DNA from: Alphaproteobacteria bacterium
GTDB lineage: Bacteria > Pseudomonadota > Alphaproteobacteria > Bin65
Assembly: GCA_021776685.1 (NCBI GenBank)
Contig: JAJFFJ010000049.1
Location: 1-46,215 of the forward strand
DNA: 46,215 nucleotides
Reading direction: 5' to 3'
The notes under the pieces are model-generated. The model had not been told where the DNA came from. It searched no databases and saw only the letters and a program-made list of their open reading frames with translations. Within the stretch, counting starts at the first letter, position 1; the number at the start of each line of letters is the position of its first letter. The position numbers were made by a program, and so were the translations under genes. Below are positions 1 through 46,215 of the stretch, piece by piece.

Positions 1-549
1 GCCATGCACCTCGACGCCGTCGAAGCCCGCTTCGATGGCCCGTTTGGCTGCAGCCGCGAATCCGCCAATGGTGTCGGCGATCTCTGCCTCAGTCATCTCC
101 CGCGGCACCGGATAGGGGCCATGACCGTTGTAGCGGGGTGAGTGTTCGCCATCGGGCTGCACTGCCGAAGGGCCGATGGTCTCGTCGCGCCAGATGTTGT
201 GCTGGCTGAGCGCGCCCGCATGCATGATCTGCATCACGATTGGCGCGCCTGCCGCATGCACTGCATCCGTTACGGCCCGCCAGGAATCACACTGTGGGTC
301 GTTGGCGATGCCCGGCTGATTGCCATAGCCCTGACTATGAGCCTCGTCCGGATAGGTGCCCTCGGCGATGACCAGCCCCCAGCCGCCGCGGGCATAGTCC
401 GCGTAGTAGTCCGCCATCTGCGCGGTCGCCAGACCGTCCGGCGTACCGCTGGCCCGCGTCATGGGCGAAACCACGAATCGGTTCTTGAGGGTATGGCCGC
501 CCAATTCGGCGGGGCTGTAGAGGGTCGGGAAGGCATCTGCAGGGGCCAT
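1..549 (-). CDS. Old Yellow Enzyme family NADH:flavin oxidoreductase (partial, N-terminal 183 residues)
   Basis: The reading frame is open on the minus strand from an ATG at 549 to the window edge, so only the N-terminal 183 residues are present. The translation has the FMN-barrel hallmarks of the family: LKNRFVVSPMTRA near the N-terminus, a GGWGLVIAEGT strand, the HAGALSQ segment, GPSAV, and GFDGVEVHG at the truncated end. An AAGGA ribosome site precedes the start. Members of this family reduce activated alkenes with NAD(P)H, and some act on 2,4-dienoyl-CoA; the substrate cannot be told from this fragment. The gene is divergent from the MDR dehydrogenase across a 118-bp gap, so the two may share a control region. 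The family assignment is solid; the specific role is unknown. Confidence 0.88.
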   Translation of the reverse strand, partial: MAPADAFPTLYSPAELGGHTLKNRFVVSPMTRASGTPDGLATAQMADYYADYARGGWGLVIAEGTYPDEAHSQGYGNQPGIANDPQCDSWRAVTDAVHAAGAPIVMQIMHAGALSQHNIWRDETIGPSAVQPDGEHSPRYNGHGPYPVPREMTEAEIADTIGGFAAAAKRAIEAGFDGVEVHG

Positions 550-667
550 GAAGGGTTCCTTTGGGTACGGCGGGGTGTGCAGCGGCAATGTCGGTCGCGC
601 CAACGCGGATGACAAGGCCGCCGGGGCGTCGTAGACGATAGGTCAATCACAGGAGCGAGGGACTATC

Positions 668-1672
668 ATGAAAGCGTGGGAAATTATCGGCCCGGACGGC
701 ATCGATGCACTCAACCTGGCGGAGCGCGACAGCCCGGAACCGGGCCACGGCCAGATCAAGGTCAGGGTCGCCGCCAACTGCATCAACTATCGCGACCTGA
801 ACACGGTGCGGGCGCCGGCGCGCATGGGCCTGCAGTTCCCCCGCATCCCGAATTCCGACGGCGCCGGCGAAGTGGTGGCGGTCGGCGACGGCGTCAGCCG
901 CTTCAAGGCGGGCGACCGGGTGGCTGGCTGCTTTTTCGACGGCTGGTTCGCTGGCGAGGTTTCCGCCCAGGCCATGGGCACCGCCCGGGGCGGCCCGATC
1001 GACGGCATGCTCGCGGAAGAGGTTGTGATCCACGAGCAAGGCGCGGTCGCGGTCCCTGAGCATCTAAGCCTCGAGGAAGCCGCCACCCTGCCCTGCGCGG
1101 CGCTGACGGCGTGGCATTCCCTGGTGGTTAAAGGCGGGCTCAAGGCGGGAGACACGGTGCTGCTCCTCGGCACCGGCGGCGTCTCCATCTTCGCCCTGCA
1201 GTTCTGCGTCATGATGGGCGCGCGGGCGATCATCACCTCCAAAAGCGATGAAAAGTTGGAGCGCGCCAGATCAATGGGCGCGTGGCAGACCATCAACTAT
1301 GGCGACACACCCGAATGGGCCAAGGTCGCGGTCGAGATGACCGGCGGCCGCGGCGTTGACCAGGTGGTGGAAGTGGGCGGCGCCGGCACACTGGCGCAAT
1401 CCATCGACGCGGTCCGCATCGGCGGTCATATCGGCCTGATCGGCGTGCTGACCGGCGGCGAGATCAACCCCATGCCGATCCTCCGCAAGTCCATCCGCCT
1501 CTCCGGCATCTATGTGGGTTCGACAGCCATGTTCGAAGACATGAACGCCGCCATCACCGCCAATGGCCTGAAACCAGTGATCGACAAGACGGTGGAATTC
1601 GCCGACGCACCAGCCGCCTACAACGCCATGGAAGCGGCCGGGCACTTCGGGAAAATCGTGATTAGGGTGTAG
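668..1672 (+). CDS. Zinc-independent MDR family NAD(P)-dependent oxidoreductase
   Basis: This 334-residue protein belongs to the medium-chain dehydrogenase/reductase superfamily. The N-terminal GroES-like half carries NYRDLNTV where zinc alcohol dehydrogenases have their catalytic Cys, and I see no four-Cys structural zinc loop, so it is probably a zinc-independent quinone-reductase or enoyl-reductase type. The cofactor fold follows, with LLGTGGVSIFALQ around residue 170 and a VVEVGGAGTL strand near 235. The start follows a GGAGCGAGGG ribosome site. It ends 5 bp before the stop of the convergent desaturase gene. The substrate is not predictable. The divergent Old Yellow Enzyme gene suggests handling of electrophilic carbonyls or alkenes, but that is inference. 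Confidence 0.88.
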   Translation: MKAWEIIGPDGIDALNLAERDSPEPGHGQIKVRVAANCINYRDLNTVRAPARMGLQFPRIPNSDGAGEVVAVGDGVSRFKAGDRVAGCFFDGWFAGEVSAQAMGTARGGPIDGMLAEEVVIHEQGAVAVPEHLSLEEAATLPCAALTAWHSLVVKGGLKAGDTVLLLGTGGVSIFALQFCVMMGARAIITSKSDEKLERARSMGAWQTINYGDTPEWAKVAVEMTGGRGVDQVVEVGGAGTLAQSIDAVRIGGHIGLIGVLTGGEINPMPILRKSIRLSGIYVGSTAMFEDMNAAITANGLKPVIDKTVEFADAPAAYNAMEAAGHFGKIVIRV

Positions 1673-1677
1673 GGGGT

Positions 1678-2775
1678 CTACCCCGTCGCAGGGGCGGACG
1701 CTCGACCCACCGCTGTGGCGGCGGCGACCTCCGCCGTGGGGCTGCCGTCGTAGCCGAGCCAGCGGTGACCGTCGTAGTCATAAAGCTTGCACCGGCGCAT
1801 GGTCTGCCAGAACGCGACGGGACTGAAACGTTCGACCACCGCCGTCTCCCCGAGGAGCGTATTAAGACGACGCTGTGCCGCCGCCAGTCGGTAGAAGGGA
1901 ACCTTCGTGTTCACGTGGTGCGCCGGGTGCTCCATGATGTGGTTCGACAGCCAGCCGTACCATTTGGGAAACACCATATGGACGCTGAGCGCCGCCTGGC
2001 TATGGGTGGCTGCTTCCTCGTCCGTTCGGAACCAGGGCACCTGCGGGTGGGTATGCTGGGCGTAGACAGTGAAGCCCATCAGCGTGTTCCAGACCACTTG
2101 GGGGATGACGAAGCCCCACAGCACCGCCTCCCAGAAGGCGAGGTGTTCGATTACCAATGTCGCGCCCCAGAAGGCGGCGAAGAGCCCGACAAGGGCTGCG
2201 AGGAGCAGCGCGAAGTCGCGCCACTGGCTCAGGCGCTGGGTCGTCCTGAGGTGGCGGGGTGGGAAGAATTTCTCTTTCCACCAGCGGTTCACGGCGTAGT
2301 AGGCCGCAAAACCCAGAACCGGGGTGCGATAGAGCCGCTCCCGGCACCTGCGCCAATAGGGCAGCGCGTCATACTCCACTTTCGAGAGCGGCGACCAGCT
2401 GTTGCGGCCCTTCACGCAGGTGTCCCTGTGGTGCATGCGGTTGTGGACGATGCGCCAGAGGGTGAAATTGTGCAGCGACGGCAGCAGCGCGAGCCGGCCG
2501 AGCAGTGCGTTCAGCCGCTTCGAGCCCGTGCAGGCGCAATGGGCGCCGTCATGGCCGATGACAAACAAGGCCGCGATCGCCGTGCCTGCGATCACCGCGA
2601 ACAGGGTCTTGAGCGCATAGCTCTCGACCCAAAGCGCAAGCCCGGTCGCAACTGCGAGCAACCCGGCGTCGCGGGCAAAAATCGCCAGCGCGAGGACCGT
2701 CGATCTCTCGGTGTAGGGTGCGAGCGCATCGCGCAACGCCTTCGCGTCCGTGCGGGGCGGCGGGAGTGCCTTCAT
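1678..2775 (-). CDS. Membrane fatty acid desaturase family protein
   Basis: This 365-residue integral membrane protein has the three histidine clusters of the di-iron fatty acid desaturase family: HDGAH at residues 75-79, HNRMHH at 111-116, and HPAHH in the C-terminal third. Hydrophobic segments lie around residues 30-50, 55-75 and 190-235, as expected for an enzyme with active-site histidines on the cytoplasmic face. Family members desaturate acyl lipids or hydroxylate carotenoids using O2 and a ferredoxin-type electron donor. The HNRMHH box and the short loops resemble omega-type bacterial desaturases, but regiospecificity cannot be read. The gene is convergent with the MDR gene. A 360-bp stretch upstream (2776-3136) carries no convincing gene. 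Confidence 0.88.
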   Translation of the reverse strand: MKALPPPRTDAKALRDALAPYTERSTVLALAIFARDAGLLAVATGLALWVESYALKTLFAVIAGTAIAALFVIGHDGAHCACTGSKRLNALLGRLALLPSLHNFTLWRIVHNRMHHRDTCVKGRNSWSPLSKVEYDALPYWRRCRERLYRTPVLGFAAYYAVNRWWKEKFFPPRHLRTTQRLSQWRDFALLLAALVGLFAAFWGATLVIEHLAFWEAVLWGFVIPQVVWNTLMGFTVYAQHTHPQVPWFRTDEEAATHSQAALSVHMVFPKWYGWLSNHIMEHPAHHVNTKVPFYRLAAAQRRLNTLLGETAVVERFSPVAFWQTMRRCKLYDYDGHRWLGYDGSPTAEVAAATAVGRASAPATG

Positions 2776-2972
2776 GGCGGATGACCTGTTGTCACCAATG
2801 GAAAGTCGACGGAAAGGCTATTCCGCCAGTGCTAATTTTTTATTTCGCTCTAGGGTTAATGGCGCGTTAGAGGCGTTCGTCCTCTTACGGAAATGCCTTC
2901 CGCGCTACCTGTGCGCTTTCCCCAATTGCGGAGTCGATCCGCGCGGACAGACCCGCGGGCGATGGCCCGCAA

Positions 2973-3153
2973 GCTGCCGGACCTGAGCCGGTTTAATTCA
3001 GAGGGCGGGAGAGAATGGTCGGCGCGGGTGGGCCGGCGGGCGACATCCCGCAAAACAATGACTCAGCCCCAACCCTCAAGGCCTGCGCCAGCCGCCGGGC
3101 CTGAGCCAGTTTCATTCATCATACGGTGGGGGGAAATGGTGGGCGCGGCTGGG
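2973..3153. repeat. Imperfect direct repeat covering the tRNA-Val 3' flank and acceptor/T-arm end
   Basis: Two diverged copies lie side by side at 2973-3032 and 3091-3153. Both read CYGCCGGRCCTGAGCCRGTTT, a variable middle, GGGRGARAATGGT or a close variant, then GGCGCGG and a T-arm-like GGG. The right copy runs into the functional tRNA-Val gene and matches its CCA end and acceptor strand. The left copy keeps these positions with substitutions and then loses tRNA character. It looks like the decayed end of a second tRNA-Val gene with its 3' flank. Nothing else was identified in 2776-3136. Confidence 0.55.
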
Positions 3154-3211
3154 ATTGAACCAGCGACCCCTGCGATGTCAACACAGTGCTCTCCCACTGA
3201 GCTACGCGCCC
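3137..3211 (-). tRNA. tRNA-Val (anticodon GAC)
   Basis: On the minus strand the sequence folds as a full cloverleaf. The acceptor stem GGGCGCG pairs with CGCGCCC, the D arm has GCTC/GAGC, the anticodon stem CTGTG/CGCAG carries the loop TTGACAT, and the T arm GCTGG/CCAGC encloses TTCAATC. The anticodon GAC (complement at 3177-3179) reads valine GUC and GUU codons. The CCA end is encoded at 3137-3139. No T-run terminator was seen downstream. Upstream, on the right, 177 bp separate it from the divergent amidohydrolase gene. Confidence 0.96.
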
Positions 3212-3388
3212 GACCAGCTGCCGGCGCTGAACCCCAAAACGAAGCTCTTGACCCGGCGACCGGAAGAGGCGGGTTATCCCGCATTCGGAAGCGCCGTTCA
3301 ACCCCCCAATCGGGCGCAGTTAATCAACCGAACAAGCTTTGGGCGGCAGGCCGTGACAAGCCCGATCCGATGCACTAAATGATCGACC

Positions 3389-4288
3389 ATGGATTCAGGT
3401 GCGCTTGCCTTGGCGCCGGACTCGATTCCCGAGAACCCGGCCTACGAAATTTTTGAGCCCGGCGTTCAGACAGCGCCGGTTGTCTTTGCGTCGCCCCACA
3501 GCGGCGAGGACTATCCCGCCCATTTCCTCAATATCTCGAAGCTGGACGCCTATGCGATCCGCCGGTCGGAAGACAGCTTTGTGGACCAGCTCTACAGCGC
3601 GGCGCCCGCCTGTGGCGCACCGCTTTTGTGCGCCACCTTTCCGCGCGCCTTCGTAGATCCCAACCGCGAGCCGTTCGAGCTGGATCCGGATATGTTCGAC
3701 GACCCGCTGCCGGACTATGCAAACCCGACATCGCCGCGGGTCGCCGCCGGCCTGGGCACCATCGCCAAGGTGGTCTGCAGCGGCGCGGAAATCTATGACG
3801 GCAAGCTGCGCTTCGCCGAAGCGCTGGACCGCATCAACAGCTGCTACCGCCCTTATCACAGCGCCCTCCAGGCGTTGATCGACCGGACCAGGGATCGATT
3901 TGGCTACTGCATCCTGGTGGACTGTCATTCAATGCCGTCGGTGGGCGGCCCCATGGACCGGGACCCCGGCCGCCGGCGCGTGGATTTCGTGCTCGGTGAC
4001 TGCTACGGCGTGTCCTGCCACCGGAGCCTGACTGACCAGGTGCACGCCACCCTCGTGCGGCTCGGCTATATGGTCAAACGTAACCTGCCTTATGCCGGCG
4101 GCTTCACCACCCGTCATTATGGCGAGCCGTCAGAGCGGGTGCACGCCCTGCAGATCGAGGTCAACCGGGCGCTCTATATGGACGAAACCCGCTTTGCCAA
4201 ACGACCCGGTTTCGAAACGTTACTTGGCAATATCACCATCATGATCGAGCAGCTGGTGAGCGCCGATGAAGGCCTGTTCGCTGCATGA
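3389..4288 (+). CDS. N-formylglutamate amidohydrolase family protein
   Basis: This 299-residue protein matches the N-formylglutamate amidohydrolase family (FGase, Pfam PF05013 type). Visible family motifs are FASPHSGEDYP near residue 33, a metal-binding segment DCHSMPS near 180, and GGFTTRHYGEPSERVHALQIEVNR near 235 (only the key residues matter: GG..T..YG...R..ALQIE.NR). The classical reaction splits N-formyl-L-glutamate into formate and glutamate in the histidine degradation route, but no hut genes are adjacent. It overlaps the next gene by ATGA, so the two are translated together. It may have a general N-acyl-amino-acid amidase role. Confidence 0.87.
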   Translation: MDSGALALAPDSIPENPAYEIFEPGVQTAPVVFASPHSGEDYPAHFLNISKLDAYAIRRSEDSFVDQLYSAAPACGAPLLCATFPRAFVDPNREPFELDPDMFDDPLPDYANPTSPRVAAGLGTIAKVVCSGAEIYDGKLRFAEALDRINSCYRPYHSALQALIDRTRDRFGYCILVDCHSMPSVGGPMDRDPGRRRVDFVLGDCYGVSCHRSLTDQVHATLVRLGYMVKRNLPYAGGFTTRHYGEPSERVHALQIEVNRALYMDETRFAKRPGFETLLGNITIMIEQLVSADEGLFAA

Positions 4289-4824
4289 GACCGGAGGTAC
4301 AGCCGGACATTCCCGTCCGTGTGCGTGATTCGGTGGCCGGGGACATGACGGCCATCCAGGCGATTTATGCCCACCATGTATTGAAAGGCCTGGGGTCTTT
4401 CGAAGAAGTGCCGCCAGATGTGGATGAAATGATCGCCCGCCGCGGCCGGTCCCTGGCCGTGGGCCTGCCGCACCTGGTGGCCGAGGTGGACGGCGCGATT
4501 GCCGGCTTCGCCTACGCCGGGCCTTTCCGCGAGCGCTCCGCCTACAGGCATACGGTCGAAAACTCGGTCTATGTCGCGCCCGACCGGCGGGGCGAAGGGG
4601 TGGGTCAGGCACTTCTTGCAGTGCTGATCGAACGCTGCACCCAGATCGGCTTCCATCAGATGGTGGCCGTCATCGGCGATTCAGAAAATCTCGCCTCGAT
4701 CCGACTTCACGAACAGGCCGGTTTCCGCCGCGCCGGCGTGCTGCGATCGGTGGGGCACAAATTCGGCCGATGGGTGGATAGCGTGTTGATGCAGCGCCAG
4801 TTGAACGCCCCCGACGACAGCTAA
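4285..4824 (+). CDS. GNAT family N-acetyltransferase, phosphinothricin acetyltransferase-like
   Basis: The 179-residue protein has the GNAT fold. The N-terminal substrate region reads IQAIYAHHVLKGLGSFEE, which resembles the phosphinothricin acetyltransferase (Pat/Bar) subgroup. The acetyl-CoA pyrophosphate loop is RRGEGVGQALL around residues 105-115, followed by NLASIRLHEQAGFRRAG. Enzymes of this type N-acetylate small amino-acid-like compounds such as phosphinothricin or methionine sulfone or sulfoximine. It starts inside the amidohydrolase stop codon (ATGA), which suggests an operon in which one enzyme deacylates and the other acylates amino acids. The true substrate is unknown. Confidence 0.85.
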   Translation: MRPEVQPDIPVRVRDSVAGDMTAIQAIYAHHVLKGLGSFEEVPPDVDEMIARRGRSLAVGLPHLVAEVDGAIAGFAYAGPFRERSAYRHTVENSVYVAPDRRGEGVGQALLAVLIERCTQIGFHQMVAVIGDSENLASIRLHEQAGFRRAGVLRSVGHKFGRWVDSVLMQRQLNAPDDS

Positions 4825-4910
4825 CCCGATCGCGACGGCAGTCCATTGTCAGGGTGGCAGGCAGGAACGCGATTGCCTACATTGTCCGCAACAACAGACC
4901 GGAGGTCACC

Positions 4911-5741
4911 ATGGCGCAGGCCGCCAAACATGCGGCGCCGCGCGCGGACCACACCATCGACCAGGCATGGGACGACTATACATCTGAAGAGCATGACATC
5001 TGGCGCAGACTATTCGAGCGCCAATCCACGGTTCTGGTCGACCGCGCGGTGCAGGAATTTCTCGACGGTATCGATTTTCTGGGTATTGCCGGTGGCGGGA
5101 TACCCGATTTCCGCCGTCTCAACGACGCGCTGATGGCGCGCACGGGCTGGCAGATCGTGGCCGTGCCCGGCCTCGTGCCGGACGACATCTTCTTCGATCA
5201 TCTTGCCAATCGGCGGTTTCCCGCGACTGCCTGGATCCGCACCGGGGAGCAGATGGACTATCTGCAGGAACCGGATGTGTTCCACGATGTATTCGGTCAT
5301 GTCCCGCTGCTCGCCAACCCGGTGTTCGGCGACTATATGGCTGCCTACGGCCGCGGCGGCCTCAAGGCCCTGAAGCTGGGCGCCCTGGAAAAGCTCGCGC
5401 GCCTTTACTGGTACACGGTGGAATTCGGTTTGATCCAGACGCCGGCCGGCCTGCGCATCTACGGCTCGGGCATCGTCTCGTCGAAGGGCGAATCGGTTTT
5501 TGCGCTGGAGAGCCCGGCGCCCAACCGCATCAGCTTCGACCTGCTGCGCATCATGCGCACCAACTACCGCATCGATGATTTCCAGGAGAGCTATTTCGTG
5601 ATCGATAGCTTCGAACAGTTGTTCGGCGAAACCCTGCCAGATTTCACAGATTACTATCGCCAACTGGCGTCCATGGACGACCTGACGCCGAGCGATATCC
5701 TGGCGCAAGACACGGTGCTGCACCGGGGAATTGGCGTGTGA
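4911..5741 (+). CDS. phhA: Phenylalanine 4-monooxygenase
   Basis: This 276-residue monomeric aromatic amino acid hydroxylase converts phenylalanine to tyrosine using tetrahydropterin and O2. The iron ligands are visible as His125 and His130 in FHDVFGHVPLL and Glu171 in YWYTVEFGL. The protein lacks the regulatory ACT domain of animal enzymes, as usual in bacteria. The ATG at 4911 is preferred because GGAGGT at 4901-4906 lies just upstream; an in-frame GTG at 4854 would add 19 unconserved residues. No pterin carbinolamine dehydratase gene (phhB) is next to it. A weak hairpin (arms CAGCGCA/TGCGCTG at 5858-5877) follows the gene. Confidence 0.95.
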   Translation: MAQAAKHAAPRADHTIDQAWDDYTSEEHDIWRRLFERQSTVLVDRAVQEFLDGIDFLGIAGGGIPDFRRLNDALMARTGWQIVAVPGLVPDDIFFDHLANRRFPATAWIRTGEQMDYLQEPDVFHDVFGHVPLLANPVFGDYMAAYGRGGLKALKLGALEKLARLYWYTVEFGLIQTPAGLRIYGSGIVSSKGESVFALESPAPNRISFDLLRIMRTNYRIDDFQESYFVIDSFEQLFGETLPDFTDYYRQLASMDDLTPSDILAQDTVLHRGIGV

Positions 5742-5976
5742 GCCTATCCCGCCTCGCCGTGGATTGGATGCCGCTGCAATCGCCGCACGTTGGCCTCAAT
5801 GTAACCAACAAGGTGCTTGCGGCATCTATTAGTAACCCTACGGGCAAAATCCTGGCGCAGCGCACGACCTTGCGCTGGGGATCTGATTGGGGTTTTGAGG
5901 TCAGCAAAGCAGCATTTTTTCCACCTCGGCGAGCATGGTGGGCGAGCATGGTGGGCGAGCAAAGGTGGGCGCCATG
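5742..5976. other. Intergenic sequence after phhA with a short 13-bp tandem repeat
   Basis: No convincing gene is present. The stretch holds a weak hairpin at 5858-5877 and, at 5928-5967, a tandem repeat of GGCGAGCATGGTG: two perfect 13-bp units and a third 14-bp unit reading GGCGAGCAAAGGTG. The repeat sits just beyond the minus-strand terminator at 5977-6006. Short open frames on both strands here lack family features. Confidence 0.6.
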
Positions 5977-6006
5977 AAAAAGGGCCGCACCGGGAAGGTG
6001 CGGCCC
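5977..6006 (-). terminator. Rho-independent terminator (minus strand)
   Basis: On the minus strand a perfect 10-bp stem, GGGCCGCACC/GGTGCGGCCC with a TTCCC loop, is followed directly by TTTTT (plus-strand A run at 5977-5981). No minus-strand protein gene ends here: phhA and the Mla operon are both on the plus strand. The terminator therefore most likely ends a non-coding transcript. Confidence 0.88.
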
Positions 6007-6078
6007 AAGTCTAGGGAGGAAACGCCCTAAAGTGAAACGACAGCTAAACGCAAACGCGGTCAGGGGCGTCTGTCGCAC
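5977..6078 (-). ncRNA. Candidate small RNA with anti-Shine-Dalgarno motif and possible pseudoknot
   Basis: A strong terminator with no gene in front of it implies a short minus-strand transcript of about 100 nt. Upstream of the terminator, in transcript order, are CGACAG (6075-6070), ACGCCC (6069-6064), CTGTCG (6043-6038) and GGGCGT (6027-6022). The first pairs with the third and the second with the fourth, so the two helices interleave as an H-type pseudoknot or act as alternative folds. A single-stranded TTTCCTCCCTAGACTT with the anti-Shine-Dalgarno core CCTCCC (6019-6014) precedes the terminator. A TGTAAAT box (6091-6085) could be a -10 element. The 5' end is a guess. Alphaproteobacterial trans-acting RNAs with CCUCC loops are known, but I cannot assign a family. 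Confidence 0.5.
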
Positions 6079-6332
6079 CGCAACATTTACACCGCATCGC
6101 AGCAAAGGCAAGGAGTTTTTTATTGGCAAATATGGGGGCCTGTGATCGGATGGCCACCATGGGTAGGAAACCTCCAAACATTTCTTGTGCAACGCACATC
6201 AGTTCAACGCCCCATGTCGGCCATTTGCCACGTAGGGCTGAAATTCATGGAGCGTTGGCAACTCCACCCACGCCCGGTTCTGTCCCCCGATCCGACAGTG
6301 TCGCGGCGATCTAAACGCCGCTGAAGGGGCCA
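6079..6332. other. Upstream region of the Mla operon and of the candidate small RNA
   Basis: No gene is supported. On the minus strand two related blocks, TTGCTGCGATGCGGTG and TGTTGCGGTGCGACAG, lie at about 6105-6070. Their TGC/GCA-rich form resembles a regulator-binding repeat. The remaining sequence up to 6332 should hold the plus-strand promoter of the Mla-type operon, although no clear -35/-10 pair stands out. Confidence 0.4.
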
Positions 6333-7487
6333 ATGGTAGAGGACGACGCCTGGATCAATGCCGAACGCACCGCGGACGCCCTTGTGGTGGCAGTGGGCGG
6401 CGACTGGCGTGTGGATGCTGTAGCGAACCTGCTACGCGCTGCGACTGCCACATGGACGGCGGAAAAGGCCGGCGACGGCGTCTCGACGGCGGTTGTGCGC
6501 GCCCGGGATATATCTTCCCTCGACAGTGGCGGTGCGTGGCTGCTGGTCCACCTTAGTCGTCAGCTTGAAGAGCGTGGCTTTACCACCCGCATCGATGGAC
6601 TGGGCGACAGTCACCGGCTCCTGCTGGACCGGGTTCGCAAGTCTGCGGACCGCATTGAAATAACCGAGGTGCCGCCCAACAGGAACGCCCTGGTCAGCGC
6701 ACTGGCAACCGTCGGCGAAGCTGCCGTCAATGCCTGCAAGCGCGCCCACGAGTTGCTGTCTTTCTTCGGACTGACGGTCATCCTGCTGGGCCGCGTCATT
6801 GTTCGCCCCTGGCGCCTTGAGCTGACCGCGACCCTCAAATATATCGAGCGCACTGGCTTGGACGCCCTGCCGATTGTGGGCCTGCTGGCCTTCCTCATCG
6901 GGGTCGTCGTTGCCTTCATGGGCGCGACCCAATTGAAGCAGTTCGGCGCAGAGATCTTCACCGTCAATCTGGTGGGGGTCGCCGTACTGCGCGAGCTGGG
7001 CGTGCTGATAACGTCGATCCTGATCGCCGGCCGGTCCGGCAGCGCGTTTACCGCGCAGATCGGCACCATGAAGGTGAACCAGGAAGTGGACGCCATGCAG
7101 ACCATCGGGCTGGACCCGGTGGAGATCCTGGTGTTGCCGCGAATTATTGCACTGATGATCACGCTACCGCTGCTGACCTTTTATGCAAACATGATGGGTC
7201 TGGCCGGCGGCGCTTTCATGTCTGTGGTCACCCTGGACATCTCGCTGACGCAATTCCTGGACCAGCTTTCCGGCGCCATCGACTTCACTACATTTGCGAT
7301 TGGCATGGTGAAGGCGCCGGTCTTTGCCTATGTCATTGCTCTGGTCGGCTGTTTCGAAGGCCTGAAAGTCACCGGTAGCGCCGAAAGCGTCGGCCAACGC
7401 ACCACAATGTCGGTTGTCGAAGGCATCTTCCTGGTCATCGTGTTCGATTCAATTTTCGCCATCGCCTTCAGCTATCTGGGGATCTGA
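6333..7487 (+). CDS. mlaE: MlaE-type ABC transporter permease with N-terminal STAS domain
   Basis: The 384-residue protein combines an N-terminal STAS-like domain (about residues 8-110, with the DISSLDSGGAWLLVHLS helix region) with an MlaE permease (about 125-384). The permease part has five or six hydrophobic helices and the family segments GLLAFLIGVVVAF, VLRELGVLITSILIAGRSGSAF and GTMKVNQEVDAMQTIGLDP. In MCE transport systems the permease pairs with MlaF and MlaD at the inner membrane to move phospholipids between membranes. In the Escherichia coli system the STAS protein MlaB is separate; the fused arrangement is common in alphaproteobacteria. GAAGGGG precedes the start. It is the first gene of a four-gene operon. 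Confidence 0.93.
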   Translation: MVEDDAWINAERTADALVVAVGGDWRVDAVANLLRAATATWTAEKAGDGVSTAVVRARDISSLDSGGAWLLVHLSRQLEERGFTTRIDGLGDSHRLLLDRVRKSADRIEITEVPPNRNALVSALATVGEAAVNACKRAHELLSFFGLTVILLGRVIVRPWRLELTATLKYIERTGLDALPIVGLLAFLIGVVVAFMGATQLKQFGAEIFTVNLVGVAVLRELGVLITSILIAGRSGSAFTAQIGTMKVNQEVDAMQTIGLDPVEILVLPRIIALMITLPLLTFYANMMGLAGGAFMSVVTLDISLTQFLDQLSGAIDFTTFAIGMVKAPVFAYVIALVGCFEGLKVTGSAESVGQRTTMSVVEGIFLVIVFDSIFAIAFSYLGI

Positions 7488-7490
7488 GAG

Positions 7491-8264
7491 ATGGATCCCG
7501 GCAACGTCATTGAAGTTCGCGGCCTCGTGAACCAGTTCGGCACCAACCGAATTCATGACGGTCTGGATCTGGACGTGCACAAAGGCGAGGTGCTGGGCGT
7601 GGTCGGCGGTTCGGGCACCGGCAAGTCAGTGCTGCTGCGCACCATCATCGGCCTGAACCGCGCACGGGACGGCGAGATTATGGTCCTGGGGCAGGACAGC
7701 CGTAACCTTAAAGGGCGGGAGGCCAGACGCCTGCTGCGACGCTGGGGGGTGCTGTTTCAGGACGGCGCATTGTTCAGTTCACTGACGGTGGAGCAAAACA
7801 TCGCCGTGTCCATGCGTGAGCACACGCGCCTGCCGGGCCATGCGATCAACCGCCTTGCCCGTCTGAAGATCGACATGGTGGGACTGCCCCTTCACGCCTG
7901 CTCCAAATATCCTTCGGAACTGTCAGGCGGCATGCGCAAGCGGGCCGGCCTCGCCCGCGCCCTGGCGCTGGACCCGGAGATTGTTTTCCTGGACGAACCA
8001 ACAGCGGGACTGGACCCCATTGGCGCCGCAGATTTCGACATCCTGATCCGCGATCTGCAACGCAGCCTGGGACTGACGGTCTTCATGGTTACCCACGATC
8101 TGGATTCCCTGGTCGCGATTACGGACCGTATTGCCGTATTGGTAGATAGGAAGATCAAGGTCGGGACGGTCGACGAACTCCGGATGGACGACCATCCCTG
8201 GATCCAGGACTATTTCAACGGCCCGCGCGGACGCGCGGCCATGGCATCCCACGGAAGGGACTGA
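7491..8264 (+). CDS. mlaF: MlaF-type ABC transporter ATP-binding protein
   Basis: This 257-residue ATPase has a Walker A GGSGTGKS near residue 40, a Q-loop in VLFQDGALFSSL, the signature LSGGMRKRAGLARAL, a Walker B IVFLDEPTAGLDP and the switch His in MVTHD. The GALFSSLTV segment and the GMRKRAG form of the signature are typical of the MlaF subgroup that energises MCE lipid transport. It starts 3 bp after the permease stop and 4 bp separate it from the MCE gene, so the three are clearly one transcription unit. Confidence 0.95.
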   Translation: MDPGNVIEVRGLVNQFGTNRIHDGLDLDVHKGEVLGVVGGSGTGKSVLLRTIIGLNRARDGEIMVLGQDSRNLKGREARRLLRRWGVLFQDGALFSSLTVEQNIAVSMREHTRLPGHAINRLARLKIDMVGLPLHACSKYPSELSGGMRKRAGLARALALDPEIVFLDEPTAGLDPIGAADFDILIRDLQRSLGLTVFMVTHDLDSLVAITDRIAVLVDRKIKVGTVDELRMDDHPWIQDYFNGPRGRAAMASHGRD

Positions 8265-8268
8265 GAGC

Positions 8269-9282
8269 ATGGAAACCCGGGCCAGCTATGTACTTGTTGG
8301 CGTCTTTGTCCTCGGCCTGATCGCCACCGCAGTGGTCTTCGTCCTGTGGCTGGGCGGCGGCAGTGGCAAGGGCGAGGATACGGTCACGTATCGCATCCAG
8401 TTTCGCGGCGACGTGACCGGCCTGGAGCAAGGCGCAAAGGTACGCTTTCGCGGTATCCCTGTTGGCACGGTCACGAACATCGGCCTGTCAAAAAAAGATA
8501 CCGAGCTAATTGAGGTGCGCATCGCGGTTCGCGAGGGCACACCGATTCGCACAGACACAGCGGCTGCGATCGAGTCTCAGGGTCTGACTGGCGCGCCTTT
8601 CATCCAATTGAGCGGCCCGGATGAACCAGATCCCGCTGGCCCCAAACCCCTGCTGGTGCCGAAGAAAGGTCAACCCGGCCCCGTAATCCCCGGCAAGACC
8701 ACCGGGCTGGCGCGCATCCTCGAAGAATTTCCCAAAGCGGTGAAAGCCGTATCACGCCTGGCCGACCGGCTGGCCGACGTCGCCAACCGCGGCAACCGTC
8801 GGCTGGTCAGACAGGTGCTGCAGCGAGCCGACAAAGCCATGGACAATCTTGAAAAGGCATCGCGCGAGGTAGGCCCGGTTCTCAAATCCGTCCGCAAGCT
8901 TGCCAGCAAGGCGGAGCTGACCCTTGACGATATCCGCAAGTTCGCCAAACAGGCGAATGGCATTGCCGTCGATGTTCGCAAGGTGGTCGGCCTGGTCCAG
9001 AAATTCGCCAAGAACAGCACCAAGGCCGTGGACGAAATTGGCAAGGGCGCCAAGGCCTTCGGCGCGCTTAGCTGGGAGCTGCGAGCTGTGGTGCGGGAGA
9101 ATCGACGTCCAATTGCAGACTTCGCCGCAACCGGGCTTTATGAGTTTTCCCTGTTCCTGACTGACATGCGAAAATTCGTCAGATCGGCAGACAGATTCAT
9201 CAAGCGTATGGAGAACGACCCGGCGCGTTTCTTCTTTGGCAACCGCCAGAAGGGCTTCACCACCAGAGGCAGGGGCAGATGA
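8269..9282 (+). CDS. mlaD: MCE family protein (MlaD-like substrate-binding subunit)
   Basis: The 337-residue protein begins with one membrane helix (about residues 8-30, VLVGVFVLGLIATAVVFVL), followed by an MCE domain of about 85 residues with the family pattern YRIQFRGDVTGLEQGAKVRFRGIPVGTV (key parts: F.GDVTGL..G..V..RGI.VG.V). A long, Lys/Asp-rich helical C-terminus follows (about residues 160-320), probably forming an amphipathic needle or coiled coil in the periplasm. MCE proteins form hexameric lipid channels bound to the MlaEF transporter. It overlaps the next gene by ATGA. Its C-terminal region is longer than that of E. coli MlaD and nearer to PqiB- or Mce-like helices. Confidence 0.93.
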   Translation: METRASYVLVGVFVLGLIATAVVFVLWLGGGSGKGEDTVTYRIQFRGDVTGLEQGAKVRFRGIPVGTVTNIGLSKKDTELIEVRIAVREGTPIRTDTAAAIESQGLTGAPFIQLSGPDEPDPAGPKPLLVPKKGQPGPVIPGKTTGLARILEEFPKAVKAVSRLADRLADVANRGNRRLVRQVLQRADKAMDNLEKASREVGPVLKSVRKLASKAELTLDDIRKFAKQANGIAVDVRKVVGLVQKFAKNSTKAVDEIGKGAKAFGALSWELRAVVRENRRPIADFAATGLYEFSLFLTDMRKFVRSADRFIKRMENDPARFFFGNRQKGFTTRGRGR

Positions 9283-9944
9283 TCCAACTTCCCACTTCAC
9301 GGCAGACCGCTTCGATCCTGCTATTGGGGGCAAGCATGGTTATGACCGCCTGCCAGGGCATCATTCCGGGCGCGAAACGCGACCCGCCGCGGCTTTATGA
9401 ACTGACGCCGAAGAGCACCTTCCCCAAGTCCCTGCCAAAGGTGAACAAGCAGCTCATTGTGGAAACGCCACTCGCGTCTTCGGGCCTCACATCCAGCCGG
9501 ATCGCGGTCAAGGTGCGCCGCACCACACTGGACTATTATGAAAAGTCGGAGTGGACCGACCTGGCGCCCAATCTGGTCCAGACCCTGATGATCGAGTCGT
9601 TCGATAATTCCAAGCGGATCATCGCGGTGGGCCGTGAGGGTTCCGGCCTTCGTGCCGACTACATCCTCAAGACCGAACTGCGGGAATTCCAGGCGCAGCT
9701 CTACAACGGTCAGGAGCCCGAGGTGCATATCCGGGTCAACCTGAAGCTTGTGAGAATGCCCCAGCGCGAGATCGTTTCCGCCACGCGTTTTGCGGTGACT
9801 GTCAAATCCAACGGGCCCAAGGTGGACGCGATTATTTCTGCCTTCGACAAGGCGCTGGGCCGTATCCTCAAACGGACGGTGACCTGGACGATCAAGGAAA
9901 TCCACCGCCGCAGCGCCAAAGGCGGCGGCCGCCGCCGGGGCTAG
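9279..9944 (+). CDS. ABC-type transport auxiliary lipoprotein
   Basis: The 221-residue protein has a lipoprotein signal peptide ending in the lipobox MTAC, with Cys25 as the predicted acylated residue. The mature part reads RDPPRLYELTPKSTF, then KQLIVETPLASSGLTSSRIAVK and SEWTDLAPNLVQTLM (key features: LYEL.P, a surface-exposed beta strand, and W.D..P.LVQ). This matches the outer-membrane lipoprotein partner of MCE transporters (PqiC-like, ABC-type transport auxiliary component). It overlaps the MCE gene by 4 bp. In such systems the lipoprotein completes the bridge to the outer membrane; no MlaC or MlaA gene is present here. Confidence 0.88.
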   Translation: MIQLPTSRQTASILLLGASMVMTACQGIIPGAKRDPPRLYELTPKSTFPKSLPKVNKQLIVETPLASSGLTSSRIAVKVRRTTLDYYEKSEWTDLAPNLVQTLMIESFDNSKRIIAVGREGSGLRADYILKTELREFQAQLYNGQEPEVHIRVNLKLVRMPQREIVSATRFAVTVKSNGPKVDAIISAFDKALGRILKRTVTWTIKEIHRRSAKGGGRRRG

Positions 9945-9996
9945 TCCCATCGATATCGACAGCATTCGCGCCGCGACCCCCGGCGTTGCCAACGTT

Positions 9997-11118
9997 GTGC
10001 ACTTCAACAATGCCGGCGACGGATTGAAGCCGACGCCCGTTCTGGAGGCGCAATTGGCCCACCTCAGGCGCGAAGCGGAGGTGGGCGGCTATGAAGCAGC
10101 CGACCAGGCAGCCCCCCAATTGCACGCGACCTATGACGCGATCGCCCGCCTTCTGAACGCCCGGCCGGACGAAATTGCCCTGATGGAAAGCGCGACCCGC
10201 GCTTGGGGCGCTGCATTTCATGCCTTCCAATGGCGGGAGGGCGACCGGATCATCACCGCAGAAGCGGAATACGCCAGCAACTACATCGCCTTTCTGCAGT
10301 TGCAAAAACGCACCGGCATCGAGATCGTGCCCGCCCCCGGCGACGCCAGCGGGCAGACCGACCCAGCCGGGGTGGAAGACCTTATCAACGGGCGCACCCG
10401 GCTGATCTCCATCACCCACGTGCCCACCAATGGCGGCCTGGTCAATCCAGTGGCGGAGATCGGCGCGGTCGCACGCGCCCACGGTATTCCCTATCTGGTG
10501 GACGCCTGCCAGTCCGCCGGGCAGATCGATCTGAATGTCGAGGACATCGGGTGTGACCTGCTCTCGGTCACCGGGCGCAAGTATCTGCGCGGACCGCGGG
10601 GTTCCGGATTTCTCTATGTTCGCCGGGGAATCCTCGACCAACTGGACCCGCCCTTTCTGGACATGTATGGCGCGGACTGGGTCGCGCCGGACCACTACGA
10701 GATGCGCGCCGGCGCGCTGCGCTTTGAGAATTTTGAAAGCTACGTGGCGGGCCGCATTGGTCTGGGCGTGGCGGTGAATTATGCCCTCGACCTGGGACTC
10801 CCCGAGATTGAAACGCGGGTCATGGAACTGGCGGAAACCCTGCGTCAGGCGCTCGGCGCGCTGGCGGACGTCACGGTGACGGATATCGGCCAAACCCGAT
10901 GTGGCATCGTCACCTTCGCCCACGCCCGAATGGAGCCGGATGAGATCAAAACCAGTCTGGGCGCGCAGGGCATCAACACCTCAGTCACCGCCGACACCAG
11001 CACGTTGCTGGACATGCAGAAACGGGGCTACAGCACCTTGGTGCGTGCATCCGTGCATTATTACAATACAGAGGAAGAGATCGACCGATTCTGCGCCGCC
11101 GTGGCAGCGCTCGGCTAA
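9997..11118 (+). CDS. Class V aminotransferase-like PLP enzyme, start codon uncertain
   Basis: The protein is a fold-type I PLP enzyme of the class V group. It has HFNNAGDGLKPTPV at the N-terminus, an active-site lysine in VTGRKYLRGPRGSGFLYV, and the phosphate-binding VDACQSAGQIDLN strand. Cysteine desulfurases and several uncharacterised aminotransferases share these motifs. The coordinates use the only canonical start, a GTG at 9997, but conserved-looking sequence continues upstream as IDIDSIRAATPGVANV from 9949, where an ATC stands in place of ATG. The frame has no ATG, GTG or TTG between the in-frame TGA at 9880 and 9997. The gene follows the lipoprotein by a few bases and is convergent with rpmE. 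The substrate is unknown. Confidence 0.82.
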   Translation: MHFNNAGDGLKPTPVLEAQLAHLRREAEVGGYEAADQAAPQLHATYDAIARLLNARPDEIALMESATRAWGAAFHAFQWREGDRIITAEAEYASNYIAFLQLQKRTGIEIVPAPGDASGQTDPAGVEDLINGRTRLISITHVPTNGGLVNPVAEIGAVARAHGIPYLVDACQSAGQIDLNVEDIGCDLLSVTGRKYLRGPRGSGFLYVRRGILDQLDPPFLDMYGADWVAPDHYEMRAGALRFENFESYVAGRIGLGVAVNYALDLGLPEIETRVMELAETLRQALGALADVTVTDIGQTRCGIVTFAHARMEPDEIKTSLGAQGINTSVTADTSTLLDMQKRGYSTLVRASVHYYNTEEEIDRFCAAVAALG

Positions 11119-11134
11119 GGCTTCCGGCCGTAGA

Positions 11135-11356
11135 TCAGGTGAGGCCGAACTTCTCGAACCGTTTGTTGAACTTGGCCACCTGACCGCCGGAGTCGACCAG
11201 GCGCTGCACGCCGGTCCAGGCCGGGTGAGTCTTCGGGTCAATATCCAGACGCAGCGTAGCGCCTGGCTCGCCGTAGGTCGAACGGGTCGTGAACTCCGTG
11301 CCGTCGGTCATCTGCACGGTGATCTCGTGGTAGTCCGGATGAATTTCTTTCTTCAT
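11135..11356 (-). CDS. rpmE: 50S ribosomal protein L31
   Basis: The 73-residue protein begins [14 protein letters not shown] and continues with [12 protein letters not shown] and HPAWTG, then ends [10 protein letters not shown], which is the standard L31 pattern of alphaproteobacteria. The CxxC zinc-binding motif of zinc-type L31 is absent, so this is the zinc-independent form. The longer open frame starting at 11533 is not conserved; the ATG at 11356 follows GAAAGA. It binds the central protuberance of the large subunit. The divergent ABC exporter gene begins about 240 bp away, an association I regard as common in this group. Confidence 0.95.
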
Positions 11357-11595
11357 CGTCAGTCTTTCGAGCTCGGTCGATTGCGCATCCTGGCGGCGCC
11401 ACACTGCGGCGGCCTGCGCATCGGAATTCGCTTGGAAGCGGCGTATATAGCGAAGCCGCCGCCCCGGCGCAAGGAACCACGTTCCGGAAACCGGCGCTGC
11501 GGCATTTTCCTCTGGTAAGCACCCACGGCTCAAAACAGCCCTATATCTGGTACATCTTGACCAATTCCCCCAATCTCACCAGCCCCACCGGCACC

Positions 11596-13386
11596 ATGTC
11601 CGACGCATCTGCGCCCCCCCGGCCCCGGCGATCCTATCGCTACCTGCGCGAAGTCTTCCACTTTGCCCGGCCCTATCGGCTCCAAATCATTGGCGCCTCG
11701 GTCGGTCTGGTAACGGCCGCGGGCGCCATGCTGGGCTTCGGCGCAGGGCTGCAATGGCTGGTGGATCATGGCTTTCGGCAGGGCAACAGTGGCGTGCTGG
11801 ATGGGGCCCTGCTCGGCCTCATGGGAATTGTTGTGCTGCTGTCCATTGGCACCTTCACCCGCGCCTACCTGGTGACCTGGCTGGGGGAGCGTATTGCTGC
11901 TGATCTCCGCAAGGCTGTCTATGGCAACGTCATCCGCCTGAGCCCCGCCTGGTTTGAGACAAATCCAACGGGCGAAGTGCTGTCACGCCTGACCACAGAC
12001 ACGACCCTGTTGCAGCAGATCGTCGCCACATCCGTGTCCATGGCGCTGCGCAACCTTCTGATGATGGCCGGTGGCATCGCCATGATGGCGATCACCAGCC
12101 CCAAGCTGACCGGCCTGTCCCTGCTGATCGTCCCCGCGGTGGTTCTGCCACTGGTGATCTTCGGCCGCCGGGTGCGCCGCCTGTCGCGCGCCAGTCAGGA
12201 CCGCATCGGCGACGTCGGCGCGCGCATCGACGAGACCCTGAACGCCCTGCCGACCATCCAGGCATTCAGCCGGGAACAGGATACCACCCGCCGATTCGAC
12301 GACGAAGTGGAGGGCGCCTTCCGCATTGCGGCACGCCGGGTTTTGGCCCGCTCTTCCCTCACCGCCTGCATCATTCTTCTGGTCTTCGCCGCCATCGGCC
12401 TGCTGCTCTGGACCGGCGGCCAGGACATGGTGGCGGGCGACATCACGGCAGGGGAACTCTCCGCGTTTGTCTTCTACGCGGTCCTGGTTGCTGCGGCCGT
12501 GGGGGTGCTCGGCGAATTCGCCGCCGACATCCAGCGCGCCGCTGGCGCGAGTGAGCGGCTGGTGGAGCTGCTGAATGCAAATTCTGATATCAAGGCGCCC
12601 GTCGCCGCCACCGCATTACCTGACCCGGCAGAGGGCCGGATCGCTTTTGCCGGCGTCACGTTCGCCTACCCCAGCGCCATCGACCGCAAGGTGCTGCACG
12701 ATTTCTCCTTGGACGTGACGCCCGGTGAGACCGTGGCCCTGGTGGGGCCATCGGGCGCGGGCAAGACCACGGTCTTTCAGCTGCTGCTGCGGTTCTATGA
12801 TGTGCAGGCGGGCTCGGTTTCGGTGGACGGGGTTGATGTGCGCCAGGCGGTGCCGCAGTTGCTGCGCGAGCGGGTCGCGCTGGTGGCGCAGGAGCCTGTG
12901 ATCTTCACCGGCTCCGTTACTGACAACATCCGGTTTGGCCGCCTGGATGCCAGTGACGAGGCGGTGTACGCGGCGGCAGAGGCGGCGGCGGCGTCAGAAT
13001 TCGTCGGCACGCTGGCCAACGGCTACGACACCCACCTGGGCGAAAAAGGCGTGCGGCTGTCCGGCGGCCAGCGCCAGCGCCTGGCAATCGCCCGGGCGAT
13101 CATCCGCGACCCGGCAATCCTGTTGCTGGACGAGGCCACCAGCGCGCTCGATGCCGAAAGCGAAAAGCTGGTTCAGGGCGCGCTCGACCACGCCATGACC
13201 GGCCGCACCACCCTGATCATCGCTCACCGGCTGGCCACCGTGCTCAAGGCCGACCGCATCGTCGTCATGGACGAAGGCCGCATCGTCGCTCAAGGCCGCC
13301 ATGAACAACTGATCGCCGAAGGCGGTCTCTACGCGCGGCTTGCGGAACTGCAGTTCGGGGCTGGCCCGGCGCGGGCAGCAGAATAG
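11596..13386 (+). CDS. MsbA-like ABC exporter, fused permease and ATPase
   Basis: The roughly 596-residue half-transporter has an N-terminal type 1 exporter domain with about six helices (residues 25-300), including YLVTWLGERIAADLRK and the cytoplasmic coupling region NPTGEVLSRLTTD. The C-terminal ATPase has a Walker A GPSGAGKTT, the signature LSGGQRQRLAIARA, a Walker B ILLLDEATSALD and the switch His in IIAHRLAT. It would act as a homodimer exporting a lipid or drug-like substrate. The ATG at 11596 is chosen; a TTG at 11557 would add 13 residues and has no better ribosome site. It resembles the MsbA-related exporters seen near rpmE in alphaproteobacteria. Confidence 0.92.
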   Translation: MSDASAPPRPRRSYRYLREVFHFARPYRLQIIGASVGLVTAAGAMLGFGAGLQWLVDHGFRQGNSGVLDGALLGLMGIVVLLSIGTFTRAYLVTWLGERIAADLRKAVYGNVIRLSPAWFETNPTGEVLSRLTTDTTLLQQIVATSVSMALRNLLMMAGGIAMMAITSPKLTGLSLLIVPAVVLPLVIFGRRVRRLSRASQDRIGDVGARIDETLNALPTIQAFSREQDTTRRFDDEVEGAFRIAARRVLARSSLTACIILLVFAAIGLLLWTGGQDMVAGDITAGELSAFVFYAVLVAAAVGVLGEFAADIQRAAGASERLVELLNANSDIKAPVAATALPDPAEGRIAFAGVTFAYPSAIDRKVLHDFSLDVTPGETVALVGPSGAGKTTVFQLLLRFYDVQAGSVSVDGVDVRQAVPQLLRERVALVAQEPVIFTGSVTDNIRFGRLDASDEAVYAAAEAAAASEFVGTLANGYDTHLGEKGVRLSGGQRQRLAIARAIIRDPAILLLDEATSALDAESEKLVQGALDHAMTGRTTLIIAHRLATVLKADRIVVMDEGRIVAQGRHEQLIAEGGLYARLAELQFGAGPARAAE

Positions 13387-13457
13387 GGAGAGACCTCGGC
13401 TTCCCACGTCCGGCACGCGATTGCCAATGGACGGTCGGAGCTGACTTACCCCTGCTC

Positions 13458-14894
13458 CTACCGCTGGGTGATCTTGAACTCGATGCGGCGGTTGCGGGCG
13501 TAGGCCTGTTCGGTGTCGCCCTTGACGATGGGGTATTGCTCGCCAAAGCCGGCGGCCACCAGGCGGCGGGCAGGGATGCCTTCATCGATCAGATATTTGA
13601 CCACCGATATCGCACGGGCGGCAGAGAGCTCCCAGTTGGACTCATACCGGCCGCGGATTGGTCGCTTGTCCGTATGACCATCCACTCGCAACACCCACTG
13701 CACCCGTGACGGAATCTTGGCGATGATGCTCTTCAGGGTCTTCGCCAGATCCTTGAGCCGGTCCTCGCCCTGGTCGGACAGATTGGCGGAACCACTGCCA
13801 AACAGGACCTCAGACTGGAAGACGAACCGGTCGCCGACAATCTTGATATCCTTGCGGTTGCCCAACACCTTGCGCAGGCGGCCGAAGAATTCCGAGCGGT
13901 AGCGCTCAAGCTCCTGTACCCGGCTGGCCAGCGCCTTGTTCAGGCGCGTGGACAGATCCTTGATGGCGACGTCCTTGACGTTGATCTTTTCTTCGGTCGC
14001 CTTGAGGATCGCCTGGATCGCCGCCAATTGCCGGCGCAGCGCCGCGATCTGACGGTTCAGGATGACGATTTCCGCCAGGGACTTGTTCTTGAGGCTGGAC
14101 TGCTTGAGGAGCGTCTCCTCGGCCTTCTTCAGCTTGATGATTACGATGCTGCGTTGCTGCTCGGTCTCCGCCTTTTGCTTTTGTGCCTGGTCGCGCTGAA
14201 GGGATACGCTCTTCAACTGGCCGACGATAATGACTTTTTCCTCTTCCAGTTTTTTACGGGCCGCCTTGGACTTTTTCAGGGCTGCCTCTATCTCCGTCCG
14301 CTTCTTGCGCAGCAGCGCCGCGGCCCGGCGGATGTCTTCCAGCTCCCCAACAATCCGGGTCTGGTCCGCTGCCAGTTTCTTTTGCAGAGCGCGCACCTTC
14401 TGCGCAGCAGCCTCGGCGGTGGAGAGGGCCTTTTCCGTCTGCTGAAGCTTCTTGCTGGTTGCGTCCTTGTCTTTCTGCGCCGCGGCCAGCGCCTGCCGGG
14501 CGGTCTGCAGGTCGCCGACGATCGCCAGGCGTTGTTTCTCAAGGGCAGCGCGCGCCGAGCGCTCCTCCGCTAGCGCGCCGCGCGCCCTCGACAGCGCCGC
14601 GTCGCTGGCAGCCCGGGCGCGCAAGCTGGCCTGCAGGTTGGCCGCGATCTGGGCGATGGTTTTTTGGCGCGTGGCAGACTTTTCCTGTTCCAGGCCCAAC
14701 AGGCGGGATAATTCGTTGATACGCACCTGAAGGCTGGTGATCGTGCGGTCGCGACCGACCAGGGCGTTAGACAGGAAGAACTGCGAGCCCATAAACACAA
14801 TCGACACGAACAGGACGATGATGAACAACGCCGACAGCGCATCGACGAAGCCGGGCCAGATATCCGGTCCACTTTGGCGGGCGCGGGAAGCCAT
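13458..14894 (-). CDS. OmpA/MotB-like protein with long coiled coil
   Basis: The 478-residue protein has a single N-terminal membrane helix (about residues 15-40) carrying an Asp in FVDALSALFIIVLF, the position of the proton-binding Asp of MotB and ExbD. A coiled coil follows from about residue 50 to 330, rich in Ala, Lys, Gln and Glu. The C-terminus is an OmpA-type peptidoglycan-binding domain (about 340-475) with VLRVDGHTDKRPI and the ELSAARAISVVKYL helix. It lies 27 bp downstream of the MotA/ExbB-like partner. Together they probably form a proton-driven, wall-anchored motor or energiser of unknown output. The very long stalk is unusual for a flagellar MotB. Confidence 0.9.
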   Translation of the reverse strand: MASRARQSGPDIWPGFVDALSALFIIVLFVSIVFMGSQFFLSNALVGRDRTITSLQVRINELSRLLGLEQEKSATRQKTIAQIAANLQASLRARAASDAALSRARGALAEERSARAALEKQRLAIVGDLQTARQALAAAQKDKDATSKKLQQTEKALSTAEAAAQKVRALQKKLAADQTRIVGELEDIRRAAALLRKKRTEIEAALKKSKAARKKLEEEKVIIVGQLKSVSLQRDQAQKQKAETEQQRSIVIIKLKKAEETLLKQSSLKNKSLAEIVILNRQIAALRRQLAAIQAILKATEEKINVKDVAIKDLSTRLNKALASRVQELERYRSEFFGRLRKVLGNRKDIKIVGDRFVFQSEVLFGSGSANLSDQGEDRLKDLAKTLKSIIAKIPSRVQWVLRVDGHTDKRPIRGRYESNWELSAARAISVVKYLIDEGIPARRLVAAGFGEQYPIVKGDTEQAYARNRRIEFKITQR

Positions 14895-14921
14895 TTGCCT
14901 ACCTGCTCAACATGTGTGTGC

Positions 14922-16100
14922 CTAACGCCGGTTGTTCTGCTGCGCGAATGTGGCAAGAGTCTGGACGAGGGCCTGGAACTCGGTGCGCAGCTCTCTGACA
15001 AATTCTTCGCGCGAGGCGGTGCTTTCCTCCCCGATCTTTTGCAGGACCGGGCGCATTTCCCACTGCACCTCGGCCATACGGTTGGTCAGGGTGCGGAACT
15101 CGGTGCGTAGTTGGTTCACCAGTTCCTGCCTGCCAAAGGCCTGCTCATCCGCCAGGCGCGCCATGATCGGTTTCATTTCGATCTGGCTTTCCGCCAGCTT
15201 GGCCATCAGTTGTTGCTCGGTGCGCATCTGATCGGAGAGAACCCCAAGCCGTTCAGTCAGCGAGGCAAGATTCTTGTTGGCGTCAAAGCGCTCCGCCTCA
15301 CCGCGCGCCATGGTGTCCGTCATGCGGTCCATGGTGTCGGCAGTGTGCTCCAGCAGCGACTTGAGATACGCCGCCATGGTGTCGTCTTCCTCGGCGTCGC
15401 CCGGCAGGGAAGACAGTCGGGTAAGACCCGAGAGCCAGTCTTCCAGGTCGGCATAAAAGCGCCGCTGCGCCTGGCCGGCGCGAAGGTCGAGAAAGCCAAG
15501 GATCAGCGACCCCGACAGGCCGAAGAGGGAGGTCGAAAAGGCGGTTCCGGCGCCCCCAAGGGAATTGGTCAAACCCGTCTTGAAGCGCTCAAAAACCTTG
15601 GCGACATCTTCGCCCGGCTTCACGCCGAGCGCTTCGATCACCTTGGTGACCTCCTGGATGGTGATCAGCAGGCCCCAAAAGGTGCCCAAAAGGCCCAAAA
15701 ACACCAACAGGCTGATCAGGTAACGGGAGAGATCGCGATGTTCGTCCAGGCGCGAGTTAACGCCGTCGAGGAGCGAGCGGGTCGCCGGCACCGTCAGGCG
15801 AATGCGACCTTCCTGCCGGGCGCCAATCATACGGGCCAGGGAGCCGAGCAAACGCGGCCGTGTACGCGGCTGCCGCTGGTGGCGCTGATAGCTGCGCATC
15901 CACCAGGTTTCCGGCCACAGCCGCGCGGTAATATAGAAGATGTAGAGGATGCCGATTCCGAGGACGGCGACGATCATGCCGTTCAGGTAGGGCTGCGCGA
16001 AAAACGCGCGGATGATCTCGTCCTTGATCAGCCACAGACCTGTGCCGATCAGGCCTAAAAAGACCAGCATGCCAAACAGATAGCGTGCGGTTGAGGTCAC
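14922..16100 (-). CDS. MotA/TolQ/ExbB-like proton channel protein
   Basis: The 392-residue protein has two N-terminal helices (about residues 8-25 and 38-58) and a MotA/ExbB core with DLSRYLISLLVFLGLLGTFWGLL and LGGAGTAFSTSLFGLSGSLILGF (core motifs GLLGTFWG and G.AFSTSLFGL). After residue 260 comes a helical tail with repeated QMRTEQQLMAKLAESQ- and RTEF-type heptads, probably a coiled coil. The start is GTG, preceded by GGGAGGAG. It is translated just ahead of the OmpA/MotB-like protein, and the two should form a 5:2-type stator complex. The tail on the channel subunit resembles ZorA architecture, but other Zorya genes are absent. Confidence 0.9.
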   Translation of the reverse strand: MTSTARYLFGMLVFLGLIGTGLWLIKDEIIRAFFAQPYLNGMIVAVLGIGILYIFYITARLWPETWWMRSYQRHQRQPRTRPRLLGSLARMIGARQEGRIRLTVPATRSLLDGVNSRLDEHRDLSRYLISLLVFLGLLGTFWGLLITIQEVTKVIEALGVKPGEDVAKVFERFKTGLTNSLGGAGTAFSTSLFGLSGSLILGFLDLRAGQAQRRFYADLEDWLSGLTRLSSLPGDAEEDDTMAAYLKSLLEHTADTMDRMTDTMARGEAERFDANKNLASLTERLGVLSDQMRTEQQLMAKLAESQIEMKPIMARLADEQAFGRQELVNQLRTEFRTLTNRMAEVQWEMRPVLQKIGEESTASREEFVRELRTEFQALVQTLATFAQQNNRR

Positions 16101-16266
16101 GTCGCCTCACTCCTCCCTGAACAGACATTCGGCGGGAGGTGAAATTGCCTTTTCTGCAAGGCTTTTTGTCCGGTTTCCCCCACCAGCGCTTTGTTCATAA
16201 CCCGGATTTTGCCGTCCGACCATCGGAATGATTGGTTAACGCGGACGAATTACGGAGAGTTTGTAA

Positions 16267-17073
16267 TCAGTCGTCTTCGACCATGGCGCCGCGAACGGCT
16301 TTGCCCAGCAATTCGTGCAGATGGGTGTTGGTGGCGAGGATGTGGCCTTCGGCCATCATACGGTTGCGCCCGGAAACATCGGAGACCGAGCCCCCCGCTT
16401 CCCGCACCAGAAGAATGCCTGCCGCAATATCCCAGGGCTCAAGCCCGAATTCCCAGAATCCGTCATAGCGGCCGGCGGCCAGCCAGGCGAGATCCAGCGC
16501 TGCGGACCCGAAGCGGCGAACGCCCGCCACCTGCGGCGCCACGGCTTCCACGGTTCGGAAATAGGCAGGGTGCTTTTCTTTGCCCATGAAGGGAAAGCCG
16601 GTGGAAATCAGCGCATCGGCCATCAGCGTCCGGGCAGAGACCCGGATGCGTGTCTGGTTGAGGAAGGCGCCCAGGTTCCGCTCAGCCCAGAAGAGCTCGT
16701 CACGTACCGGATCGAGAATCGCTGAGGCGATAATCTCGCCGTCCCGTTCGTGCGCAATGGAAATAGAGAACTGCGGCACGCCGTGCAGGAAGTTGGTGGT
16801 GCCATCCAAAGGATCGACGATCCAGCGGTTGGACGCGTCAGCGCCTTCACGGATGCCCCGCTCTTCCATCAGGATGCCATAATCGGGTCGCGCCCGGCTG
16901 AGCCATTCCAGCAGGATATTTTCGGCCTTGAGGTCCGCCGTGCTGACGAAATCCGCTGGCCCCTTACGGCTGACCTGTAGGTGCTCCACCTCGCCGAAAT
17001 CACGCAGCAGGCCACGCGCGGCGCGGCGCGCCGCCCCTTCCATCACATTGACGGTCGCGGATTTTGTAAGCAT
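16267..17073 (-). CDS. suhB: Inositol monophosphatase family protein (SuhB-like)
   Basis: The 268-residue protein has both family signatures: the metal-binding WIVDPLDGTTNFLHG near residue 85 and WDIAAGILLVREAGG near 215, with Glu in the ILMEERG helix. It is a Mg-dependent phosphatase acting on inositol phosphates or related sugar phosphates; in proteobacteria SuhB also takes part in rRNA antitermination. It lies 21 bp downstream of efp on the same strand. The ATG at 17073 matches the family N-terminus SATVNVMEGAARRA. The 166-bp gap to the motor operon holds only a weak hairpin (GCCTT/AAGGC). Confidence 0.93.
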   Translation of the reverse strand: MLTKSATVNVMEGAARRAARGLLRDFGEVEHLQVSRKGPADFVSTADLKAENILLEWLSRARPDYGILMEERGIREGADASNRWIVDPLDGTTNFLHGVPQFSISIAHERDGEIIASAILDPVRDELFWAERNLGAFLNQTRIRVSARTLMADALISTGFPFMGKEKHPAYFRTVEAVAPQVAGVRRFGSAALDLAWLAAGRYDGFWEFGLEPWDIAAGILLVREAGGSVSDVSGRNRMMAEGHILATNTHLHELLGKAVRGAMVEDD

Positions 17074-17094
17074 GTACGGCGAATTCCTTTCGGC

Positions 17095-17661
17095 TCAGTC
17101 CTTGGCGCGCTCGACATAGGTGCCGTCGGCGGTGGCCACCACCACCCGTGTGCCGGCTTCGATATGGGGCGGCACCATTACGCGGCGGCCATTCTCCAGA
17201 ATCGCCGGCTTGTAGGACGACGACGCCGTCTGGCCTTTGACCACGGCGTCGGCCTCGGTGATTTGCATGGTCACATGATCTGGCAACGAAACACTGATCG
17301 CTTCACCTTCATAAGACTGGACGCTCACGTTCATGCCATCCTGCAAAAAGTCTGCAGGTTCGCCAACGAAATCCTGGTGCAGGGTGATCTGCTCATAGGT
17401 TTCACCGTCCATGAAGGTGTGCTCTTCGCCGTCGGAGAACAGGAACTGATATTCCTGCTCGTCCAGGCGCACACGCTCCACGTCTTCCGATGCACGAAAG
17501 CGTTCGTTCAGCTTGGTGCCGCCGCGAATGTCTTTCATTTCCGCTTGCAAATAGGCGCCGCCCTTGCCGGGCTGGGTGTGCTGGATCTTGGCGACCCGCC
17601 AGAGCCGGCCCTGATGCTCAAGCACCATGCCGGGGCGTACCGCGTTGCCGTTGATCTTCAT
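17095..17661 (-). CDS. efp: Elongation factor P
   Basis: The 188-residue protein is full length for EF-P. Domain I carries the loop TQPGKGGAY, whose Lys is the conserved tip residue that is modified in many bacteria. Domains II and III carry [10 protein letters not shown] and the C-terminal [21 protein letters not shown] binds between the P and E sites and rescues ribosomes stalled on polyproline. An epmA or earP modification gene is not seen in the window. It is followed by the inositol phosphatase gene and is separated from fghA by about 100 bp that should contain its promoter. Confidence 0.97.
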
Positions 17662-17763
17662 GGCTGCGAGACTCTCAACTTCGAATCGGGATTTGATGAT
17701 GTCGGCGCGGACGCTAGCACCCGCCCTGCGCCGCGCGCAATGCGGCGAACCGGACCTGCGACG

Positions 17764-18606
17764 CTATCCGTTCAACGCCTTCGCCGCCCAGGCGATGTGG
17801 TCGGCGACCATGGTCTGGATGAAGAAATAGCCATGGTCGAACCCCGGGTGCAGGCGGAGCGTGATTTCCTGGCCCGCGGCCTTGGCGGCAACCTGCAGTT
17901 CGTCCAGCTTCATCGCGCCCATTTTGTAGAAATCGTCTTCCTCGCCCTGGTCGATCAACACCGGTTTCGTACTGTGACCCGCCTTTAGCAGTTCCACCGC
18001 GTCATAGGCCTTCCAGCTTTCCCGGTCGTCGCCCAGATAGGCGCCGAAGACTTTTTCGCCAAGCTCGATGGACGCGGGGTTGGCAATTGGCGCCAGCACC
18101 GACAGGGACTGGTAAGCGTCAGGATTGCGCAATCCGATGACGAGCGCCCCGTGGCCGCCCATGGAGTGCCCGAAGAGAGATTGCCGCGCCGGGTCCACCG
18201 GCAGGTTGGCCGCAATGACCTTCGGCAGCTCATCGACGATATAGTCATACATCTGGTAGTGGGCCGCCCAGGGCTCCTGCGTGGCATTGACGTAGAAGCC
18301 GGCGCCACTTCCCAGATCCCATGCCTCGTCATCGGCAACACCGTCGCCCCGCGGGCTGGTATCAGGCGCAATCACGATCAGCCCATGCTCCGCTGCATGG
18401 CGCTGGGCCGCGGCCTTGACCGTGAAATTATCCTCCGTACAGGTGAGACCCGAGAGATAGGTCAGCACCGGCAGCGGCCTGTCGGCCGCGGCGTCCGGTA
18501 TATAGGCGGAGAAATTCATGGCGCAGTTGGTCACCGCACTCTGGTGTCGGTAGACATATTGCGTGCCGGCAAAACACCGGCTGGCGCTCACGGTTTCAAG
18601 GGTCAT
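17764..18606 (-). CDS. fghA: S-formylglutathione hydrolase
   Basis: The 280-residue esterase-D family enzyme hydrolyses S-formylglutathione to glutathione and formate, the second step of glutathione-dependent formaldehyde oxidation. Visible are the family YLSGLTCTEDNF segment, the nucleophile elbow FGHSMGGHGAL, the Asp region DQGEEDDFY and the terminal catalytic His in HPGFDHGYFF. The ATG at 18606 gives MTLETVSASRCFAG, the usual beginning; the longer frame to 18861 is not conserved. It is in the same strand run as frmA, which makes its substrate, with a transporter and a DUF2000 gene between them. Confidence 0.95.
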   Translation of the reverse strand: MTLETVSASRCFAGTQYVYRHQSAVTNCAMNFSAYIPDAAADRPLPVLTYLSGLTCTEDNFTVKAAAQRHAAEHGLIVIAPDTSPRGDGVADDEAWDLGSGAGFYVNATQEPWAAHYQMYDYIVDELPKVIAANLPVDPARQSLFGHSMGGHGALVIGLRNPDAYQSLSVLAPIANPASIELGEKVFGAYLGDDRESWKAYDAVELLKAGHSTKPVLIDQGEEDDFYKMGAMKLDELQVAAKAAGQEITLRLHPGFDHGYFFIQTMVADHIAWAAKALNG

Positions 18607-18649
18607 GAGTAGTGGACCTTCATTCAGGAAGTTGAATCTGGCAGGAACT

Positions 18650-19582
18650 TTAGTCCGGCCGCCGCCGCAATCCGTTCGGGTTGGCCGCATAGATGCCGCC
18701 GAACATGAGCACAGCGCCTGCAAGGTGATACCAGCGGATCGCCTCCCCCACCAGAAAGACTGCGAAGACGGCAGCGAAAAGCGGGATGAGATACTGGAAC
18801 AGGGCCGCGCGGGCGGGGCCGATTCCGCCCAGGCCGAAATTCCACACCACATAGGAGCCAAAGGACGCGAAGACGCCCAGGAAGCCGAGTCCCAGAATGG
18901 TATCGGTGGTCACCAGCATGGTCGCCGACTGGCTGATTTCCAAGATCCAGATCGGCAGCAGGATCATGGCGCCAAGAAAGGACAGCACGCACATGAAGGC
19001 GATGGGCGGCAGCTGCGTCGGCCAGCGGCGCACATAGATGGTGTAGATTACCCAGCCCAGGAGTCCCACCGCGATCAGCAGGTCACCTAACACAAACTCA
19101 AGCCGCAACAACCGGCCCGGTTCGCCATGGGTCACCACAAGGAGGAAACCGGGCAATGCGACCGCAACCCCGAGGACGTGCCGCAATGTCCCCCGGTCGC
19201 CGACGCCGATAAAGCCGAGCAGCAGCACATAGAGCGGCGTGGCGCCGTTGATCAGCGCGCCGTTCACGGCCGTCGTCGTCTGCACACCCCTGAAAAGCAT
19301 ATAGTTGAAGAGCGCGATCCCGCAGAAGGCCAGGAACAGCAGACGCGGCAGTTCGCTGAGGATCGCGCCGCGGTGGCGGATCAGCCCCGGCAAGCCGATG
19401 GGCAGCATCACCAGGAAGGCGATCGTCCAGCGCCAGAAGCCGAGCCCGCCCGGCGGAAACGCCTCCGACAGCAGCTTCGCCACCGGCCAGGTACCACCCC
19501 AGAAGGCCGCGCCAAGGAGAAGTGCTGCGTAATAGACGGCCGGCGCGTGAGTAGCGGGAGGGGTCACGGCAGAAGCGGTCAT
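18650..19582 (-). CDS. DMT superfamily transporter (EamA family)
   Basis: The 310-residue protein is composed of two EamA repeats of five helices each. It has the typical ALLLGAAFWGGTWPVAK start, a repeat junction around residue 150, and the second repeat's FGSYVVWNFGLGGIGPARAALFQYLIPLF. Family members export amino acids, metabolites or drugs. It sits 20 bp downstream of the DUF2000 gene and 43 bp upstream of fghA, so it may be co-transcribed with the formaldehyde genes. The substrate cannot be read from the sequence. Confidence 0.9.
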   Translation of the reverse strand: MTASAVTPPATHAPAVYYAALLLGAAFWGGTWPVAKLLSEAFPPGGLGFWRWTIAFLVMLPIGLPGLIRHRGAILSELPRLLFLAFCGIALFNYMLFRGVQTTTAVNGALINGATPLYVLLLGFIGVGDRGTLRHVLGVAVALPGFLLVVTHGEPGRLLRLEFVLGDLLIAVGLLGWVIYTIYVRRWPTQLPPIAFMCVLSFLGAMILLPIWILEISQSATMLVTTDTILGLGFLGVFASFGSYVVWNFGLGGIGPARAALFQYLIPLFAAVFAVFLVGEAIRWYHLAGAVLMFGGIYAANPNGLRRRPD

Positions 19583-19602
19583 GGCATATCGAGTGAGTGC
19601 TG

Positions 19603-20034
19603 CTAACCGTGCAGCTTCAGGCCCTGCATGGCCTTGTCCACATCGCGCGCTTCGCCGAAAACGACGAGGCCGACGAGGTTCAGTTGGTCGCCCGCAACCC
19701 CCGCGACCGTCGCGCGGTTGTCGACGTCATTCATGGTCGTGAACATATCTTCGGTATAGATGCCAGGGGTCAGCCCACGGTTGAATGCGCGTTGCCGGGC
19801 CACCCGCAATTGCAGCAGATCGGCTTCGAGGCACATGACAGGATGGCCGATGAGCGAAAGGTAGCTGTTGCCGGTCGCGTCTTCATAAGGCGCGCCAATC
19901 AGCTCAGGATGGGCCGCGGCGATACCACTGGTGAGGAAGGCCACGACATTCAGCCGCTGCCAGATCGCCAGATCCGAACGCACCGCGACGCTGACCTTTG
20001 TGCGCAGTCGCGGCGCTGCTTCAGTATCGGACAT
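19603..20034 (-). CDS. DUF2000 family protein
   Basis: The 143-residue protein resembles the DUF2000 family. It has SVAVRSDLAIWQRLNVVAFLTSGIAAAHPELIG at residues 14-46 (key features: a short beta strand, an N..AFL helix and HPELIG), followed by DATGNSYLSLIGHPVMCLEA. The second half, with MFTTMNDVDNRATVAG, is less usual. Members are small alpha/beta proteins of unknown biochemical role. It is 26 bp downstream of frmA and 20 bp upstream of the transporter, so an operon role with formaldehyde oxidation is possible but unproven. Confidence 0.75.
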   Translation of the reverse strand: MSDTEAAPRLRTKVSVAVRSDLAIWQRLNVVAFLTSGIAAAHPELIGAPYEDATGNSYLSLIGHPVMCLEADLLQLRVARQRAFNRGLTPGIYTEDMFTTMNDVDNRATVAGVAGDQLNLVGLVVFGEARDVDKAMQGLKLHG

Positions 20035-20060
20035 GGGATCAGCCTGAACCTGGCCTGAGC

Positions 20061-21173
20061 CTAAAATGTCACGACGCTGCGGATGCCTTCGCCTTCATGC
20101 ATCAGGTGGAAGGCGTCGTTGATCTTGTCGAGCGGCATGGTGTGGGTGATCAGGTCGTCGATGTTGATCTTCCCCTCCATGTACCAGTCAACGATTTTGG
20201 GCACCTGGGTGCGTGACTTGACGCCACCGAATGCGGTGCCCTTCCAGACCCGGCCCGTGACGAGCTGGAACGGACGGGTGGCAATCTCCTGCCCGGCGCC
20301 GGCAACACCGATGATGATGCTTTCGCCCCAGCCGCGGTGGCAGCATTCCAGCGCCTGACGCATGGTGTGGACGTTGCCGATACACTCAAAGCTGTAGTCC
20401 GCACCGCCGTCCGTGGCGTCGACAATCGCCTCGACCACCTTGTCCCGTCCGATCTCGTCCGGGTTGATGAAATGGGTCATGCCGAACTTCTCAGCCAGTG
20501 CCCGCTTCTTGGGGTTGAGGTCGATGCCGATGATCTTGTCCGCACCCGCCATGCGCGCGCCCTGGAGCACGTTCAGGCCGATGCCACCCAGGCCAAAGAC
20601 CGCCACATTCGCGCCCGGCTCTACCTTCGCCGTGTTGATCACCGCGCCGATGCCGGTGGTGACGCCGCACCCGATGTAGCAAATTGATTCGAACGGCGCG
20701 TCCTCGCGTACCTTCGCCGCCGCGATCTCGGGCATCACCGTGAAGTTTGAGAAGGTGGAGGTGCCCATATAGTGGTGGATCATCTCGCCACCGGCGGTAA
20801 AGCGGCTGGAGCCGTCGGGCATCAGGCCCTTGCCCTGGGTGTCCCGGATCGACGTGCACAGGTTGGTCTTGCCGCTGAGGCAGGACTTGCACTGCCGGCA
20901 CTCCGGAATATAGAGCGGGATGACATGGTCGCCCTTTTTCAGACTGGTGACGCCGGGGCCTGTATCGACCACGACGCCAGCGCCCTCATGGCCCAGGATC
21001 GCCGGGAACAGGCCCTCAGGGTCTTCGCCCGAGAGGGTGAAGGCATCGGTGTGGCAAACGCCGGTGGCCTTGATTTCCACCAGAATTTCGCCTTCGCGGG
21101 GGCCGTCCAGATTGACGGTCTCGATTGCCAGGTCCTTGCCGGCCTCGATGGCCAGTGCGGCGCGTGTTTCCAT
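20061..21173 (-). CDS. frmA: S-(hydroxymethyl)glutathione dehydrogenase / class III alcohol dehydrogenase
   Basis: This 370-residue zinc enzyme oxidises the formaldehyde-glutathione adduct to S-formylglutathione with NAD. Catalytic zinc ligands are in [12 protein letters not shown] and GHEGAGVV, the structural zinc loop is [15 protein letters not shown], and the cofactor site is [19 protein letters not shown]. The C-terminal [31 protein letters not shown] (key parts: D.LITH...L..IN.AF.LMH.G..IR.V) is diagnostic of class III. GGAGGAAATCC precedes the start. Together with fghA it makes a complete formaldehyde detoxification pair. Confidence 0.96.
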
Positions 21174-21233
21174 GGATTTCCTCCCCCTCGCGGACAGTGC
21201 CCGTGGCTTTGAATTTATCCTGCCCCAAACAGA

Positions 21234-21271
21234 ACGGGCCGCTTGCGCGGCCCGTCAAGACGCTTGGCGTC
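21234..21271 (-). terminator. Pair of hairpins between the DUF1508 gene and frmA
   Basis: On the minus strand, downstream of the DUF1508 gene, GACGC/GCGTC (21271-21259) is followed by a strong 9-bp stem ACGGGCCGC/GCGGCCCGT (21255-21234) and then TCTGTTT. The U-tract is poor, so this may be a weak terminator or attenuator that lets some transcription continue into frmA. Confidence 0.45.
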
Positions 21272-21284
21272 CGGGACGTGGCTA

Positions 21285-21620
21285 TCAGCCAGCGTAACCG
21301 TTCCGCTCTGCATTTGCCAAGGCGCTCTTCTTGTTTTTGTAACTCTCGGACGCGGCGCCCACGATGTTGCCGTTCGACGCGCGGCGGCGCCAACGGTGCT
21401 CACCTTTCTTGTCCGTATAGAACTCCCACTTGTCGCCCTTGCCCTGCTTCTTCGGATTACCGTCCATGCCATGGCGCTGGGCGTTGGCGAGGCAGTCTTT
21501 CTCTTTCAGATAGGCTTCGGTCGCCGCGCCGACGATGTTGCCGTTCGACGCTTTGCGGCGCCAGCGCCACTGCTTTTTCTTGTCCTGATACATTTGCCAC
21601 TTGTCTTTTTCGCCAGCCAT
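21285..21620 (-). CDS. YegP/DUF1508 family protein with two repeats
   Basis: The 111-residue protein is two copies of the DUF1508 unit. Copy one has WQMYQDKKKQWRWRRKASNG followed by NIVGAATEAY; copy two has WEFYTDKKGEHRWRRRASNG followed by NIVGAASESY. Each copy ends with a CLANA or ALANA-type helix. The duplicated arrangement matches E. coli YegP. These small basic proteins have no proven function. The ATG at 21620 follows AGGGG and is preferred over the upstream ATG at 21680, which adds an unconserved leader. It is divergent from the gamma-glutamyltransferase gene across 212 bp. Confidence 0.88.
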   Translation of the reverse strand: MAGEKDKWQMYQDKKKQWRWRRKASNGNIVGAATEAYLKEKDCLANAQRHGMDGNPKKQGKGDKWEFYTDKKGEHRWRRRASNGNIVGAASESYKNKKSALANAERNGYAG

Positions 21621-21832
21621 AATGACCCCTGTTAGTGCGATGTTTGCGCTGGCCGCCTGCTGCGGCGAGCTTGAGCCCACTTAGGTGGGGGTCCATCGAC
21701 GCACAAGCGAATTGCCGCCGCATGTGTTGGTTTGTCCGGAACGGCGCCGATAAACCTGTCCTGCTCGATATTGCGGGCATGCAATGCTAGGTCATCACCA
21801 CCACCCCAGCCGGTCCCTGCACAGGTACACAA

Positions 21833-23422
21833 ATGCGCGACTTCCACATGCCTGGCCGCTCGGTCGTTCATGCCACCAACGGTGCTGCTGCAACATCTCA
21901 TCCTTTTGCAACGTTGACCGCCCTCGACGTCTTGCGGGATGGCGGCAATGCGGTGGATGCGGCCATTGCGGCATGCGCGGTCCATTGCGTCGTCGAGCCG
22001 ATGATGACCGGCATCGGCGGAGACTGCTTCGCGCTGCTGCAAAAGGGCGGGCAAGGCCCGGTGATCGGGCTGAATGGGTCCGGCCGCGCGCCCGCCGGTC
22101 TGACCGCGGAAACCCTGCTTGAGCAAGGCCTTGAAACCATCGGCCTGGAGAGTGTGCACTCGATCACGGTCCCGGGCGCCGTCGATGCCTGGTGTCAGAT
22201 ATTGGCCGATCACGGCACCAAGGGGCTGGACGAGCTGCTGCGTCCCGCCATTCGATATGCGGAGGAAGGATTCGCCGTGTTGCCCCGCACAGCCGCGGAC
22301 TGGGCGCGCAACGCGCCGAGGCTGATGGCCGACCCGAACGCCACCGCGCTCTATCTGCGCGACGGGCAGGCGCCCCAGGCGGGCGACACCTGGCGCTCCC
22401 CTGAATTGGGTGCCACCCTGACCGCGATCGGCGAAGGTGGGCGCGAGGCTTTCTATGGCGGCGAAGTTGCGGCTGACATGGTTGGCTATCTCTCGCAGCT
22501 TGGCGGCCATCACACCCTTCAGGACTTTGCCGATTCGGTGTCTGACTATGTGGAGCCGATCACCAGCGACTATGCCGGCCGTGAGGTGGTGGAAATCCCA
22601 CCCAACGGCCAGGGCATCGCGGTGCTGATCCTGCTGAACATCCTCAAGGGCTTTGATCTTTCGGCCATGGACCCCATGGGCGCCGACCGGTTGCATCTTG
22701 AGACCGAGGCTGCGCGGCTGGCCTTTGCGGCGCGTAACAGCTTCGTCGCCGACCCCGCAATGGCCGACGTGCCGGTCGATCACCTGCTGGCTGACCGGTT
22801 TGCCGATGACCTGCGCGCCCAAATATCCATGGACCGCGCCATGGACGCCCTGCCCGCGATCCCGGGTCCTGAACACCGTGACACGATCTATCTCACGGTC
22901 GTCGACCGCGACCTCAACTGCATCTCTTTCATCAATTCTCTCTTCTACGGCTTTGGCAGTTGCATCGCCTCGCCGACCACCGGCGTCATGTTCCAGAACC
23001 GTGGCGCCGGCTTCAGGGTCGAGCCCGGCCACCCGAATTGCATCGCGCCCGGCAAGCGGCCCCTTCACACGATCATCCCCGGCATGGCGCTCAGGGATGG
23101 AGAGTGCGAAGTGTCCTTCGGGGTAATGGGGGGCGCATATCAACCTGTCGGCCATGCCCACCTGCTGACGAATATGTGGGACTATGGCATGGACGTGCAG
23201 GAAGCCATCGATTGTCCCCGCGCCTTCCACCTTAACGGCGAACTGACAGTGGAGAGGGGCGTTCCTGACGCCGTCCGCCGCGACCTCGCCGCCAGAGGCC
23301 ACAACGTGCTGGAGCCGGAAATCCCCTGGGGCGGCGCCCAGGCCATTGTCATCGACCGTGCGCGCGGCACCCTGGCGGCCGGCTCCGACCCTCGCAAGGA
23401 TGGCTGCGCGCTGGGCTACTAG
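21833..23422 (+). CDS. Gamma-glutamyltransferase family protein
   Basis: The 529-residue protein is an Ntn-hydrolase of the gamma-glutamyltransferase family. N-terminal family segments are HPFATLTALDVLRDGGNAVDAAIA and MTGIGGDCF. The autocleavage site is predicted at the Thr of EHRDTIYLTVVDRDLN (about residue 350), which would split the protein into large and small subunits. No clear signal peptide is visible, so it may be cytoplasmic, unlike the periplasmic E. coli enzyme. Likely reactions are hydrolysis or transfer of gamma-glutamyl groups from glutathione-like compounds. It may link to the glutathione-dependent formaldehyde genes next to it. Confidence 0.9.
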   Translation: MRDFHMPGRSVVHATNGAAATSHPFATLTALDVLRDGGNAVDAAIAACAVHCVVEPMMTGIGGDCFALLQKGGQGPVIGLNGSGRAPAGLTAETLLEQGLETIGLESVHSITVPGAVDAWCQILADHGTKGLDELLRPAIRYAEEGFAVLPRTAADWARNAPRLMADPNATALYLRDGQAPQAGDTWRSPELGATLTAIGEGGREAFYGGEVAADMVGYLSQLGGHHTLQDFADSVSDYVEPITSDYAGREVVEIPPNGQGIAVLILLNILKGFDLSAMDPMGADRLHLETEAARLAFAARNSFVADPAMADVPVDHLLADRFADDLRAQISMDRAMDALPAIPGPEHRDTIYLTVVDRDLNCISFINSLFYGFGSCIASPTTGVMFQNRGAGFRVEPGHPNCIAPGKRPLHTIIPGMALRDGECEVSFGVMGGAYQPVGHAHLLTNMWDYGMDVQEAIDCPRAFHLNGELTVERGVPDAVRRDLAARGHNVLEPEIPWGGAQAIVIDRARGTLAAGSDPRKDGCALGY

Positions 23423-23431
23423 GTTACGACT

Positions 23432-25375
23432 CTAGCCGTCATCAGCGCTGGGGCGCGGGCCCTTAGCAAGCACCACCACCCGATCGGCCTCGACGAAACC
23501 GGCAATGCGTTCGGATTTCTTCGGGTTGAGCACGATGCCGTAATCAGCATCGCGCGCGCGCTCCAGAATGCGATAGCCGAGCGCCACTTCGTCCCGCGCC
23601 GTCGCCGATGCCGTGACGTCATAGAAAGTGACGGTGCTGCCAAGCTTCACATAGTCCCCCGCCGGGCGCATGTAGATCTCTGACCCCTGTGCATCCAGAA
23701 GCTCGCCGAAAAGCGTCGCGAGCAGCGGGTTTTCGGACACCTGCGCCAACATCATGCTGACGATTTCATCACTGACCACAAAGTCATCGACGCCACTGTC
23801 TTCCGCCAGCCGCCGGTTCCGCACATCCAGCATCTCCGTGACGAATGACGGCTTCGGCTCCACGTTCACGACGATATCCCGGAGGTGCAGCAGCTTGACC
23901 AGGGTATGCGCGTCCGCCTCGTTAGCCGTCATGTGAAGGGTGTTGGACAACAGGATGATCTCGTTGTACCGGCCCGGCGCCAGGGACTCGAGCACCGCCC
24001 GTTCGGTGGTTGCCGTCTGGCGAAAGGTGGGCGTCGCGAAATTCTCCGTATCCCGGATGATCGCCGCCTGAAGATCTTCCGGCACTTCCTCTACGGACAC
24101 CTGGTCGATCTGCGAACCGGCAGCCACATACTCGTCCAGCTGTTTGACAATCAACGGCAGGCGCTCGTTCCAGCCGATCACCAGGATACGCTCTGCCCGC
24201 TTGGACGGCATTGGCGCGTCGGTCAGCACGGCGGCGTCAAAATGGGGCTCGTCCAGACCGTCAGCGTCCATCTGGTCGTCATCCGCCGCCAGCAGAATGA
24301 CCTGGTCGCCCGCCTGCATGCGTTCTTCCTTGTCGGGGTTCAGCATCAGCTTGCCGCCGCGGGCAAAGCCCACGGCCACCGAACTGCCATAGGCGAACAT
24401 GATCTCGTAGAAACTGCGGCCCACCAGGGATGCGGCATCGCTGAAATAGAACTCGCTGCCGGCGAAGCTGAGAATTTCCTCGAAGACACCCGGCAGGCCG
24501 GACTGACGCGAGGTCTGGACGATCAGCCGGGCGGTGATGTCGTGAATGTCGATGATGGTGGCGCCGCCGGCGATAGCGACTCCGGCCACGTCGCGATTGG
24601 CGGCGTCGCGAATGGCGGCCACCACATTGACCTTGCGGGGCCGCTGCTCCTCAGCCATGGCCTCGCGCAGCTTCGAGACGGCCATCAGGGTCTTGATGAC
24701 CTCGATGTCCGCGTCACCGTCATCCGGACCCAGCACAATCACGGACTTGGCACGCCGCACATTTGTAATCTCCGGCGCGATCAGGTTGGACGGTAGCCCG
24801 CTGCGGCAGACCACACGTGTATTGTAAAAACGCGGGATCTTTTGGGCGAGTTCGTCCTCCATCTCCACCTTGTCGTGATTGCCGTAGACCACCACGACAC
24901 CCCGGCGCAGGCTGCGGTTGGCCTCGATCAACTGGCTGACGATGGAAATGACTTTGGACGACCAGCCGAAAATCACCGTGTGGTTGCGCTCGACCACCAG
25001 ACTGTGGCCGCGGCGCAGCTCATGCAGGCGGTTTTCCAGCCAGGACGTAATGATCGAGATCAGGATCGAGAAAACCAGGATGCCGAAGAATGTCAGCAGT
25101 GTCAGGACCAGCACGAAGGCCCAGTTGCCGGCATCGTCGCCCAGATAGCCGGGATCGAGCGCCCGGTTGAACCCCATCCAGATCAGTTCCCAGAACCCGG
25201 CATCCTTGTGCTCGCCCTGGCGCGGTTCGATACCAATCAGCACCACCAGCACGATCATGCCCAGGATGAACCCGCCCGAGACCAGCATCAGCCAGCCGAT
25301 CTGGGCGATGATGCCTTTCGACAGGGTATTGTCGAACTCGTATTTGAGCTTTCGCCAAAGTCGCCGTCCAGGCAT
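23432..25375 (-). CDS. CASTOR/POLLUX-type ion channel protein
   Basis: The roughly 647-residue protein has two hydrophobic N-terminal helices (about residues 30-55 and 85-115). A pore-like stretch lies between them, in the FWELIWMGFNRALDPGYLGDD region. Two RCK/TrkA-N-like regulatory domains follow, with NHTVIFGWSSKVISIVSQLIEAN and ILVIGWNERLPLIVKQLDEY (key features: hIhGW then a nucleotide-site helix). This is the architecture of plant CASTOR/POLLUX nuclear cation channels and their bacterial homologues. The ATG at 25375 is chosen because AGGAGGGG lies 8 bp upstream; the longer frame begins at a TTG. The ion and ligand are unknown. Confidence 0.87.
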   Translation of the reverse strand: MPGRRLWRKLKYEFDNTLSKGIIAQIGWLMLVSGGFILGMIVLVVLIGIEPRQGEHKDAGFWELIWMGFNRALDPGYLGDDAGNWAFVLVLTLLTFFGILVFSILISIITSWLENRLHELRRGHSLVVERNHTVIFGWSSKVISIVSQLIEANRSLRRGVVVVYGNHDKVEMEDELAQKIPRFYNTRVVCRSGLPSNLIAPEITNVRRAKSVIVLGPDDGDADIEVIKTLMAVSKLREAMAEEQRPRKVNVVAAIRDAANRDVAGVAIAGGATIIDIHDITARLIVQTSRQSGLPGVFEEILSFAGSEFYFSDAASLVGRSFYEIMFAYGSSVAVGFARGGKLMLNPDKEERMQAGDQVILLAADDDQMDADGLDEPHFDAAVLTDAPMPSKRAERILVIGWNERLPLIVKQLDEYVAAGSQIDQVSVEEVPEDLQAAIIRDTENFATPTFRQTATTERAVLESLAPGRYNEIILLSNTLHMTANEADAHTLVKLLHLRDIVVNVEPKPSFVTEMLDVRNRRLAEDSGVDDFVVSDEIVSMMLAQVSENPLLATLFGELLDAQGSEIYMRPAGDYVKLGSTVTFYDVTASATARDEVALGYRILERARDADYGIVLNPKKSERIAGFVEADRVVVLAKGPRPSADDG

Positions 25376-25491
25376 GCGGAGCCCCTCCTGCCGCTGCATT
25401 CGCAAGCAGCTTAGTTCAATTCATCCGCCTGCATAATCCCGACGTTTGCGGGGAAATACGGTCGCTGACTGCGACATTCGCGCCTTATTTC

Positions 25492-25515
25492 TGAAGTGTG
25501 ACGGCTGTCACTTCA
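25492..25515. promoter_or_regulatory. Operator-like palindrome upstream of the small membrane protein
   Basis: A 24-bp inverted repeat contains outer arms TGAAGTG and CACTTCA and an inner perfect GTGAC-GGCT-GTCAC. It lies just upstream of a CTATAT box near 25533, where a -10 element for the small gene would be, so it could bind a dimeric regulator near the -35 position. No regulator gene is adjacent. Confidence 0.5.
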
Positions 25516-25563
25516 ACTCTGCCAACCAGCACCTATATCTCTGGTCAACAAGGAGTTGGAAAA

Positions 25564-25692
25564 ATGTCTGTCTGCAAGGAAGAACTGTTCGAACGGATCG
25601 CGCCGATTGCGCTGCAAACACTGGCGCTGGTCGCCGCTGCTGCGCTGGCCACACCTGTGGTGCTGCTCGCCGTTCTGCCGATGATCGGTTAG
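25564..25692 (+). CDS. Small hydrophobic protein (42 residues)
   Basis: The ATG at 25564 follows AAGGAG with 8-bp spacing, a good ribosome site. The 42-residue product starts MSVCKEELFERIAPI and continues with a hydrophobic stretch (residues about 16-40, rich in Ala, Leu and Val) ending LAVLPMIG. It would be a single-pass membrane peptide with a charged N-terminal segment. I recognise no family. It lies between the channel gene and thiE, both on the opposite strand, in its own transcription unit with an operator-like palindrome in front. Confidence 0.6.
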   Translation: MSVCKEELFERIAPIALQTLALVAAAALATPVVLLAVLPMIG

Positions 25693-25720
25693 GCCCAGTT
25701 AAGCCGCGTTCCGAAGGAAA

Positions 25721-26395
25721 TCAGGCGGCGCCCGCATGGGTGTCCGCAACCTCTTCGAAGACCCGGTTGAATGCCGCAACGGCGGCGCCCGGCCCGTCCC
25801 CGAAATCCCAAACACCTGACGCCACCGCCAGAAAATCTGCGCCAGCTTCCACCAGAGGCCGGCAATTTTCTGCGGTAATGCCGCCGATGGCCACACTGGG
25901 CACCAGCATCATTTTCGACCACCAGGCCAGTTGGTCGACCTCCGCCTGCACGGTGCTGTCCTTGGTCGGCGACGGGAAAAACGCGCCGAAAGCCACATAG
26001 TCAGCGCCCGCTTCGGCCGCCTCCAGACCATCGGAATTCGAGTCGCGGCAGGTCACGCCCACCATCGCCTCTGCGCCCAGCATCTGGCGCGCCTCCGCAT
26101 AGGGCGCATCTTCCTGCCCCACATGAACGCCGTCCGCCCGCGCGTCGCGGGCCAGGTCGGGCCGGTCATTGATGATGAATGCCACGTCGCGCGCATGGCA
26201 GAGGGGCATCAACCGTTCTGCCGCCTTGAGCACCGCGTCGTCCGGCGCGCCCTTGAGACGTAATTGAAACGCCCCCACATCGCCGCCGTCGAGCGCCGCT
26301 TCCAGATCGCCGGCGAAGCTATCCAGGTCGATCGTTGCGGGGCTGATCAGATAGAGGCGTGTGCGCGCATCGTTCTGCTGCGCTGCGGCGGCCAC
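25721..26395 (-). CDS. thiE: Thiamine phosphate synthase
   Basis: The 224-residue TIM-barrel protein condenses hydroxymethylpyrimidine diphosphate with the thiazole phosphate to form thiamine phosphate. Family motifs visible are FQLRLKG near residue 43, FIINDRPDLARD near 75, DGVHVGQED near 90, YVAFGAFFPSPTKD near 133, and the phosphate-binding AIGGITAEN near 166. The start is GTG at 26395, following a GGGGAG site. It is 23 bp downstream of fbaB. No other thiamine genes or TPP riboswitch are nearby, so its place next to an aldolase is context only. Confidence 0.92.
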   Translation of the reverse strand: MAAAAQQNDARTRLYLISPATIDLDSFAGDLEAALDGGDVGAFQLRLKGAPDDAVLKAAERLMPLCHARDVAFIINDRPDLARDARADGVHVGQEDAPYAEARQMLGAEAMVGVTCRDSNSDGLEAAEAGADYVAFGAFFPSPTKDSTVQAEVDQLAWWSKMMLVPSVAIGGITAENCRPLVEAGADFLAVASGVWDFGDGPGAAVAAFNRVFEEVADTHAGAA

Positions 26396-26418
26396 GGTCC
26401 GGCTCCCCGGCGGCTGGC

Positions 26419-27339
26419 TCAGGCGTCGCCCTTGTAGATATTCACGACGGTGTCCAGCAGGCGCAGCGCATCTTCCCGCTCGCGCTGGAAGCTGTTGCGG
26501 CCGATGATCGAACCCGACGCCCCGCCATCGCGCAGCTGGCGAATTTCGTCGAACAGGCCAGCTTCGTCCTTGGCAGCACCACCCGAGAAAACCACCAGGC
26601 GGCGACCGTTGAAGCTGCTTTGCATCACATGCTGGATGCGGGCCGTCAGGGTCGAGATGTCGATCTTCTGTGCCTCGTAGACCTTCCGCGCTTCGTCCTG
26701 TTCGATGTGGTCCGTGGGCGGCTTGACCTTGATGATATGTGCACCCAGGAGTGCTGCCATGTGCGCGGCATAGGCGCAGACGTCGATGGCGGTCTCGCCC
26801 TCTTTCGACAGTTTGCCGCCGCGGGGATAGGACCAGATCACGACAGCCAGGCCGACCGACTTGGCCTCGGCGGCCATGTCCTTGATCTCCTCGATCATCT
26901 CGAACTGATCGTCAGACCCCGGATAGATCGTGAAGCCAATGGCCGAGCAGCCGAGGCGCAGGGCGTCGTCGACGCCGCCGGTGACCGCCTGGTCCGGCGA
27001 GCTGGCATGGCTATTGGCGCTGTTGACCTTGAGGATCGTGGGGATCTGGCCGGCAAAGGTGTCCGCCCCCGCCTCCAGTAGGCCCAACGGGGCCGCAAAG
27101 GCATTCAGGCCGGCGTCGATTGCCAGTTGGTAGTGATAGTGCGGATCATAGCCCGCCGGATTGGGCGCAAAGGACCGCGCCGGGCCATGCTCAAACCCCT
27201 GGTCCACGGGCAGTATCACCACCTTGCCGGTGCCGGCCAGTTTGCCCTGCATCAGGATGCGGGCGATGTTGGCCTTGGTGCCTGGGCAATCACTTTCGTA
27301 ATAGCTCAGGATCTGTTTGACATTGTTTGTGACCTGCAT
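26419..27339 (-). CDS. fbaB: Class I fructose-bisphosphate aldolase
   Basis: The 306-residue protein is an archaeal/DhnA-type class I aldolase, which cleaves fructose 1,6-bisphosphate through a Schiff-base lysine. It has VVILPVDQGFEHGPARSF near residue 38, GFTIYPGSDDQFEMIEEIKDM, VIWSYPRGGKLSKEG, AHIIKVKPPTDHIEQD (candidate Schiff-base Lys in IKVK), and the phosphate-binding GGAAKDEAGLFDEIR. Length is normal. It heads a small run with thiE downstream. Divalent metal is not required in this class. Confidence 0.94.
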   Translation of the reverse strand: MQVTNNVKQILSYYESDCPGTKANIARILMQGKLAGTGKVVILPVDQGFEHGPARSFAPNPAGYDPHYHYQLAIDAGLNAFAAPLGLLEAGADTFAGQIPTILKVNSANSHASSPDQAVTGGVDDALRLGCSAIGFTIYPGSDDQFEMIEEIKDMAAEAKSVGLAVVIWSYPRGGKLSKEGETAIDVCAYAAHMAALLGAHIIKVKPPTDHIEQDEARKVYEAQKIDISTLTARIQHVMQSSFNGRRLVVFSGGAAKDEAGLFDEIRQLRDGGASGSIIGRNSFQREREDALRLLDTVVNIYKGDA

Positions 27340-27467
27340 GGGTCCTCTCCCCGCCGGCTTTAACCCGGCTGCTGTCTGGCGGCGATCGCCCGTCGCGGAG
27401 ACCTCTGGCAGGTCTCCGGCGGCGATCAGCGGCGGTGCATCTTATCCAATTTCATTAGCCCACGCGC

Positions 27468-27923
27468 CTATTCCGTGACAACGCGGCCTGTGGATAGCCC
27501 GTCGCGCGTATCGTCGCAAATCAGGGCGCGGCAGGCCGCCAACGGGTCATCACACACCCCCAAATCCGTTGCCGGCAACGGGTCGGTCACGAACAGCGCA
27601 CCCTGTTGCCCGGCAATATCCGCCAACCGCGCCGCCTGTTGTTGCGGCCCGATGAACCTGACTGCGCCGCAACCGGCGCGCAGCGCGGCCTGCACATCCC
27701 CGGCCCGATCTGCACAATCCAGCACCAACGAGAAAGGCGTGTCGGGAAACGCTTCACGGGCTTCAGCCTCAAGCGCCGCCCAATAGCCTGCGCCCAGCCA
27801 CGCGGATGCCCCCGCTGCAGAAAAGAGTTGCGCCGTCACCTCCGCATCCGCCGCCATGGTCAGCGCCGTGCGGACATGGTCGACATCATGGACGATTACG
27901 CGGAGCGGCGCGGCCACAGCCAT
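27468..27923 (-). CDS. Hypothetical protein, alpha/beta type
   Basis: I do not recognise this 151-residue protein. It begins APLRVIVHDVDHVRTALTMA, a beta strand then helix, and continues with FSLVLDCADRAGDVQAALRAG and AVRFIGPQQQAARLADIAG, alternating strands and helices in a way that resembles a TIM-barrel or Rossmann fragment. It ends with DDTRDGLSTGRVVTE. It starts one base after the GST stop codon and is therefore translationally coupled to it. It has no signal peptide or membrane segment. The downstream 128-bp gap before fbaB contains no gene. Confidence 0.78.
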   Translation of the reverse strand: MAVAAPLRVIVHDVDHVRTALTMAADAEVTAQLFSAAGASAWLGAGYWAALEAEAREAFPDTPFSLVLDCADRAGDVQAALRAGCGAVRFIGPQQQAARLADIAGQQGALFVTDPLPATDLGVCDDPLAACRALICDDTRDGLSTGRVVTE

Positions 27924-27924
27924 C

Positions 27925-28545
27925 TCAGGGCTTCAGGGGGTAGTGAACCCGTGTGTCGGCGAATGACGGTCGCTCATTGAATCTGTCGACCCAGGCAGCG
28001 AGTTTTGGCCGGTCGACCCGCCAGGTCAGAGCATCATAGAACTCCTCCAGCAGCAGGGCGCAGGCCAGTGTCAGCTGGGGCATGTTCAGATCTCCGCCCA
28101 TCAACGGGTGATCTATTTCCTTTTCCCAATAGGCCGTGAGCCGGTTCATTCGCCGCCGTTCATACTCGCCAATGGCGGCAGAGCGGTCCTCCGGCGGCCG
28201 GCCCATCTCACGTACCCAAACCGACAGACCATCCATTACGCTGCGCCCGGTTTCCTCGAGGCGCCGGTACTCCAGGCCCATTTCTCCCTCTGGCGGATCC
28301 AGGATGGGCTGGCCGTCCAGATGGTCGAGCAGATAGCAAACCGGCTGCGAACCCTCTACCCCGGCGCCCTCCTCGCGCACCAGATAGGGCACCCGGCCGG
28401 ACGGATTAATCTGGTTGTAAGGGGTATCGACCTTCCGCGTTACAGCGAAGATCTCCTCGATCCGGTCCTCCAGCCCCTTTTCCCGCGACACGACGCGAGC
28501 CAAGCGGGCGAAAGGCGAGAAATGTGTAATGTAGAGCTTCATCAA
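27925..28545 (-). CDS. Glutathione S-transferase family protein
   Basis: The 206-residue protein has an N-terminal thioredoxin-like domain starting MKLYITHFSPFARLARVV, where Ser9 may be the catalytic hydroxyl, and a NPSGRVPYLV segment containing the cis-Pro of the glutathione site. The all-helical C-terminal domain includes YWEKEIDHPLMGGDLNMPQL. It conjugates glutathione or acts as a glutathione-dependent reductase; the substrate is unknown. It is the first gene of a two-gene unit with the unknown alpha/beta protein. Confidence 0.9.
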   Translation of the reverse strand: MMKLYITHFSPFARLARVVSREKGLEDRIEEIFAVTRKVDTPYNQINPSGRVPYLVREEGAGVEGSQPVCYLLDHLDGQPILDPPEGEMGLEYRRLEETGRSVMDGLSVWVREMGRPPEDRSAAIGEYERRRMNRLTAYWEKEIDHPLMGGDLNMPQLTLACALLLEEFYDALTWRVDRPKLAAWVDRFNERPSFADTRVHYPLKP

Positions 28546-28690
28546 GGTTCAGGCTGCCCTAGCAAATTCAGACAAGTTTTCAGCGGGCGAACCTGCCATA
28601 TAACCAGCCGCGCACAAACTCGCCCGGGTGCTGATGCGCCCAGATGTCGCTTGAAATACGCGTGAATTTCAGGCCTATAGCGGACTTCCA

Positions 28691-28718
28691 GACACCGGCA
28701 CCCTTGGAGGCCGGTGTC
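28691..28718 (+). promoter_or_regulatory. Leader hairpin upstream of rplY
   Basis: GACACCGGC (28691-28699) pairs with GCCGGTGTC (28710-28718) to give a 9-bp stem with a 10-nt loop, followed by TTGTCGTTTCTC and then the AAGGAG ribosome site of rplY. It could be an attenuator or the end of an upstream leader. The tract after the stem is only moderately T-rich. Confidence 0.5.
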
Positions 28719-28743
28719 TTGTCGTTTCTCAAGGAGACCGCAG

Positions 28744-29427
28744 ATGAGCGATTTCGCCGTTCTTCCGGCGGAACAGCGCGACCGGGCTGGCAAGGGGGCC
28801 GCTCGGGCCACACGACGCGAGGGCAACGTGCCCGGCGTCATTTACGGCGCCAAAAAAGAGCCCGTGCTGTTCAAAATGGACCCCAGAGTATTGGTCAAGG
28901 CCTTTGGCGAGGCCGGCTTCATGTCCACCCAGTTCATGGTGACGATCGACGGTGACGAACACCGGGTGCTGCCACGTGACGTGCAGTTCCACCCGGTCAA
29001 CGACCAGCCGATCCACGTTGACTTTCTGCGGGTCACCGACAGCACCAAGGTGCGCGTATTCATTCCCGTGGATTTCATCAACGAGGAAGAGTCCGAGGGT
29101 CTGACCCGCGGTGGCGTCCTCAACGTGGTGCGTCACGAAGTTGAATTGCTGTGCACCGTGGCCGCGATTCCAGAGCACCTGGTGATTGACCTCGCCGGCC
29201 TGGATATCGGCGATTCAGCCAAGATTTCGGATGTGGATCTGCCCGCAGGCGTCAAGCCCGCCATTGCCGATCGTGACTTCACCATCGCAACCATCGCCGC
29301 ACCTTCTGCGGTCGTCAGCGAAGACGACGAAGAGGGCGACGAGGATGAAGAAGGTCTGGAAGGCGAAGAGGGCGAAGGCGAAGACGGCGAAGCCGCCGAG
29401 GGTGGCGACTCTGGCGGCGACGACTAA
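28744..29427 (+). CDS. rplY: 50S ribosomal protein L25/general stress protein Ctc
   Basis: The 227-residue protein is the long CTC-type L25 that binds 5S rRNA. The N-terminal domain has the pattern LPAEQRDRAGKGAARATRREGNVPGVIYG (key parts: R...GKGAAR..R..G..PGVIYG), followed by HPVNDQPIHVDFLRV and a TL5-like C-terminal beta domain. A highly acidic tail, mostly Asp, Glu and Gly, occupies the last 37 residues. The ATG at 28744 with AAGGAG upstream is chosen over the unconserved extension from 28714. It begins the rplY-pth-ychF run common in alphaproteobacteria. Confidence 0.95.
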   Translation: MSDFAVLPAEQRDRAGKGAARATRREGNVPGVIYGAKKEPVLFKMDPRVLVKAFGEAGFMSTQFMVTIDGDEHRVLPRDVQFHPVNDQPIHVDFLRVTDSTKVRVFIPVDFINEEESEGLTRGGVLNVVRHEVELLCTVAAIPEHLVIDLAGLDIGDSAKISDVDLPAGVKPAIADRDFTIATIAAPSAVVSEDDEEGDEDEEGLEGEEGEGEDGEAAEGGDSGGDD

Positions 29428-29497
29428 CCCGCACCGCGCGTGCTTTTGCCAGATTGTTCTGGGGCCGCGCCGGCGCATAGCAGCGGATTGACCGCCC

Positions 29498-30190
29498 ATG
29501 CACCTGCTGGTCGGACTGGGCAACCCCGGCGAAAAATACGCCGGGAACAGGCACAATATTGGCTTCATGGTTCTGGAAGCGATTGCCCGGGAATACGGCT
29601 TTGCCGCCTGGCGCAAACGCTTCCGGGGCGAGGTGGCCGAAGGCAGTCTGGCCGGTGCCCGCATCCTGGCGCTCAAGCCCCTGACGTTTATGAACCACTC
29701 AGGCCGGTCGGTGGGTGAGGCTTGGCGTTTTCACAAGATCGAGCGCAGCCAGGTCATCGTCCTGCACGACGAGATGGACCTGGCGCTGGGCAAAGTGCGG
29801 GTGAAGCTGGGCGGCGGCCATGGCGGCCACAACGGCATCCGAGACATCGCCAACCAGATCGGCCCGGACTTCGTACGCGTCCGCATCGGTATCGGTCATC
29901 CGGGGGACAAAGCGCGGGTGCACGGACATGTGCTGAAGGATTTCGCCAAGGCGGAGCAGGGCGAGGTGGACAAGCTGGTCCATGCCATTGGCGATAATAT
30001 TGCGCCGCTGCTGGCAGGCGACCGCGACAGCTTCATGAACAAGGTCGCCCTGGTGATGAAGCCGCCCCGCCCCAACAACCCCCGGCCACCCAAAGGGACC
30101 GGGGAACCGCCAGCGGGCAAGGCAAAAATGCCAAACAATCCCGACCAAACGGGCAAACCGGACAAGCCGGATAACGCGGACAACGACTGA
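29498..30190 (+). CDS. pth: Peptidyl-tRNA hydrolase
   Basis: The 230-residue enzyme releases tRNA from peptidyl-tRNA that has dropped off ribosomes. It has VGLGNPGEKYAGNRHNIGFM with the catalytic His in RHNIGF, plus LKPLTFMNHSGRSV, LHDEMDLALGKVRVK with the key Asp, and GGHGGHNGIRDI. The family core ends near residue 190. A Pro-, Lys- and Asn-rich tail (residues about 193-230) with KPPRPNNPRPPKG and many Asp residues follows and is typically disordered. It lies 70 bp after rplY and 2 bp before ychF. Confidence 0.96.
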   Translation: MHLLVGLGNPGEKYAGNRHNIGFMVLEAIAREYGFAAWRKRFRGEVAEGSLAGARILALKPLTFMNHSGRSVGEAWRFHKIERSQVIVLHDEMDLALGKVRVKLGGGHGGHNGIRDIANQIGPDFVRVRIGIGHPGDKARVHGHVLKDFAKAEQGEVDKLVHAIGDNIAPLLAGDRDSFMNKVALVMKPPRPNNPRPPKGTGEPPAGKAKMPNNPDQTGKPDKPDNADND

Positions 30191-30192
30191 CC

Positions 30193-31293
30193 ATGGGTTT
30201 CAACTGCGGCATTATCGGGCTGCCCAACGTGGGCAAGTCCACACTCTTCAACGCGCTGACCGCCACCCAGGCGGCGGAAGCCTCGAATTTTCCATTCTGC
30301 ACCATCGAGCCGAATGTGGGCCGGGTCGCCGTGCCCCACGTGCGCCTTTACGACATCTTCGATATCACCAGATCCGAAAAGGTGGTGCCGACGCAGATCG
30401 AATTCGTCGACATCGCCGGCCTGGTGCGAGGGGCGAGCAAGGGCGAGGGCCTGGGCAACCAGTTTCTGGGCAATATCCGCGAGGTCGAGGCCATCGCACA
30501 CGTGCTGCGCTGTTTCGAGAGCGATGACATCACCCACGTAGATGGCACGGTCGACCCCATCCGCGATGCGGAGACGGTGGAGACCGAGCTGATGATCGCC
30601 GATCTGGAAAGCCTGGAAAAGCGCGTCGACGCTGCCCGCCGGCGGGTCACCGGCGGTGACAAGGCAGCGATGGACATGCTGGCCGTGATGGAGCCGGCGC
30701 TGACAGCATTGAACGATGGCCGCCCGGCCCGCACCGCAGATATCCCCCAGGGGCGGGAAGACGCCTTTCGTCAGTTGCAGCTGCTGACCGCCAAGCCGGT
30801 CATGTATATCGCCAACGTCGATGAGGAGTCAGCCGCAACCGGTAATTCCTTGTCTGCACGCGTCGAAGAAAAGGCAGCGTCCGAGGGCGCCATCTGCGTG
30901 GTCATTTCGGCGGCCATCGAGTCTGAAATCGTGCAGCTGGCCGATGAGGCGGAGAAAGAGGAATTCCTGGGCTCGCTGGGTCTGGAGGAGGCTGGGCTCG
31001 ACCGCATCAAGAACGCAGGCTACGAGCTGTTGCATCTGATCACCTTCTTTACGACGGGCCCAAAAGAAACCCGCGCCTGGACCGTGCCACAGGGAACCAA
31101 GGCGCCCCAGGCTGCCGGCGCCATCCATACCGACTTCGAGCGTGGCTTCATCCGGGCCGAGACCATCGGCTATGACGACTTCATCGCCTGCAACGGCGAG
31201 CAAGGCGCCAAGGATGCCGGCAAGATGCGCGCAGAAGGCCGCGGATATGTGGTAAAGGACGGCGATGTGATGCTGTTCAGGTTCAACGTCTGA
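30193..31293 (+). CDS. ychF: Redox-regulated ATPase YchF
   Basis: The 366-residue OBG-type protein binds ATP rather than GTP. It has G1 [13 protein letters not shown]3 DIAGLVRGA with the family's EGLG extension, and the G4 variant NVDE in place of NKxD. A helical coiled-coil arm lies around 125-200, and the C-terminal TGS-like domain has the [16 protein letters not shown] motif. YchF associates with ribosomes and is linked to oxidative-stress control. It starts 2 bp after the pth stop. Confidence 0.97.
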
Positions 31294-31329
31294 ACAGGAA
31301 CCAGGGGCAAAACGGGAGGGAGAAGAAAA

Positions 31330-31992
31330 ATGGGTGAGATCATCAAACTGACGGCCGAGGACGGCCATGCCTGCGATGCTTATGTGGCGATGCCTGACGG
31401 TGCGCCGAAGGGCGCCGTTGTGGTGATTCAGGAGATCTTTGGCGTTAACAGCCACATGCGCAGCGACACGGACAAGTTTGCCGCCATGGGGTATGCGGCT
31501 ATCGCGCCGGCGCTGTTCGACCGGGTCGAGACCGGCGTCGAGCTCGGCTATGACGAAGACGGCTTTACCAAGGGCCGGGCGATTGTCGGCGAACTGGGTT
31601 TTGACGGCCCGATGATGGACATCAAGGCGGCTGCCGCCCATATGGCCAGCCACGGTTCCGTCGGCGCGGTCGGCTATTGCTGGGGCGGGTCTGTCGCCTG
31701 GCTCTGCGCCACCCGCCTGGGCCTGCCGTCGGTCGGCTATTACGGTGGACGCACGGCAGCGCTGATCGACGAACAGCCCAAGGCGGCGGTGATGCTGCAC
31801 TTCGGCGAACATGACGCGGCGATCCCCATGGACGACGTCAACAAGATCATCGAGGCGCACCCAAACGTGCCCGTACACATCTTCGACGCCGGTCACGGCT
31901 TCAACTGCGACGACCGCGGCAGCTTCGACAAGGCAGCCACCGACGCAGCACTGATGCTGACGACGGAGTTCCTGACCGCCAATGTGGGCTGA
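31330..31992 (+). CDS. Dienelactone hydrolase family protein
   Basis: The 220-residue alpha/beta hydrolase has the dienelactone hydrolase Cys nucleophile in VGYCWGGSVAW, the Asp in FGEHDAAIPMDDV and the His in AGHGFNCDDRGSF. The N-terminal GAVVVIQEIFGVNSHMRSDTDKFA (key parts: VV.QEIFG.N.H.R..D..A) is typical. It could hydrolyse lactones or thioester-like compounds; no chlorocatechol genes are nearby. GGGAGGGAG precedes the start. It is the first of three closely packed enzyme genes with a thioesterase and a VOC protein. Confidence 0.92.
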   Translation: MGEIIKLTAEDGHACDAYVAMPDGAPKGAVVVIQEIFGVNSHMRSDTDKFAAMGYAAIAPALFDRVETGVELGYDEDGFTKGRAIVGELGFDGPMMDIKAAAAHMASHGSVGAVGYCWGGSVAWLCATRLGLPSVGYYGGRTAALIDEQPKAAVMLHFGEHDAAIPMDDVNKIIEAHPNVPVHIFDAGHGFNCDDRGSFDKAATDAALMLTTEFLTANVG

Positions 31993-31995
31993 TAC

Positions 31996-32457
31996 ATGAG
32001 CGCCGACCGTCTGGCGGGAATGCGTGACATGGATGGGCCGACCTATGCGGAATTTGTCCGCACGGACTTGCGCGCCTTCCCGCCGTCGACCGCCTGCCTG
32101 AACCCGCATGTGCTGGACATCGACCCGGCGCGCGGCTTCGCCCGCTTTGCGTTCAACCCGCCGGACTTCGCCGGCAATTTCATGAATTCCATCCAGGGGG
32201 GCTACTGCGCGGTCATGCTGGATGACACCATGGCTATGGGCGCGCTGGCGAAGATGGGCGGCGGCTTTACCCTGCCAACACTCGACATGAACCTCGGCTA
32301 CCTGCGTGCGGCGCCCATGGACGAACAGTTGGTGTGCGAAGGGTGGCTGCTCCGCCGGGGGCGCACCGTGGCCTTCCTGGAAGGCCAGTTGCTGGACGCC
32401 AAGGGCCGCATCTGCACCAAGGCGTCGATCACCTGCATGGTGCGGGAGCGGGACTGA
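31996..32457 (+). CDS. PaaI-type hot-dog thioesterase
   Basis: The 153-residue protein fits the hot-dog fold PaaI family. It has NFMNSIQGGYCAVMLDDTMAMGAL near residues 55-80, with Gln and Asp in the catalytic region, then LPTLDMNLGYLRAAPMD and a final hydrophobic strand. It probably hydrolyses acyl-CoA or aryl-CoA thioesters. It starts 4 bp after the hydrolase stop, and the VOC gene ATG follows its stop by one base. The three genes thus look like a small catabolic or detoxifying unit, with unknown substrate. Confidence 0.9.
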   Translation: MSADRLAGMRDMDGPTYAEFVRTDLRAFPPSTACLNPHVLDIDPARGFARFAFNPPDFAGNFMNSIQGGYCAVMLDDTMAMGALAKMGGGFTLPTLDMNLGYLRAAPMDEQLVCEGWLLRRGRTVAFLEGQLLDAKGRICTKASITCMVRERD

Positions 32458-32458
32458 G

Positions 32459-33289
32459 ATGGCCCAGGATTTATCTTTGCCGGTGAAACGTGGTCTGGAC
32501 CATGTCGTCCTCTGCGTGCGCGACCTGGATGCCGCCGTGGCGCGCTTCAATGCGCTGGGCTTTACGACCACGCCGCGGGCGGAGCATCCCTGGGGCACAG
32601 CCAACGCGCTGGTGCAGCTGGACGGGAACTTCATTGAACTTCTCACCATCGCGGACGCCGACAAGGTCCGGGCAGCGGAATTCGAAGGCTTCGGGTTCGG
32701 GGACTTCTGCATGCGGTTTGTCGACCGGCACGAGGGCATGTCGATGCTGGTTTTTGAGGGCGCCGACGCCCGTGCGGAACAGGCTGAATTCGCCGCCGCG
32801 GGCTTGGACACATACGCGCCCTTCGATTTCTCCCGCAGCGCCCAACTGCCGGACGGCGGCGAGGCCACCGTGGGCTTTTCCCTCGCCTTCGTCACCCATC
32901 CCGGAATGCCGGAGGCCGCCTTCTTTACCTGTCAGCAGCACGCGCCAGAGCATTTCTGGAAGCCGGACTATCAGCAACACGCCAATGGCGCGCGGCAGAT
33001 CACCCGCGTGGTGATGGTAGCGGACGACCCGCCGGCCTATGCGGACTTCTTTGGGAAGGTTCAGTCGCCGGATGCCGTGACCACAGACGTGGACCGCCTG
33101 ACCGTTGCCACCAACCGGGGGGAGTTGATGATGGTGACCCCCGCCGCCTTCGCCGCCGACTGGCCAGGCGCCGAATGCCCGGATGTAACCGATGGCCCGC
33201 GCTTCGCGTTGATCGGGATCACCGCAGACGTGGCTGCACTACAGGTTACCAACGATTTCGGACTGGCGGTCGCGCTGATGCCAGCCTGA
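32459..33289 (+). CDS. VOC family glyoxalase-like protein
   Basis: The 276-residue protein has a vicinal-oxygen-chelate fold, with GLDHVVLCVRDLDAAVARFNALG at the N-terminus and two beta-alpha-beta-beta-beta modules. A metal ligand is likely among His in LDHVV, Glu in NFIELLT, and His in AFVTHPG. This large single-chain form is the glyoxalase-like (Glyoxalase_3) type, often of unknown activity. The ATG at 32459 starts 1 bp after the thioesterase stop; the longer frame from 32306 is antecedent out-of-family sequence. It ends 25 bp from the convergent aldolase/dehydrogenase gene. Confidence 0.88.
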   Translation: MAQDLSLPVKRGLDHVVLCVRDLDAAVARFNALGFTTTPRAEHPWGTANALVQLDGNFIELLTIADADKVRAAEFEGFGFGDFCMRFVDRHEGMSMLVFEGADARAEQAEFAAAGLDTYAPFDFSRSAQLPDGGEATVGFSLAFVTHPGMPEAAFFTCQQHAPEHFWKPDYQQHANGARQITRVVMVADDPPAYADFFGKVQSPDAVTTDVDRLTVATNRGELMMVTPAAFAADWPGAECPDVTDGPRFALIGITADVAALQVTNDFGLAVALMPA

Positions 33290-33314
33290 CGCTAGCTTGA
33301 TGGCGGCTTTGGTC

Positions 33315-35348
33315 CTAGCGAGGCGCAGCGGCGATGTTGCCACCATCGACAGTGAAAACATTGCCGGTGGTGCGTTCCGCAAGCGCCAGCGCGACGAATG
33401 CCGCGCCCACATCCTGCGCGCGCACTTCCTGACCCAGCAGGTTGCCGCCGAGATAATCCGTTTCGCTGACCCCTCGTGCGGCCGCGCGTTCCGTCACCAT
33501 GGCGTCAGTCAGCAGACCGCTTCGTACCCTGTCTGCATTCACGGCGTTTGAGCGTATGCCTTCCGCGCCATAGTCCACCGCATACTGCTTCATCAAATGC
33601 AGGGTTGCCGCCTTCGGAAGGCCGTAGGGTCCGAAATTCTGCCCAGGATTCAGGGCTTGTTTTGTAACGTTGAACAGGAGCGCGCCACCGGTGCCCTGCG
33701 CCTGCATGATTCGCACCGCACTGCGGGCGACATTCTGGTGTGCGAAAAAGTTGAGCTCGAAGCTGGCGCGAAGGTCCGCGTCCGACACCTCACCGATACG
33801 CCCTTGCCAGGCCGCGCCAGCGTTGGACACCAGGATGTCAACGCCACCGCGCCGCTCGCAAATAGCGTCAAAGGCCTGCGCCACCGCGCCCGCGTCGGTC
33901 ACATCGCACGCAAGGCCCAGGCCGCCCACATCCGCGGCGGCCGACTCGGCAGCGTCGCCATCCAGATCCAGCAACACCAACTCAGCGCCTTCCGCGGCAA
34001 AGGCAGCGGCAGTAGCGCGGCCGATCGCGCCGGCGGCCCCGGTGACAGCAACCACCTGCCGGGCCAGACGGGGCTCTGCGCCCTTGCCGAGCTTGGCCTG
34101 TTCCAGGGACCAATATTCAATATCGAACAGGTCATTCTCGCCGACAGGCAGGAATTTGCCGATGGCTTCCGCGTCTGTGATGGTGGCGATATTCGCTTCT
34201 GCGATATCGGCGGCAACCGACGCGTCTTTCGCCGACTTTCCAAACGCAAACAGTCCTAATCCCGGCACAAGCGCGATCCGCGGCGTGCGATCCAGCTCGC
34301 GTTTTAGTCCCTTGTGCCGCCGGTTCTGGCGCTCGAAATAGACCTGGTAGGCGGCTCTGTAGTCATCCATGGCCGCATTTGCCGCGGCCGCAAACGCGCC
34401 GAGGCCACCGGCGCGTGGTGCCGGCAGGATCAGCGGCTGCGGTTTGACACGAATCACATGATCAGGCGTCACCACACCGGCACGCGCGTAGCGGGTAACC
34501 TGTCTGCCGCCGGCGAAATTCAGAATTTCCGGGCTGGATCGATGGACAATAATCCAGCGGCGCCCCTCGCGGGCGGCGGCGCCCCGGATAATTGGCACGA
34601 TGTCGGATACGGCCGCCAGCTTTGCCGGAAGGCGTTTCTGTACAAACACCTGCTTGCGGTTCTGCGCCAGCCGCACCTCGGCCTTCGAGACCAGCTCGAT
34701 CATGCGCTCATAGGCTTCGCGCGCGTTGGCGCCGAAGCTGAAGATGCCGTGTTTGAGCAGCACCAGCCCTTCAACTGACGGTTCCTGCTCGTACACAGCC
34801 GCCGCCGCTTTCGCCAGATCGAAACCGGGCATGATGTACGGCACAAACCCGACCCGGTCGCCATAGACATCCCGGGCCAACCTCTCACCATCCGGTTGAT
34901 CGGTCAGGGACAGCACAGCATTGGCATGGGTGTGGTCGACGAATTTGTGCGGCAGAAAGGCGTGCAGCAGTGTTTCAACGGACGGATTTGGCGAACCGCT
35001 CTCAATCAGGTTGGCGCGTTGGGCCGCGACCATATCTTCATCACTGAGGCGCTCCAGATCGCGCAGGCGAAACAGCGGATCGATCCGCACGGCCGGCAGA
35101 CCAGGGGGCTCAATGTTGCCCATATCCCAGCCGCTGCCTTTGACGCATAGCACGTCGACCAATGCGCCGGCCTTGTCAGGCACGCTCGATTTAACGGATG
35201 TATTGCCGCCACCATGCAGCACCAGTTCTGGAACACCGCCCAATAGACGTGTCGTGTAGACCCGCAGCGCGAGGTCCTCACCTACATCATCCTGGGCATA
35301 CCGGGCGATCGCGGCCCGGGCGTCCCGGGGGCGCCACAGGGACTTCAA
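33315..35348 (-). CDS. Bifunctional class II aldolase / short-chain dehydrogenase
   Basis: The 677-residue protein joins an N-terminal class II aldolase domain (about residues 1-390) to a C-terminal short-chain dehydrogenase (about 430-677). The aldolase part has the zinc-ligand segment DHTHANAVLSL and a KHGIFSFG His. The dehydrogenase has VVAVTGAAGAIGRAT and the active-site pattern YGLPKAAT. RhaD-type relatives cleave rhamnulose 1-phosphate and oxidise lactaldehyde. The start is placed at a TTG (35348) overlapping the mtnP stop (TTGA), because the longer frame runs through mtnP. Coupling to mtnP suggests cleavage of a methylthio-ribulose-phosphate-type sugar, which is inference. Confidence 0.88.
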   Translation of the reverse strand: MKSLWRPRDARAAIARYAQDDVGEDLALRVYTTRLLGGVPELVLHGGGNTSVKSSVPDKAGALVDVLCVKGSGWDMGNIEPPGLPAVRIDPLFRLRDLERLSDEDMVAAQRANLIESGSPNPSVETLLHAFLPHKFVDHTHANAVLSLTDQPDGERLARDVYGDRVGFVPYIMPGFDLAKAAAAVYEQEPSVEGLVLLKHGIFSFGANAREAYERMIELVSKAEVRLAQNRKQVFVQKRLPAKLAAVSDIVPIIRGAAAREGRRWIIVHRSSPEILNFAGGRQVTRYARAGVVTPDHVIRVKPQPLILPAPRAGGLGAFAAAANAAMDDYRAAYQVYFERQNRRHKGLKRELDRTPRIALVPGLGLFAFGKSAKDASVAADIAEANIATITDAEAIGKFLPVGENDLFDIEYWSLEQAKLGKGAEPRLARQVVAVTGAAGAIGRATAAAFAAEGAELVLLDLDGDAAESAAADVGGLGLACDVTDAGAVAQAFDAICERRGGVDILVSNAGAAWQGRIGEVSDADLRASFELNFFAHQNVARSAVRIMQAQGTGGALLFNVTKQALNPGQNFGPYGLPKAATLHLMKQYAVDYGAEGIRSNAVNADRVRSGLLTDAMVTERAAARGVSETDYLGGNLLGQEVRAQDVGAAFVALALAERTTGNVFTVDGGNIAAAPR

Positions 35349-36241
35349 GACGCCCCGCCCAGCACCCGTCCGGCGACCGCATCCAGCTTTTCGATCATGG
35401 CCGGGTCGCGCGCATCGTGCGCAGTGATGATGGCATGGTCGAGCGCATGGTGGCAGCCGGCGCTGCACATGTCTGTGCGGCCGGCCAGCAGCGGCGCGGT
35501 TTCGCGCACCAGGGCGCGGCCATGCTCGGCATTGCTCATCAGCACTTTGATGATGTTCTCGACTGATGCGTTTTCGTGGTCCTCGTGCCAGCAGTCATAA
35601 TCCGTGACCATGGCGACGGTGGCGTAGCAGAGCTCTGCCTCGCGGGCGAGTTTGGCCTCCGGCATGTTGGTCATGCCGATCACGTGGCAGCCCCAGCTGC
35701 GGGAAAGCTCGGACTCGGCCATGCTGGAGAATTGCGGCCCCTCCATCGCCAGAGAGGTGCCGCCCCGGTGCCCCGGGACGTCAACCCCCTGCGCCCCGGC
35801 TTCGAGGGCATCCATCAGCCGGCTGCAGGTGGGATGGGCCATCGAGACATGGGCCGCAAGCCCGGCGCCGAAGAAGCTTTTCTCCCGGGCGAAGGTGCGG
35901 TCGATAAACTGATCCACCAGCACAAATGTCCCCGGCGACATTTCATCCTTGAACGAACCGCAGGCGCTGACCGAGATGATCTCCGTCACTCCGGCGCGCT
36001 TCATGGCGTCGATGTTGGCGCGAAAGTTGATATCAGACGGCGACAGCGGATGGCCGCGCCCGTGCCGCGGCAGGAAGACAAGCTGCTGGTCGCCCTGATC
36101 GGTGGACAGCTTCCCGAACATGAGATCGTCGGACGGCTGCCCAAAGGGCGAGGCCACCGCCTCCCACCGCACATCGGACAAACCGTCGATCTCATAGATG
36201 CCACTGCCGCCGATTATCCCGACGACGGAAGGTGTGGTCAT
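35345..36241 (-). CDS. mtnP: S-methyl-5'-thioadenosine phosphorylase
   Basis: The 298-residue enzyme splits methylthioadenosine and phosphate into adenine and 5-methylthioribose 1-phosphate, salvaging the by-product of polyamine synthesis. It has VGIIGGSGIYEIDGL near the N-terminus, LPRHGRGHPLSPSDINFRANI (key: RHG..H...P..I..RANI), and the nucleoside-phosphorylase motif with MEGPQFSSMAESE and IGMTNMPEAKLAREAELCYATVAMVTDYDCWHE (key: N.PEA.LARE..CYA..A.VTDYD.W). The ATG at 36241 with GGGAG upstream is preferred over the extended frame to 36343. It overlaps the aldolase fusion gene by 4 bp, so the two are translated together. Confidence 0.95.
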   Translation of the reverse strand: MTTPSVVGIIGGSGIYEIDGLSDVRWEAVASPFGQPSDDLMFGKLSTDQGDQQLVFLPRHGRGHPLSPSDINFRANIDAMKRAGVTEIISVSACGSFKDEMSPGTFVLVDQFIDRTFAREKSFFGAGLAAHVSMAHPTCSRLMDALEAGAQGVDVPGHRGGTSLAMEGPQFSSMAESELSRSWGCHVIGMTNMPEAKLAREAELCYATVAMVTDYDCWHEDHENASVENIIKVLMSNAEHGRALVRETAPLLAGRTDMCSAGCHHALDHAIITAHDARDPAMIEKLDAVAGRVLGGAS

Positions 36242-36361
36242 GCGCTGCTCTCCCAAATTCGTGCCGATGCTGCCCCGCCACCCGAATATTTCGGGATGTA
36301 GGGGAATGTAGAGGAATGTGATGGAGCCGGGCGCAAACGCCAATTACGAGGGGAGTTAAAG

Positions 36362-36387
36362 GTTAGCATTTGTTAGCGAAGGTTAGC
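36362..36387. repeat. Three GTTAGC repeats at exact 10-bp spacing
   Basis: GTTAGC occurs at 36362-36367, 36372-36377 and 36382-36387, one helical turn apart. It lies in the 242-bp gap between mtnP and the restriction island, on the upstream side of mtnP. Elsewhere the gap has a short direct repeat GGAATGTAGA and no gene. It may be a binding site for the mtnP promoter or a trace of the island junction. Confidence 0.6.
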
Positions 36388-36483
36388 GTGGGTGCCAGCG
36401 ACAGTGGCGACGATACTGCATGAACGGGGAACTTCAGATAGGGCACTCAGTCGGGATTTCAAGGAATAAATTCCAAACCGACA

Positions 36484-37713
36484 CTAGCTCAGGTGCTTTC
36501 GCTCACTCTTTCTAACGTACTCGATGAAATCCTGAAGTGACCAGAGCCACCCTTGTTGAGCATCCGAAAAGGTTGGATGGATAGACCTCGGCAGCACCAG
36601 TTGGAGTGACCGGGACATCATTTCGCTGGTCTGGGCTTCACTGATTCCTGGCTCCAAAGTTAGAAGATGCTTGTTTAGGATTCGGTCTGCCTCGGCAAGT
36701 ACTTGGCGCCAACGGTCCTTACAGGTCGATTTGGCGCCTAACATAGCTAAACCCGCGTCGGGATAATTGGGATCGTGGTAGGCAGCACTGCTAGGAAACA
36801 AGAAGTCCGGGCGACGGCGAACTTCGGTTCTCCCCTGTGGTTCGAACTTAATCCGAGATTGCCTGAGCGCCTCACCAACATGATGCTCCAATGCCAATCC
36901 GGCCCGAGATTTTCGTCGGTTTTGCGCGGCCTTTGCCAAGCTCATAAATTCCGAGACGTCTACATCTCCAGATGGGTCGTAAAGCCGCTCCAGCTTTTTC
37001 TGAAGATCACGCTTTTCAAGCTGCAAGAAAAGCCGCTCTTCCCGATCAAGCCAAGCGACAAGGGCTGTATCCGGATCGTCGGCTGCACTCACCTCTGGCA
37101 AGGTGCTTCTCGCGAACTTGGAAAAGTCCGCAGTGTTAGGGAATTCATCCCCGAATCGGTCAATCAAGGCTTCAAACTTGTCGGCATCAGGGTCCTCAAA
37201 TTCGATCCCTATTTCTTCCAGTACAAACCTAGCAGCATAATCAACGGCGCGATCATCATCGTCGATATTTCGAACGAGAAAGCCCAATTCCATCTGGTCG
37301 GAATAACCAAACAGCCAAGAAAGCTGTTCTTCCACTGTTGATCCAACAGGCGCGAGAAAAACAAAAATCTCATCCGAGGGGCGACGAGCTACAACCAGCA
37401 AATCCCCTGTGGAGGCCAATTCCATTGGATCGTTGTGTTTGTAGTAGAGCCTAAATTCTGGGCTTCTGGATTCTTGGTACTCGCGGGAATCGTACCAAGT
37501 CACCGAAGCAGCTTCCGATACCGTCTCCCCTTCACCACCCATCCAGGAGAAACTGGCCGGGTAATCCTGCAGCCTCTCAGTACCCAGCAACTCCTTTAGA
37601 CCCTGAACGCCTTGGATTTCATGCTGGTGCGAAACGTTCTTGTCCACTTCGACAGAAGCCAAGCGTTTGATCGCGACGCCTGAAAAATACTGGGAAAGAT
37701 GGCCTTTTCGCAT
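36484..37713 (-). CDS. EcoRII-like type IIE restriction endonuclease
   Basis: The 409-residue protein matches EcoRII in length and domain plan: an effector-binding N-terminal domain (about 1-180) and a PD-(D/E)XK C-terminal domain (about 260-400). Active-site candidates are Glu276 in LALEHHVGEAL, Asp303 in RRPDFLFP, Tyr312, and Lys328/Lys332 in LGAKSTCKDRWRQVL. That motif is characteristic of the EcoRII C-terminal domain. By homology the target is likely CCWGG. It is the third gene of an island with vsr and dcm, 12 bp after vsr. The DNA is AT-richer than its neighbours, consistent with transfer. Confidence 0.92.
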   Translation of the reverse strand: MRKGHLSQYFSGVAIKRLASVEVDKNVSHQHEIQGVQGLKELLGTERLQDYPASFSWMGGEGETVSEAASVTWYDSREYQESRSPEFRLYYKHNDPMELASTGDLLVVARRPSDEIFVFLAPVGSTVEEQLSWLFGYSDQMELGFLVRNIDDDDRAVDYAARFVLEEIGIEFEDPDADKFEALIDRFGDEFPNTADFSKFARSTLPEVSAADDPDTALVAWLDREERLFLQLEKRDLQKKLERLYDPSGDVDVSEFMSLAKAAQNRRKSRAGLALEHHVGEALRQSRIKFEPQGRTEVRRRPDFLFPSSAAYHDPNYPDAGLAMLGAKSTCKDRWRQVLAEADRILNKHLLTLEPGISEAQTSEMMSRSLQLVLPRSIHPTFSDAQQGWLWSLQDFIEYVRKSERKHLS

Positions 37714-37725
37714 CCGCTGAGCGTT

Positions 37726-38190
37726 CTATCGGGAAACAGAAGGCCCGGGAATGTTGGTAATTTCCGGCCCATCCAAAATGGTTGCTATGCACCTATCGAC
37801 GACTTCATCTAGCGGCCATCGATGCGCGCCTTTCAGCGCACACTCCCATATTGTCACAATCCGCCATCCTGATGCCGATAGTTTATTTTGGGTCTCGCAA
37901 TCGCGCTCGGTATTACGGGTGATCTTTTCGCGCCAAAAATTGGATCGAGTCTTAGGCCATTTGAACAGGTGGCAACCATGTCCGTGCCAAAAGCAGCCGT
38001 GCACGAGAACTACAGCCCGGTATTTTGGGAGAACAATATCCGGTTTCCCCGGCAACCGTTTGTCATTTACCCGAAATCGAAAGCCGCGCCGGTGCAAGGC
38101 CTTCCGGATCATCAGCTCGGGTTTGGTGTTCTTGCCCCGGATACCGGACATCATCCTGCTGCGGACTTCGGGGCTTACGATGTCAGCCAT
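37726..38190 (-). CDS. vsr: Very short patch repair endonuclease Vsr
   Basis: The 154-residue protein repairs T:G mismatches that arise by deamination of 5-methylcytosine in the methylated site. Asp51 (GKPDIVLP), His64 and His69 ([14 protein letters not shown]) fall at the same numbers as in E. coli Vsr, and Cys66, His71 and Cys73 match its structural zinc site. The ATG at 38190 overlaps the dcm gene end by 8 bp, the same kind of dcm-vsr overlap as in E. coli. It therefore protects the methylated sites from C-to-T mutation. Confidence 0.95.
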
Positions 38191-39457
38191 CGGCGATAAG
38201 CGGTAGTCCTGCGCCGGACAAGCGGGCGTATTTGGATTCAACCTGCTCGATAAAAAACGGCTTCATGTGTCTTGCCACGGCTTCGACCACAGGAACGACA
38301 ACAGCGTTTCCGAATTGCTTGTATGCTTGGGTATCCGAAACAGGAATTTTGTGGGTGCGGTCGCTAGAGTCAAACCCCATCAGACGGGCACATTCCCTTG
38401 GTGTCAGTCTGCGGGGTGGCCGATTGCCTCTCTGACGTATGAGAATTTCTGAACCGTCCTTGTAGTATCGCGCGGACAGGGTTCTCGCCGTATCGTCCAT
38501 CCCGACAAGGCCGAAACCGAATCCATTGCCAGCGGCCCGATGCTTTTCAGCATATCCCTGCAGATAGCCCCACAAGTGTTCTGTCAAAGTATACTTGTCC
38601 GATACCCGGGCATTGGGCCCTTCGGTGTATGGTAGCTCGGCATCTTCGTTCCCGTTTGCAGAGTGCAGAATAGTTCGCAACTTTGGTCCGTTGTTCCTGT
38701 CGGGCACCTCGAGATCGTCAAAGCTGAAGTCGGAATTTTTCCTGAACCCTGCGATAAATATCCTTTCCCTGTGCTGAGGGACCCATCCCTTGGCATCAAT
38801 CACGCGCCAATCGATCGTATATCCCAGCTCTTCTTCGAGAGTTTCCCGGATGACGCTGAAGGTCCGGCCCTTGTCGTGGGTAACGAGGTTCTTCACGTTC
38901 TCAAGGAGGAATGCCGCCGGCTGGTGATGTTCGATGAATCTCGCCACTTCGAAGAACAGGGTCCCCTGGGTCTTGCAGTGGAACCCGTGGTCCTGACCAA
39001 GGGCGTTCTTTTTCGACACGCCGGCAATGCTGAATGGCTGGCAGGGGAACCCTGCGAGCAGGACGTCAAAGGCCGGTACTGAGTCCAGATCGGTTACTGA
39101 TCTGATGTCGCCGGCAATCTCATGATCATCGCCAAAGTTGGCACGATAGGTTGCCTGGGCAAACTTGTCCCATTCCGACGTAAATACGCACTTGCCGCCA
39201 ACGGATTCAAACCCGAGCCGGATGCCGCCAATGCCGGCAAAAAGATCGATAAATCTGAAACTGCCCTGTTCGGATTCAAGCGCAGGCGGATTGCAGGACG
39301 GGTCACCCTCTATTGGTGACACATACTCTGATTTGACATCACGATAGAGGGCGTCAACCAATTGTCTGCCTCGTTGCACGCTTTCAGACACCCCTACCGA
39401 GGTGCCAACCCCCACCCCCATGGAGCCTTGTCTTGGAGGTTCTTGAAATACTGCCAC
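38183..39457 (-). CDS. dcm: DNA cytosine-5 methyltransferase, Dcm-like
   Basis: The roughly 424-residue enzyme has an N-terminal extension, then motif [19 protein letters not shown] (about residues 67-84), motif [10 protein letters not shown] with nucleophile Cys139, motif VI ENVKNL, motif [15 protein letters not shown], and motif X near [15 protein letters not shown]. This order and the [14 protein letters not shown] sequence match Dcm/EcoRII methylases of CCWGG sites. The start is set at a GTG (39457) because GGGAGGAG lies just upstream; a TTG at 39484 is the alternative. It is the first gene of the island and overlaps vsr. Confidence 0.93.
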
Positions 39458-39509
39458 CTGGGCCTCCTCCCGTCCACAACACAATATCTGGTATTTGCCG
39501 AAGATTACC

Positions 39510-39527
39510 TATGTTCATTGTATGTTC
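39510..39527. promoter_or_regulatory. Direct repeat TATGTTC upstream of the methylase gene
   Basis: TATGTTC occurs twice, at 39510-39516 and 39521-39527, 11 bp apart. On the minus strand it reads GAACATA with CAAT between, and TACAAT overlaps it as a possible -10. It lies about 55 bp upstream of the methylase start, where autoregulation by methylases of this class is known. The binding factor is not identified. Confidence 0.45.
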
Positions 39528-39554
39528 TAATATAGCTGGCGTCTAGCGGCCAAG

Positions 39555-39582
39555 AAAAAGGGGCGGGTTTTAAACCCGCCCC
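39555..39582 (-). terminator. Rho-independent terminator of the petABC operon
   Basis: On the minus strand, 41 bp after the cytochrome c1 stop, a perfect 11-bp stem (arms GGGGCGGGTTT and AAACCCGCCCC, one-base centre) is followed by TTTTT. It ends the bc1 operon transcript before the methylase promoter region. Confidence 0.93.
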
Positions 39583-39622
39583 TATGCAATTCAAAGCGTT
39601 CTTGTGATTGCCGGGCCTGGGC

Positions 39623-40444
39623 CTAGTGCTTCACGCGGCGCCAGACCTGGCGGTAGATGACGAAGAACAGGCCGGTGAGGATGAGCAGGAAGAGCATGAC
39701 GCGAAGGCCCATGCGCTTGCGGTCTTCCAGCTCGGGCTCGGCGGCCCAGGCGAGGAAGGCAGTGACGTCCATGGCCATCTGGCTGACGGTGGCCTTGGGC
39801 GCGCCCTTCTCGTCATAGTCCACCTGACCTTCGGAGGCCAACGGCGGCGCCATGGCAATGATGTGGCCGGGGAAATAGGTGTTGCAGCTCTGGCCGCTTT
39901 CCGGCTTCAGCGGCTTGCCGTCGCTGCCTTTGTATTCCTTCTCGCAGGCCGCCGCGGTCACGTAGCCGGTGAGCAGGCTGTAAATGTAGTTAGCGCCACC
40001 GCCACGAGCCTTGACGATCAGGCTGAGGTCCGGCGGCGCCTTGCCGTTGTTTGCCTTGGCCGCAGCCACATCGTTGGCGAAGGGCGCCGTGATCGGGTCC
40101 CCCAGCTTGGCGGCGCGGGTCACGGCGTCACCGGCGTCGTCAATCATCGGCATCTTGCGCGACGTCATCATCTCCTTCATCGCCTTCGGCTCGATGCCGA
40201 TGGTCAGGAGGTGCCGGTAGTAGACATGCTTGAGCCCGTGGCAGCTGGCGCAGACCTTGGCATAGACCTTCCAGCCCCGCTTGATCTGGGCGCGGTCAAA
40301 CGTGCCGAACGGGCCGTAGAAGCTCCAGTCCACAGACTTCGCCTTGACCCCGTCGCCGGCCGCCATGACCGAAGAAGGGAGAGTCCCGGCGAACCCGGCA
40401 ACGGCGACAACGCCGGCGAGAAAGATCGAACGCACACGCATCAT
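39623..40444 (-). CDS. petC: Cytochrome c1 of the bc1 complex
   Basis: The 273-residue protein carries a signal peptide (about residues 1-29, ending VMAAGDG), the haem-binding CASCHG in [16 protein letters not shown], the axial Met in [10 protein letters not shown], and a C-terminal membrane anchor around [15 protein letters not shown]. It accepts electrons from the Rieske protein and passes them to cytochrome c in the quinol oxidation complex. The ATG at 40444 overlaps the cytochrome b stop by ATGA. The long frame extending to 40945 is out-of-family sequence inside petB. Confidence 0.96.
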
Positions 40445-41820
40445 GCTTTCTCCATCGGGCCGGGCCTTGATTGGGCTGCCGCGCCGCCGCCTACTGCGCC
40501 ACCGCCGAGAACGGGCTCGGAGATGCTGTGCGGCAAGGGTCTGGGTCGCTCCATCCGGCCGATCACCGGCACCAGGATGATAAAGTGGAAGAAGTACCAG
40601 AAGGTGGTGATCTCGCCGATGGTCAGCCAGGTAAGCCCCGTCGAGAAGTCGAACAGACCCAGCAATGCGATATGCGCCACCTCGTCCGGCGCATTCGCGC
40701 CGACATAGCCGAGGATGATCGTGTCGATGACAAAGACCCAGAAGAAGATCTTGTAAATCGGTCTGAAGCGGGAGCTCCGCACCTCCGACGTGTCCAGCCA
40801 CGGCATCAAAAACAGGATCAGCAGTGAGCCGAACATCGCGATGACGCCGGCAAACTTGGCGGTAATCAGCCAGCTGATCGGCCAGTACATGAAAAAGTCC
40901 GCCGTGAACGCACGAAGGATCGCGTAATAGGGCAGGAAGTACCATTCAGGCACGATGTGCGCTGGCGTCGCCAGCGAATCCGCCGGGATGTAATTGTCCG
41001 GATGGCCCATGAAGTTGGGCGCGTAGAACACGAAGAAGGCCCACACCAGCATGAACACGCCGAGACCGAACAGGTCCTTCACCGTGTAGTAGGGGTGGAA
41101 GGGGATCGTGTCCTTCGGTGTCTTCGCCTCCACGCCCAGCGGGTTGCCAGACTTGACCGTATGCAGCGCCGCGATGTGCAGCACCACCACGCCGACAATC
41201 ACAAAGGGCAGCAGATAGTGCAGGCTGAAGAACCGGTTGAGGGTCGGGTTATCGACCGTGAAGCCGCCCCACAGCCAGGTGGTGATGCTCTCGCCCACCC
41301 ACGGAATGGCGGAGAACAGGTTGGTGATGACCTTGGCGGCCCAGAAGCTCATCTGACCCCAGGGCAGTACATAGCCCATGAAGGCCGTCGCCATCATCAG
41401 CAGCAGGATGATGATGCCCAGCCACCAGATAATCTCGCGTGGCGCCTTGTAGGAGCCGTAATAGAGTCCCCGGAAAAGGTGGATATAGACCACCAGGAAG
41501 AACATCGCGCCGCCGTTGGCGTGCAGATAGCGGATCAGCCAGCCATAGTTGACGTCGCGCATGATGCGCTCGACGCTGTTGAAGGCGTGATCCACATGGG
41601 GCGTGTAGTGCATCGCCAAGACGATGCCGGTGACGATCATCGCCACCAGCACAAAGCCCGCGATCGAACCGAAGTTCCACCAGTAGTTCAGGTTCTTCGG
41701 TGTCGGGTACTGGCTGAAATGCTCCATGGTCGAGAAGACGGGAAGCCGCCGTTCGATCCAGTTCGCAGTCCGCCCCCGGGGCGTGCCCTGGGGCGCGCCG
41801 TGGCCGGCGTTCGCACTCAT
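40441..41820 (-). CDS. petB: Cytochrome b of the bc1 complex
   Basis: The 459-residue protein has eight predicted membrane helices. It includes the quinol-site segment [20 protein letters not shown], the paired His residues for the two b haems ([12 protein letters not shown] and [20 protein letters not shown]), and the PEWY loop in [15 protein letters not shown]. It oxidises ubiquinol and transfers electrons across the membrane by the Q cycle. It follows petA by 48 bp and overlaps petC. It begins [11 protein letters not shown], the expected hydrophilic N-terminus. Confidence 0.97.
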
Positions 41821-41868
41821 ACGACCCTACCTTTTCTTTTGATCATGCTGTCGATCATGCGCCGGGGC

Positions 41869-42465
41869 TCAGGAGCCGGCCTTTGTGTCTTCCTTGGGTT
41901 TTTCACCCAGGCGAATTCTTGTATCGCTGGTGAAGCGATAGTCGGGCACCGGCAGATTGGTGGGCGCCGGCCCCTTCCGGATACGACCGGAGGTGTCATA
42001 GTGCGAGCCATGGCAGGGACAGAACCAGCCGCCAAATTCACCGCGCTTTGATCCTGGCGTCTGCCCCAAAGGAATGCAGCCCAGGTGGGTGCAGACGCCC
42101 ACGATGACCAGCCATTCATCCTTGCCCTTGTGGACGCGTGCTTCGTCGGTCTCCGGGTCCTGAAGATCCTTCAGGGGGACCTTGCGGGCTTCCTCGATCT
42201 GCACCTTGGAGCGCCGGTCAATGAAAACAGGCGAGCCGCGGTACTTAACCGTGATGCGCTGGCCAGGCTTTATTGGCGCCAGGTCCACGTCGACCGTGGA
42301 AGCAGCCAGGGTGTCAGCAGCCGGGTTCAGGGTATCGAGCAGGGGCCAGGCGACCGCGGCGGCGCCAAATGCCGTGAAGGCGCCCGTGGCGATATACAGG
42401 AAGTCGCGCCGGCTGTGTTCGTCCGACCCCTCGGTTCCGTGCGCGGCCTGATCGTCAGCTGCCAT
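41869..42465 (-). CDS. petA: Rieske iron-sulfur protein of the bc1 complex
   Basis: The 198-residue protein has a Tat-type N-terminus, SRRDFLYIATGAFTAFG, which anchors it and targets the folded 2Fe-2S protein. Cluster ligands are in CTHLGCIPLG and CPCHGSHYD. It carries electrons from quinol to cytochrome c1. The ATG at 42465 with GGGAGC upstream is chosen; the longer frame is not conserved. It starts the petABC operon, divergent from trmL across a 256-bp gap that carries a 12-bp palindrome, GGCCCATGGGCC, at 42579-42590. Confidence 0.95.
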   Translation of the reverse strand: MAADDQAAHGTEGSDEHSRRDFLYIATGAFTAFGAAAVAWPLLDTLNPAADTLAASTVDVDLAPIKPGQRITVKYRGSPVFIDRRSKVQIEEARKVPLKDLQDPETDEARVHKGKDEWLVIVGVCTHLGCIPLGQTPGSKRGEFGGWFCPCHGSHYDTSGRIRKGPAPTNLPVPDYRFTSDTRIRLGEKPKEDTKAGS

Positions 42466-42721
42466 GGCTGAAAGTGCTCCCCTGAATGAACGCCTGCCGC
42501 GGAGGGAAATCAGATCGATTCCATGCGGATATCGGGCGAAAACGCCGCGTATGGCTGGTTTTTTGTAACCTATTGGCGGGCCCATGGGCCTACTATGCGA
42601 CCCGGTGACGCAAGTTTGGTGCAGCGCGGATAAGTCAGACCGAACCGTTGGCTGGCCGCTGGTATAGGGGCCATCAGCCAATTGGCCGCATCACACAATA
42701 TTTCGGGAGTAGGCGCAGGAA

Positions 42722-43204
42722 ATGCGGCTCGCACTCTATCAGCCGGACATTCCTCAAAACACCGGCGCCATCCTGCGCCTGGGCGCGTGCCTGGACCTGC
42801 CCGTGGATGTGATCGAGCCGGCGGGCTTCGCGCTGGGGGACCGCAATCTGCGGCGGGCCGGGCTCGACTATCTGGACAGCGCCGCGCTGGTTCGCCACGC
42901 TTCATTCACTGCCTGGCGAGACAGCCTCGTATCACGCGCGCGCATCATCCTCTTCACCACCCGGGGCGACCTGGCCTACACGCAGTTCCGGTTCAGCCCA
43001 CAGGATGTGCTGTTGTTCGGGCGTGAATCGGCTGGCGTTCCGGATGACGTCTACGAAGCAGCTCAGCAACGCCTGGTGATCCCGTTGCGCACGGGTGCGC
43101 GTTCTCTCAATGTAGCGCAGGCCGCGGCCATGGCCGCGGGCGAGGCCCTGCGCCAGACCGGTGGCTTCCAGGACGGACAAAAGGATCTACCCCATGAGCA
43201 CTGA
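42722..43204 (+). CDS. trmL: tRNA (cytidine(34)-2'-O)-methyltransferase
   Basis: The 160-residue SPOUT-fold enzyme methylates the wobble position of certain leucine tRNAs using S-adenosylmethionine. It has MRLALYQPDIPQNTGAILRLGA at the N-terminus (key: PQN.GAI.R), the LFGRESAGVPDDVY loop and the knot segment VIPLRTGARSLNVAQAAAMAAGEAL (key: IP...G.RSLN.A.A). The ATG follows GCAGGAA. Its stop codon lies inside a 14-bp tandem duplication at the hemF start. Confidence 0.95.
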   Translation: MRLALYQPDIPQNTGAILRLGACLDLPVDVIEPAGFALGDRNLRRAGLDYLDSAALVRHASFTAWRDSLVSRARIILFTTRGDLAYTQFRFSPQDVLLFGRESAGVPDDVYEAAQQRLVIPLRTGARSLNVAQAAAMAAGEALRQTGGFQDGQKDLPHEH

Positions 43205-43221
43205 CCTATGAGCGCTGACCT
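43194..43221. repeat. 14-bp tandem duplication at the hemF start
   Basis: ATGAGCACTGACCT (43194-43207) is repeated as ATGAGCGCTGACCT (43208-43221), 13 of 14 bases equal. The first copy lies 8 bp after AAGGA, so it has the ribosome site, and reads ATG AGC ACT GAC CTA TGA, a 5-codon MSTDL frame. The TGA overlaps the ATG of the second copy, where hemF really begins with MSADL. Confidence 0.85.
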
Positions 43222-44071
43222 GGACGCCCACAAGGATCCCGCCCGAGCCTGGTTCGAAGCTCTCCGGGATGACATCTGCTCTGTGTTCGAGACGATTGAG
43301 GACGAACTGGCCGGCCCGTCCCTTGAGCAACTGGGCAATCCGGCGCCGGGGCGGTTCAGCCGCAAGACCTGGGAGCGGGACGGCGGCGGCGGCGGTGTCA
43401 TGTCGGTAATGCACGGCCGTGTCTTCGAGAAGGTGGGCGTCAATGTCTCTACGGTCCACGGCGAATTCTCCGAAGAGTTTCGCGGCCAGATACCCGGGGC
43501 TGATGAAGATCCGCGCTTCTGGGCCAGTGGCATCAGCCTGGTGGCGCATCTGCAGTCGCCGCTGATTCCGGCAGTACATATGAATACCCGCCACATCGTC
43601 ACCAGCCGCGCCTGGTTCGGCGGCGGCGCGGACCTGACGCCCATGTACCCGGACGACGACGACACAGACCGCTTCCATGCCGCCCTTCGCGACGCCTGCG
43701 ATGCCCATCCTCCCGCCGACTATGCGCGCTACAAAGAGTGGTGCGACGACTATTTCTATCTCAAGCATCGGGACGAACCGCGGGGCGTGGGCGGCATCTT
43801 CTTTGACTATCTGGACAGTGGCGATAGGGCGGCGGATTTCGCATTCGTCCAGGATGTAGGCCGGACGTTTCGGGATATTTATCCAAAAATTGTGCGCCGC
43901 CATCTGGAGCTGCCCTGGACACCGGAGCAACGTGCGCACCAGTTGATGCGTCGCGGCCGCTACGTGGAATTCAACCTGATCCACGACCGCGGCACAAAAT
44001 TCGGGCTGATGACCGGCGGCAACACGGAAGCCATATTGATGTCCCTGCCGCCCGTAGCCACCTGGCCATAG
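43208..44071 (+). CDS. hemF: Aerobic coproporphyrinogen III oxidase
   Basis: The 287-residue oxygen-dependent enzyme decarboxylates coproporphyrinogen III in haem synthesis. It has [19 protein letters not shown] near residue 48, [25 protein letters not shown], the signature [41 protein letters not shown], and a C-terminal [35 protein letters not shown] (key: RG.YVEFNL..DRGT.FGL..GG..E.ILMSLPP). A 14-bp duplication in front of the start places the ATG after a tiny MSTDL frame whose TGA overlaps it. The nearby bc1 genes also need haem. Confidence 0.96.
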
Positions 44072-44083
44072 CCCACTCTCACC

Positions 44084-44143
44084 GGGGCGAAAGCTGGGGC
44101 GAATGCGGGGGCCAAAATGGAGGCGAAAATGGGGGCGTAACCG
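44084..44143. repeat. Five-unit 12-bp tandem repeat
   Basis: Five consecutive 12-bp units follow the pattern GGGGCGAAAATG with changes: GGGGCGAAAGCT, GGGGCGAATGCG, GGGGCCAAAATG, GAGGCGAAAATG, GGGGCGTAACCG. They lie just after hemF and before the three paralogous secreted protein genes, in a gap of 194 bp. The function is unknown; they could be a binding array or a slippage relic. Confidence 0.8.
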
Positions 44144-44265
44144 GTCCGTAACCCCTGTTAAATTAAAAGACACCGGCACACGGCCGTTGAACCCAACCGG
44201 CGTTGAACAAACCGGCGGTGGGGTTTAGTGTCCGCACACAATAATTTCAGCCAGGAGAGATGCTG

Positions 44266-44820
44266 ATGAAGGGGCTTGTCGTCGCGGCCGGAATACTGGC
44301 CGCACTTGCTTTGCAGCCTGCCGCCGCGCAATCAAAAAGGGGCGCCGCGCTGAAGGACTTTTTCGGCGAATATGTGGGCAAAGCGGTCACCCGCAAGCCC
44401 GCCGCCCGCGACACCCGCGGCAAACGCAACCGGCAGGCCAATGTGGTGATCAGACCCGCAGGCCAGGGCGGCTTCAGGATTACATGGGTGACAATCCGGC
44501 GGGTTTCGGTCCTGGGCGCCAAGCGCAAGACCCGCTTCACGGAGATGACCTTCCTGCCGGCCGGCAAGCCCAACCGATGGCGCGCGACCCTCAGCAAGCC
44601 GCTGGCACAGGGTGGACCTCTGGCCCTCGCAGCCCTCAGTGGGCGGACCCTGACCATACATGTCCTGGCGTTGGACAGTCGCGGACGCCTCCATGCGGCT
44701 ACCTATCTTCGGTCGCTCTCGCGCACTGGACTGCACCTGGTGTTCCGCCGCGGTTTGAACAGCCTGCAGGTGCGCCGCGTGGCCGCGACCCTGAAACGGG
44801 TCAAAAGGACCAGGAATTAG
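44266..44820 (+). CDS. Secreted protein of unrecognised family, paralog 1
   Basis: The 184-residue protein has a signal peptide (MKGLVVAAGILAALALQPAAA, cleavage near residue 21) and a basic mature part. It shares with the two genes that follow a core of DFFGEYVGKAVTR (residues 31-43), GGFRITWVTIRR (68-79), PNRW (102-105), RLHAATYLRSLSRTGLHLVFRR (141-162, key: Y.R.L...G..L..RR) and a terminal LKR. It lacks the YYGL..RD insert present in the other two. The second ATG (44266) is favoured: AGGAG is 8 bp upstream of it and only 2 bp from the first. The fold may be beta-rich. I recognise no family. Confidence 0.82.
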   Translation: MKGLVVAAGILAALALQPAAAQSKRGAALKDFFGEYVGKAVTRKPAARDTRGKRNRQANVVIRPAGQGGFRITWVTIRRVSVLGAKRKTRFTEMTFLPAGKPNRWRATLSKPLAQGGPLALAALSGRTLTIHVLALDSRGRLHAATYLRSLSRTGLHLVFRRGLNSLQVRRVAATLKRVKRTRN

Positions 44821-44846
44821 TCCAGGTTCCGGGGAGGCATCGCGGC

Positions 44847-45398
44847 ATGGGTATATCAACACGCGGCGCGGCAGCGCTTTCGACAAGTCTCTGGCTGGCG
44901 TTGGCTCTGGTCGCCCTGCCAACGGCAGTGGTGGCCAAACAACCCACCATCAAAGCCTTTTTCGGCCATTTCGCAGGCAAGGGGATCACCAAATCCAGCG
45001 CGGCGGAATATTACGGACTGAACAACCGGGATATGGATGTGACCATCGCGGATTCCGGTGACGGCGGTTTCCAGGTATCCTGGAAGACAATCCGCCGCCG
45101 CAAGAAAGGCGCCAAGAAAGCCTCCACCGTAATGACCTTCGTCCCGGCGGAAATGAAAGGCCTGTGGCGCGCGAAAAAAAGCGGCAACATGTTGGCCGGC
45201 GAACGAATGGCCTGGGCGCGAATTCAAGGACGGGCCTTGCTGGTCTATGTCGCCGGCATTCGCAAGCAGACCGGGCGGCTGCATCTGTCCATCTATAGCC
45301 GGCGTCTCGCTCCGGCTGGATTGTATCTCCAATTCAGGCGTATTGAGGAGGGACGGCCGGTACGCTTTGTCGAGGCATTGCTGAAGCGAACCCGTTAG
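44847..45398 (+). CDS. Secreted protein of unrecognised family, paralog 2
   Basis: The 183-residue protein has a longer signal peptide (about residues 1-30, ending ALPTAVVA) and a mature region starting KQPTIKAFFGHFAGKGITKS, followed by YYGLNNRDMDVTI, GGFQVSWKTIRRR, GLWRAK, GRLHLSIYSRRL and LYLQFRR. It is clearly homologous to the genes on either side, with the closest match to paralog 3 through the YYGL/HYGL and RD.DV segments. GGGGAGG precedes the start by 9 bp. It starts 26 bp after paralog 1. No known domain is evident. Confidence 0.84.
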   Translation: MGISTRGAAALSTSLWLALALVALPTAVVAKQPTIKAFFGHFAGKGITKSSAAEYYGLNNRDMDVTIADSGDGGFQVSWKTIRRRKKGAKKASTVMTFVPAEMKGLWRAKKSGNMLAGERMAWARIQGRALLVYVAGIRKQTGRLHLSIYSRRLAPAGLYLQFRRIEEGRPVRFVEALLKRTR

Positions 45399-45453
45399 GT
45401 TGCATGCTGAATTCGTGGCGCGATGGGGCGCCGGTAGGAAAGAAAGGGATGCC

Positions 45454-46032
45454 ATGAAGAAAATTTTCTGGGCGCTCGCCGCAGTGGCACTGATGTCATC
45501 GCCAGGGCAGGCGCAAAAGAAGCCGGCTGCCGACCAGCCTGCCGGAAAGGCCGAGAGGCAGGAAAAAGTTGCCGTCTCGATCAAGGATTTCTACGGCCGC
45601 TATGTGGGCCGAGGCGTCACCAAAAGTCACGGCGCCAAACATTACGGACTGGCCGACCGTGACCTGGACGTGCAGATCGAGGCGGCCCCCAACGGCGGCT
45701 TCAAGCTGACCTGGACGACCATCCGCCGACGGGAGGGCAAAGCCAAGCGCCGCACGCAGCAGGCCATCGATTTCGTCTCCGCCGGCCAACCCAATCGCTG
45801 GAAGTCCAAAACGGCAGGAGACCTGTTGGGCGGCAAGCCTGTGATTTGGGCCCGGCTCGCGGACGCCCGTCTTTACGTCTATGTGGTGGAGACCAATCCC
45901 AAGACTGGCCGGTTCCAGGCTGCGGTCTATGTGCGCGAGTTGGTGCAGGACGGCATTCAACTGCGCGTCCGGCGGGTGCGTGATGGCGCCCCTGCCCGGG
46001 CTGTGGTCGCCTATCTGAAACGCGTGAAATAG
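45454..46032 (+). CDS. Secreted protein of unrecognised family, paralog 3
   Basis: The 192-residue protein has a short signal peptide (MKKIFWALAAVALMSSPGQA, cleavage near residue 20), a Lys/Ala/Gln-rich linker (21-40), then IKDFYGRYVGRGVTKS, HYGLADRDLDVQI, GGFKLTWTTIRRR, PNRWKSK, GRFQAAVYVREL and IQLRVRR, ending YLKRVK. It is the third member of the tandem family. The linker makes it the longest. GGAAAGAAAGGG precedes the start. A strong terminator follows, so the three genes probably form one unit. The cellular location is probably periplasmic or extracellular. Confidence 0.85.
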   Translation: MKKIFWALAAVALMSSPGQAQKKPAADQPAGKAERQEKVAVSIKDFYGRYVGRGVTKSHGAKHYGLADRDLDVQIEAAPNGGFKLTWTTIRRREGKAKRRTQQAIDFVSAGQPNRWKSKTAGDLLGGKPVIWARLADARLYVYVVETNPKTGRFQAAVYVRELVQDGIQLRVRRVRDGAPARAVVAYLKRVK

Positions 46033-46056
46033 CCCCGAAAATCAAGGGCGAAAGCC

Positions 46057-46097
46057 AGGCCGCCGTGGCATCTGCCAGGGCGGCCTTTGCTTTTTTC
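46057..46097 (+). terminator. Rho-independent terminator after the three-paralog cluster
   Basis: AGGCCGCC (46057-46064) pairs with GGCGGCCT (46079-46086), and the loop itself contains TGGCA/TGCCA, so the hairpin is extended. TTTGCTTTTTTC follows on the plus strand. It marks the end of the transcript that carries the paralogous genes. Confidence 0.92.
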
Positions 46098-46123
46098 TTG
46101 AACCAATTGCGGCGGCCCATTAT

Positions 46124-46139
46124 TTAACTTGTACGTTAA
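46124..46139. promoter_or_regulatory. Inverted-repeat operator of the ArsR-type gene
   Basis: TTAACTTGTACGTTAA has half-sites TTAAC and GTTAA separated by 6 bp. It sits 17 bp before the ATG of the ArsR-type gene and likely binds that dimeric repressor to control its own transcription. Confidence 0.65.
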
Positions 46140-46156
46140 CTAATGTGATCGCCTTC

Positions 46157-46215
46157 ATGACCACCGCAGATCCCCTCAGCACTGTATTCTCGGCGCTGGC
46201 CGACCCGACCCGCCG
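46157..46215 (+). CDS. ArsR family transcriptional regulator (partial, first 19 residues)
   Basis: The fragment reads MTTADPLSTVFSALADPTR to the window edge. The VFSALADPTR start of the first helix is typical of ArsR/SmtB winged-helix repressors. In proteobacteria this subtype is often followed by an SRPBCC gene, which would lie outside the window. An operator-like inverted repeat precedes it. The metal or ligand cannot be known from this fragment. Confidence 0.8.
   Translation, partial: MTTADPLSTVFSALADPTR

Follow-up and report, generated by a model that had tools for sequence, protein, structure and literature searches.

Alpha-r8 RNAs are among the most widespread sRNA families of alphaproteobacteria with a known anti-Shine-Dalgarno (anti-SD) seed, and the model that describes them is a nested structure only. 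The family was defined by a shared 10-mer, UUUCCUCCCU (PMC12559287), and its genes are usually, if not universally, linked to a gene for N-formylglutamate amidohydrolase (FGase) (Vogt et al. 2025, PMC12559287). SisA has been shown to pair directly via its anti-SD core and to repress mRNAs (PMC12559287). In Sinorhizobium meliloti, PhaR binds the mmgR promoter, the PhaR/AniA core being YGCRNYGCR (PMC12542648). AbcR1 and AbcR2 have partial homology to the suhB model (PMC7143759). A survey of rhizobial sRNAs did not, by its own statement, consider pseudoknots (PMC3927594), and our literature search found no pseudoknot description for alpha-r8 RNAs; we claim novelty with the reserve that the family's phylogenetic study did not surface in that search.

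The RNA described here appears, from sequence comparison, to be a new structural variant of this known family, marked by a covarying 5' helix (H1), a conserved second helix (H2) that interleaves with it and the complementary loss of the usual local hairpin. We lean towards the view that alpha-r8 sRNAs exist in two topologies and that in several alphaproteobacterial lineages, this one among them, an H-type pseudoknot replaces the local hairpin as the latch that holds the seed open.

Identity and neighbourhood of the sRNA gene

The window (the whole 46,215-nt stretch of DNA that was analysed) contains a 590-bp gap between two plus-strand genes, the first ending at 5741 and the second starting at 6333. 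The original prediction had placed a minus-strand terminator in this gap, and it is indeed there: a 10-bp stem with 9 G-C pairs (6006-5982), followed by TTTTT (5981-5977). It had also proposed an sRNA of about 100 nt on the minus strand with an exposed anti-SD, and this RNA turns out to be a homologue of MmgR and SisA-D with a predicted length of ~103 nt. The features of the locus are:

3389 to 4288, plus strand: FGase-like gene (TIGR02017, E 6e-33, under the curated cut-off; synteny in relatives)
4854 to 5741, plus strand: phenylalanine 4-monooxygenase (PAH) gene, convergent neighbour (TIGR01267, 351 bits)
5977 to 6079, minus strand: alpha-r8 (MmgR/SisA-type) sRNA gene, predicted transcript ~103 nt, predicted start within +/-3 nt, from RF00519 and promoter alignment
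6013 to 6022, minus strand: anti-SD core UUUCCUCCCU (seed), an exact alpha-r8 10-mer
5977 to 6006, minus strand: Rho-independent terminator, 10-bp stem and T tract, directly downstream of the seed region
6333 to 7487, plus strand: MlaE-type permease gene

The Rfam family RF00519 (suhB/MmgR, alpha-r8) matches the minus strand at 5968-6042 with 53 bits (gathering threshold 41; E 3e-8), and the match spans model positions 1-77, the full length of the model. The alpha-r8 10-mer is exact at 6022-6013, and the CCTCCC at 6019-6014 lies inside this 10-mer (TTTCCTCCCT, 6022-6013). The FGase-like gene, a conserved neighbour of alpha-r8 genes in relatives, is two genes away. Because the RF00519 score, the 10-mer and the FGase-linked locus all match alpha-r8, the sRNA is of a kind already known, an MmgR/SisA-type homologue by sequence. 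It is nevertheless a structural variant and not a typical member, since the local hairpin is absent even though score, seed, terminator and locus mark homology.

The same locus order, FGase-GNAT-(PAH)-sRNA-MlaE, is found in genomes of the same family. In several lineages outside it, FGase, a GNAT acetyltransferase and in some cases PAH adjoin the sRNA, and FGase does so in many genomes beyond the family. The sRNA is present in 9 of the 11 genomes examined of the family (and order), and of 290 genomes sampled across the class, 177 gave an RF00519 match. The locus L006:1329-1847 (G043:C7) carries three tandem alpha-r8 genes beside PAH, each with its own promoter; two of these promoters have a PhaR-type dyad, TGC-N3-GCA, between -35 and -10.

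A second RF00519 match in the genome of the window (contig C110, 30.2 bits) was rejected as an alpha-r8 copy, being below the cut-off and without UUUCCUCCCU. It is one unit of an array on that contig (L002:1291-1859, minus strand) in which four head-to-tail terminator units each follow a CUCCC-containing stretch, two of them nearly identical; by sequence, this array resembles several anti-SD sRNAs in tandem. Weak RF00519 matches also occur in L112 and L115, which come from related genomes. Matches to rli32, sbrA, SorY and others in a relaxed scan were discarded, as they were far under their own cut-offs and mostly covered the terminator. Just 3' of the sRNA terminator is a tandem repeat (5928-5971; unit GGCGAGCATGGTG, 3.3 copies).

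Proposed promoter and start of the transcript

A promoter scan of the 590-bp gap returned no promoter-like site at its threshold, and automated promoter picking missed the promoter of the window, a spacing of 16 and a weak -10 not being favoured. Alignment with loci of the same family nevertheless points to the following elements:

6106 to 6111, minus strand: -35 element TTGCCT, in alignment with the TTGAAA/TTGCTT-N17-CATATT that the family shows at L013, L020 and L022
6084 to 6089, minus strand: putative -10 element TAAATG, weak, spacing 16, at a position homologous to the relatives' CATATT
6093 to 6101, no strand assigned: PhaR/AniA-type core TGCGATGCG, between -35 and -10 (YGCRNYGCR match)
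6074 to 6082, no strand assigned: another PhaR/AniA-type core, TGCGGTGCG, located at the start site (YGCRNYGCR match); many relatives have TTGCAGTGCG-type sites at the aligned position

Because this promoter aligns with the TTGAAA-N17-CATATT of the family, transcription would start near 6079 and yield an RNA of ~103 nt; the 5' strands of both H1 and H2 would therefore lie inside the transcript.

The TGC/GCA-rich blocks upstream, taken in the original prediction for possible regulator sites, are real. The YGCRNYGCR core occurs four times in the 590-bp gap (5856, 6074, 6093 and 6188) versus 44 times in the whole 46-kb window, and the blocks match the PhaR/AniA core of the mmgR promoter. Two of the cores flank the -10, as predicted PhaR/AniA-type sites at the promoter like those at S. 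meliloti mmgR. Many relatives likewise have PhaR-type cores at the start, between -35 and -10, or in both places. The genome encodes PhaR (148 bits), and PhaR may well control the sRNA. Further up, at 6184-6197, a PhaR-type core (TGCAACGCA) forms part of the near-palindrome TTGTGCAACGCACA. This site precedes the sRNA start by ~110 bp and the MlaE-type operon by ~140 bp.

Interleaved helices in the window and its relatives

Both of the interleaved 6-bp pairs that had been noticed on the minus strand exist. H1 pairs CGACAG (6075-6070) with CTGTCG (6043-6038) and extends to 7 bp (6076-6070 with 6043-6037), while H2 pairs ACGCCC (6069-6064) with GGGCGT (6027-6022):

6070 to 6076, minus strand: H1 5' strand GCGACAG, pairs with 6043-6037; covaries across pseudoknot lineages
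6037 to 6043, minus strand: H1 3' strand CTGTCGT, pairs with 6076-6070
6064 to 6069, minus strand: H2 5' strand ACGCCC, within the loop of H1; partner GGGCGT 6027-6022
6022 to 6027, minus strand: H2 3' strand, the GGGCGT arm, invariant in same-family loci

The geometry of an H-type pseudoknot is feasible: H1 has 6-7 bp and H2 has 6, the two 5' strands are 0-1 nt apart, and a stretch of 9 nt (6036-6028) leads up to the H2 3' strand. Judged by the window alone, the interleaved match exceeds chance only weakly: when the H1 loop was shuffled, an H2 as good arose in 98 of 1000 dinucleotide shuffles and in 22 of 1000 simple shuffles. For 9-nt loops, dinucleotide shuffles make a poor null. What lifts the interleaved match above chance is the comparison with relatives.

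In most alpha-r8 RNAs, the 10-mer is preceded by a GGGCG arm whose local partner, a GCCC, lies immediately upstream of it. This local partner covaries with the arm (GCACAA/UUGUGC, AACACC/GGUGUU, GCGCUC/GAGCGU, AUACCCG/UGGGUAU and others), and since the one changes along with the other, the arm seems to depend on having a partner. The canonical local hairpin has four pairs, of which the Rfam alignment shows two as non-standard in the window, so the local hairpin is gone; the local pairing that is left is a spurious overlap pairing of -6.4 kcal/mol. Across the family of the window (three genera), the local arm is lost and a near-invariant ACGCCC stands in the H1 loop instead, in 8 of 9 loci; the ninth, L026, has GCGCCC, and its aligned H1 is broken or weaker. 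The order is the same in all three genera (first H1 strand, ACGCCC, a variable hairpin, second H1 strand, linker, GGGCGU and seed), and the loop surroundings of ACGCCC can hardly be aligned across them.

The H-type layout recurs, in a different H2 register, in family f94 (L171-L184, at least five genera), where the loop ACUGCCCAA, between GCAGCAUG and CAUGCUGC, pairs with UUGGGCG, as does the alternative loop ACUGCCCAG, between GCAAUACGG and CCGUAUUGU; RNAs of the L171 type have a 9-nt loop. The layout also recurs in a third, small lineage. In L143, L207, L209, L211 and L201, again in a different H2 register, a loop GCCCA pairs with UGGGC. Among 122 distinct 5' regions, a strong loop partner was present in 17 of the 31 RNAs without a local hairpin versus 5 of the 91 with it. 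Loop and local partners tend to be mutually exclusive; Fisher's test gives p 1e-8, a value that is too small because relatives were counted apart; four or five separate lineages contribute. L020 and L022 are mis-scored in this table, their inner hairpin outranking H1.

Covariation of both helices had been named as a check on the structure, and it came out for one of them. In H1, both sides changed in 5 of 7 pairs, with 17 such cells versus 6.7 in shuffles, and the covariation score was 0.53 versus 0.31 (none of 500 shuffles reached it, and slid controls stayed at or under 0.20). In H2, four pairs were invariant and none changed on both sides. The pairs were counted on hand-cut helix segments (15 distinct rows for H1), because a MAFFT alignment of the full same-family RNAs misplaced the second H1 strand and the terminator of the window; this procedure is biased in favour of the structure proposed, H1 itself having been picked by eye. 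Since the H2 core never varies, covariation is silent on H2, and the support for this helix is its conservation and its replacement of the local hairpin.

Seed access, candidate targets and comparison with described systems

Six RNAs of the pseudoknot type were folded without pseudoknots, and in these nested folds the arm uses its GGG to pair with the seed's CCC. When the H2 strands were held out of other pairing, the seed was unpaired with a probability above 0.93 in all six, and this difference suggests that a partner for the arm, be it local or in a pseudoknot, opens the seed. The CCTCCC that had been described as unpaired is present, but to stay unpaired it requires that GGGCG be engaged by H2 or by some other partner; the nested minimum-energy fold pairs its CCC with the arm's GGG. 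The nested fold of the window, with UUUAGGG/CCCUAGA, has -46.9 kcal/mol. Forming a pseudoknot carries a penalty of about +8 kcal/mol. In a rough estimate, the remaining fold contributes -39.4 and the H2 stacks -14 to -15 kcal/mol, so that for the window the nested fold is calculated to be about equal to or slightly better than the pseudoknot. On the same rough scale, the pseudoknot would win in L013, L022 and L171 and lose by a small margin in L143. Should latch and closed fold be nearly equal in energy, as they are in the window, the latch could act as a switch, with a protein, a sponge RNA or the order of transcription setting it.

The pattern AGGGAGGAA-N3-10-ATG has 16 sites in the genome, versus 0 for a reversed-pattern control and 3 for AAGGAGGAA. 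Among the 15 target-site genes examined, five encode DctP (TRAP) binding proteins and two Peripla_BP_6 (ABC) proteins. The genome has ~21 DctP genes, which gives a hypergeometric p of 7e-9 (assuming 4300 genes) for the DctP enrichment; this enrichment could also reflect a preference for strong SD sequences on DctP genes and not sRNA control. The candidate set would fit the known preference of SisA for membrane transporters. An hfq gene is present (111.7 bits). By analogy with SisA, a member of the family that the original prediction had not recognised, its idea of a translation-repressing sRNA gains support, and the RNA would probably depend on Hfq and repress mRNAs.

We consider it probable that the locus encodes a trans-acting alpha-r8 sRNA in a pseudoknotted variant, with a PhaR(AniA)-type promoter, a seed held open and an SD-blocking mode of action. 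A sigma-70-type promoter with PhaR(AniA)-type operators would give rise to a transcript of ~103 nt, whose 5' part would form the hairpin H1. CGCCC in the H1 loop would then pair, as H2, with the GGGCG arm before the seed, keeping the arm off the seed CCC and leaving UUUCCUCCCU open. With Hfq, the seed would pair with AGGGAGGAAA-type Shine-Dalgarno sequences and block translation, and its targets would probably include the periplasmic binding proteins that serve TRAP and ABC importers. Of this model, the sequences show family membership, synteny, the conservation of the elements, the covariation of H1, the hfq and phaR genes and the enrichment of target sites; the start site, the formation of H2 in the cell, the dependence on Hfq, control by PhaR and repression are inferred.

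An ordinary alpha-r8 RNA, in which H1 is a plain 5' hairpin, the ACGCCC match is incidental and the seed lies in a weak UUUAGGG/CCCUAGA hairpin that opens upon binding of Hfq or a target, would have exactly the shape of the nested minimum-energy folds. It would also agree with the lack of covariation in H2 and with a single-sequence chance of about 2-10% for this helix. However, ACGCCC is kept in three genera amid loop surroundings that hardly align, the same layout recurs in f94 and f125/L201, and the long UUUAGGG/CCCUAGA stem is found only in the window (5 bp in L023; absent in L013 and L022). We therefore hold an RNA without a pseudoknot to be unlikely, if far from negligible.

It is quite improbable that the RNA is a short MmgR starting near 6042, as in S. 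meliloti, and that the upstream repeats are promoter or operator DNA (PhaR sites) with no RNA structure. The Rfam model does start at 6042, S. meliloti MmgR has 77 nt (PMC7143759, PMC2573895) and the H1 5' strand overlaps a PhaR-type core, but neither the gap scan nor inspection revealed a -35/-10 pair just upstream of 6042. Instead, the TTGAAA-N17-CATATT of the family lies some 40 bp further upstream, and H1 covaries as an RNA stem, with long hairpins in many lineages. Finally, a weak -10 might suggest that there is no sRNA gene at all, only a product of read-through or of a 3' UTR, or else a terminator that arose by chance; given the family match and the conservation of synteny and promoter, we give this next to no credence.

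A conserved pseudoknot that stands in for the lost hairpin would account for the open seed of the pseudoknot lineages, and it would improve both the detection of homologues and the prediction of targets. We envision it as a clean example of a change in sRNA topology under constant function.

The pseudoknotted RNA shares with MmgR of S. meliloti the seed UUUCCUCCCU, the terminator, the RF00519 match and a PhaR/AniA-type site at the promoter. However, MmgR has 77 nt with its seed behind a local hairpin, whereas the RNA of the window has a longer 5' part with H1, in whose loop the partner of the arm sits. With SisA-D of Caulobacter crescentus (PMC12559287) it has in common the seed, the vicinity of an FGase gene, which sisA adjoins, and a probable mode of action in which the anti-SD pairs with mRNAs of transporters. 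Yet SisA-D were described with a weak local hairpin, and Caulobacter has four copies versus one full match here. AbcR1 and AbcR2 (alpha-r15) are also Hfq-bound alphaproteobacterial anti-SD sRNAs acting on transporter mRNAs, but they belong to another family, with two anti-SD motifs, a locus adjoining lsrB and no match in the present case.
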